From Candidatus Competibacteraceae bacterium (lineage in GTDB: Bacteria > Pseudomonadota > Gammaproteobacteria > Competibacterales > Competibacteraceae): a stretch of 38,465 nt of DNA. The stretch lies in contig JAPUDV010000130.1 in the NCBI GenBank assembly GCA_027492875.1, forward strand, positions 1-38,465, written 5' to 3'. The first letter of the stretch is position 1; every line of letters begins with the position of its first letter. The notes beneath the pieces are model-generated. The model was not told where the DNA came from and made no database searches. It saw only the letters and a program-made list of their open reading frames with translations. The translations under genes were made by a program, and so were the position numbers. Positions 1 to 38,465 of this stretch are shown here, in pieces.

Positions 1-103
1 ACTCCCGCACTGTCTTCAGAAGTTGCAGCACCTTGGCTGCGCTCACGCCGTTCTGCTGGCAGAGTTCTTCAAGAAGTTGCCGGTCTTCCGGTGGCAGGTT
101 CAT
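1..103 (-). CDS. N-terminus of a small protein, possibly the DNA-modification-system-associated small protein family (partial)
   Basis: Only the first 34 codons lie in the window; the gene continues off the left edge. The start is the ATG whose complement is at 101-103, preceded on the minus strand by a GGGAG ribosome site. The visible peptide begins MNLPPEDRQLLEELCQQNG and continues with a short amphipathic helix ending in KTVRE. It is acidic and helical, with no signal peptide. From memory it resembles small proteins annotated as 'DNA modification system-associated small protein', but I cannot confirm this without a search. The coding frame is well supported by the start, the ribosome site and the codon choice; the family call is weak. 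Confidence 0.45.
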   Translation of the reverse strand, partial: MNLPPEDRQLLEELCQQNGVSAAKVLQLLKTVRE

Positions 104-175
104 GATTCGGGACTCCCGGTGATTGATGCCTCAAAACCACATCCAGCATCTGATGCGCGGATTTGGCATGGAACG

Positions 176-184
176 ATTGTAACA
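176..184 (-). promoter_or_regulatory. Candidate extended -10 promoter for the left-edge gene
   Basis: Read on the minus strand, this is TG-T-TACAAT, an extended -10 element about 70 nt upstream of the ATG at 103. No good -35 hexamer lies at 16-18 nt. The rest of 104-238 holds no convincing gene. The call rests on the hexamer alone. Confidence 0.3.
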
Positions 185-238
185 CCAGAACCCGAATCGA
201 CAGTTCCACCATGACACTCCCGCAAGGCGCGAGGTCGC

Positions 239-1615
239 TCAATCTTTGGAACCGGCCGGACGATGCCCGGCGCTACATAACTGTCCGTTTCCTGAGACCA
301 TCACCAGTACGGCGAACAGCAGACAGGCCACCACTCCATAGCCCAGCAGCCAGGGCAGGGATGCCTGGAACACGCCTTCCTCACTCATCGGCGAGCCGGC
401 CACGCCGCGCAGCATCGCCAGCAGGCCCGCATACAACAGACCGAGCGCCCCATAACCCAGATTAAACACCAACCCCTTGAAGCTCAGCACCGTCGCCCGT
501 TGGGCGGAATCGGTGACGGCGTTGAGGTAGTGGCTGACCAGATAGCCGGTCAACAGCAGCGCGCCGTGGATCAGCGCCACCGGTACCAGTCCCAGCCCGA
601 ACGGCAGCGCCAGCGCCGCGCCGGCCAAGCCAAGCAGGCAGAGCACGGCAAGCAGCGCGAAATTGAAAGCGGGCGAACGGCGGCTCAAGACCGGCGCTAG
701 CCGGGCCAAGGCAACGCCGAGCAAGGCGATGCCGGCCCCGATCAGGCCAAAACTGGCATCCGGCAGGCCGATCAGGCGGAAATAAGTGCTGTTCAGGGTC
801 ACGAACAGCCGGGCGAGATGATCGAACAGCATCCCGCCGGCGATGATCACCCAGGCGAACGGCGTCGCCAGAATCCAGCGACCGGCGTCCAGCGTCGCGC
901 GCAGCGCCTGACCCACGGTCGCCGACAGATTGTCGGAACGGGCTGGCCGTCCATCCGGCTCCGCCATCCCCAACGCCGCCCACCATGCGCCGAGGGCGGT
1001 CGCCAGCGTCAGGTATAGCGGAAAGCGCATCGTGGTTTGCGGATCGAGCACCACGCCCCAACCTAATCCGCCCAGCAATGCTTGCAGGGCCGTCGCATCG
1101 TACACGAACGCGCCCAGCGCCAGCGCCGCCACGAACGCCAGCGAATTCCAGCGCATCAGCGTCGCCAGCACTTTTGGCCAGTCGGCCGCCCGTCCGCACG
1201 CCTTCAGGCTGTCGTAGGCCAGTGCCTCGTCGGCGCCGCTGGCCAGCGCCTCGGCCAAGCCGCTGAGAACGCGGTTGAGCAGGAACGCAGCAAAGATCAG
1301 CGAAGAATTGCCCAAAGGCACGAAGCACAGCAGGGCGATTTCCACCACCATGATCGCGCCGGCCGCCACCACCAGCGCCCGCCGCCCCACCACGTCCGCC
1401 AGCGCTCCGGATGGCACCTCGCAGCACACGATGGTCGCGGCCCAGACCGCGTTCAGCACGGCGAACTGACCGACGCTCAGGCCGAAATCGAGGAACAGCA
1501 CCGCGAAAACGGGGTAGTAGAACCGCACCCCGAACAGCAGCCGGAAGGCCAGAAACCGGCGGATGTTGGGGATGGCGAAGGGCGAGGCCGGAGCCTGCGG
1601 CGGGTTGGCGATGAT
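239..1615 (-). CDS. MFS (major facilitator) permease, start codon unresolved
   Basis: Inner-membrane transporter of the major facilitator superfamily with about twelve hydrophobic segments; the substrate cannot be read from sequence. The first helix region reads FRLLFGVRFYYPVFAVLFLD, followed by EVPSGALADVVGRRALVV, the conserved loop 2-3 signature of the superfamily. It follows manC almost directly and is probably the third gene of the ugd-manC operon. No ATG, GTG or TTG exists in frame between the manC stop and a GTG at 1528, and starting there would remove the beginning of helix 1. Homologous-looking coding sequence (NIRRFLAF) extends above that GTG. The upper coordinate uses an ATC codon as a placeholder, so the true start may be non-canonical or hidden by a sequence error. 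Confidence 0.8.
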   Translation of the reverse strand: MIANPPQAPASPFAIPNIRRFLAFRLLFGVRFYYPVFAVLFLDFGLSVGQFAVLNAVWAATIVCCEVPSGALADVVGRRALVVAAGAIMVVEIALLCFVPLGNSSLIFAAFLLNRVLSGLAEALASGADEALAYDSLKACGRAADWPKVLATLMRWNSLAFVAALALGAFVYDATALQALLGGLGWGVVLDPQTTMRFPLYLTLATALGAWWAALGMAEPDGRPARSDNLSATVGQALRATLDAGRWILATPFAWVIIAGGMLFDHLARLFVTLNSTYFRLIGLPDASFGLIGAGIALLGVALARLAPVLSRRSPAFNFALLAVLCLLGLAGAALALPFGLGLVPVALIHGALLLTGYLVSHYLNAVTDSAQRATVLSFKGLVFNLGYGALGLLYAGLLAMLRGVAGSPMSEEGVFQASLPWLLGYGVVACLLFAVLVMVSGNGQLCSAGHRPAGSKD

Positions 1616-1626
1616 GGTCGTAACGC

Positions 1627-3045
1627 CTAGCCGTTGCCGCGCCCGTACACGTCTTCGAAGCGAACGATGTCGTCCTCGCCCAGATAACTCCCCGATTGCA
1701 CCTCGATGATTTCCAGCGGGATCTTGCCGGGGTTGGTCAAGCGATGCTGGACCCCGACCGGAATGTAGGTGGACTGGTTTTCGGTCAGCAGGAACTCCTC
1801 GTCGCCCCGGCGAACGCGGGCGGTGCCGCTGACCACCACCCAGTGCTCGGTGCGGTGGTGGTGCATCTGCGAGGAAATGCAGGCGCCGGGCCGGACCATG
1901 ATGCGCTTGACCTGAAAGCGGGCGTCTAGATCGATCGAGTCGTAGCAGCCCCAGGGGCGATAGACCTTGCGGTGCATGGCGCCTTCCGGGCGATGGCTGG
2001 CCTTGAGCCGATCGACGATGCTCTTGACCTCCTGCACCCGCTCCTTGCTGGCCACCAGCACCGCATCGGCGGTCTCGACCACCACCAGATGCTCGACGCC
2101 CACGGTGGCGACCAGTCGCGAGGCGGCATCGATGTAGGAATCGTGGGTGTCGATGCTCATGATATCGCCGCGCTCGATGTTGCCGTCGGCGTCGTGCTGA
2201 CCGACCTCCCACAGCGCCGACCAGGAGCCGACGTCGTTCCAACCCACCGCCAGTGGCATGACCACCGCCTGCCCGGTTTTTTCCATCACCGCGTAGTCGA
2301 TGGAGTCCTTGGGGCAGGCGGTGAACGCTTCCGGCCCCAGCCACAGAAAATCCCGGTCGGCCTGTTCCGCCGCCAGCGCCTGCTGGCAGGCGGCCAGCAT
2401 TGCCGGGGCGAAACGCTCCAGCTCCGCCAGAAAGGCCGAGGCCCGGAACATGAACATGCCGCTGTTCCAGTAGTAATGGCCGGAATCCAGGTAGCTCTGG
2501 GCGGTGGCGGGATCGGGTTTCTCGACGAAGCGCTCCACCGCGCAAATGCCGGAGTCGTCCAGCGGCGCACCAGCCTTGATGTAGCCATAGCCGGATTCCG
2601 GAGCAGTGGGGACAATGCCGAAGGTGATCAGTCGGCCCGCCTCGGCGTGGGGCGCGACCCGCCGCACGGCGGTTTGGAAACCTGCAACATCGGCGATGAC
2701 GTGATCGGAAGGCAGCACCAGCAGGATCGGGTCGCTGCCGGCGGCTTGGACGTGCAGGGCCGCGACCGCGACCGCCGGCGCGGTGTTGCGGCCGACCGGC
2801 TCCAGCAGCACCGCCGCCGGCCGCACGCCGGCCGCACGCATCTGCTCCGCGACCATAAAGCGATGTTCCTGGTTGCAGACCACCAGCGGCGCGGCGACAT
2901 CGGCCAAACCGGCCAGCCGCAGCGCGGTGTTTTGCAGCATGGTGTTCTGGTCCACCAGCGGCAGAAACTGTTTGGGATAGGCTTCGCGCGACAGCGGCCA
3001 CAGTCGGGCGCCGCTGCCGCCGGACAGAATGACGGGGATAATCAT
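1627..3045 (-). CDS. manC: Mannose-1-phosphate guanylyltransferase / mannose-6-phosphate isomerase (bifunctional)
   Basis: A 472-residue cytoplasmic enzyme making GDP-mannose from mannose-1-phosphate and GTP. The family is bifunctional, with a C-terminal cupin that isomerises fructose-6-phosphate. The N-terminus has the nucleotidyltransferase signature [15 protein letters not shown] and [13 protein letters not shown] follows mid-domain. The C-terminal cupin begins near VYRPWGCYD and carries [10 protein letters not shown], the metal-site histidines. Length matches the type II PMI/GMP (ManC/AlgA/CpsB) family. Its ATG overlaps the stop of ugd as ATGA, so translation is probably coupled. With Ugd it supplies GDP-mannose and UDP-glucuronate for an exopolysaccharide or O-antigen whose glycosyltransferases are not in the window. 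Confidence 0.95.
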
Positions 3046-4376
3046 GACCGTGTTTCACCGCGGCCGATGGCGTAATAGACGAAACCTTGATCGCGCAGGT
3101 CGTCGGGATCGTACAGATTGCGGCCGTCGAAGATCACCGGCTGTTTGAGCGCCTGGCGGATGGTGGTGAAGTCGGGGCTACGGAACAGGATCCACTCGGT
3201 GACGATCACCAGGGCGTCGGCGCCGGCCAGGGCATCCATCGGCTGTTCGCACAGGTGAAAATCGGGACGCTCGCCGTAAATGCGCTGGGCCTCGGGCATC
3301 GCCGCCGGATCGTAGGCGCGCACCGCGCAACCGGCATTCCACAACGCCTCCAGCAGATTGCGGCTGGGCGCCTCGCGCATGTCGTCGGTGCCCGGTTTGA
3401 ACGCCAGCCCCCAGACGGCGAAGGTCCGCCTGCGCAGCTCGCCCCGAAAGTGGCGGCGGATCTTGTCGAACAGCACGTTCTTCTGCCGCTCGTTGACCGC
3501 TTCCACCGCTTGCAGCAGCGCCGCCTCGTATCCCACCGCGCGGGCGGTGTATTCCAGGGCCTTGACGTCCTTGGGAAAGCAGCTTCCCCCGTATCCCGCG
3601 CCCGGATAAATGAAGTGATAGCCGATGCGCGGGTCCGCGCCGATGCCCACTCGTACTTTCTCAATATCCGCGCCCAGCCGCTCGGCCAGGTTGGCGATCT
3701 CGTTCATGAAGCTGATCTTGGTGGCAAGCATGGCGTTGGCGGCGTATTTGCTCAGTTCCGCCGAGCGCACGTCCATTTCGATCAGCCGGTCGCGATTGCG
3801 GTTGAACGGCGCGTACAGGTTGCGCAACTGCACGGTGGCGCGCTGGTCGTCGCTGCCGACGATGATGCGGTCGGGGCGCATGAAATCCTGGATCGCCGCG
3901 CCTTCCTTGAGAAATTCCGGATTGGAGACCACCGAGAACGGAATGTCCCGGCCGCGTTCGGCCAGCACGCCGGCGATGGTCTCGCGCACCACGTCGGCGG
4001 TGCCCACCGGCACGGTGGACTTGTTGACCACCACCCGGTATTCCTCCAGGTGCTGGCCGATGGAGCGGGCCACGGCGCGCACATGCTGCAAGTCGGCGGA
4101 ACCGTCCTCGTCGGGCGGAGTGCCGACGGCGATGAATTGGAACAGGCCATGCGCGACGCCCTCGGCCAAGTCGGTGGTGAAGCGCAGACGGCCGGCGGCG
4201 CTGTTGCGTTGCACGACGTCGTCGAGACCCGGTTCGTGGATGGGGATCTCGCCCCGTTGCAGCATCTCGACCTTGCGCGGATCGACATCCACGCACAACA
4301 CGTCGTTGCCCACTTCGGCGAAGCAAGCGCCGGTGACCAGCCCGACATAGCCGGAGCCAAAAATCGTGATTTTCAT
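3042..4376 (-). CDS. ugd: UDP-glucose 6-dehydrogenase
   Basis: A 444-residue NAD-dependent enzyme oxidising UDP-glucose to UDP-glucuronate in two steps. The N-terminal Rossmann motif is [20 protein letters not shown]. The catalytic cysteine lies in [13 protein letters not shown], and the C-terminal domain has [16 protein letters not shown] and GRNLYDP. The start is the ATG at 4376 ([12 protein letters not shown]); the open frame continues upstream, but that part does not resemble the family. It is the first gene of a minus-strand operon with manC (4-nt overlap) and the MFS permease, and is divergent from uvrD across 137 bp. Full family length, nothing unusual. Confidence 0.96.
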
Positions 4377-4496
4377 GCGTGAGGCACTTTCCGTAAGTTT
4401 GAAGAACGCTGATGCTTGGAGCCATCGGCAACCAGAAGGTGCCGGCATCCTAAAACAACAGGGACCGTGTAGCACAGCATAAGGATCGTTCGGTTT

Positions 4497-4505
4497 TGCT
4501 AGAAT
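4497..4505 (+). promoter_or_regulatory. Candidate extended -10 promoter of uvrD
   Basis: TG-C-TAGAAT forms an extended -10 element ending only 8 nt before the uvrD ATG at 4514. Transcription from it would start at, or within a few bases of, the ATG, giving a nearly leaderless message. I see no Shine-Dalgarno sequence before that ATG and no LexA box in this 137-bp divergent region. Confidence 0.35.
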
Positions 4506-4513
4506 CGCCGACC

Positions 4514-6703
4514 ATGGACGTTTCCTGGATACTCGACGATCTCAACGAACCCCAGCGCGCGGCGGTCACCGCGCCGCTGGGGCCCTTGCGAGTGCTGGCC
4601 GGGGCCGGCAGCGGCAAAACCCGAGTGCTGACCCGGCGCATCGCCTGGCTGCTGGCGGTGGAAAACGCCTCGCCCTGGTCGGTCCTGGCGGTGACCTTCA
4701 CCAACAAGGCCGCCGCCGAAATGCGCGGCCGGGTCGAGGAGCAGACGGACCGGGCGGTTAGCGGGCTTTGGATCGGCACCTTTCACGGTATCGCCCACCG
4801 CCTGCTGCGCCAGCACTGGCAGGAAGCCCGGCTGCCGCGCGCCTTCCAGATCCTCGACAGCGACGATCAGACCCGGTTGATGAAGCGGGTGCTGCGCGGC
4901 CTGAACCTGGACGAGAAGAAATGGCCGCCGCCACAGGCCGCCGGCTTCGTCAATCGCTGCAAGGACGAGGGCCAACGCCCGGCCGATCTGGCCGGCGACG
5001 ATCCGATCCAGCGCCAGTACCAGCGCATCTACACCGTCTACCAGCAGGAATGCGAACGCGGCGGACTGGTGGATTTCGGCGAATTGCTGCTGCGCGCTTA
5101 CGAACTGTGGCGCGACAGCCCAGACCTGCTGGCGCATTACCGCGAGCGGTTCCAGCATGTGCTGGTGGACGAATTCCAGGACACCAACACCATTCAATAT
5201 CAATGGGTGCGGCTGCTGGGCGGCGGCCGGGGCGATGTGTTCGTCGTCGGTGACGACGACCAATGCGTCTACGGCTGGAGAGGATCGAAGGTCGAGAACA
5301 TTCAACGCTTCGCCGAGGATTTTCCCGGCGCGCAAACCGTCCGGCTGGAGCAGAACTACCGTTCCACGCACAACATCCTCAAGGCCGCCAACGCCCTGAT
5401 CGCGCAAAACACCGCCCGACTGGGCAAGAACCTGTGGACCGCCGACGCCGACGGCGAACCGATCCAGCTCTACAACGCCCTCCATGAAGTGGACGAGGCG
5501 CGCTTCGTTGCCGGACGCATTCGCCAGTGGGTGGAGACGGGTGGCCGCTACCGCGACGCGGCGATTTTGTACCGCTCCAACGCCCAGTCGCGGCTGTTCG
5601 AGGAAACGCTGATCGGAATGGCGATGCCCTACCGTATCTACGGCGGGCTGCGCTTCTTCGAGCGGGCCGAGATCAAGGACGCCTTGGCTTATCTGCGGCT
5701 GGTCGCCAACCGCGACGACGATCCTTCCTTCGAGCGGGCGGTCAATACCCCGCCGCGCGGCATCGGCGAGCGTACTCTCGACTTGCTGCGCGAGGCCGCG
5801 CGTGCCCGGGGTGATTCGCTGTGGCAAGCCGCCCTGCACCTGCTGGCGAACGGCGGGCTGAACGGGCGGGCCGCCAACGCCGTGCGCGGTTTTCTGCACC
5901 TGGTCGAGACGCTGGACCACGACAGCCACGATCGGCCACTGCCCGGCCGGATGGAGCACGTCGTTATCCGCAGTGGTCTGTTGGCGATGTACGAGCAGGA
6001 CAAAGGCGACAAGGGCGAGATGCGGACCGAAAACTTGGAAGAATTGATCAAGGCCAGCGGCGATTTCACCGCCAACACCGACCCGGTCGTGGTCGGCGCC
6101 GATCCGACCGAGCCGGACTGGCTGAACGCTTTTCTCGCTCACGCCGCCCTGGAATCCGGTCAGGGCCAGGGATCGCCCGGCGAGGACTGCGTGCAACTGA
6201 TGACGCTGCACATGGCCAAGGGTCTGGAATTCCCGCTGGTGTTCCTGGTGGGGATGGAAGAAGGTTTGTTCCCGCATAGCCGCTCGCTCGCCGAAGCGCG
6301 TCAGTTGGAAGAAGAGCGGCGGTTGGCCTATGTCGGCGTCACCCGCGCCCGCCGTCAGTTGTATGTGTCCTACGCCGAGCGGCGCACCTGGTACGGTCGC
6401 GAAAACTACCCGTCCCCCTCGCGCTTCGTCGGCGAAATTCCCGAGGAACTGACTCGCGACGTGCGCGCCCGCGTCAAGCGGCCAGCGAAGATTCCGTCGC
6501 CGGCGCCCCGGACCGCCGCTGCCGGCGGGGTCACCCCCGCCGGTCTGCGGCCCCGGCAGCGGGTGCGCCACGCCCGCTTCGGTGAGGGAGTCGTGTTGGA
6601 GGTCGAAGGCGCCGGCTACCACGCCCGGGCGCGCATCGATTTTCCGGCGGTGGGCGGCGCCAAGTGGTTGGTGGTGGCCTACGCCAAGCTGGAAACGCTG
6701 TGA
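4514..6703 (+). CDS. uvrD: DNA helicase II, UvrD
   Basis: A 729-residue superfamily 1A 3'-5' helicase for nucleotide-excision and mismatch repair. The N-terminus [14 protein letters not shown] matches the UvrD start, which is why the ATG at 4514 is chosen over an in-frame candidate 18 nt upstream. Visible motifs are Walker A GAGSGKT (30-36), [17 protein letters not shown] (219-224), QNYRS (280-284), [10 protein letters not shown] (from 564) and [18 protein letters not shown]. The C-terminus has a Tudor-like tail ([12 protein letters not shown]...AKLETL), expected for UvrD/PcrA and absent from short Rep. The stop overlaps the next gene as GTGA, so the downstream ATPase is probably co-translated. 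Confidence 0.96.
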
Positions 6704-8553
6704 GTCCACCGGATTTTACCGCGCCGGCGCTCCGCCCCGCCCCGAACGCCGATCCTCGTTCGGGTCCGTCGGCCCGGCCGCGCGTCTCGCCGCACCGGCT
6801 GAGTCTCAAGGAAGTGCTCGACGAGCTGGTGGCCGATGGGCTGGTGGCCAAGACGGATGCCGACCGAGCCGGGCTGGGCGTCCGGCCGGAGGGCAGCCAG
6901 TTGCATCCGCTGGTGGTGATCGCCAACAAGCAATTGCGCCAGATTCAGCCGCCGCATCGGGTGCTGAGCCTGGAACTGCTGACCGAGTGGCTGGCCGGCA
7001 AGGTCGGGCTCCCGTACCTGCGCATCGATCCCCTCAAACTGGACATCGCCGCAGTCGAGCGGCTGCTGCCGTTCGTGTCCTACGAGTACGCCGCCCGCTA
7101 TCAGATCCTGCCGGTCGCGGTGGACGCGAACCGGGTGGTGTTCGCCACCACCGAGCCCCATCTGACCGAGTGGCAGGATATCCTGCGGCAGACCCTGCGC
7201 AAGGAGATCGAGCGGGTCATCGCCAGCCCGCTGGATATCAATCGCTATCAGATGGAGTTCTACGGCGTGTCGCGCTCGGTACGGGGCGCGATGCAGGGGT
7301 CGATGGAGCCAACCTCGGGTATCCTCAATTTCGAGCAGTTGCTGGAACTGGGGCGGCGCGGCGAGCTGAGCGCCGACGAGCGGCCGATCGTGCAGATCGT
7401 GGACTGGCTGTTGCAATACGCCTTCGCCCAGCGCGCCAGCGACATTCATCTGGAGCCGCGCCGCGAGCAGGGCCAGATCCGCTTTCGCATCGACGGCGTG
7501 CTGAATGCGATCTATCAGCTGCCGCCGGTGGTGATGAGCGCGGTCACCAGTCGTATCAAGATTCTGGGGCGGATGGACGTGGCCGAAAAGCGCCGCCCGC
7601 AGGATGGCCGCCTCAAGACCCGCACTCCGGCCGGCCGGGAGGTCGAACTGCGGCTGTCCACCATGCCCACCGCCTTCGGCGAGAAGTGCGTGCTGCGGAT
7701 TTTCGATCCGGACACCGTGACCAAGGGTTTCGGCGAGCTGGGCTTCGCCCCGGCCGAAGAGGCGGTGTGGCGCAAGATGATCGCTCGGCCGCACGGTATC
7801 GTGCTGGTCACCGGCCCGACCGGCTCCGGCAAGACCACCACCCTGTACACCACGCTCAAGCAGTTGGCAGTTCCGGAAGTCAACATCTGCACGGTCGAGG
7901 ATCCGATCGAAATGATCGTGCCGGAACTCAACCAGATGCAGGTGCAACCGGCCATCGATCTGACCTTCGAACAAGGCATTCGCACCCTGCTGCGGCAAGA
8001 CCCCGACATCATCATGGTCGGCGAAATCCGCGACCTGGAAGCCGCGCAGATGGCGGTGCAGGCGGCGCTGACCGGACATCTGGTGCTGTCCACCCTGCAC
8101 ACCAACGACGCCGTTTCGGCGGTGACCCGTCTGCTCGATCTGGGCGTGCCGTATTACCTGATTCAAAACGTGTTGATCGGAGTCATGGCGCAACGGCTGG
8201 TGCGCACGCTCTGCCCGCACTGCAAGACGATGGGCCAGATCGAGGATGGATTGTGGGAGGCGCTGGTCCGGCCCTGGCCGCTGCCGAAACCCGCCGCCGT
8301 CGGCGTGCCGCAAGGCTGTCCGGAATGCCGTAAGACCGGTTATTTGGGCCGCGTGGGTTTGTACGAACTGCTGATGGTGACGCCGGAGCTGCGCCGATTG
8401 TTTCGAACGGAAACAGACGAGGCAGCCATACGGCGCAGCGCCTTCGAACAGGGCATGCGCCCGCTGCGGGTCAGCGCCGCCTGTCAGATCGCCGCCGGTT
8501 TGACCACCTTCGAAGAGATCATGCAGGTGCTGCCCCCCCTGGATGAAGGATAG
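6700..8553 (+). CDS. GspE/PilB-family secretion or pilus assembly ATPase (orphan)
   Basis: A 617-residue hexameric AAA-type ATPase of the type II secretion/type IV pilus family, acting at the inner face of the cytoplasmic membrane. An N-terminal MshEN/T2SSE-N-type domain (about 30-190) precedes the motor. Walker A GPTGSGKT is at 372-379, the Asp-box/Walker B region DIIMVGEIRD at 436-445, and a zinc tetracysteine site is formed by CPHC (505-508) and CPEC (540-543). The start is a GTG that overlaps the uvrD stop (GTGA). No GspF/PilC, prepilin or peptidase genes lie nearby, so the partner complex must be elsewhere. I cannot tell whether it drives type II secretion, a pilus or an MSHA-like system. 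Confidence 0.88.
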   Translation: MSPPDFTAPALRPAPNADPRSGPSARPRVSPHRLSLKEVLDELVADGLVAKTDADRAGLGVRPEGSQLHPLVVIANKQLRQIQPPHRVLSLELLTEWLAGKVGLPYLRIDPLKLDIAAVERLLPFVSYEYAARYQILPVAVDANRVVFATTEPHLTEWQDILRQTLRKEIERVIASPLDINRYQMEFYGVSRSVRGAMQGSMEPTSGILNFEQLLELGRRGELSADERPIVQIVDWLLQYAFAQRASDIHLEPRREQGQIRFRIDGVLNAIYQLPPVVMSAVTSRIKILGRMDVAEKRRPQDGRLKTRTPAGREVELRLSTMPTAFGEKCVLRIFDPDTVTKGFGELGFAPAEEAVWRKMIARPHGIVLVTGPTGSGKTTTLYTTLKQLAVPEVNICTVEDPIEMIVPELNQMQVQPAIDLTFEQGIRTLLRQDPDIIMVGEIRDLEAAQMAVQAALTGHLVLSTLHTNDAVSAVTRLLDLGVPYYLIQNVLIGVMAQRLVRTLCPHCKTMGQIEDGLWEALVRPWPLPKPAAVGVPQGCPECRKTGYLGRVGLYELLMVTPELRRLFRTETDEAAIRRSAFEQGMRPLRVSAACQIAAGLTTFEEIMQVLPPLDEG

Positions 8554-8554
8554 G

Positions 8555-8566
8555 AAAACCGGTTTT
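8555..8566. other. 12-bp perfect palindrome after the ATPase stop
   Basis: AAAACCGGTTTT starts one base after the TAG that ends the GspE-type gene. It has no loop or T-run, so it is not a typical terminator; it could be a protein-binding site ahead of the porin promoter, or chance. Confidence 0.3.
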
Positions 8567-8590
8567 GACTGGATTGACGCACCTCATTTT

Positions 8591-8620
8591 TTGACGAAAG
8601 TGTTGCGAATGGAACACAAT
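8591..8620 (+). promoter_or_regulatory. Candidate sigma-70-type promoter for the OmpW-like gene
   Basis: TTGACG (8591-8596) and CACAAT (8615-8620) are separated by 18 nt. This leaves about 65 nt of leader before the ATG at 8690, which has a CAGGAA ribosome site. It lies in an AT-richer stretch than its surroundings. Confidence 0.4.
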
Positions 8621-8689
8621 AACTTTGCTGCAATACGGTTTTTAGTTCACCATCCACATACTCAATCGAATAACTACAGGAAATGCATC

Positions 8690-9328
8690 ATGTCTTCGAA
8701 ACTGGTTAAAAGCGCGGTGGCGGCGGCCCTGGCGGGCGCTTTTCTAGCGGGTGCGACGGCGCGGGCCTATGAGGCGGGCGACTGGCTGGCTCGAGTCGGT
8801 GCCTGGGGGGTATTTCCTAAATCAGACAACTTGACCGGTGTCCTGGGCCAGCCCGGCGTCGATCTCAACGTGGACGACGGCTATAGTCTTGGTTTGAACT
8901 TCACCTACATGGTGAACCCCAACATCGGCGTGGAGTTGCTCCTCGCCCTGCCGTTCAAGCACGACTTGGAGCTGACGGGCGCCGGTAAGGTGGCCAATAC
9001 TTTTCAGTTGCCCCCGACGCTTTTCGTGCAGTATCACTTCATGCCGACCAGCAACATCCGCCCGTATGCCGGCATCGGTCTGAACTACACCTTTTTCTGG
9101 AATGAAAAGACTACCGGCGCTCTGTCCGGCACCAGCCTCAAACTGGACCCTTCCTGGGGTCTGGCGGGGGAATTGGGCGTCGATATCGACGTGGCGCCAA
9201 ACTGGTTCATGAACGGCGTCGTCGGCTATATGGACATCGATACCAAGGCCAAGCTGAATGGGGTCAGCCTCGGTACCGTTGCCATCGATCCCTGGGTGGT
9301 CGGCATTAACATCGGTACCCGTTTCTAA
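8690..9328 (+). CDS. ompW: OmpW-family outer membrane beta-barrel protein
   Basis: A 212-residue precursor of a small eight-stranded outer-membrane barrel. A signal peptide of about 26 residues is visible (MSSKLVKSAVAAALAGAF, then LAGATARA before YEAGDW). OmpW hallmarks are the start WLARVGAWGVFP, NFTYMVNPNIGVELLLALPF, LPPTLFVQYHF, IRPYAGIGLNYTFFW and the terminal aromatic INIGTRF used for barrel assembly. The start is chosen by the signal peptide and ribosome site; a longer frame upstream is not credible. OmpW proteins are linked to small hydrophobic molecule uptake and stress responses. It stands alone, with a hairpin between it and the convergent metallochaperone gene. Confidence 0.92.
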   Translation: MSSKLVKSAVAAALAGAFLAGATARAYEAGDWLARVGAWGVFPKSDNLTGVLGQPGVDLNVDDGYSLGLNFTYMVNPNIGVELLLALPFKHDLELTGAGKVANTFQLPPTLFVQYHFMPTSNIRPYAGIGLNYTFFWNEKTTGALSGTSLKLDPSWGLAGELGVDIDVAPNWFMNGVVGYMDIDTKAKLNGVSLGTVAIDPWVVGINIGTRF

Positions 9329-9343
9329 TCGCGAACCCCTATT

Positions 9344-9380
9344 GCGGCGGCGGGAGAGGTGGCGTCTCCTCCGGCCGCCG
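9344..9380. terminator. GC-rich hairpin between convergent genes, possible bidirectional terminator
   Basis: GGCGGCGGGAGA and TCTCC(T)CCGGCCGCC can pair around a short loop between the ompW stop and the stop of the metal-binding protein gene. No T-run follows on either strand, so any termination would not be of the classic intrinsic type. Confidence 0.4.
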
Positions 9381-9387
9381 AGTTCGT

Positions 9388-9591
9388 TCAAGCGGCTTTT
9401 TCGGGATACCCCAACGCTTGCAGCGCCGCGCGAAGTTCCGTTCCAATGTCCCCTTCGGTTTCCACGCTCACCCGGCCGGTTGGCACGTCCACCGTGACTT
9501 CCTTGACCCGGGCATCCTTGCTCAAGCCCGTTTGAATCGCGCTGGCACAACCGCCGCATTTCACATTCTGGACCAGAAGTTCAACGTTCAT
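9388..9591 (-). CDS. Heavy-metal-associated (HMA) domain protein, CopZ-like
   Basis: A 67-residue single-domain cytosolic metal-binding protein of the HMA/CopZ/MerP fold. The metal site is the CxxC of VKCGGCAS (Cys12, Cys15) after the first strand MNVELLVQNV. The usual M-x-C-x-x-C is here K-C-x-x-C. It probably binds a thiophilic ion such as Cu(I), but the ion cannot be read from sequence. A good GAGGAG ribosome site precedes the ATG. No P-type ATPase or other metal gene is adjacent. The 234 bp upstream (9592-9825) is AT-rich in part and probably holds its promoter. Confidence 0.85.
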   Translation of the reverse strand: MNVELLVQNVKCGGCASAIQTGLSKDARVKEVTVDVPTGRVSVETEGDIGTELRAALQALGYPEKAA

Positions 9592-9825
9592 TTCATCATG
9601 CTCCTCGAAATTTCCGGTTCTTCAGGCTTCTTATGGAGCCGAACACGAGTCTATATCATAAAGTATATTGAATTTTCCCTTCTGTACGTTTTCCCGTGAT
9701 GGCAAGGGATCGAGCGTGGGCCAGACTGTAGGCCATCGCCCAACTCATTGTATTGACGAGTGACGCACCGCGCGTTTGCCTGACCTACGGCTTGGATCAT
9801 AGGAAAATTTACAGAAAAAACTCCG

Positions 9826-10371
9826 TTAGATCCGCCGTCGCAGCAGTATGTAAACCGCACCGGTTCCGCCGTCCACCGGCCGCGCCGAGCAGAACGCCAG
9901 TACCTCGTCGCGCTGGCGCAGCCAATGGTTGAGTTTCTGTTTCAGCACCGGTCCGCGATGGCGGGAACCGTTCCCTTTACCGTGGACGATCCGCACGCAG
10001 CTCAAGCTTTCCCGCCGGGCGGCGCGCAGAAATTCGGCCAGCGCCTCCTTGGCCATGGCGACCGTCATCCCGTGCAGGTCCAGCGCCGATCCGACCCGGA
10101 ATTGCCCGCGCCGCAATTTACGCAGCACCGCCTGCTGCACGCCTTCGGCGCGGTAGTACAATTCCTCGCCGGTATCCAATTCCGCCGGCTCGAAATAATC
10201 CGAGATCATGTCGTCCAGCACCCGCCGCTCGTCGGCTTGGGTGAAGCGGGGAATTGGGGCGGGATGAGGTGCGATGGGGTCGATCCGGTCGCAGTGCAAC
10301 GGCTTGACCGGGCCGACGGTCTGCCGGAACAATTCTCGATCCCGCAGATCGAGCACGAACGGCTTGGTCAT
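9826..10371 (-). CDS. Smr-domain protein, putative endonuclease (SmrA/SmrB-like)
   Basis: A 181-residue protein with a C-terminal Smr domain and an N-terminal charged extension. The domain shows LDLHGMT (97-103) and IVHGKGNGS (128-136), the two conserved motifs of Smr nucleases, followed by LKQKLNHWLRQRDEV. SmrB-type proteins cleave mRNA at collided ribosomes, and other Smr proteins nick DNA or RNA; which applies here is not visible. The start is the ATG at 10371 (MTKPFVLDL), with a GCGAGGCG ribosome-site-like sequence; a longer frame upstream has no support. It is divergent from surE across 120 bp. Confidence 0.88.
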   Translation of the reverse strand: MTKPFVLDLRDRELFRQTVGPVKPLHCDRIDPIAPHPAPIPRFTQADERRVLDDMISDYFEPAELDTGEELYYRAEGVQQAVLRKLRRGQFRVGSALDLHGMTVAMAKEALAEFLRAARRESLSCVRIVHGKGNGSRHRGPVLKQKLNHWLRQRDEVLAFCSARPVDGGTGAVYILLRRRI

Positions 10372-10491
10372 GGGCGCCTCGCTGGATGTCGTTAGGGCGT
10401 CCGGCCGGGACGACACGGATGACGGTCATTTTAACGTCAGCATCGCCGGGTACGATACGCATCCACCCGGCCCGCGAGAATAGATCTCTAC

Positions 10492-11235
10492 ATGCATATA
10501 TTGGTCAGCAACGACGATGGCTATCAAGCGCCGGGCCTGCTCCGCCTGGCCGCCGCCCTGAGCGAACTGGCGGAGATTACCGTGGTCGCTCCCGACCGCG
10601 ACCGCAGCGGAGCCAGCAACTCGCTTAGCCTCAAGAGCCCGCTGTACGTCACCCGCCACGACAACGGCTTCCACAGCGTCGAGGGCACGCCGACCGACTG
10701 CGTCCACCTCGCCATCACCGGCCTGTTGGAGCGCGAGCCGGACATGGTGGTTTCGGGCATCAACAGCGGGCCGAACCTGGGCGACGACGTGATCTACTCC
10801 GGCACGGTGGCGGCGGCGATGGAAGGCCGATTTCTTGGCCTGCCGGCGCTTGCGATCTCGCAGGCCGCGCCCTGCCCCCAGCACTTCGACACCGCCGCAC
10901 GGGTGGCGGTCTGGCTGGTGCGTCGCTTGCGGGAGCGACCGTTGCCCCCCGATTCCATTCTCAACGTCAACGTCCCCGATTTGCCGTGGGAGCAACTGGC
11001 CGGATTTCGGGTCGCCCGACTCGGCCACCGCCATAAATCGGAACCGGTCATCAAAAGCACCGATCCGCGCGGCCGGCCGATCTATTGGGTGGGGCCGGCC
11101 GGCTCCGAACAGGACGCGGGTCCGGGCACCGACTTCCACGCCGTGCGCGCCGGGTATGTCGCCATCACGCCCTTGCAGGTCGATTTAACCCGTCATGGCG
11201 CGCTCGCCACACTGATGCAGTGGTTGCTGGACTAA
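10492..11235 (+). CDS. surE: 5'/3'-nucleotidase SurE
   Basis: A 247-residue metal-dependent phosphatase acting on nucleoside monophosphates, with stationary-phase survival roles in the family. The N-terminal active-site sequence is [15 protein letters not shown], followed by [25 protein letters not shown] and [20 protein letters not shown], all SurE signatures including the acidic pair and Asn that hold the metal. Full length. It sits directly upstream of rpoS. In many gammaproteobacteria pcm and nlpD separate the two; here only 294 bp do. Ribosome site is weak. Confidence 0.95.
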
Positions 11236-11529
11236 CAATCTGTAGAAATGCGAAAATTCAAAAATTTTGCCTCTAATAGTATACACAATACTAGTGGACT
11301 CACCCGCCATGGAAGGCTTATCATCATTGGGCGTTTGGGGTTTGGAGCAGGGATGGATCAAGTCCGACTTCCCGAGCGCGGGCTGGAGCACGTGGCGGCG
11401 CCAAGGCAAACCGGCGGGCCGATGCCGGCTTACAAAAATCAGCTCACAAAAATATAACAAGGCGCAACCGGCCCTTGCCCTAGCGCCATCAAGACAACCC
11501 ACCAAGCGAAACATGTCGAGGAGGTATCG
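11236..11529 (+). promoter_or_regulatory. surE-rpoS intergenic region with rpoS leader and very strong Shine-Dalgarno
   Basis: This 294-bp stretch replaces the pcm-nlpD genes found here in many relatives. It begins AT-rich and contains a 6-bp inverted repeat, TAGTAT-acaca-ATACTA (11277-11293), which may belong to a promoter or operator. No hexamer pair stands out. The 3' end carries GAGGAGGT (11518-11525), a near-perfect Shine-Dalgarno 4-5 nt before the rpoS ATG. Short open frames across the middle have no ribosome site or recognisable content. Confidence 0.5.
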
Positions 11530-12546
11530 ATGTCCCGACGGATGAATGCCTGTCTGGAGCCGGTGGCGTGCGACGATGAGTTGCACATGGAGAACCCTCT
11601 GCTGGACGAGGACAAACTGGAGGACGCCGAGGAGGAAGGCGTCGTGGAGAACGAGGAGCTGGACGCCGTGGAATCGCCTTGGCAGGCTCCTGCGGCAAGC
11701 GCTCGCGAGTTTACCCAGGAGGAATTGGACGCCACCCGGATGTACCTGAGCGAAATCGGTTTTTCCCCGCTGCTGACCGCTCAGGAAGAAGTGTACTACG
11801 CCCGCCGGGTGTTGCAGGGCGACGCCGCCGCCCGTAACCGCATGGTCGAAAGCAACCTGCGCTTGGTGGTGAAAATCGCCCGCCGCTATATGAACCGCGG
11901 CCTCAGCCTGCTCGACCTGATCGAGGAAGGCAATCTGGGGCTGATTCACGCCGTTGAGAAATTCGATCCCGAGCGCGGCTTTCGCTTTTCGACCTACGCG
12001 ACTTGGTGGATCCGCCAGACCATCGAGCGGGCGCTGATGAACCAGACCCGCACCATCCGGTTGCCGATCCATATCATCAAGGAAATTAACGGCTATTTGC
12101 GGGTAACCCGGCAACTGGCGCAATCGCTGGACCACGAGCCCAGCGCCGAGGAAATCGCCCAGGTCATGGGCAAATCGGTCGCCGACGTGAAGCGGATGTT
12201 GCAGCTCAACGAACGGGTGGCCTCGGTGGATACCCCGATCGGCAAGGACGAAGACCGTTCGCTGCTGGACGCCATCCCCGACGAGAATAACCCCGACCCA
12301 TCGCAGCTGCTGCAGGATACCGACCTCAACGAAAAGCTGGATTTGTGGCTGGACCAGTTGAACGACAAGCAACGGGTCGTGGTCAAGCGGCGCTTCGGTC
12401 TGGGCGGCCAGGAAAAAGCCACCTTGGAGCAGGTCGGCAACGAGATCGGCGTGACTCGGGAGCGAGTGCGGCAAATTCAGATCGATGCGCTACGCCGGCT
12501 GCGCAAGATCTTGGAAAGTGAGGGGTTTTCCCAGGATTTTCTGTAG
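11530..12546 (+). CDS. rpoS: RNA polymerase sigma factor RpoS
   Basis: A 338-residue stationary-phase/general stress sigma factor. An acidic N-terminal region 1.1 leads to region 1.2 ([17 protein letters not shown]). Region 2 reads [36 protein letters not shown] and [16 protein letters not shown]; region 3 reads [17 protein letters not shown]; region 4 ends with [20 protein letters not shown]. The IRLPIHI stretch and the length separate it from RpoD (longer) and RpoH. The ATG has a strong ribosome site 4-5 nt upstream. It follows surE, as in related bacteria, but without nlpD, inside which E. coli rpoS has its main promoter. Confidence 0.97.
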
Positions 12547-12606
12547 CAGGCTCCTGGTTTCGGCGGGGGGAATCCGGGGATCTCCTCGCCGGTTTCACCC
12601 GCCGCG

Positions 12607-12984
12607 CTAGTCGGCCATCAGCAGCAACGCGGCCGCAACCCGGCGACCTTCCAGCATGATGATATTGTAAGTCCGGCACGCGGCGGCCGTGGTCATGACC
12701 TCCACGCCCACGCCGCGCGCCAGCAGTGACTGCGTCAGGCGCGGGTGCGGAAATCGCTGGAGGTCGCCGGTTCCCAGCACCACGATCTCGGGCTCCAGCC
12801 GGGCGAGCGCCTCGAAATGCCCTCCCTCCAAGTCAGCGAAGGTTTGCGGTGGCCAGTCGGTGACCAGTTGTTCCGGGGTAACGATCACGCTGCGGCGAAT
12901 CTCCCGTTCGTTGATCCTGATCCAGCCCGAGCCATAGCCCCTGACAAAGTTCAAGCGGGTATCGATGTCTAGACTGAAGCGCAT
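12607..12984 (-). CDS. Mth938-like domain protein (DUF498 family)
   Basis: A 125-residue cytosolic protein of the Mth938/DUF498 fold, related to NDUFAF3-type assembly factors; no enzymatic function is established for bacterial members. Family features seen are VRGYGSGWIRINERE, VTDWPP, EIVVLGTGDLQRFPHP and MTTAAACRTYNIIMLEGRRV near the end. The start is the ATG at 12984, with GGAGGG 7 nt upstream; an in-frame TTG six bases earlier is too close to that ribosome site. It converges on rpoS, with 60 bp between that includes a weak GC-rich dyad, and diverges from the MBL-fold gene. Confidence 0.85.
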   Translation of the reverse strand: MRFSLDIDTRLNFVRGYGSGWIRINEREIRRSVIVTPEQLVTDWPPQTFADLEGGHFEALARLEPEIVVLGTGDLQRFPHPRLTQSLLARGVGVEVMTTAAACRTYNIIMLEGRRVAAALLLMAD

Positions 12985-13148
12985 GTACAATCCCTCCGGC
13001 TAAAGGCGTCCGGCCGCAGCTCGGACGCGCCGAGCAGATGCTCGGCATTTTTCAGAGTCGCAACCACTGTCAATGTTCCAAGGCTTAGCCGCCGCATTCG
13101 GATGGCGTGATCGCGGGTGGCGGCCTTCCGCAACCGGGAGAACGCGCG

Positions 13149-13850
13149 ATGACCGATCACCCCGCCCCTCACACCATCCATGCCCTGGAACTCGGGCGCA
13201 TGGGCAACTTCATTTATGTGATTCACGATCACGCCAGCGACCGCGCGGCGGTGGTGGATCCGGCCTGGGATGTACCGGCCATCCTCGGCCTGGCCGCGCG
13301 GCGCGAGCTGCAGATCACCGATATCCTGTTGACCCACAGCCACTTCGACCACATCAACGGGGTGGAAGCGCTGCTGAACGCCAGCGACGCCCAGTTGCAT
13401 CTGCTCAAAACCGAAGCGGCGTTCTGGGATCGTTACCTCGATCTGCCGACCCTGCACGAGGGCGGCGACCGCATCCGCCTGGGTGAGACCGAGATCGAAG
13501 TCCTGCACACGCCCGGCCACACGCCCGGTTCGGCCTGTTACCGGCTGGGCGATCAGGTACTGACCGGAGATACTTTGTTCGTGTTCGGCTGCGGGCGCTG
13601 CGATCTGCGCGGCGGCGATCCCGAACAGATGTACCACACCCTGCGCCGGTTGGGCGAACGGCTGCCGGAGGGCACCCTTATCCGGCCCGGCCACAACTAC
13701 GGCATCACGCCGGCCTCGACCATGGCCGAGCAACTCGCCGGCAACCCCTTCCTGCATTTCGACGACCGTGCCGGCTTTGTCGACTACCGCATGCACCTGC
13801 ACGACCGCGAGGAGCCCTATCGGCCGGAAGCACGGCCGCACCCGCACTGA
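13149..13850 (+). CDS. Metallo-beta-lactamase-fold hydrolase, glyoxalase II-like
   Basis: A 233-residue cytosolic metallohydrolase. Metal-binding motif THSHFDH (H63, H65, D67, H68) is followed by HTPGHTPGSACY, the GDTLF aspartate box and a final RPGHNYG histidine, so the full set of binuclear-metal ligands is present. The pattern fits the glyoxalase II/persulfide dioxygenase superfamily (hydroxyacylglutathione hydrolase-like), and substrate cannot be assigned further. The start at ATG 13149 has a GGGAG ribosome site; the frame extends 42 nt upstream without support. It ends 6 bp from the stop of the convergent Rieske gene. Confidence 0.87.
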   Translation: MTDHPAPHTIHALELGRMGNFIYVIHDHASDRAAVVDPAWDVPAILGLAARRELQITDILLTHSHFDHINGVEALLNASDAQLHLLKTEAAFWDRYLDLPTLHEGGDRIRLGETEIEVLHTPGHTPGSACYRLGDQVLTGDTLFVFGCGRCDLRGGDPEQMYHTLRRLGERLPEGTLIRPGHNYGITPASTMAEQLAGNPFLHFDDRAGFVDYRMHLHDREEPYRPEARPHPH

Positions 13851-13856
13851 CAGCCA

Positions 13857-14204
13857 TTAAATCTCCACGAACACCTGTCCGGTCTCGACCGTGACCGGAT
13901 ATGTTTTGAGCGCTTTTTTGGCGCGTAGAAAGTTGAGCAACCGCACCCCAGGGGGGTGGTTGGCCCAGCACACCACCTCGCCAGTGCGGATATCGAAGCG
14001 CGTTCGGTGGTGTGGACATTCGACCTGGCCGCCTTCGATGATTTTTCCCTTGTGCAGGGATGCGAACAGGTGAGTACAGTCGTTCTGAGTGGAATAAAAG
14101 CCATCGTCCAGATGAAAAACTGCCACGGTTCGACCGCCCGCCTTGTACGCCTTGACCCCCCCGATGGGAATATCGCTTTCGTCGCAAACCCGATGCCGTG
14201 TCAC
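13857..14204 (-). CDS. Rieske [2Fe-2S] ferredoxin
   Basis: A 115-residue soluble Rieske protein of the dioxygenase-ferredoxin/NirD-like type. Cluster ligands are C43-x-H45 (NDCTHLF) and C63-x-x-H66 (VECPHHRTRFD), with the family's GGQVECP and GEVVCWANHPPG context. No transmembrane anchor or signal is present, unlike respiratory Rieske proteins. The start is GTG at 14204 with GGAGG 7 nt upstream. No oxygenase or reductase gene is adjacent, so its electron partner is unknown. It diverges from corA across 120 bp. Confidence 0.88.
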   Translation of the reverse strand: MTRHRVCDESDIPIGGVKAYKAGGRTVAVFHLDDGFYSTQNDCTHLFASLHKGKIIEGGQVECPHHRTRFDIRTGEVVCWANHPPGVRLLNFLRAKKALKTYPVTVETGQVFVEI

Positions 14205-14324
14205 CTCGATCCTCCACGATCATCCAATAGTATGATGAGTGTGATGAGCGGAAGGATTCGCAACCCTCCTCACATCCCCTAAAATACTACTTAATTGTAA
14301 TGGTAATAGGAGGAAGATAAACAC

Positions 14325-15296
14325 ATGATTGTTAGCTGCGTCGCCTATGCCGACGGCCGCAAGCTGTCCGACATCCTACTGGAGGATATTCCGACACTGC
14401 GGGATCGACCGGACGCCTTCGTCTGGCTGGGGCTGCGCGAGCCGAACGAAGAACTGATGACGCGGGTTCAGGATCTGTTCGACCTGCACGAACTGGCCGC
14501 CGAGGACGCGCACCACGCCCATCAACGTCCCAAGGTGGAACTATACGGCGACTGCCTGTTCGTGGTGCTGCGGACCGTTCAAATGCAGGAAGGCAAGATG
14601 GATTTCGGCGAAACCCACCTGTTCGTCGGACCTCGCTATCTGGTGTCGGTACGGCATGGCGCTTCGCTGTCCTACACCACGGTGCGCGCTCGCTGCGAGA
14701 GTAACCCAAACCTGCTGGGCAAGGGTTCGGGGTTCGTGCTGTACGCCATCCTCGACTTCGTGGTGGATAATTATTTTCCGATTCTCAACACCGTGGAAGA
14801 TGCCGTGGAGGAACTTGAGGAACGGTTGTTCAAGGGCGATTTCAACCAGGATGACCTCGGCCAGCTTTACCAATTCAAACGCGATCTGGTGGAATTGCGC
14901 CGCGCCGCCGCGCCGCTGGTCGAGGTTTGCAATTATCTGCTGACCAAAGTGTTCAGCAACCATGCTCCCGACGATATCCGGCCCTATTTCCGCGATGTCC
15001 ACGACCATGCCCTACGCATCAACGAAGCCGTGGAAATCATCCGGGAAACCCTGGCGTTCGCCCTGCAAATCAGCTTGTCGCTCGGCGCGGCCCGCCAGAA
15101 CGAGGCGACCAAGCGGCTGGCCGGCTGGGGCGCGCTGCTGGCGATCCCGACCGTGGTGTTCAGCATCTACGGCATGAATTTCAAGGGCTGGTTCCCCGAA
15201 CTCGAATGGAAGTACGGCTATCCCATCGTAATGGGAAGCGTGACGTTCGCTTGCCTGTTGCTGTACCGGTATTTGAGGAAGACCGGGTGGTTGTAG
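14325..15296 (+). CDS. corA: Magnesium/cobalt transporter CorA
   Basis: A 323-residue inner-membrane divalent cation channel of the CorA family. A large cytoplasmic N-terminal domain (with LHELAAEDAHHAHQRPKVE and the long helix from about 150) is followed by two C-terminal membrane segments. The selectivity motif YGMNF (GMN at 283-285) closes the first, and the basic C-terminus LRKTGWL follows the second. Homopentameric in the family. An AGGAGGAAG ribosome site precedes the ATG. Its TAG stop is immediately followed by the trmO ATG with no spacer, so the two are probably co-transcribed. Confidence 0.93.
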   Translation: MIVSCVAYADGRKLSDILLEDIPTLRDRPDAFVWLGLREPNEELMTRVQDLFDLHELAAEDAHHAHQRPKVELYGDCLFVVLRTVQMQEGKMDFGETHLFVGPRYLVSVRHGASLSYTTVRARCESNPNLLGKGSGFVLYAILDFVVDNYFPILNTVEDAVEELEERLFKGDFNQDDLGQLYQFKRDLVELRRAAAPLVEVCNYLLTKVFSNHAPDDIRPYFRDVHDHALRINEAVEIIRETLAFALQISLSLGAARQNEATKRLAGWGALLAIPTVVFSIYGMNFKGWFPELEWKYGYPIVMGSVTFACLLLYRYLRKTGWL

Positions 15297-16004
15297 ATGT
15301 TCCGGTTCACGCCGATCGGCGTCATCCGTTCCTGTTTCCGTGAGAAATTCGGCATCCCGCGCCAATCGGGGCTGGCGCCGGCGGCGCGGGCGACCCTGGA
15401 GTTGTCGCCCCCCTACGGACAAGCGGCGGCGGTGCGCGGTCTGGAGGCGTTCTCCCATCTATGGCTGGTGTTCGTGTTTCACGGCACGCCGACCGGCCGC
15501 TGGCAGCCGACGGTACGGCCGCCGCGCCTGGGCGGCAACCGACGGCTGGGAGTGTTCGCCACCCGCTCCACCTTCCGCCCCAACTCCATCGGGCTATCGG
15601 CGGTTCGGCTGGAACGGGTGGCCATCGCCGGTCAGCGGGTGACGCTACACCTGTCGGGGGTGGATCTGCTGGATGGAACGCCGGTGCTGGACATCAAACC
15701 CTATCTGCCCTATGCCGACTGTCTCCCCGAGGCGACCGGCGGTTTCGCGACCGAGGCGCCGCCACACCTGCCGGTTGAGTTCAGCCCGGCAGCGGCGGTG
15801 TTCTGCGCGACGTGGCCGACGGACGAGCTGCGAGGCCTGATCGTCCAGATCCTGCGCCAGGACCCGCGCCCGGCCTACCGTGGCGCCCGCGCCACGCCCC
15901 AGCGTTACGGTATGCGGCTGTACGATTGCGATGTGCACTGGGAAATGCGCGACGGCGTGGCGTATGTGACCGAAATCCAGTCCGATCTGGAACCGCGCCA
16001 ATAG
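15297..16004 (+). CDS. trmO: tRNA (adenine(37)-N6)-methyltransferase TrmO (TsaA/YaeB family)
   Basis: A 235-residue SAM-dependent enzyme that N6-methylates t6A37 in tRNA-Thr. Family motifs are the start FTPIGVIRSCFREKFGIPRQ, GLEAFSHLWLVFVFH, the RPPRLGGNRRLGVFATRS block, RPNSIGLSAVRL, and LDIKPYLPYAD. It has the C-terminal extension typical of gammaproteobacterial members. ATG directly abuts the corA stop. Full length, no anomalies. 133 bp separate it from the pterin-synthase-like gene. Confidence 0.93.
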   Translation: MFRFTPIGVIRSCFREKFGIPRQSGLAPAARATLELSPPYGQAAAVRGLEAFSHLWLVFVFHGTPTGRWQPTVRPPRLGGNRRLGVFATRSTFRPNSIGLSAVRLERVAIAGQRVTLHLSGVDLLDGTPVLDIKPYLPYADCLPEATGGFATEAPPHLPVEFSPAAAVFCATWPTDELRGLIVQILRQDPRPAYRGARATPQRYGMRLYDCDVHWEMRDGVAYVTEIQSDLEPRQ

Positions 16005-16064
16005 CCGAGGTCATGGAATAGCCCCCACAAGCGGCCAGTGCGATATTTATCGGTAGACTCGCAC

Positions 16065-16102
16065 CCGCCGGAATCGAAACCACGAAGGGCATCAACCGGC
16101 GG
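16065..16102. other. Inverted repeat upstream of the pterin-synthase-like operon
   Basis: CCGCCGG (16065-16071) and CCGGCGG (16096-16102) form perfect 7-bp arms around 24 nt, in the 133-bp gap between trmO and the PTPS-like gene. It might be a weak terminator for corA-trmO or an operator. No T-run follows. Confidence 0.3.
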
Positions 16103-16137
16103 TTCTTGCTCCCAACCACCCAACTCAGGGCCAAACC

Positions 16138-16539
16138 ATGTACACCGTCTGCGTCCGCGACCACTTCATGATCGCCCACAGCTTCCGGGGGGAAACCTTC
16201 GGTCCCGCCCAGCGCCCGCACGGCGCGACCTACGTCGTCGATCTGGAACTGCGCCGTCCCGAACTGGATCCGGACGGCGTGGTCACGGACATCGGCAAGC
16301 TCGGCGACTGCCTGCGCGCCGTGCTCGGCGACCTCAACTTTCGCGACCTCGACCAACTGCCGGAATTCGCCGGCCGCAATACCACCACCGAATTTCTGGC
16401 CCGCGAGATCTTCGACCGCGTCGCGGTGCGGATCGAGGAGGGGCGACTGGGACCGAATGCCGCCGGCCTGAGTTCGATGCGCGTCATCCTGCACGAATCC
16501 CATGTTGCCTGGGCGTCCTACGAAGGGACGCTGCCTTGA
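16138..16539 (+). CDS. Divergent 6-pyruvoyl-tetrahydropterin synthase / QueD-like protein
   Basis: A 133-residue protein with the tetrahydropterin synthase (T-fold) pattern: DHFMIAHSF at the N-terminus, RPHGATYVVDLEL, GRNTTTEFLA and the terminal LHESHVAWASYEG. In QueD and PTPS the zinc is held by three histidines, two in an HGH motif, with a catalytic Cys four residues before it (CxxxHGH). Here the site reads AQRPHGA: the Cys position is Ala24 and the second His of HGH is Ala30; His14 and His28 remain. A canonical QueD reaction is therefore doubtful. Its TGA overlaps the TTG start of the glycosyltransferase. It belongs to a three-gene coupled operon. Fold call good, activity unknown. Confidence 0.85.
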   Translation: MYTVCVRDHFMIAHSFRGETFGPAQRPHGATYVVDLELRRPELDPDGVVTDIGKLGDCLRAVLGDLNFRDLDQLPEFAGRNTTTEFLAREIFDRVAVRIEEGRLGPNAAGLSSMRVILHESHVAWASYEGTLP

Positions 16540-17591
16540 AATCAGTCTGCTTCCTGATTCCCGGCGACCCCGATACCCGCACCGGCGGCTATCTGTACGA
16601 CCGGCGCATCATGGCCGGACTGGCGGCGCTGGGCTGGCGGGTCGAACTCCGGCGGCTCGACGCCTGCTTTCCGCTACCGGACCAGGCGGCGCTATGTGGG
16701 GCCGGCGCGGTGCTGGCCACGCTGCCGGAACAGACGCTGACGATCATCGACGGTCTGGCGCTGGGCGCCATGCCGGCCGTCGCCGCCGCCCAGCGGGACC
16801 GGCTGCGGCTGGTGGCGCTGGTCCATCACCCGCTGGCGCTGGAAACCGGACTGGACGAAAAGCTCAGCCAGCAACTCCACGCCAGCGAACGCGAGGCGCT
16901 GCGCCACGTTCGCCAAGTCATCGTGACCAGTCCCAGCACGGCGCGGGCGCTGCTGACCGACTACGAGGTGGCGCCGGAACGCTGCATCGCGATTCCGCCC
17001 GGCACCGATCCCGCGCCGCTGGCGGAAGGCTCGGGCGGCGAGGTGCTGGAACTGCTGTGCGTGGCCTCGCTGACCCCACGTAAGGGCCACACCGTGCTGT
17101 TCCGCGCCCTGGCGCGACTCAAGCACTACCCCTGGCGGCTGTTCTGCGCCGGCAGCGAACGGCTGCATCCACCTACTGCCGCCCTGCTACGCCAATTAGC
17201 AGCGGAACTGAGCTTGATCGAGCGCATCGAGTTTTCGGGCGAACTGGACGCGGCGGCTCTGGCGATTCGCTACCAGCAGGCCGATGTGTTCGTGCTGCCG
17301 TCTTATCACGAGGGCTATGGCATGGCGCTGGCCGAGGCGCTGGCGCGGGGATTGCCGATCGTCAGCACCACGGCGGGCGCGATTCCCGACACGGTGCCGG
17401 CGGATGCGGGGCTGCTGGTGTCGCCCGGTAACGAGGCGGCGCTGGCCGAGGCATTGGCGCGGGTAATGACCGAACCCGCACTGCGCGAGCGCCTGGCCGC
17501 CGGCGCCCGCGCGGCCCGTCAATCCCTGCCGGGCTGGCCGGAGACCTGTACCCGCTTCGCCGCAACGCTGGACCAGGTTGCGGCGGCATGA
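16536..17591 (+). CDS. Glycosyltransferase, GT-B fold, family 4-like
   Basis: A 351-residue soluble retaining-type glycosyltransferase by pattern. The C-terminal donor domain shows LCVASLTPRKGHTVLFRAL, FVLPSYHEGYGMALAEALAR with the EX7E motif at E259/E267, and GLPIVSTTAGAIPDTV. The N-terminal half (KSVCFLIPGDPDTRTGGYLYDR) is the acceptor-binding domain and carries no signal or membrane segment. The start is TTG at 16536, overlapping the previous stop as TTGA; no better start lies nearby. It overlaps the following methyltransferase as ATGA. The context suggests it glycosylates a small molecule made or bound by the PTPS-like protein. That is inference. Confidence 0.87.
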   Translation: MKSVCFLIPGDPDTRTGGYLYDRRIMAGLAALGWRVELRRLDACFPLPDQAALCGAGAVLATLPEQTLTIIDGLALGAMPAVAAAQRDRLRLVALVHHPLALETGLDEKLSQQLHASEREALRHVRQVIVTSPSTARALLTDYEVAPERCIAIPPGTDPAPLAEGSGGEVLELLCVASLTPRKGHTVLFRALARLKHYPWRLFCAGSERLHPPTAALLRQLAAELSLIERIEFSGELDAAALAIRYQQADVFVLPSYHEGYGMALAEALARGLPIVSTTAGAIPDTVPADAGLLVSPGNEAALAEALARVMTEPALRERLAAGARAARQSLPGWPETCTRFAATLDQVAAA

Positions 17592-18454
17592 GCGGTTTTT
17601 CCGCCGAGTGGCTGCGCCTGCGCGAGCCGACCGATGCGGCTTCCCGCAATTTGGAACTGACCGCTCAGCTAATCGCCTGGCGGCGACGCCATGACGCCCT
17701 GTCCGTGCTGGATCTCGGCAGCGGTACCGGAGCCAATTTCCGCATTCTTGCCCCTGCTCTCGGCGGCGGGCAGCGCTGGTGGCTGCTGGATCACGACCCA
17801 GCGTTGCTGGCGCGAGCCGGCGAAGCTCTCCGTCAGTGGGCGGAAAAACGGGGCATGACGGCGGCCGATCAGGGTGAAACGCTGCTCCTGAAGGACGAAA
17901 CGAACCATTGCTGGCTGGAACGGTTCTGCCTGGATTTGAACGAGGACTGGGAGCGGCTGGCGGTTGCGAACGTGCAACTGGTCACGGCCTCCGCTCTGAT
18001 CGATCTGGTGTCGGCCGACTGGCTGGAACGACTGGCCCAACGCTGTCGGACATGGCGGGCGGCGGTGCTGATCGTACTGAGCTACGACGGGTCTATCGCC
18101 TGGGAGCCGGTGGCGGAAGGCGACGAACGGGTGCGCGAATGGGTCAATCGCCACCAGCACACCGACAAGGGCTTCGGATCAGCGCTCGGCCCCGATGCCG
18201 CTCCCGCGTTGGCCCGCCTGCTCGAACGACTGGATTATCGGGTGGAGCTGCGGCCCAGTCCCTGGACGCTGGCCGCGCAAGATGCTGCCCTGCAAACCGC
18301 GCTGCTGGATGGCTGGACGGAAGCCGCGCGGCAGATCGCGCCCGAACCAGACGACTGGCTGGACGTTTGGTCGCGGCATCGGCGCGACCTGATCGAGCGC
18401 GGCCACTCCCGCTTGTCGGTCGGCCACTGGGATCTGTTCGCCAGTCTGGAGTAG
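17588..18454 (+). CDS. Class I SAM-dependent methyltransferase
   Basis: A 288-residue cytosolic protein with SAM-binding motif I VLDLGSGTGANF (from about 40), an acidic strand 2 end (WWLLDHDPALLARA) and a motif-IV-like region VQLVTASALIDLVSADWL. The C-terminal part (WDLFASLE end) is not familiar. The substrate is unknown. It is the last gene of the PTPS-like/glycosyltransferase trio, overlapping its predecessor by ATGA, and is followed by a stem-loop at 18471-18488. Tight coupling argues for a shared pathway product that is both glycosylated and methylated. Confidence 0.85.
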   Translation: MSGFSAEWLRLREPTDAASRNLELTAQLIAWRRRHDALSVLDLGSGTGANFRILAPALGGGQRWWLLDHDPALLARAGEALRQWAEKRGMTAADQGETLLLKDETNHCWLERFCLDLNEDWERLAVANVQLVTASALIDLVSADWLERLAQRCRTWRAAVLIVLSYDGSIAWEPVAEGDERVREWVNRHQHTDKGFGSALGPDAAPALARLLERLDYRVELRPSPWTLAAQDAALQTALLDGWTEAARQIAPEPDDWLDVWSRHRRDLIERGHSRLSVGHWDLFASLE

Positions 18455-18470
18455 TGTGGTCGTGAATAGC

Positions 18471-18488
18471 GCCGGCGGAGTCGCCGGC
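18471..18488 (+). terminator. Strong short hairpin after the methyltransferase gene
   Basis: GCCGGCG-gagt-CGCCGGC gives a perfect 7-bp GC stem with a 4-nt loop, ending 20 nt before the next start codon. No T-run follows, so it may be a factor-dependent stop, an mRNA-end stabiliser, or an element acting on the downstream gene. Confidence 0.4.
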
Positions 18489-18508
18489 ATTGCCTTGTGG
18501 AGGTTGCG

Positions 18509-19519
18509 ATGCGCCATGCCCAAATCCTGAGTTCCGGCGGCTACGTCCCGGAACGGCTGATGACCAACGCCGAATTCGACCAGTTATTGGGCGAGTCGGT
18601 CGGCGACTGGCTGGTGGAGAATGTCGGTATCCGCCAGCGCTATTTCATGGCCGAGGATCAGACGACTTCGGATCTGGCGGTCGCGGCCGCCCAAGTGGCG
18701 CTCGAGCGCGCCGGTCTGGAGCCGGCCGATCTCGATCGGATCATCGTCGCCACCGACACCCCGGATTACCTCAGCCCGGCCACGGCGGCGGTGGTGCAGG
18801 CCAAGCTGGGCGCGCGCCGCGCCGGCGTGTTCGACGTGAACAGCGCCTGCGCCGGCTGGGTCATCGCCCTGGACATCGCGGCGAAAACGCTGGTCACCGA
18901 GCCCGACGAGCGCTTCGTGCTGGTGATCGGGGCCTATGGCATGAGCCGGTTTCTGGATTGGGGCGACAAGAAGACCGTGACCCTGTTCGCCGACGGCGCG
19001 GGGGCGGTCGTGGTCGGCACCGGTTCGCAACCGGGTTGGCTCGCCACCGCGCTGGCTGCCGCCGGGGAGTACCACGACGCGCTCGGTATCTACACCGGCG
19101 GTACCTTTCGCCCGGCCAGTCTCGCCAACCTGGAGCGATACGGGCCGCCGACGGTGCAGTTCGTGCGCAAATTCCCGGCCACTTTCAACACAGAGCAATG
19201 GCCACCGCTGATCGAGCGAGTGCTGGCCAGGGCCAGTGCCGCGACCGGCACCCGCTTGGGGCCGGACGACGTGGATCGCTATTACTTCACCCAGGTCAAT
19301 CTGCGCACCCTCGAAACCACCATGGCGGCGCTCGGGCAGCCGCTGGAAAAAACCCACTGGATCATGGACAAATGGGGTTATACCGGCTCGGCCTGCATCC
19401 CGATGGCGCTGGACGACGTCATCGCCCAGGGCAAGGGTCCCGAACCTGGCTCGCTGGTGCTGTTCTGCGCCAGCGGCTGCGGCATCGCCCTGGCCGCCTC
19501 GTTGTGGCGATGGCGGTGA
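18509..19519 (+). CDS. 3-oxoacyl-ACP synthase III (FabH-like) family protein with non-canonical active site
   Basis: A 336-residue thiolase-fold condensing enzyme. The nucleophile region DVNSACAGWVIAL places Cys114 as in FabH, and the fold motifs ATDTPDYLSPATAA and LFADGAGAVVVG are clear. FabH uses a Cys-His-Asn triad, with His in an HQAN motif and Asn in a GNTSAAS-type motif. The aligned positions here read FTQVN (Thr261 for His) and GYTGSACIP (Tyr291 for Asn). Both partner residues are therefore changed while the Cys is kept, so it is unlikely to be the housekeeping FabH. No fab genes adjoin it. ATG with TGGAGG five bases upstream. I recall a recurring subfamily of this type but not a proven function. 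Confidence 0.85.
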   Translation: MRHAQILSSGGYVPERLMTNAEFDQLLGESVGDWLVENVGIRQRYFMAEDQTTSDLAVAAAQVALERAGLEPADLDRIIVATDTPDYLSPATAAVVQAKLGARRAGVFDVNSACAGWVIALDIAAKTLVTEPDERFVLVIGAYGMSRFLDWGDKKTVTLFADGAGAVVVGTGSQPGWLATALAAAGEYHDALGIYTGGTFRPASLANLERYGPPTVQFVRKFPATFNTEQWPPLIERVLARASAATGTRLGPDDVDRYYFTQVNLRTLETTMAALGQPLEKTHWIMDKWGYTGSACIPMALDDVIAQGKGPEPGSLVLFCASGCGIALAASLWRWR

Positions 19520-19556
19520 ACGGAATCAGGCAACCACGCCGCCCGAGGATGTCCCC

Positions 19557-19988
19557 ATGATTATCGCCACGCCCGATATCCACATCCCCGAAGACGAACT
19601 TCAGTTTCAATTCAAGCTGGCGTCCGGCCCCGGTGGTCAAAACGTCAACAAGGTGGCGACGGCGGCGGAACTGCGCTTCGATGTCGCCCGTTCGCCCGCG
19701 CTGCCGGACGCGGTACGGGCACGGTTGCGGACGCTGGCTGGCAGCCGCGTGAACCAGAACGGCGAACTGCTGATCACCGCCCGGCGCTTTCGCAGTCAGG
19801 AACGCAACCGGCAGGATGCCATCGAACGCCTGGTCGCCTTGATCCAGCATGCGGCGACGGCACCGAAGCCGCGCGTCAAAACCAGGCCTTCGCGGGCCGC
19901 CAAGCAGCGACGCATGGATGAAAAGCGGCGCGTCGGGGCGAAAAAGCAGGGCCGGCGGGCCAGCGGATCGTCACGGGGATACGAGTGA
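19557..19988 (+). CDS. arfB: Alternative ribosome-rescue factor ArfB (YaeJ-type peptidyl-tRNA hydrolase)
   Basis: A 143-residue release-factor homologue that frees stalled ribosomes lacking a stop codon. The catalytic GGQ motif is in LASGPGGQNVNKVATAAELR (GGQ at 26-28). The C-terminal tail is strongly basic (KTRPSRAAKQRRMDEKRR), which in the family threads into the empty mRNA channel. The start is the ATG at 19557 with GAGG upstream; the frame extends further upstream inside the previous gene without support. Normal family length. Confidence 0.95.
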   Translation: MIIATPDIHIPEDELQFQFKLASGPGGQNVNKVATAAELRFDVARSPALPDAVRARLRTLAGSRVNQNGELLITARRFRSQERNRQDAIERLVALIQHAATAPKPRVKTRPSRAAKQRRMDEKRRVGAKKQGRRASGSSRGYE

Positions 19989-20052
19989 ACACCGACACCG
20001 TCCGCCTTGGAGCCTTTTCGTACAGCCTCTGGGGACTGAAGGCGTTGAAACA

Positions 20053-20116
20053 ACCCTCACCCCCAGCCTCTCTCCCGCAGGGAAAAGAGGAGCTTTCGTG
20101 CGGCCTCTTAAGCTCC
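20053..20116. repeat. REP-like palindromic intergenic repeat
   Basis: The segment starts CCCTCACCCCCAGCC, followed by CTCTCCCGCAGGGAAAAGAG, in which CCC/GGG and CTCT/AGAG arms pair. A second dyad, GGAGCTT (20089-20095) with AAGCTCC (20110-20116), overlaps it. This style of C-rich 'CCCTCACCCC...CTCTCCC...GGGAGAGGG' element is a common dispersed intergenic repeat in proteobacterial genomes. It lies between the convergent ends of arfB and the GGDEF gene and may also limit read-through. Only one copy is in the window. Confidence 0.5.
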
Positions 20117-20178
20117 GGACAAGGACTTCCGAAAGCACGCGACTCCCGCATTCCCGCACCGGGACCCGCGCACTCGCA

Positions 20179-23109
20179 TCAGGAACGTCGCCCGGCACCG
20201 AACAGCCAATAGCGGTTGCGACCTGCCTGTTTAGCCAGATACATCGCCTGGTCGGCATGGCGCAGCAGGGTGTCGGTATCGCCGCCGTCCAGCGGATGGA
20301 GGGCAACGCCGATGCTGGCGGTCACCGCGAACGAATGCTCGTCGAACACATGAGGCATGGCCAGGGCGCTCAGCAGCCGGGTAACAGCGTGTTCGCATTC
20401 CTCCACACTGCTCAAGCTCCCGAACAGCACGACGAATTCATCGCCACCCAAGCGCGCCACCGTATCGCCGCCGCGCACGCAGCCGCGCAAACGACCGGCG
20501 ACGGCGATCAGCAGCCGGTCGCCGGCGGCGTGGCCGAGCGTGTCGTTGACTGGCTTGAACCCGTCGAGATCGAGGTAGCAGACCGCGAGCAAAGTCTGTT
20601 GGCGCTCGGCCTGAGCGATGGCCAGTTGCAGCCGGTCGGCGAGCAGGGCGCGGTTGGGCAGTTGGGTGAGCAGGTCGTGATAGGCCAGATTTTCCAGGCG
20701 GCGCTGGCTGTCCTTGAGCGCGGTGATGTCGGCGAAGACGTTGACGTAGTGAAGGACGCGGCCGGCTTCGTCGCGAACCGCCGAGATGCTGGCGGTCTGC
20801 GCGTACAGCTCGCCGTTTTTCTTGCGGTTCCACAACTCGCCGGTCCAGACGCCTTCATCGATCAAGGTTCGCCACAGGGCGGCGAAAAACTCGGGATCGT
20901 GACGGCCGGACTGGAGAAAGCGCGGATTTTGGCCGAGCGCTTCATCGCGGCTGTAGCCGGTTAGTGCGCTGAAGGCATCATTGACCTCGACAATAAGGCC
21001 ATCGGCATCGGTGACGATGATGCCCTCGTGGGCGTGCTTGAAGACGCTGGCGGCCAACCGCAGCCGCTGTTCGGCCTGACGGCGAGCGGTGATGTCTTCC
21101 TTGACCGCGAGAAAATGCGCGATGCGTCCGTTCAGATCGCGCACCGGCGCGATGATGGCGTATTCCCAATACAGCGAACCATCCTTGCGCCGGTTATAAA
21201 GCTCGCCGGTCCAAATGCCGCCCTCGGTGAGGGTTTGCCACAGCCGCTGATAGTAGTCCGTTGGCGTCTTACCCGATTTAAGCAGACGCGGATTTTGGCC
21301 GAGCGCTTCCTCGCGGCTGTAGCCGGTGACTTGCGTGAAATAGGGATTGACGTATTCGATCCGGGCGTTCAGGTCGGTGAGCACGATGGAAACCGGGATT
21401 TGTTCGATCGCCTGGTACAGGCGATGGACGGATTCCTGAGCCTCGTGTCGCGCGGTGATGTCGCGGGCGATGCCGAGCACGCCGAGCCACTGACCGCCGC
21501 CGCTGTCGCGCACCGGCGTTTTGGTGGTTTCCACCAGGACGCGGTGGCCGTCGGGATAGACCAGCCATTCCTCGTTGGTGCGTGACCCACCGGCCGCCAG
21601 CGCGGCGCGATCTTTTTCGCGGTAGAAATCGGCGGTTTCGGCATCCACGAAATCGTAATCGGTCTTGCCGACGATGGCCGCTTCGGGAGCGCCATAATAG
21701 GCGGTGAAAGCCCGATTACAGAGAAGAAAACGACCTTCGGGATCCTTGATCCAGAGCAGGTCGGGCAATGTTTCGTAGAGCGTGCGCAGCAGGGTGCGTT
21801 CTTCCGCTGCTAGGCGCTGGCTGGCGAGCAATTCGGTAATGTCGCGGCTGACGCTAATCAGTGCCGGGCGGCCGTTCCACTCGCTGTGGGAGATCCGGGT
21901 TTCAACCGGAATCGTCTCGCCGGTTCGAGTTTGCAGGGGTACCCGGCACACCTCGCGGCGGCCCGTCAACATCTTGTCGATGACGTGCTTGACTTCGGCA
22001 TGTTGCCCCGACGGGTGAACCGCAAGCACGTCGCGGCCTCGCAATTCGACCAAACGGTACCCGAGCCGTCGTTCTACGGTCGGGTTCTGGTAAACGATAC
22101 CGCCGGTTTCGTCGAACACGAAAATGAAATCGTCGAGCGCTTCGAACAGAGCCAGCAGGTTTTGCTGCTGGATTTTGGCGGCGGCGGCGCCGCGCATCCG
22201 GAGCAGCACCTCGCCCAGTTGCAAGGCCAGGGTTTCCAGCGTCCGACAGCTCAGGTCGGGAATCGTGTCGGCCCGATGGCTGGCGAGATGGAAACAGGCG
22301 ACCGCGTGTCCGTCGTGCAGGATCGGAAGGAGGGCGACGGCGCGCAGACCTTCCTGTCGGACGGCCGGCGACAGGTCGATCGGATCGAGGTCGCGGAAGC
22401 TGTAGCGTGGCTGGCCGGCGCGCGCGATGGCGCCGAGGCAGGAATCGAGCGGGATCGTGCGCACCGCCGCGGCGTATTCGCTGGAAAGGCCGGCGTGAAC
22501 GGCCAGCGTCAGATGGCCGTCCTGGGGATCCACATCGTAGATACCGCCGCCGTCGATGCCCGGCAACCCCAGCGCGGTATCGAGGATCGCCCGCATTGCC
22601 GCTTCGGGATCGACGGCGATCCGTTGCAGCGCCAGCAGCAGTTCGTGGTGGGCGGCCAGCGCCTGCTCGGTATTCCTGCGCTCGCTGATGTCCCACCACG
22701 CGCCCACGATCAGACCGAGCGCGCCGGTTTCGTCGCGTTTGACGTTCAGGCGGTCGTGAATCCAGATGTGGTGGCCATCGTGGTGACGGAAGCGGTATTC
22801 GTGCTCGATCCGATCTTCGCGCCGGAGCCGCTGCTGGACCGCCAGCACGTCCGCCAAGTCGGCGAGGTGAACGTGCGTGGCCCAGAAATTGGGTTGCCAC
22901 CAGGCTTCCGGCGGGTAACCCGTGATTTTTTCGACTTCGGGGCTGACGTAGACCGTTTGCAGGACGCCGGCGGTTTTGGGATCCGGTCGTAGTACGTAGG
23001 TGGCGGCAGGGACCAAATCGAATAGGGCCGCGAGCTGCTGGACCACATCGTCCAGGGCATTTCCCAACTGGATCTGTCTCAAGCTGGGAGGGGCATCGGG
23101 CGCGGTCAT
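20179..23109 (-). CDS. Multi-PAS/GAF sensor diguanylate cyclase (GGDEF)
   Basis: A 976-residue protein predicted to make cyclic-di-GMP in response to sensory input. Domains in order: PAS about 25-150, GAF about 160-310, four further PAS domains about 325-435, 445-560, 565-680 and 690-800, then GGDEF about 810-970. The catalytic loop RLGGDEFVVL is intact (GGDEF at 888-892), so synthase activity is expected. No EAL domain, signal peptide or membrane segment is seen, so it is probably cytosolic. The last two PAS units are near-duplicates (TGYSREEALGQNPRLL and TGYSRDEALGQNPRFL). ATG start 22 nt below the zapE stop; likely last gene of cysQ-zapE-GGDEF. Confidence 0.92.
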   Translation of the reverse strand: MTAPDAPPSLRQIQLGNALDDVVQQLAALFDLVPAATYVLRPDPKTAGVLQTVYVSPEVEKITGYPPEAWWQPNFWATHVHLADLADVLAVQQRLRREDRIEHEYRFRHHDGHHIWIHDRLNVKRDETGALGLIVGAWWDISERRNTEQALAAHHELLLALQRIAVDPEAAMRAILDTALGLPGIDGGGIYDVDPQDGHLTLAVHAGLSSEYAAAVRTIPLDSCLGAIARAGQPRYSFRDLDPIDLSPAVRQEGLRAVALLPILHDGHAVACFHLASHRADTIPDLSCRTLETLALQLGEVLLRMRGAAAAKIQQQNLLALFEALDDFIFVFDETGGIVYQNPTVERRLGYRLVELRGRDVLAVHPSGQHAEVKHVIDKMLTGRREVCRVPLQTRTGETIPVETRISHSEWNGRPALISVSRDITELLASQRLAAEERTLLRTLYETLPDLLWIKDPEGRFLLCNRAFTAYYGAPEAAIVGKTDYDFVDAETADFYREKDRAALAAGGSRTNEEWLVYPDGHRVLVETTKTPVRDSGGGQWLGVLGIARDITARHEAQESVHRLYQAIEQIPVSIVLTDLNARIEYVNPYFTQVTGYSREEALGQNPRLLKSGKTPTDYYQRLWQTLTEGGIWTGELYNRRKDGSLYWEYAIIAPVRDLNGRIAHFLAVKEDITARRQAEQRLRLAASVFKHAHEGIIVTDADGLIVEVNDAFSALTGYSRDEALGQNPRFLQSGRHDPEFFAALWRTLIDEGVWTGELWNRKKNGELYAQTASISAVRDEAGRVLHYVNVFADITALKDSQRRLENLAYHDLLTQLPNRALLADRLQLAIAQAERQQTLLAVCYLDLDGFKPVNDTLGHAAGDRLLIAVAGRLRGCVRGGDTVARLGGDEFVVLFGSLSSVEECEHAVTRLLSALAMPHVFDEHSFAVTASIGVALHPLDGGDTDTLLRHADQAMYLAKQAGRNRYWLFGAGRRS

Positions 23110-23131
23110 GGGCGGACTCTGCCGATGGGCT

Positions 23132-24244
23132 TTACGGTAAGTGTGGCCGTTCCAGGTACTCGTGCGATTGCATTTCCTGCAAGCGGCTGACCGTGCGCTG
23201 GAACTCGAACTTTAATTTTTCGCCCTGATACAGCTCGAACGGCGAAGCGGCGGCGGATAGGATCAGCTTGACGCCGCGATCGTAAAACTCGTCCACCAGG
23301 TTGATGAAGCGCCGCGCCGGGTTCTCCATTTGCCAGTCCATCGTCGGCACGTTGGAGATCAGCACGGTGTGGTAGCAGCGGGCGATTTCGATGTAGTCGG
23401 CGGTGCCGCGCGGCCCGTCGCAGATTGCCCGAAAGTTGAACCAGACGATGCCGTCGGCTTCGCGCAGGGTGGGGATGTAGCGGCCCTCGATCTCCACGTC
23501 GCCGCCGCGGTGGCCGGGTTCGGGCGCGATGTTGTTGAATATCTCGTTCAGGATGTGTTCGGCCCGTTCGTCCAGCGGCGCGTGATAGATCTCGGCCTTT
23601 TCCAGGTAGCGCAGCCGGTAGTCCACCCCGCCGTCCACGTTCAAGATATCCAGATACTGCTTGAGCAATTCGATCGCCGGCAGGAAGCGGGCGCGTTGCA
23701 GGCCATCCCGGTACAGGTCGTCCGGTGGGATGTTGGAGGTGGTGATCAGGGTAACGCCCTGGTTGAACAGCTCTTCCAACAGACCGTACAGCAGCATGGC
23801 GTCGGTGATGTCGGCGACGAAGAACTCGTCCAGGCAGATCACTCGCGCCTGTTCGGCGAAGCGGCGGGCGACGATCCGCAGCGGGTCCTGCTGGTTTTTC
23901 AGCGCCTTCAGTTCGGCGTGGACCGCCCGCATGAAGCTGTGAAAGTGAATGCGCTGCTTGCGCTCGAGCGGCAGGGCATCGACGAAGGTGTCCACCAGAT
24001 AGGTTTTGCCGCGTCCGACCCCACCCCATAAATACAGTCCACGCGCGGTGGGCGACGCCGCGGTGGCTTTGTCGCGCCCGGCCAGGCGGGCGAGCAGGCC
24101 CGGTTTTTTGCTGACAGCGGCCGGCTCCGGCTGGGCCATCAACCGATCGTAGATTTTTTGCAAGGCGAGGACCGCCCGTTCCTGGGCGGGATCGTGCTGG
24201 AAGCCTTCCCGTTGCAAATCCTGGCGATAGCGTTCGTAAGGCAT
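23132..24244 (-). CDS. zapE: Cell division ATPase ZapE (AFG1 family)
   Basis: A 370-residue AAA-type ATPase that associates with the Z-ring in E. coli and is related to mitochondrial AFG1/LACE1. Walker A GGVGRGKT is at 74-81 and Walker B VICLDEFFV around 135-143. Further family motifs are the HFHSFM, TTSNIPPDDLYRDGLQR and RRFINLVDEFYDRGVKL stretches. Full length. It lies 24 nt downstream of cysQ and 22 nt upstream of the GGDEF gene on the minus strand, so it is probably in one transcript with both. Nothing unusual in the protein. Confidence 0.95.
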   Translation of the reverse strand: MPYERYRQDLQREGFQHDPAQERAVLALQKIYDRLMAQPEPAAVSKKPGLLARLAGRDKATAASPTARGLYLWGGVGRGKTYLVDTFVDALPLERKQRIHFHSFMRAVHAELKALKNQQDPLRIVARRFAEQARVICLDEFFVADITDAMLLYGLLEELFNQGVTLITTSNIPPDDLYRDGLQRARFLPAIELLKQYLDILNVDGGVDYRLRYLEKAEIYHAPLDERAEHILNEIFNNIAPEPGHRGGDVEIEGRYIPTLREADGIVWFNFRAICDGPRGTADYIEIARCYHTVLISNVPTMDWQMENPARRFINLVDEFYDRGVKLILSAAASPFELYQGEKLKFEFQRTVSRLQEMQSHEYLERPHLP

Positions 24245-24268
24245 GGCGAAACTCGAAAGCGGGTTGTG

Positions 24269-25126
24269 CTAGCGGCCGGGCAGGGAAACCGGCCGTCCGG
24301 GTGGGCTGCGCTGGGGCAGGTATTGGAACCAGTCGCGGCTGGCGTCGCCGAAAGCGAAAAAATCCGGATTGATCAGCACCGGCCGGGCGTTGTAGCGCAG
24401 TGGTCGCGATTGCATGTCGGTCAGGTGGCCGCCGGCTTCCTCGACGATCGCCTGCGCGGCGGCGGTGTCCCATTCGCCGGTCGGCCCGAAGCGGGGGTAC
24501 AGGTCGACCGCGCCCTCGGCGATGAGGCAGGATTTCAGGGCGCTGCCCACGAACAGGTGGCGGTAATCGCCGAGCTGTTGCAGGTAATCCTGCAAGCGCC
24601 GACTGCGGTAGGACGCCTGGCTGCTGACGACCCGGATCGGCTGGGGGCAAATTCGCGCCGCCTGGATGCGGCGGGCAGGCTGATTTCTCAGTCGCTTGTA
24701 GGCGCCGCCACCGCGCCAGGCGTGATAGCAGACGCCATCGACCGGTGACAGGATCAGCCCAAACACGGCTTCGTGATTGTGGATTAGGGCGATATTGATC
24801 GTAAATTGATCGCTGTGTCGGATAAATTCGCGGGTGCCGTCGAGCGGATCCACCAGCCACAGCCATTCCCAGCGGCTGCGTTCGGCGAAGCCGACGTCGG
24901 AGGCTTCCTCGGACAAAATCGGGATGTGGGGCGTCAGCTCCTTCAGGCCGCGCAGGATACAGCGGTGGGCGGCGAAGTCGGCTTCGGTGACCGGGCTTTG
25001 ATCGGGCTTGGCGGTGACGCTGAAGGAACCGGCGTACACGTCCAGAATCCGGCGCCCCGCCTCGCGGGCGATGTCCTGAACCGGCGCCGCCAGGGCGGAC
25101 AGGTCGATATCGGGGGCGTCGGTCAT
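24269..25126 (-). CDS. cysQ: 3'(2'),5'-bisphosphate nucleotidase CysQ
   Basis: A 285-residue metal-dependent phosphatase of the inositol monophosphatase superfamily; CysQ removes 3'-phosphoadenosine 5'-phosphate formed during sulfate assimilation. Metal site motifs are LSEEASDVG (EE at 73-74), WLVDPLDGTREFI (DPLDGT at 93-98) and GEWDTAAAQAIVEEAGG. The start is the ATG at 25126 (MTDAPDIDLS); the open frame runs far upstream through the opposite-strand yrfG-like gene, which is shadow. First gene of a probable cysQ-zapE-GGDEF operon, divergent from the yrfG-like gene across 102 bp. Confidence 0.92.
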   Translation of the reverse strand: MTDAPDIDLSALAAPVQDIAREAGRRILDVYAGSFSVTAKPDQSPVTEADFAAHRCILRGLKELTPHIPILSEEASDVGFAERSRWEWLWLVDPLDGTREFIRHSDQFTINIALIHNHEAVFGLILSPVDGVCYHAWRGGGAYKRLRNQPARRIQAARICPQPIRVVSSQASYRSRRLQDYLQQLGDYRHLFVGSALKSCLIAEGAVDLYPRFGPTGEWDTAAAQAIVEEAGGHLTDMQSRPLRYNARPVLINPDFFAFGDASRDWFQYLPQRSPPGRPVSLPGR

Positions 25127-25228
25127 GCCGCGGAGAACCTCGGAAGTCGGAAGGGTCGCGTCTGGATTGCATTTTATGTGCATTCTACACAATTTGCGGC
25201 CTGAGCCGTTTCCCCATCGGAGCCCTTC

Positions 25229-25930
25229 ATGACCACACACCTGTCCTGGTCGCGGATTCAAACGGTCCTGCTCGACATGGATGGCACTCTGCTGGATTTG
25301 CATTTCGACAATCATTTCTGGCGGGAATTGGTGCCGGCGCGCTACGCCGAGCGCCATGGTCTGCCGCTGGACCGCGCCCGCGCCGAGGTGGCGGCCCGGA
25401 CCCGGTCGGTGGAGGGGACGCTGGCCTGGTATTGCCTGGATTACTGGAGTCGGGAACTGGCGCTGGACATCGCTACTCTCAAGCGCGAGATCGAACATCT
25501 GATTGCCGTGCATCCCCATGTCGTGGAATTTCTGAACGCGCTGCATGTCGCCGGCAAGCGCGTGGTGCTGGTGACCAACGCCCACCCGCGCAGCCTGGCG
25601 CTGAAGATGGAAAAAACCCGGCTGGCCGGACACTTCGACGCCATCGTCTGCGCGCACGATCTGGGTCTGGTCAAGGAGCAGCCGGAGTTCTGGCCGCGCC
25701 TGCGCCAACGGGAGCCGTTCGAACCGGCGACGACGCTGCTGGTGGATGACAACCTGCCGATCCTGCGCGCGGCGCGGGCGCAGGGGATCGCCTACCTGGT
25801 GTCGGTGCTGCGGCCGGATTCCGCCGATCCGCCCAAACCACCGGGCGAGTTTCCCGCGATTCACGATTTTTCCGAGCTGTCGCCGGCGGGCCGGGCCGAC
25901 GAGTTGGTTGAAATTAATTCTGATATGTAA
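25229..25930 (+). CDS. yrfG: HAD-superfamily GMP/IMP nucleotidase (YrfG-like)
   Basis: A 233-residue haloacid-dehalogenase-type phosphatase. Motif I is VLLDMDGTLLDLHFD (DMDGT at 16-20), which also matches the YrfG N-terminus; motif II lies in VVLVTNAHPRSLALKM and motifs III/IV in LVKEQPEFW and LLVDDNLPILRAA. YrfG dephosphorylates GMP and IMP. ATG with a GGAG ribosome site. The gene ends in a hairpin that includes its stop codon. It diverges from cysQ and precedes mfd by 178 bp. Confidence 0.9.
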   Translation: MTTHLSWSRIQTVLLDMDGTLLDLHFDNHFWRELVPARYAERHGLPLDRARAEVAARTRSVEGTLAWYCLDYWSRELALDIATLKREIEHLIAVHPHVVEFLNALHVAGKRVVLVTNAHPRSLALKMEKTRLAGHFDAIVCAHDLGLVKEQPEFWPRLRQREPFEPATTLLVDDNLPILRAARAQGIAYLVSVLRPDSADPPKPPGEFPAIHDFSELSPAGRADELVEINSDM

Positions 25931-25943
25931 CCACTATGGTTAC
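25927..25943 (+). terminator. Hairpin at the end of the yrfG-like gene
   Basis: GTAACCA-cta-TGGTTAC is a perfect 7-bp stem with a 3-nt loop that contains the TAA stop. Another small dyad, CCAATgATTGG (25955-25965), follows. No T-run, so intrinsic termination is doubtful. Confidence 0.35.
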
Positions 25944-26108
25944 AGGCGATATGACCAATGATTGGAGCCAGTCGTTGCGCCAGTCGTCACGCTTTAGGGT
26001 TTCTCTCCGAATAAGACTCGAAATCCCGTCTTGGCGACGCCAAAAATGGAGAAGGCGCGACGCGATCAATCGGGTCATAATTCGCGGCCATCTCCGTTAC
26101 CTGAATCC

Positions 26109-29100
26109 ATGATGCCGGCCATCCCGAAACCGTCCGCTCCATTCTCGCCCCTGCAACCCGTTTTCCCGCCCGATGTCCGCCGGCCTCTGGGTTGGGGTCG
26201 ATTACACGGCGCCAGTCCCGCCCTGCTGATCGCGGCCGCCGCCGCCCGTTATCGCGGGCTGGTGCTGGCCATCGCCCCGGACAGCCAAACCGCGCTGCGA
26301 TTGGAAACGGAGCTGCGGGTGTTCGGCGGCGTGGATTTGGACATCCTGGCGTTTCCCGATTGGGAGACGCTGCCCTACGACCTGTTTTCGCCGCACCAGG
26401 ACATCGTATCGCAGCGACTGGCGACGCTGTACCGGTTGCCGCAACGGCGGCGTGGCGTGCTGGTGGTGCCGGTGGCGACGCTGATGCAGCGCTTGGCCCC
26501 GCGTGGCTATCTGGACGGCTATGCCCTGTTGCTCAAGGTCGGCGAGCGGCTGGATCTGGAACCGTTCCGCCAGCGGCTGGAGGCGGCCGGCTACCTGTGC
26601 GTGTCGCAGGTGGTGGAGCACGGCGAGTTCGCGGTGCGCGGTTCGATCCTCGATCTCTTTCCGATGGGCGGCGAGCGACCCTACCGAATCGAACTGTTCG
26701 ACGACGAAGTGGAAAGCATCCGCGATTTCGACCCGGACACCCAACTGTCGGTGGCCAAGGCCGAGCACATCGAACTGCTGCCGGCGCGGGAGTTTCCCCT
26801 GGACAAGGAGACCATCACCCGCTTCCGTCAGGCGTATCGCCGCCAGTTCGAGGGTGATCCGCAGCGCAGCGCGATCTATCGCGAGGTAAGCGCCGGCCAC
26901 GCGCCCGGCGGGATCGAGTATTACCTGCCGCTGTTTTTCGAGCAGACCGCCACGCTGTTCGACTATCTGCCGGACAACACCCTGGCGATCCGGCTGGAGG
27001 GGGCGAACCGGGCGCTGGCGGCGTTCCAGGAGCAGCTCATGGACCGCTACGAACAGCGCCGCCACGACGCGGAACGGCCGCTGTTACCGCCACCGTTGCT
27101 GTTCCTGGACGCGGCCCAGGTCGAAAGCGCGCTGGCGCGCCGCCTGCGGATCGAGTTGCGGGAGGCGGAAGACACCGATGTCAACTACCCCACCGAGCCG
27201 CCGCCGGCCCTGCCGTTCGAGCCGCGCGCCCCGCAACCCGGCGCCGCGTTGCACGCCTTTCTGGCGGCATTTCCGGGACGGGTGCTGGTCGCCGCCGAAT
27301 CCGCTGGCCGGCGCGAGGCGCTGCTGGATACGCTGCGCGGCCATGGCCTGCAACCGGCGCTGTGCGAGGGATGGACGGAGTTTCTGGCACGGGAGGATTT
27401 GCGGCTGGCGCTGGCGGTGGCGCCGCTGGAACAGGGGCTGCTGCTGACCGAGCCGCCGCTGGCGGTGATCGCCGAACCGCAGTTGTACGGCGAGCGGGTG
27501 CGCCAGCAGCGCCGGCGCGGGCCGAGCCGCGACCCCGATGCCATCATTCGCAACCTCACCGACCTCAATCTTGGCGCGCCCGTCGTCCACGAGGAGCACG
27601 GCATCGGCCGCTACGCCGGACTGGAGCGGCTGGAAGTGGCCGGCATCGACGGCGAGTTCGTGCTGGTGGAGTACGCCGGCGGCGACCGCCTGTACGTGCC
27701 GGTGGCGTCCCTGCACCTGCTCAGCCGCTACACTGGGGCTGCCCCGGAAAACGCGCCGCTACACCGGCTGGGCAGCGGCCAGTGGGAAAAAGTCCGGCGC
27801 AAAGCCGCCGAACAGGTCAGCGACGCGGCGGCGGAACTGCTGGATCTGTACGCCCGCCGCGAGGCCCGGCCCGGCCATGCCTTCGCCCTGCCCGAGGCCG
27901 ATTACGCCGTCTTCGCCGCCGCCTTCCCGTTCGAGGAAACGCCCGACCAGCAGGCCGCCATCGAAGCGGTGATCGCCGATCTGCGTTCGGGTCGGCCCAT
28001 GGACCGGGTGGTCTGCGGCGACGTCGGTTTCGGCAAGACCGAGGTGGCGATGCGCGCCGCCTTCGTGGCGGTGCAGGACGGCCGACAGGTGGCGGTGCTG
28101 GCCCCGACCACCCTGCTGGCCCAACAGCATTATCAGAATTTTCTCGACCGCTTCGCCGACTGGCCGGTGCGGGTCGAACTGCTGTCCCGCTTTCGGTCGG
28201 CCAAACAGCAGGCCGAGACGCTGAAAGCGCTGGCCGACGGCGGAGCGGACATCCTGATCGGCACCCACAAGCTGTTGCAGGGCAGCGTGAAATTCAAACG
28301 GTTGGGGCTGGTCGTCATCGACGAGGAGCATCGCTTCGGGGTGCGGCAGAAGGAGCGGCTGAAAGCGCTGCGGGCCGAGGTGGACGTGCTGACCCTGACC
28401 GCCACGCCGATTCCGCGCACTCTGAACATGGCGATGGCCGGCTTGCGCGAACTGTCGATCATCGCCACCCCGCCGGCCGGGCGACTGGCGGTCAAGACCT
28501 TCGTCGGCGAATGGAACAAGGCGACCATCCAGGAAGCCTGCCAGCGCGAGTTGAAGCGCGGCGGGCAGATTTATTTCCTGCACAACGAGGTGGAGACCAT
28601 CCAGCGCATGGCCGCGCAGGTGGCGGAACTGGCGCCGACCGCCCGCATCGCCGTCGCTCACGGCCAGATGCGCGAGCGAGATCTGGAACAGGTGATGCTG
28701 GATTTCTATCATCGCCGCTGCAACCTGCTGATCTGCACCACCATCATCGAATCGGGCATCGACGTGCCCAGCGCCAACACCATCGTCATCAACCGCGCCG
28801 ACAAGCTGGGTTTGGCGCAGTTGCACCAGTTGCGCGGGCGGGTGGGACGCTCGCACCATCGCGCCTACGCCTACCTCATCGTCCCGCCCAGGAAGGCGAT
28901 GACCACGGACGCGGTCAAGCGGATCGAAGCCATCGAGTCGCTGGAAGATCTGGGCGCGGGCTTCCTGCTGGCCAGTCACGATCTGGAAATTCGCGGCGCC
29001 GGCGAATTGCTGGGCGAGGCGCAGAGCGGCCAGATTCACGAGGTCGGCTTTACCCTGTACATGGATCTGCTGGAGCGGGCGATACAGGCGCTCAAGGCCG

Positions 29101-29585
29101 GACGAGTGCCGGAGCTGGACCGGCCGCTGGATCACGGTCCCGAGATTGAGCTGCAAAGCCCGGCGCTGATCCCGGACGATTATCTGCCCGATGTCCACAG
29201 TCGCTTGATTCTGTACAAACGAATCGCCAGCGCCCGCGACGACGGGGAATTGCGCGAGTTGCAGGTGGAGATGATCGACCGCTTCGGGCTGCTGCCGGCG
29301 CCGGTCAAAACCCTGTTTCGGGTGACCGGGCTGAAGCTACGGGCAATACCGGTGGGGGTGAAAAAAATCGAGGTGGGACCGAAAGGCGGGCGAATCGTGT
29401 TCGGGCCGGCACCGAAAGTGGACTCGGCCAACCTGGTGCAACTGATTCAATCGCAGTCTCGGGTTTATAAGCTGGACGGTAAGGACAAGTTGCGCTTTGT
29501 TAAAGAGCTGCCCGACGCCGAAGCGCGGGCGGCGGAGGTGGAAGGGTTGCTGGAGCAGATCGGCGGCTTGAAACCGTCGCCCTGA
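26109..29585 (+). CDS. mfd: Transcription-repair coupling factor Mfd
   Basis: An 1158-residue ATP-dependent translocase that removes RNA polymerase stalled at lesions and recruits UvrA; E. coli Mfd is of similar size. The N-terminal UvrB-homology module (FPDWETLPYDLFSPHQD, FAVRGSILDLFPMG) is followed by the CarD-like RNA-polymerase-interaction domain (APVVHEEHGIGRYAGLE), then the RecG-like motor with GDVGFGKT (637-644), DEEH (738-741), TATPIPRTLNMA, IIESGIDVPSANT and QLRGRVGRS. The C-terminal D7 domain is present. The start is taken as the first of two adjacent ATGs (26109, 26112). A frame further upstream exists but is not family-like, and no ribosome site is convincing. Confidence 0.96.
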   Translation: MMPAIPKPSAPFSPLQPVFPPDVRRPLGWGRLHGASPALLIAAAAARYRGLVLAIAPDSQTALRLETELRVFGGVDLDILAFPDWETLPYDLFSPHQDIVSQRLATLYRLPQRRRGVLVVPVATLMQRLAPRGYLDGYALLLKVGERLDLEPFRQRLEAAGYLCVSQVVEHGEFAVRGSILDLFPMGGERPYRIELFDDEVESIRDFDPDTQLSVAKAEHIELLPAREFPLDKETITRFRQAYRRQFEGDPQRSAIYREVSAGHAPGGIEYYLPLFFEQTATLFDYLPDNTLAIRLEGANRALAAFQEQLMDRYEQRRHDAERPLLPPPLLFLDAAQVESALARRLRIELREAEDTDVNYPTEPPPALPFEPRAPQPGAALHAFLAAFPGRVLVAAESAGRREALLDTLRGHGLQPALCEGWTEFLAREDLRLALAVAPLEQGLLLTEPPLAVIAEPQLYGERVRQQRRRGPSRDPDAIIRNLTDLNLGAPVVHEEHGIGRYAGLERLEVAGIDGEFVLVEYAGGDRLYVPVASLHLLSRYTGAAPENAPLHRLGSGQWEKVRRKAAEQVSDAAAELLDLYARREARPGHAFALPEADYAVFAAAFPFEETPDQQAAIEAVIADLRSGRPMDRVVCGDVGFGKTEVAMRAAFVAVQDGRQVAVLAPTTLLAQQHYQNFLDRFADWPVRVELLSRFRSAKQQAETLKALADGGADILIGTHKLLQGSVKFKRLGLVVIDEEHRFGVRQKERLKALRAEVDVLTLTATPIPRTLNMAMAGLRELSIIATPPAGRLAVKTFVGEWNKATIQEACQRELKRGGQIYFLHNEVETIQRMAAQVAELAPTARIAVAHGQMRERDLEQVMLDFYHRRCNLLICTTIIESGIDVPSANTIVINRADKLGLAQLHQLRGRVGRSHHRAYAYLIVPPRKAMTTDAVKRIEAIESLEDLGAGFLLASHDLEIRGAGELLGEAQSGQIHEVGFTLYMDLLERAIQALKAGRVPELDRPLDHGPEIELQSPALIPDDYLPDVHSRLILYKRIASARDDGELRELQVEMIDRFGLLPAPVKTLFRVTGLKLRAIPVGVKKIEVGPKGGRIVFGPAPKVDSANLVQLIQSQSRVYKLDGKDKLRFVKELPDAEARAAEVEGLLEQIGGLKPSP

Positions 29586-29617
29586 ATCCAAGGAACTCCC
29601 ATGCCGCTCTTTCAGAG

Positions 29618-30778
29618 CTACGGTTGGGCGTAATCCGCCGAGCGCGGAGTCGCCCGATTTTTTGAGGGATGCTCGACGTGTTCCGGTTGCCCGACGCAAC
29701 GCGCCACGAATCGCCCGATCCGTTCGAACGCTTCCCCGGCCTCTGGCAGGATGGGCTCGAACAGATGCCAGACGTGCAGCAGATCCGGCCAGGTTTCCAG
29801 TTCCGCGCGGGAGCCGGCGGCGCGGGCCTTGTTGACGTAGCGCCGGGCGTCGCCCAGCATCATTTCGGCTTCGCTGGCTTGGACCAGCACCGGCGGCAAT
29901 CCTGACAGATCGCCGAACACCGGCGAAATCAGCGGGTTGGATGGAACCATCCGGTTCAGGCTCCAGACGATCAGCAGCTGGATCGAGCGCGGGACGCGCA
30001 AAAACCCTTTCAGACTGGGACCCAGCACCAAATCCGTCTTGAGGTTGCTCTTGATCGTGGGACTGGACAGCGTCAGATCCACCCCCGGCGACAGCGCGAT
30101 GACTCCCCGCGCCGGAGGCAGACCTGCGTCGCGCGCCCAAGCGGCCAACATCAGCGCCAAGCCGCCGCCGGCCGAATCGCCGGCCACGAACAATTCGCGG
30201 ACGGGAGCCGGGCCGGTGGGACCGTGATCCAAAACCCAGCGATAGCCCATCTGGCAGTCGGCGATGATGTCACGGCGCGAATGCTCCGGCATCAGCCGGT
30301 AATCCAGCGCGAGGACCGCGGCCGCCGTGACTTGCGCCAGCCGGGTGGTGATTGCGCGATGGCCGCGCGGGCAGCCACTGATGAAGCTGCCGCCGTGCAG
30401 GTACAGCAGGCGGCGACGCGGGTCGGAATCCGGCGCCAGCACCCACTCGCCCGGCACGCCGCCCGCATCGACTTCCAAAATCTGGTAACCCGTATCGTCC
30501 GCCAGCAGCGGAGGCTCGACAAAGCCCCGCGCCATCACCCGCCGGACGGTGGCCAACCACTGCTTCCGGGGAGCAGCGCGAATCTCGGCCGCCGCCTGTT
30601 CCAGCCGCCGCACGGCTTCCTGATGCGCCGGGCTCGCCCGTTCCCGCGATCCGATCCGACTGTCTGGCAGCCGTTGATCGTAAACGCGCAGCGTCGGACC
30701 CTGTAGAAAGACGCGGATCAGCAGCCAAGCTACGAAAACGGCGGACAGCAGTCCCGCCAGGAAAGTCCAGTCCAGCAT
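29618..30778 (-). CDS. Membrane-anchored alpha/beta hydrolase (hormone-sensitive-lipase type esterase)
   Basis: A 386-residue esterase/lipase-like protein. An N-terminal hydrophobic segment (about residues 4-26) should anchor it to the inner membrane. The oxyanion-hole motif is LYLHGGSFISG (HGG at 128-130) and the nucleophile is Ser202 in GDSAGGG; an acid (SEAEMMLGD) and the histidine region LLHVWHLF follow, as in the HSL/BD-FAE family. Substrate is unknown. ATG with AGGAG nine bases upstream. It converges on mfd, whose terminator lies within the end of this gene. It borders the gene-free repeat region on its 5' side. Confidence 0.9.
   Translation of the reverse strand: MLDWTFLAGLLSAVFVAWLLIRVFLQGPTLRVYDQRLPDSRIGSRERASPAHQEAVRRLEQAAAEIRAAPRKQWLATVRRVMARGFVEPPLLADDTGYQILEVDAGGVPGEWVLAPDSDPRRRLLYLHGGSFISGCPRGHRAITTRLAQVTAAAVLALDYRLMPEHSRRDIIADCQMGYRWVLDHGPTGPAPVRELFVAGDSAGGGLALMLAAWARDAGLPPARGVIALSPGVDLTLSSPTIKSNLKTDLVLGPSLKGFLRVPRSIQLLIVWSLNRMVPSNPLISPVFGDLSGLPPVLVQASEAEMMLGDARRYVNKARAAGSRAELETWPDLLHVWHLFEPILPEAGEAFERIGRFVARCVGQPEHVEHPSKNRATPRSADYAQP
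29626..29663 (+). terminator. Intrinsic terminator downstream of mfd
   Basis: GGGCG (29626-29630) pairs with CGCCC (29651-29655), with an inner CCGC/GCGG stem, followed at 29658-29663 by six T residues. It sits 40 nt after the mfd stop, inside the 3' end of the opposite-strand esterase gene. Confidence 0.65.
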
Positions 30779-31309
30779 CAGTTTCTACTCCTGCTACGTT
30801 CGAGGCTAATTAGAGCCGGGCTCTAACACTTTGAAGGTGGAGACAACCACTGATAGGTTAATGATTTTTCTATCAAAGGCCACTCATGATCCGGTTGCTC
30901 GCCCGATCATATAGAGCGTTCCTCTTCGAGTTGTGGAATCACCGTTTCGAACCCCCCGGCGCTACGCGCTACCCCACCTTGGTCAAGGCGGGGAAATTTC
31001 ACAACTGATCTGGGAGCGCTATATAGCGTTCCTGTCTGACTTGTGGAGTCACCGTTTCGAACCACCCCAGCGCTGCGCGCCACCCCTCCTTGTCCAAGGC
31101 GGGGAGAGTCCACAACCAGTCTGGGAGCGCTATAGCTGATCTAGAAAAGGGTGTGCGAGACGCACAGCAGGATTAGGGTATGCGAACATTAGGGGAAAAA
31201 ACTTGTGAGCCGCCAGGGAAGGCGCAATAAAGCAGGAAAGCTAGAGAGTTAGGGGTGGGTCGCTTTCTTTATCGCGCCGCGCCCTGTTCCGCCCGGGCGG
31301 ATACCTGGA
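30779..31309. other. 531-bp gene-free region upstream of the esterase
   Basis: No credible gene is seen. The left part (30779-30910) is AT-richer and should hold the esterase promoter. The middle holds two tandem foldback repeats (listed separately). The right part (31135-31309) is purine-rich on the plus strand and ends in CCGCCCGGGCGG (31289-31300), a 12-bp perfect palindrome just after the LysR stop on the minus strand. Confidence 0.6.
30911..31134. repeat. Two tandem 110-111 bp foldback (MITE-like) repeats
   Basis: Unit 1 spans about 30911-31022 and unit 2 about 31021-31134, with matching blocks 110-111 bp apart (for example CACCGTTTCGAACC and CTGGGAGCGCTAT). Each unit is an imperfect palindrome: the left end TATAGCG-TTCC...TTGTGGA is repeated inverted at the right end as TATAGCG-CTCC...TTGTGGA. 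Inside each is a hairpin, CCCC-x-CCTTG/CAAGG-x-GGGG. The units meet in a 12-bp palindrome, CGCTATATAGCG (31017-31028). Changes between copies often keep pairing, as expected for a folding element. Best read as non-autonomous foldback elements; no transposase is in the window. Confidence 0.75.
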
Positions 31310-32215
31310 TCAGGACATTTCCCAGTCCGGACGAACGCCGAAGCGGGCCACCAGAAACTCGATGAAAGCGCGCACCTTAGCCGCCAGGTACTGGCGGTGG
31401 GGATAAACCACATACAACCCGTGTTCGATGCTCTCGTAGTTTTGCAATAACCGGCACAGCCGTCCATCGCGCACCGCGTCCGCAACGGCATAATCCGGGC
31501 ACCGCCCGATACCCACCCCAGCGATGACCAGCTCGCGCACCGCCCGTGCGCTGTTGGCGCGAAACGTTCCTCGGACCTCGATCATTCGCTGTTCGCCATC
31601 GATCCGATAGAGCCAACGCGCCGGCAGGTCCATATTGGTATCGATCACGCAGGGGTGCGCGTCCAGTTCCAGGGGATGGGTCGGCGTCCCCTGCTGCTCC
31701 AGGTACCACGGCGCGGCGCAGGTGATAATCCGGATCGATGCCAGACGCCGGGCCACCAGACTGGAATCGGCCAGATCGCCGATGCGCAGGCCCAGATCGA
31801 AACCCTCCTCCAGCAAATTGACGAAACGGTCGGTGAGATTTAGTTCGACGGTCACCTGCGGGTACTGTTTCAGAAACGGAGCCATCGCTGGGGCCAAATA
31901 GCCTTCGCCGAAGGTTTGCGGCGCGGTGATGGATAAGCGGCCTTGCGGGGATTCCTGACGATCCTGGATCGCAGCTTCCAATTCGTCCACTGCCTCCAAC
32001 AAGGATTGGCACCGCGTGTAATAGATCTGCCCCACGTCCGTCAGATTGAGATGGCGCGTGGTGCGCTGGAGCAGCCGCACCCCCAGCCGTTGTTCAAGCT
32101 GATTTAAGTACTTACTGGCCAAAGCCTTCGACATCCCCAGCCGGTCGGCTGCCGCAGTAAAAGAGCCGGTGCTGACGATGGCGGCAAAGGTCCGCATTCC
32201 GAGAAGTGTGTCCAT
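31310..32215 (-). CDS. LysR-family transcriptional regulator
   Basis: A 301-residue LysR-type regulator. The N-terminal winged helix-turn-helix is MRTFAAIVSTGSFTAAADRL with MSKALASKYLNQLEQRLGVR and LLQRTTRHLNLTD; the effector-binding domain follows from about residue 90 (GRLSITAPQTFGEGYLAP). The start is the ATG at 32215 rather than a TTG three codons upstream. It is divergent from doxX and the hydroquinone reductase gene, the usual arrangement of a LysR regulator and its target. In E. coli the LysR protein YhaJ acts on yqjF (DoxX-like), which adjoins yqjG. That parallel suggests aromatic or quinone sensing here, by inference. Confidence 0.92.
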   Translation of the reverse strand: MDTLLGMRTFAAIVSTGSFTAAADRLGMSKALASKYLNQLEQRLGVRLLQRTTRHLNLTDVGQIYYTRCQSLLEAVDELEAAIQDRQESPQGRLSITAPQTFGEGYLAPAMAPFLKQYPQVTVELNLTDRFVNLLEEGFDLGLRIGDLADSSLVARRLASIRIITCAAPWYLEQQGTPTHPLELDAHPCVIDTNMDLPARWLYRIDGEQRMIEVRGTFRANSARAVRELVIAGVGIGRCPDYAVADAVRDGRLCRLLQNYESIEHGLYVVYPHRQYLAAKVRAFIEFLVARFGVRPDWEMS

Positions 32216-32239
32216 GATTGTCAACTAATTAAATACAGT

Positions 32240-32252
32240 CTATCAATAATAG
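32240..32252. promoter_or_regulatory. Candidate LysR-type operator
   Basis: CTAT-caata-ATAG is an interrupted palindrome of the T-N(11)-A type in the 181-bp divergent region between the LysR gene and doxX, close to the regulator's own start. The surrounding sequence is AT-rich. Confidence 0.4.
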
Positions 32253-32396
32253 CCTGCTTTTTCTTCTTCATGAAAACAATCAAACTGCCATCCCATTGAA
32301 GCCCTCCGTTGGTTTCAACCCCGCCGGACGATGCCGCCCCTGGGCCACCGCCGGCAAAGGATCACCCCCTTTGTTACCGGAATGAGGAATGCCATC

Positions 32397-32822
32397 ATGA
32401 TCGACCTGAAAACCGCTCCCTACGCCGCGCTGGTCTTACGCCTTGCCCTCGGCGTCATGTTCATCGCCCACGGATTGCTCAAGGTGTTGGTCTTCACCCC
32501 CGCCGGGACCGTCGGTTATTTCGAGTCGTTGGGATTGTCCAGCCTGTTGGCCTACGTGACCATGGCGGCGGAACTCGGCGGGGGTCTGGCGTTGCTGCTC
32601 GGCGTCGCCAGCCGCTGGGTGGCGCTGGCGCTGATTCCCTTGCTCGCGGGAACCGTGGTCCTGGTGCATGGCGCGAATGGCTGGTTGTTCGCCAACCCCG
32701 GTGGCGGTTGGGAATATCCGGTGTTTCTGATGGCGGCGGCGGCGGTCCAAGCCCTGCTCGGCGATGGCGCGTATGCGCTGCGTGGGCAACGCCGTCCCCT
32801 CCCGCACCCCATCCCGGCGTGA
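32397..32822 (+). CDS. DoxX-family inner-membrane protein
   Basis: A 141-residue integral membrane protein with about four transmembrane helices of the DoxX type (YAALVLRLALGVMFIAHGLL, the conserved GxxFxxHG-like start, then AELGGGLALLLGVASRW). DoxX proteins take part in redox or thiol-stress functions and often accompany quinone-detoxifying enzymes; a precise reaction is unknown. The start is the ATG at 32397 with TGAGGAA seven bases upstream. A strong terminator follows its stop directly, so it is a separate transcription unit from the downstream reductase unless read-through occurs. Confidence 0.9.
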   Translation: MIDLKTAPYAALVLRLALGVMFIAHGLLKVLVFTPAGTVGYFESLGLSSLLAYVTMAAELGGGLALLLGVASRWVALALIPLLAGTVVLVHGANGWLFANPGGGWEYPVFLMAAAAVQALLGDGAYALRGQRRPLPHPIPA

Positions 32823-32826
32823 ACGG

Positions 32827-32864
32827 AACGGTCGGCTGGAATCCCTGGCCGACCGTTATTTTTT
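32827..32864 (+). terminator. Intrinsic terminator after doxX
   Basis: AACGGTCGGC (32827-32836) and GCCGACCGTT (32848-32857) form a perfect 10-bp stem with an 11-nt loop, followed by A and six T residues (32859-32864). It begins 5 nt after the doxX stop. The clearest terminator in the window. Confidence 0.92.
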
Positions 32865-32933
32865 GTGCGCAGCAGAAGCGACCCACAACCCGGGTCATCC
32901 TCGAAAATCGTCGATCACCCCCGGAGCACTATG

Positions 32934-33878
32934 ATGAAGGATCTCGTCGATGGCCTTGTGCAGGAACGTCCCTTCGCACCCGAAACCGAAAACGGCGAAT
33001 TCCGCCGCGAAGAACGCACCTTTCGGCACTGGATCACCGCCGCCGGTGCGTCCCCCTTTCAGGCCGAGCCCCATCGTTATCATCTGTATGTGTCCTACGG
33101 TTGTCCCTGGGCGCATCGCACCCTGATCGTGCGCACCCTCAAGCGCCTCGACGCCCTGGTCTCGGTGTCGGTGGTGGAGCCGGTGATTGGCCCGCAAGGC
33201 TGGGCGTTCGGCGCTGCGGCGCGCGGGACCGCCGATACGCTGTATGGCAAGCGGTATCTTCACCAACTTTACGCGCAGGCACAGCCGGACTTCACCGGCA
33301 TTGTCACCGTGCCGGTGTTGTGGGATCGGCGCAACCACACGATCGTGAATAACGAATCATCGGACATCATCCGGATGTTCAACACCGTGTTCGACGCCTG
33401 TGGTGGGGACGCCAGCGTGGATCTGTATCCCGCACCGCTGCGCCCGGCCATCGACGCGCTCAACGCCCGGATCTACGACAACATCAACAACGGCGTCTAC
33501 CAGGCCGGGTTCGCCACGACGCAAGCCGCTTACGAACAGGCCGTGGATCGGTTGTTCGCCGCGCTCGATGAACTGGAGCAGCGGCTGACCCATCAGCCTT
33601 ATCTGGTGGGGGAACAACCCACCGAAGCCGATTGGCGGCTGTTTCCCACCCTGGTCCGTTTCGACGTGGCCTATCATGGCCTCTTCAAATGCAATGTGCG
33701 CCGGCTGGTTGACTACCCCCGTCTGTGGAACTACACGCGCCGGCTTTACCAAATGCCCGGCGTGGCCGAGACGGTGCGCATCGATCACATCAAGCAGCTC
33801 TACTACGCAATGCCCACGCTCAACCCCACGGGCATCCTGCCTAAGGGTCCGGCGCTGGATGTCCAAACGGCCGGATGA
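32934..33878 (+). CDS. yqjG: Glutathionyl-hydroquinone reductase (YqjG/GS-HQR, xi-class GST)
   Basis: A 314-residue glutathione transferase of the xi class, which reduces glutathionyl-hydroquinones to hydroquinones using a catalytic cysteine. The active-site motif is YGCPWAHRT (Cys57). Further family blocks are VVEPVIGPQGW, NHTIVNNESSDIIRMFN and the C-terminal all-helical domain with YLVGEQPTEADWRLFPTLVR. Two ATGs (32931, 32934) are adjacent; the second has the better distance to GGAG. It follows doxX but lies beyond a strong terminator, so it probably has its own promoter in the 69 bp between. Confidence 0.94.
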   Translation: MKDLVDGLVQERPFAPETENGEFRREERTFRHWITAAGASPFQAEPHRYHLYVSYGCPWAHRTLIVRTLKRLDALVSVSVVEPVIGPQGWAFGAAARGTADTLYGKRYLHQLYAQAQPDFTGIVTVPVLWDRRNHTIVNNESSDIIRMFNTVFDACGGDASVDLYPAPLRPAIDALNARIYDNINNGVYQAGFATTQAAYEQAVDRLFAALDELEQRLTHQPYLVGEQPTEADWRLFPTLVRFDVAYHGLFKCNVRRLVDYPRLWNYTRRLYQMPGVAETVRIDHIKQLYYAMPTLNPTGILPKGPALDVQTAG

Positions 33879-34016
33879 GGGACCGAACGCCTCCAGTGCC
33901 GGCTACGGTCGCGACAGGCACACTGCGTAGGGGTGTTTGGCGTCCAATGTTTTCCGAATCATGAGTTGACCGCGATGCTGTGGATAAGCGGTGGGGGTAG
34001 TGAAAAGCGCCGCCCG

Positions 34017-34568
34017 CTAGGCCAGTCCGCCGTCCTCCAGAGACTGCCATTCCCGAAAGGTCGCGGCTTGTCCGCAAAGCCGACCCACCTTATCGGTCAA
34101 ATTCCAGACCGTCGCCCGCTCGATTAAAAACCGCTTCCCAGCGCGGGAGATGCGCACCCCGGAATAATCGTCGATGTAGCCGCGAGCGGTGACTTCCGCC
34201 AGCAACCGCGCACGCTCGGCCCGGTCCGGCGCTTCTGCGGTCAAGCGCGAGGGCATCCGGATCAGTGCTTCCCACGACAGCGCGAACAGCTCCAGGGCGG
34301 CCCGGTTGCCGTAGGTCAGGAGCGGATCGGGGGCGGTATCGTGGGACAGGACTACGAACGGGGCGTGAAACAGCGCGTCCGCCGCTGCGTCGGGCGATAG
34401 TGCCGGATCGATCAGGTGGCGTCCGGTGAGGGCGTGGAAGCTGCGGCGCAACTGTTCGGTATGCTCCACCCGATATCGATTAGCGGCGCTCGGTTCCAAT
34501 GAAAACCGTTCCTCTTGCAGATTGCTGGAAAGACGCTTTGTGTGGATGCACCCTGCATCAGTAGTCAT
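34017..34568 (-). CDS. MEKHLA-domain protein
   Basis: A 183-residue protein that matches the MEKHLA domain, a PAS-related fold: HAPFVVLSHDTAPDPLLTYG, NRAALELFALSWEALIRMPS, RISRAGKRFLIERATVWNL and GQAATFREW. No partner output domain is present. Function in bacteria is unknown, and a ligand-sensing role is only an analogy with PAS. Its ATG overlaps the stop of the cysteine-rich gene upstream (ATGA), so the two are translationally coupled. The 138 bp between its end and the reductase gene (33879-34016) shows nothing recognisable. Confidence 0.85.
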   Translation of the reverse strand: MTTDAGCIHTKRLSSNLQEERFSLEPSAANRYRVEHTEQLRRSFHALTGRHLIDPALSPDAAADALFHAPFVVLSHDTAPDPLLTYGNRAALELFALSWEALIRMPSRLTAEAPDRAERARLLAEVTARGYIDDYSGVRISRAGKRFLIERATVWNLTDKVGRLCGQAATFREWQSLEDGGLA

Positions 34569-34777
34569 GGCAGCTCGTGCTGAACAGAATGGTCGGCCGG
34601 AAGGCTCGGGTGCACGGGCGCTGCCGCCAGCGCCTGTAAGGCAGCCTCATGGCGGCGCTGCGCTTCGTGATAAAACACCCAGACGCAATTCTCGCAACCG
34701 CGCTCGCAGCATTCGCCGGGGATCGGCGGTTTCGGCGGCATTAGAGGGCGCTGAGGTACGGTCGGTTCTTGCGACAT
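34565..34777 (-). CDS. Oxidoreductase-like domain (Oxidored-like) small protein
   Basis: A 70-residue protein with the compact cysteine motif CCERGCENCVWVFYHE (Cys23, 24, 28, 31) after a proline-rich start, the hallmark of the Oxidored-like N-terminal domain family. The cysteines could bind a metal or an iron-sulfur cluster; no function is established. No ribosome site is visible before the ATG. It overlaps the MEKHLA gene by ATGA and lies 21 nt after a possible 25-codon gene, so the three may form one small operon. Confidence 0.82.
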   Translation of the reverse strand: MSQEPTVPQRPLMPPKPPIPGECCERGCENCVWVFYHEAQRRHEAALQALAAAPVHPSLPADHSVQHELP

Positions 34778-34798
34778 CGTGGAATGGGACCGGTGTGA

Positions 34799-34876
34799 TT
34801 AAGATCTGGGCTGGTTGGCGGCGAAGGCCGCTTTCTTGTAGAGATCGACGGTGCTCTTTTTCAAGCCAATGAACAT
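34799..34876 (-). CDS. Candidate 25-residue small protein
   Basis: ATG at 34876 with GAGGA six to seven bases upstream opens 25 codons ending in TAA. The peptide starts MFIGLKKSTVDLYKKA and ends FAANQPRS, a basic amphipathic segment. Third codon positions are mostly G/C, like neighbouring genes. It is too short for standard gene finders. It lies 21 nt upstream of the Oxidored-like gene on the same strand. I do not recognise a family. A short leader peptide or a small membrane-binding protein are both possible. Confidence 0.4.
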   Translation of the reverse strand: MFIGLKKSTVDLYKKAAFAANQPRS

Positions 34877-34960
34877 CGCAGGTTCCTCGTTCAGTGTCCA
34901 CAGTATGAAAAATCAGCGATAAGGCGTCACGGCCAGTCCTGTTGTTTCCTCTTCAACAGC

Positions 34961-34974
34961 GCCCCTGTCGGGGC
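34961..34974 (-). terminator. Small hairpin at the end of the dipeptidase gene
   Basis: GCCCC-tgtc-GGGGC directly follows the TAA stop on the minus strand. The stem is 5 bp with a 4-nt loop and no T-run, so it is at best a weak terminator. Confidence 0.35.
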
Positions 34975-35577
34975 TTACCGCACCGGAAAATCGAAATAGG
35001 TGTCGGGGAAGGGTTCGGCGGCCAGGGTAAAATGCCACCACTCCTGAGCGTAGGGCTGGAAACCCTGCTTTTCCATCAGCGTGCGCAGCAACAAGCGGTG
35101 CGCGCGCTGCACCGGGGTCACGGCGGAACTGTTCGGCCAGGATTCCGGGCCGAACCAGTCAAACGACGTGCCCATGTCCAGCGCCTTGGCCGAGTGGGTG
35201 GCGTTCAGCGGGACGAGGGTTACGTCCACAGTGCTGCCCCGGCTGTGGCTGGATTTCTCGGCGATATAACCCTTTTTGAACAGATCGCGTTTGGCGACAT
35301 CGGGATAAAACGTCGCCTTCATCCGCGTGTCGTTCACGTCTCGCGCCCAGCGCACGAAGTGCTCCACCGCCCGTTGCGGCCGGTAGGCGTCAAATAGTTT
35401 GAGTCCCAGACCAAAGGGCGCCAGCTCCTGCTGAACGCGCCCGAGAGCCTCGGCGGCCGGTCGGGTCAGGAGCGCCCGAGGCGCTTGATAGCCGTCGATG
35501 CGTTCGCCGACGAAGTTATCGACGCCGTAGTAGCGTAAATCAAGCTGGAAGGTGGGTATCACCTGCTGGACATCCAC
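34975..35577 (-). CDS. VanX/DdpX-type D-alanyl-D-alanine dipeptidase, probably exported; start unresolved
   Basis: Zinc D,D-dipeptidase family (peptidase M15D). Ligands are in SSHSRGSTVDVTL (His111 and Asp118 counted from the GTG at 35577) and EWWHF (Glu179, His182), with the DAYRPQRA arginine motif. The GTG at 35577 (VDVQQVIP) is the first in-frame ATG/GTG/TTG, but the reading frame continues upstream with a clear signal-like segment, SSLTRALALSVCWIAVVLA before DPAPG, and then no standard start as far as the previous gene. The exported form seems real, so the start is either non-canonical (ATC or ATA codons at 35676 and 35670) or obscured by a sequence error. Confidence 0.85.
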   Translation of the reverse strand: MDVQQVIPTFQLDLRYYGVDNFVGERIDGYQAPRALLTRPAAEALGRVQQELAPFGLGLKLFDAYRPQRAVEHFVRWARDVNDTRMKATFYPDVAKRDLFKKGYIAEKSSHSRGSTVDVTLVPLNATHSAKALDMGTSFDWFGPESWPNSSAVTPVQRAHRLLLRTLMEKQGFQPYAQEWWHFTLAAEPFPDTYFDFPVR

Positions 35578-35737
35578 GAAGCCATCCGGCAGTACGCCGG
35601 GAGCCGGATCGGCCAGAACGACGGCGATCCAGCAGACCGAGAGCGCCAGGGCGCGAGTTAAAGAAGATATCGTGATGACCGGTCGCCAGAGAAGGCACTG
35701 AAGTTGATGAGAGGGTTGAAGCGGGCCTCGGGCGACG

Positions 35738-36253
35738 CTACTCCGCCGCCGCGCCCAGGAAGATTTGTTCCACCCGGCCGGCCCGAAAGGTGAACATCAG
35801 GCCACCGTAGACGGTACCCGCCACGAAGGTGTGTCCGGTTTGGCTCTCTTCCGGGTTGCGGTCGTGCCCGTAGGCGGCCAAGACCTCGGCCTCGGTGCTG
35901 CCGAGGCCGATGCCGCGCCCGGTTTTCCAGACGCTGGGCCGGGTCAGGGTGATGGTGTTGAGGGTCCAGGGGCCGGCGGGCTCCGCCGCGATCAGGTCGA
36001 GGGTCAGCCCGCAGGTCAGTGCCTCCCAGGACCGGTGATAGTCGTTGTCTGCGCCCCACCGCTGCACCGGCCCGCGCTGGAGCGGACAGTCGATCCGCCG
36101 TTCAGCCTCGACGGCTGGCTGACCGATTCGCAGCGGGCCGATCCGCTCCGCATTCATCAGGGCGAGCTCATCGGCGGCCAGGGCCAGAGGGCAGAGCAAC
36201 GCCAAAGCGGCGGCGCCGAGATCAATCAGGCGTATGTGGAGATCGATGGACAT
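35738..36253 (-). CDS. Exported hypothetical protein
   Basis: A 171-residue precursor with a signal peptide (LIDLGAAALALLCPLALA, cleavage near AADE). The mature part has a conserved-looking pattern: GPLRIGQPAVEAE, then an IGLGSTEAEVLAAYG segment, then TFVAGTVYGGLMFTF and a terminal IFLGAAAE. The two GLxxG-S/xxxxAE-type segments suggest a duplicated small domain such as those of periplasmic or lipoprotein-like hypotheticals. I recognise the look of a family but no function. It lies between the SHOCT gene (52 bp) and the dipeptidase gene on the same strand. Confidence 0.8.
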   Translation of the reverse strand: MSIDLHIRLIDLGAAALALLCPLALAADELALMNAERIGPLRIGQPAVEAERRIDCPLQRGPVQRWGADNDYHRSWEALTCGLTLDLIAAEPAGPWTLNTITLTRPSVWKTGRGIGLGSTEAEVLAAYGHDRNPEESQTGHTFVAGTVYGGLMFTFRAGRVEQIFLGAAAE

Positions 36254-36305
36254 GGAGGGATCTCTTGGGCGTGGCCCAGCTTTCGGAGTGGGAAAACGGC
36301 CGCAC

Positions 36306-37166
36306 TCAAAGCCGGCCGAGCAGATCCGTTTTCTTGGCGACGAATTCTTCCTCGCTGAGAATGCCTTTGGCGCGCAGGTCGGCGAGGCGCTCGATCAGGG
36401 CGAACAGGTCGTCCTCGCCTCGGCCCGGCGACATCGGGTTGCCGTCGAGTGGCGTGATGGGCGACGATCGTTCGGCCGAGGGCGCCGGCGGGATCTCGCC
36501 ATCGATCGCCACGACCGGCAGGCGAGCGATCTCCATCAGCCCGTACTGACTGGAAAAGGTCAGCGATCCATCGACGGACTGCTGCTGCGAAAATCCACCG
36601 ATCTGATGGTCCAGCGTGTCGTAGATCGTGACGTGTCCGTTGATCTCGATCGCCAGTCGCCGAGCCTGGGCGAAGTAGGCGTAGCGCACGCCGTTCTGGG
36701 CGCCGGTACTGGTCGGCCAGCGCAGGCTGGTGCCCCACCAGTCGCTGGCCGGGTCGGAGGCCGAAGGCACGAACAGACTGATCGATCCGACCGGCCCGGC
36801 GCCGTTCTGCTGTTGCTGGCTGCCTCCATAACCGCTTTGCTGCTGGCCATGGCCGCCGCCCTGACTCTGCGACTGAAAACTGCCGCTCTGGATCAGGTCG
36901 GGCTGGTTTGCCAACAGGTTGGAGAGATCGCCACACAGCCCGTCCACCCGGCTCTTTAGATAGTGGTTGAACATATCGGACACCATGGTCATCCCACCTC
37001 GCATCCATTGGCCGGATCCGCCGAATTCCGGGTGGTTGAACTGCGCCATGCTGCCATGGCCGTGGATCACGGCGTCGAGCATGCACAGGACGGCTGCGGG
37101 ACTGAAGCCATGCCGTTGGGCCAGATCGTCAACTGCCTGTTGGCCGGTGGGGGAAAGGGTTCGCAT
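36306..37166 (-). CDS. SHOCT-domain protein with Gln/Gly-rich linker
   Basis: A 286-residue cytosolic protein. The N-terminus is helical (LSPTGQQAVDDLAQRHGFSP). Residues about 93-122 are a low-complexity Gln/Gly/Ser stretch (GGGHGQQQSGYGGSQQQQ). A globular middle region includes DWWGTSLRWP and RLAIEINGHVTIYDTLDHQI. The C-terminus is a SHOCT helix pair (LFALIERLADLRAKGILSEE then EFVAKKTDLL), which usually mediates oligomerisation. Function is unknown. No ribosome site is evident at the ATG. Three phased 10-bp repeats lie 65-95 bp upstream. Confidence 0.85.
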   Translation of the reverse strand: MRTLSPTGQQAVDDLAQRHGFSPAAVLCMLDAVIHGHGSMAQFNHPEFGGSGQWMRGGMTMVSDMFNHYLKSRVDGLCGDLSNLLANQPDLIQSGSFQSQSQGGGHGQQQSGYGGSQQQQNGAGPVGSISLFVPSASDPASDWWGTSLRWPTSTGAQNGVRYAYFAQARRLAIEINGHVTIYDTLDHQIGGFSQQQSVDGSLTFSSQYGLMEIARLPVVAIDGEIPPAPSAERSSPITPLDGNPMSPGRGEDDLFALIERLADLRAKGILSEEEFVAKKTDLLGRL

Positions 37167-37230
37167 AGAGGGGAATGCTCATCGGGAGGGAATGGACGGG
37201 ATACGGTTCGAGACGCATCTTTGAATCAAG

Positions 37231-37259
37231 TCAGTTCAAGGCAGTCCAATTCAGTTCAC
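37231..37259. promoter_or_regulatory. Three 10-bp-phased direct repeats upstream of the SHOCT gene
   Basis: CAGTTCA (37232), CAGTCCA (37242) and CAGTTCA (37252) recur exactly every 10 bp, with a further weak copy (TGAATCA, 37222-37228). One helical turn per repeat would put the sites on one face of DNA, as for a cooperative regulator. Upstream of the SHOCT gene on the minus strand. Confidence 0.4.
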
Positions 37260-37315
37260 GTTAAAATAATAACCCGTTTCCCGCAGATTTGACCCATGCG
37301 TTCATCCTGAATTTT

Positions 37316-37591
37316 CTAGCTTGTCACTCGGACCAGGGCCTGTGGGCGAACTGGCTCCAAGCGGCGGGCAAGGACTGGCAGCGGGCGCGGATGGAGCAGC
37401 GCCAGTCCTTCCAGCACGGCGTTGTCGAAACGCGCCGCGCCCACCGGCATGAAAAAGACCAGCAGGAACACGGCGACGATGCCGCCCAGCCCTTTGAATT
37501 CGGTTGGGTAATCCTGCGCCGTGGCGCGTAGCCGATTCAGCGCGTCGGCGAACGCATTCGTCGATGTGGGGGAGGCGGACAGCGTGGCCAT
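37316..37591 (-). pseudogene. Truncated permease (YraQ/ArsP-like, PF03773-type N-terminus)
   Basis: A 91-codon frame whose first about 62 residues look like the N-terminus of predicted permeases found beside arsR: DYPTEFKGLGGIVAVFLLVF, FMPVGAARFDN and AVLEGLALLH. After that the family normally continues with several more membrane helices. Here the sequence turns into an unrelated Pro/Arg/Val-rich tail and stops, and no frame carries the rest. A good GAGGAG ribosome site and 15-nt spacing after arsR show that it was an operon member. Most likely a remnant from a deletion or rearrangement; a functional one-helix protein cannot be excluded. Confidence 0.6.
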
Positions 37592-37606
37592 GGCGGAACT
37601 CCTCGT

Positions 37607-37957
37607 TCAGGCCGCGCAGCGCCGCTGGGGCCGATTGGGCATGTCCGCCAGCGCGGCGCGGTCGGCGCAAAACGGGGTTTGCCCGGCCAGCGTCCGCCGG
37701 CAGGTCAAGAGAACCTCCCGCATCCAGTCGGGAAGGTCGGGATGCAGGCGGTAGTACATCCACTGGGCTTCCCGGCGATCGAGAACGAAACCGGCCGCGC
37801 GCAGCGCCGCCAGATGGCGCGACACCTTGGGTTGGATTTCGCCCAGGGCGTGGGCCATTTCGCAGACGCAGACTTCGCCTTCCGCCACCATCAACATCAG
37901 GCAGCGCAGCCGCGTGGTATCGGCCAAGGCTTGGAAAAACCGGTGAGCATGGGGCAT
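37607..37957 (-). CDS. arsR: ArsR-family metalloregulator
   Basis: A 116-residue winged-helix repressor. The arsenic-binding motif EVCVCEM (Cys30, Cys32) is at the start of the recognition region, as in ArsR, followed by QPKVSRHLAALRAAGFV and the wing RREAQWMYYRL. Extra cysteines near the C-terminus (LLTCRR, FCADR, RRCAA) could complete a site. The start is the ATG at 37957 (MPHAHRFFQALAD); the frame above it is not family-like. No ribosome site is seen. It lies between the ArsC-type gene and the truncated permease, with an inverted repeat just upstream that may be its operator. Confidence 0.92.
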   Translation of the reverse strand: MPHAHRFFQALADTTRLRCLMLMVAEGEVCVCEMAHALGEIQPKVSRHLAALRAAGFVLDRREAQWMYYRLHPDLPDWMREVLLTCRRTLAGQTPFCADRAALADMPNRPQRRCAA

Positions 37958-37973
37958 GAGACTTGTTAATCCG

Positions 37974-37993
37974 CATATTCGCATGTCAATATG
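37974..37993. promoter_or_regulatory. Candidate ArsR operator
   Basis: CATATT-cgcatgtc-AATATG is a perfect 6-bp inverted repeat with an 8-nt spacer, 17-36 bp upstream of the arsR ATG. Read on the minus strand it includes TTGACA (37989-37984). Its position and AT-rich arms fit an ArsR-family site; the -10 box is not clear. Confidence 0.5.
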
Positions 37994-38130
37994 TATCACC
38001 GATCCAAAATAATTGCAACTGTCTGTTTATACTCCCGTATGCTTGAGTCCGACGTAGGCAAATCGCCGTGATAACACCGTGTCGGATGGTTGGCAGGCAC
38101 CACCCGTGCGGCGAATCCCGGAGAAGGCGA

Positions 38131-38465
38131 TTACGGTGACAGCGTGCCGATGCGATCCAATTCTATTTTCAGACGGGCGCGATCATTTTGCAATTCAACC
38201 AGCGGCAGTGCGAAAAAAGCTTCGATGCGGGTGCGCAGTATCCGATAGGCGTGCAGGAAAGCCGCATCGATCTCCGCGTCACTGCCGGTGGCGTGGGCCG
38301 GGTCGTCCACGCCCCAGTGCGTTCGGAGTGCTGGCCCCAGATAAGCCGGGCAGGTTTCGCCCGCCGCGCTGGCGCAGACTGTAATCACGATGTCGGGCGT
38401 GACGGGCAGATCGTCCCAGGATTTGCTGCGATAGCCCTCGGTCGAGATACCCTCGCGCGCCAGCA
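38131..38465 (-). CDS. arsC: Arsenate reductase ArsC, low-molecular-weight phosphatase type (partial, C-terminal part)
   Basis: The last 111 codons of a gene whose 5' end is beyond the right edge. The visible part starts REGISTEGYRSKSWDDLP and has ITVCASAAGETCPAYLG, matching the TVC...AGE.CP block of thioredoxin-type ArsC with its two redox cysteines, then HWGVDDPAHATGSD and a terminal helix. The CX5R phosphate loop lies outside the window. It is upstream of arsR on the same strand, separated by 173 bp that contain the candidate operator. Family members reduce arsenate to arsenite. Confidence 0.85.
   Translation of the reverse strand, partial: LAREGISTEGYRSKSWDDLPVTPDIVITVCASAAGETCPAYLGPALRTHWGVDDPAHATGSDAEIDAAFLHAYRILRTRIEAFFALPLVELQNDRARLKIELDRIGTLSP

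Follow-up and report, generated by a model that had tools for sequence, protein, structure and literature searches.

The window analyzed here is a 38,465-nucleotide stretch of Candidatus Competibacteraceae DNA (contig JAPUDV010000130.1). A gene at 18509–19519 on the plus strand encodes a 336-amino-acid protein, identified as KAS III-like by Pfam, an AlphaFold2 model, and a fold match. By direct reading, its frame and start are correct, with an ATG at 18509 and a ribosome-binding-site-like GGAGG at 18499–18503 on the same strand. The protein exceeds the cut-offs of two Pfam families, ACP_syn_III (75.7 bits) and ACP_syn_III_C (72.9 bits). The AlphaFold2 model has a pLDDT of 89.8 and a pTM of 0.91 and matches FabH 4ryb with a Z score of 45.0 and an rmsd of 1.8 over 316 residues, and a viral fold search returned distant matches alone, to type III PKS and KS proteins. 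By Pfam and fold, the protein is a member of the KAS III-fold proteins. An earlier, sequence-only reading of the window had placed a hairpin before the gene. A 7-bp GC-rich inverted repeat can be seen there by eye, between the methyltransferase gene and the KAS gene (18471–18488, plus strand, stems 18471–18477 and 18482–18488), but it lacks a T-tract and is not among the hits of the terminator scan. The gene that follows, at 19557–19988, encodes ArfB, an alternative ribosome-rescue hydrolase (PRK09256, 167.4 bits, cut-off 100). Upstream, the PTPS-family protein encoded at 16138–16539 scores 39.5 bits, far below the QueD cut-off of 89.25.

We aligned the KAS protein with several FabHs, among them those of the window genome and of E. 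coli. In gap-free local alignments, Cys114 (18848–18850), Thr261 (in FTQVN; 19289–19291), and Tyr291 (in GYTGSAC; 19379–19381), all encoded on the plus strand, occupy the columns of the FabH nucleophile Cys, the His of HQAN, and the Asn of GNTSAAS. These correspond to positions 112, 244, and 274 of E. coli FabH. The alignments thus confirm the earlier placement of a Cys-Thr-Tyr (CTY) set at the Cys-His-Asn positions, and each of the three residues is kept in 81/81 members of a set made up of the window protein and the best 80 of 142 relatives from a genome-contig scan. Two further plus-strand codons specify residues found in 81/81 of the same set: Asp83 (18755–18757), at the position of a Glu in HMG-CoA synthase (HMGS), and Cys296 (19394–19396), five residues past Tyr291, where FabH has Ser. 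In the FabHs compared, the three corresponding columns hold His, Asn, and Ser, each in 14 of 14 sequences. The 3.83-Mb window genome also has a second, canonical KAS III, a FabH on contig C63, which is the one match there to the KAS III C-terminal family besides the gene under study.

Cys, Thr, and Tyr occur together in all members of the 81-sequence set, so the substitution is neither chance nor a sequencing error. Judged by record title, the best 80 of 142 relatives come from Competibacteraceae, Chloroflexota, Candidatus Acetothermia, Myxococcales, and Chloracidobacterium, and the clade, as represented among them, spans Competibacteraceae, Chloroflexota, Myxococcota, Acidobacteriota, and Acetothermia. 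All 17 Competibacteraceae sequences, the window's included, carry the three residues; the closest named records among the matches listed, from Candidatus Competibacter, are 94–95% identical to the window protein. A class-level search matched 8 of 369 genomes, and six of these lie outside the Competibacteraceae; two of the six group with Chloroflexota copies, and the other four form a deeper branch that also has Thr and Tyr. L161, the CTY protein that diverges most, represents one more branch and keeps these residues, as does a copy on the Chloroflexota plasmid CP069395 at 43% identity. Phylogeny had been proposed as a check on the earlier reading. A maximum-likelihood tree with 53 rows places the Thr/Tyr-bearing KAS III proteins in one clade, with 27 rows on one side of a branch supported at 100/99, or at 99/99 after removal of 13 trait columns and four long rows. 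None of the FabH or HMGS rows in this tree set has Thr at the His position. The CTY proteins are almost certainly a real, separate clade. Outside it lies a KAS III-like protein from Acetothermia (L171, 1429–2469) with Cys, Gly, and Asp at the triad positions and Asp at the position of Asp83.

The dN/dS ratio between the window gene and five relatives is 0.08–0.16, so the gene is under purifying selection and is maintained. PhlA and PqsB are a model for a non-catalytic or scaffold subunit, and the loss of two triad residues would suit such a role, or that of a pseudoenzyme retained for acyl-CoA binding. We consider this very unlikely in view of the strong purifying selection and of the invariance of Cys114 and the polar residue set over several phyla in the 81 sequences. 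Nor was a constant partner KAS or thiolase seen beside the gene in the loci compared.

What stands in place of the triad is itself well conserved. Cys114, Thr261, Tyr291, Asp83, and Cys296 are kept in five deeper rows as well. Compared with the 14 FabHs, the residues that are clade-specific (each in at least 99% of the 81 CTY sequences) and also present in four deeper rows include Asp83, Tyr87, Tyr143, Pro202, Pro223, Asn227, Trp231, Pro232, Phe260, Thr261, Met286, Tyr291, Gly293, Ser294, Cys296, Met299, and Ser322. The sequence-only reading had named a His and an Asn at shifted positions as the observation that would speak against it, and we found none across the CTY alignment. The sole conserved main-branch histidines without a FabH counterpart, His189 and His283 (each in 98% of the 81 sequences), vary in deeper branches where Thr261 and Tyr291 persist. 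The old triad is therefore not hidden elsewhere, and a new polar set is fixed. The replaced triad and the fixed Asp83/Thr261/Tyr291/Cys296 set fit the earlier suggestion that the enzyme performs a non-decarboxylating step or recruits other residues. Asp83 aligns with Glu in all six HMGS sequences fetched (three bacterial, three archaeal-type), a residue that we take to be the HMGS catalytic base. A YTGS string common with bacterial HMGS was considered and rejected as a match, as it is two residues out of register without gaps and Tyr291 aligns with the HMGS Asn.

We then compared the gene neighborhoods. The earlier reading suggested that the KAS gene could share a pathway with the PTPS/GT/MT trio beside it. 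Among the 17 Competibacteraceae loci compared, only two records, both of the window's genus, share with the window a trio adjoining the KAS gene; the remaining loci have different neighbors, and the family's KAS gene has no constant one. As the trio is found there only within a single genus, a shared pathway is unsupported, and we do not retain it. Elsewhere, the usual partner is a ligase. At 52 of 63 non-Competibacteraceae loci, an acyl-CoA ligase gene immediately follows the KAS gene in the same orientation, at a distance of at most 700 bp and with a median gap of 66.5 bp. In the other 11 loci, four sequences end less than 0.8 kb from the KAS gene, six have a ligase at about 1.0–6.3 kb, and one (L102) has none. 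Three of the 52 downstream ligases share only 42–44% identity with the query ligase and could represent a paralogous second ligase. The best match of the partner ligase is to a fatty-acyl-CoA ligase.

In the window genome, a ligase ortholog is present but unlinked to the KAS gene (66% identity, with the next best match at 34%). Across 37 Competibacteraceae genomes, 14 have both KAS and ligase, five KAS alone, four ligase alone, and 14 neither (Fisher p 0.003 with kinship ignored; 2 of the 19 KAS copies are partial). We are confident that KAS and ligase are partners. Between the window genome and an Anaerolineales genome, the CTY proteins are 64% identical and the ligases 67%, against 42% for the two FabHs. 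KAS and ligase thus appear to have been inherited together, and the identity contrast would fit horizontal spread of a two-gene module. It does not prove such spread, because the three families may differ in evolutionary rate.

Many Chloroflexota loci add genes for alpha/beta hydrolases, an SCP-2-type thiolase, a ChsH2-like OB-fold protein, an SDR, a second ligase, and branched-chain-type ABC genes. On plasmid CP069395, the position of the ligase is occupied by a CoA-transferase-family gene. A thiolase/OB-fold complex was considered as the functional core and rejected. Frequent as it is in Chloroflexota clusters, the OB-fold family PF01796 was matched in 1 of 12 genomes, and in 0 of the 8 Competibacteraceae genomes among them, the window genome included (6 of 14 named genomes matched as controls), so the OB-fold gene is not core. 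A thiolase search matched 0 of 14 genomes, but it had no positive control, and its empty answer is uninformative. An alpha/beta hydrolase as third constant partner was not supported, with matches of 28–34% alone in 8 Competibacteraceae and 2 Myxococcota genomes. Some single loci differ again. In a gammaproteobacterium (L179, 7329–14592), genes resembling pyruvate dehydrogenase E1, E2, and lipoyl-bearing E3 (E3 checked by Pfam, E1 and E2 assigned by reading) are found just upstream of a deeper CTY gene, and L180 has a similar lipoyl-domain gene a few kb from its CTY gene. Downstream of the L161 CTY gene come an alpha/beta hydrolase gene (Pfam) and, one gene on, a similar ORF in the same orientation (L182, 3453–7365).

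A ligase partner could also serve a FabH-like chain starter, in which decarboxylative priming on ligase-activated acids would proceed with rebuilt residues. Trp34, Asn264, and Arg266 are kept in the main branch and align with E. coli FabH W32, N247, and R249, which presumably have roles in CoA and ACP binding. According to PMC10026030, the acyl-CoA synthetase MbcS feeds FabH in S. aureus, a precedent for such an arrangement. PMC4048283 reports a straight-chain fatty acid defect in a fabH mutant of M. xanthus, which would point the same way if the mutated gene is the CTY copy. Decarboxylative priming nevertheless seems quite unlikely: every member lacks the two residues assumed to be required for decarboxylation, and the window genome carries a separate FabH. 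In the Myxococcus xanthus AM003 draft (L104), the CTY protein is the best KAS III match by far; the other two are weak and have a FabH-like motif.

A second alternative keeps the reaction non-decarboxylating and makes the protein an acyltransferase, with Cys114 passing a CoA-derived acyl group to an O, N, or S nucleophile in the manner of ChlB3 and CerJ. According to PMC9573744, these enzymes have a KSIII fold with a rebuilt triad (Cys113-His296-Asp301 in ChlB3) and carry out acyl transfer instead of condensation. The CTY proteins also combine this fold with a rebuilt triad, and the spacing of five between Tyr291 and Cys296 equals that between His296 and Asp301 in the same source. Moreover, a PapA/condensation-type acyltransferase gene (Pfam PapA_C) follows the CTY gene in L052 (11107–12468), as does a similar ORF in L041 (10411–11757). 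However, the triad reads Cys-Tyr-Cys in the CTY proteins against Cys-His-Asp in those enzymes, so the His and Asp of the pair are both missing, and the positions are matched by spacing, not by alignment. An acceptor gene is never constant, whereas the ligase nearly is. We regard heteroatom transfer of this kind as unlikely.

The explanation that we tentatively prefer, taken as a whole, is a ligase-fed acyl-CoA enzyme whose Cys-acyl intermediate would be resolved without decarboxylation by HMGS-like C-C chemistry. The partner ligase would make the acyl-CoA, the acyl group would be loaded onto Cys114, and the acyl-enzyme would then be resolved with no loss of CO2. In the preferred version, this last step would be a Claisen or aldol reaction, or its reverse, as in HMG-CoA synthase. 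The alpha proton would be moved by the putative base Asp83, at the place of the HMGS Glu, and the putative acid or oxyanion donor in place of His and Asn would be Tyr291 together with either Cys296 or Thr261. The invariant Asp83/Thr261/Tyr291/Cys296 set, the single clade, the ligase neighbor, the separate FabH, and the dN/dS values argue for this mechanism. It is probable that CTY-KAS does not decarboxylate; that it performs C-C chemistry and not heteroatom transfer is possible but falls somewhat short of probable. Several observations weigh on the other side. The CTY proteins lack the His that HMGS keeps, the search of the window genome did not find the OB-fold gene, which would have pointed to an HMGS-like complex, and five KAS-only and four ligase-only genomes occur among the 37 Competibacteraceae. 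Asp83 alone is not specific, because the Cys-Gly-Asp protein L171 also has Asp there.

The Ltp2 and Sal aldolases, as presented in PMC12329534, have a thiolase fold and use Tyr (in Sal also Cys) for acid-base work on acyl-CoA. They are a precedent for Tyr replacing canonical residues in this fold. They differ in belonging to the SCP-2-thiolase branch, in having the Tyr at a YDHF/YDCY motif, and in their DUF35 partner, according to the same source. It would go further to propose a new thiolase-superfamily catalytic type, with a stand-alone Cys-Asp-Tyr set, no His, non-decarboxylating C-C chemistry, and its own ligase, passed between phyla as a two-gene module. We find that full combination doubtful, if conceivable.

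Given the same two replacements across a widespread clade and a ligase beside most members, CTY-KAS looks like an unstudied enzyme type, not a worn-out FabH. A search of the open-licence literature found no publication describing such a Thr/Tyr-bearing clade of KAS III proteins. The best curated models call CTY proteins beta-ketoacyl-ACP synthase III, and the plasmid CP069395 copy is annotated likewise. Genomes are thereby assigned a FabH-like activity for which the sequence gives no support. As a natural experiment, the clade bears on the capabilities of a KAS III fold that lacks His and Asn, and its ligase neighbor points to the first substrates to try. Competibacter is a wastewater group that stores glycogen and PHA, and there the gene may mark an unrecognized acyl-CoA step.

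Of the known systems, FabH shares the fold, the Cys nucleophile, and the Pfam domains with the window protein, which is 36–41% identical to the FabHs aligned. It differs in the triad, as the CTY proteins have Thr for His and Tyr for Asn in place of Cys-His-Asn. Further changes from E. coli FabH to CTY are Ser279 to Cys, Thr81 to Asp, Phe87 to Ser, and Phe304 to Ser, together with a CTY insertion that contains part of the FPxTFNxExWP stretch. The window protein scores below the FabH cut-offs (NCBIfam fabH, 208.9 of 292.1; PRK09352, 236.8 of 249). HMG-CoA synthase, which has a thiolase-superfamily fold, shares the Cys and an acidic residue at the aligned position. However, its His is kept in 6/6 sequences where CTY has Thr, and its Asn is replaced by Tyr, so that the Glu-Cys-His set reads Asp83, Cys, and Thr in the window protein. 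With the NCBIfam HMG-CoA synthase model TIGR01835, the protein reaches 35.5 bits, where the cut-off is 360.35. OleA is a thiolase-fold enzyme of non-decarboxylating acyl-CoA condensation, and Chloroflexota CTY clusters have Ole-like neighbor types (ligase, hydrolase, SDR). The CTY partner ligase differs in scoring best as a fatty-acyl-CoA ligase, and PRK09258, presumably the model that covers OleA, gives the window protein 77.9 bits against a cut-off of 285. Since FabH, HMGS, and OleA each fail on a defining feature that we tested, CTY-KAS is best described as a KAS III-fold variant distinct from all three.
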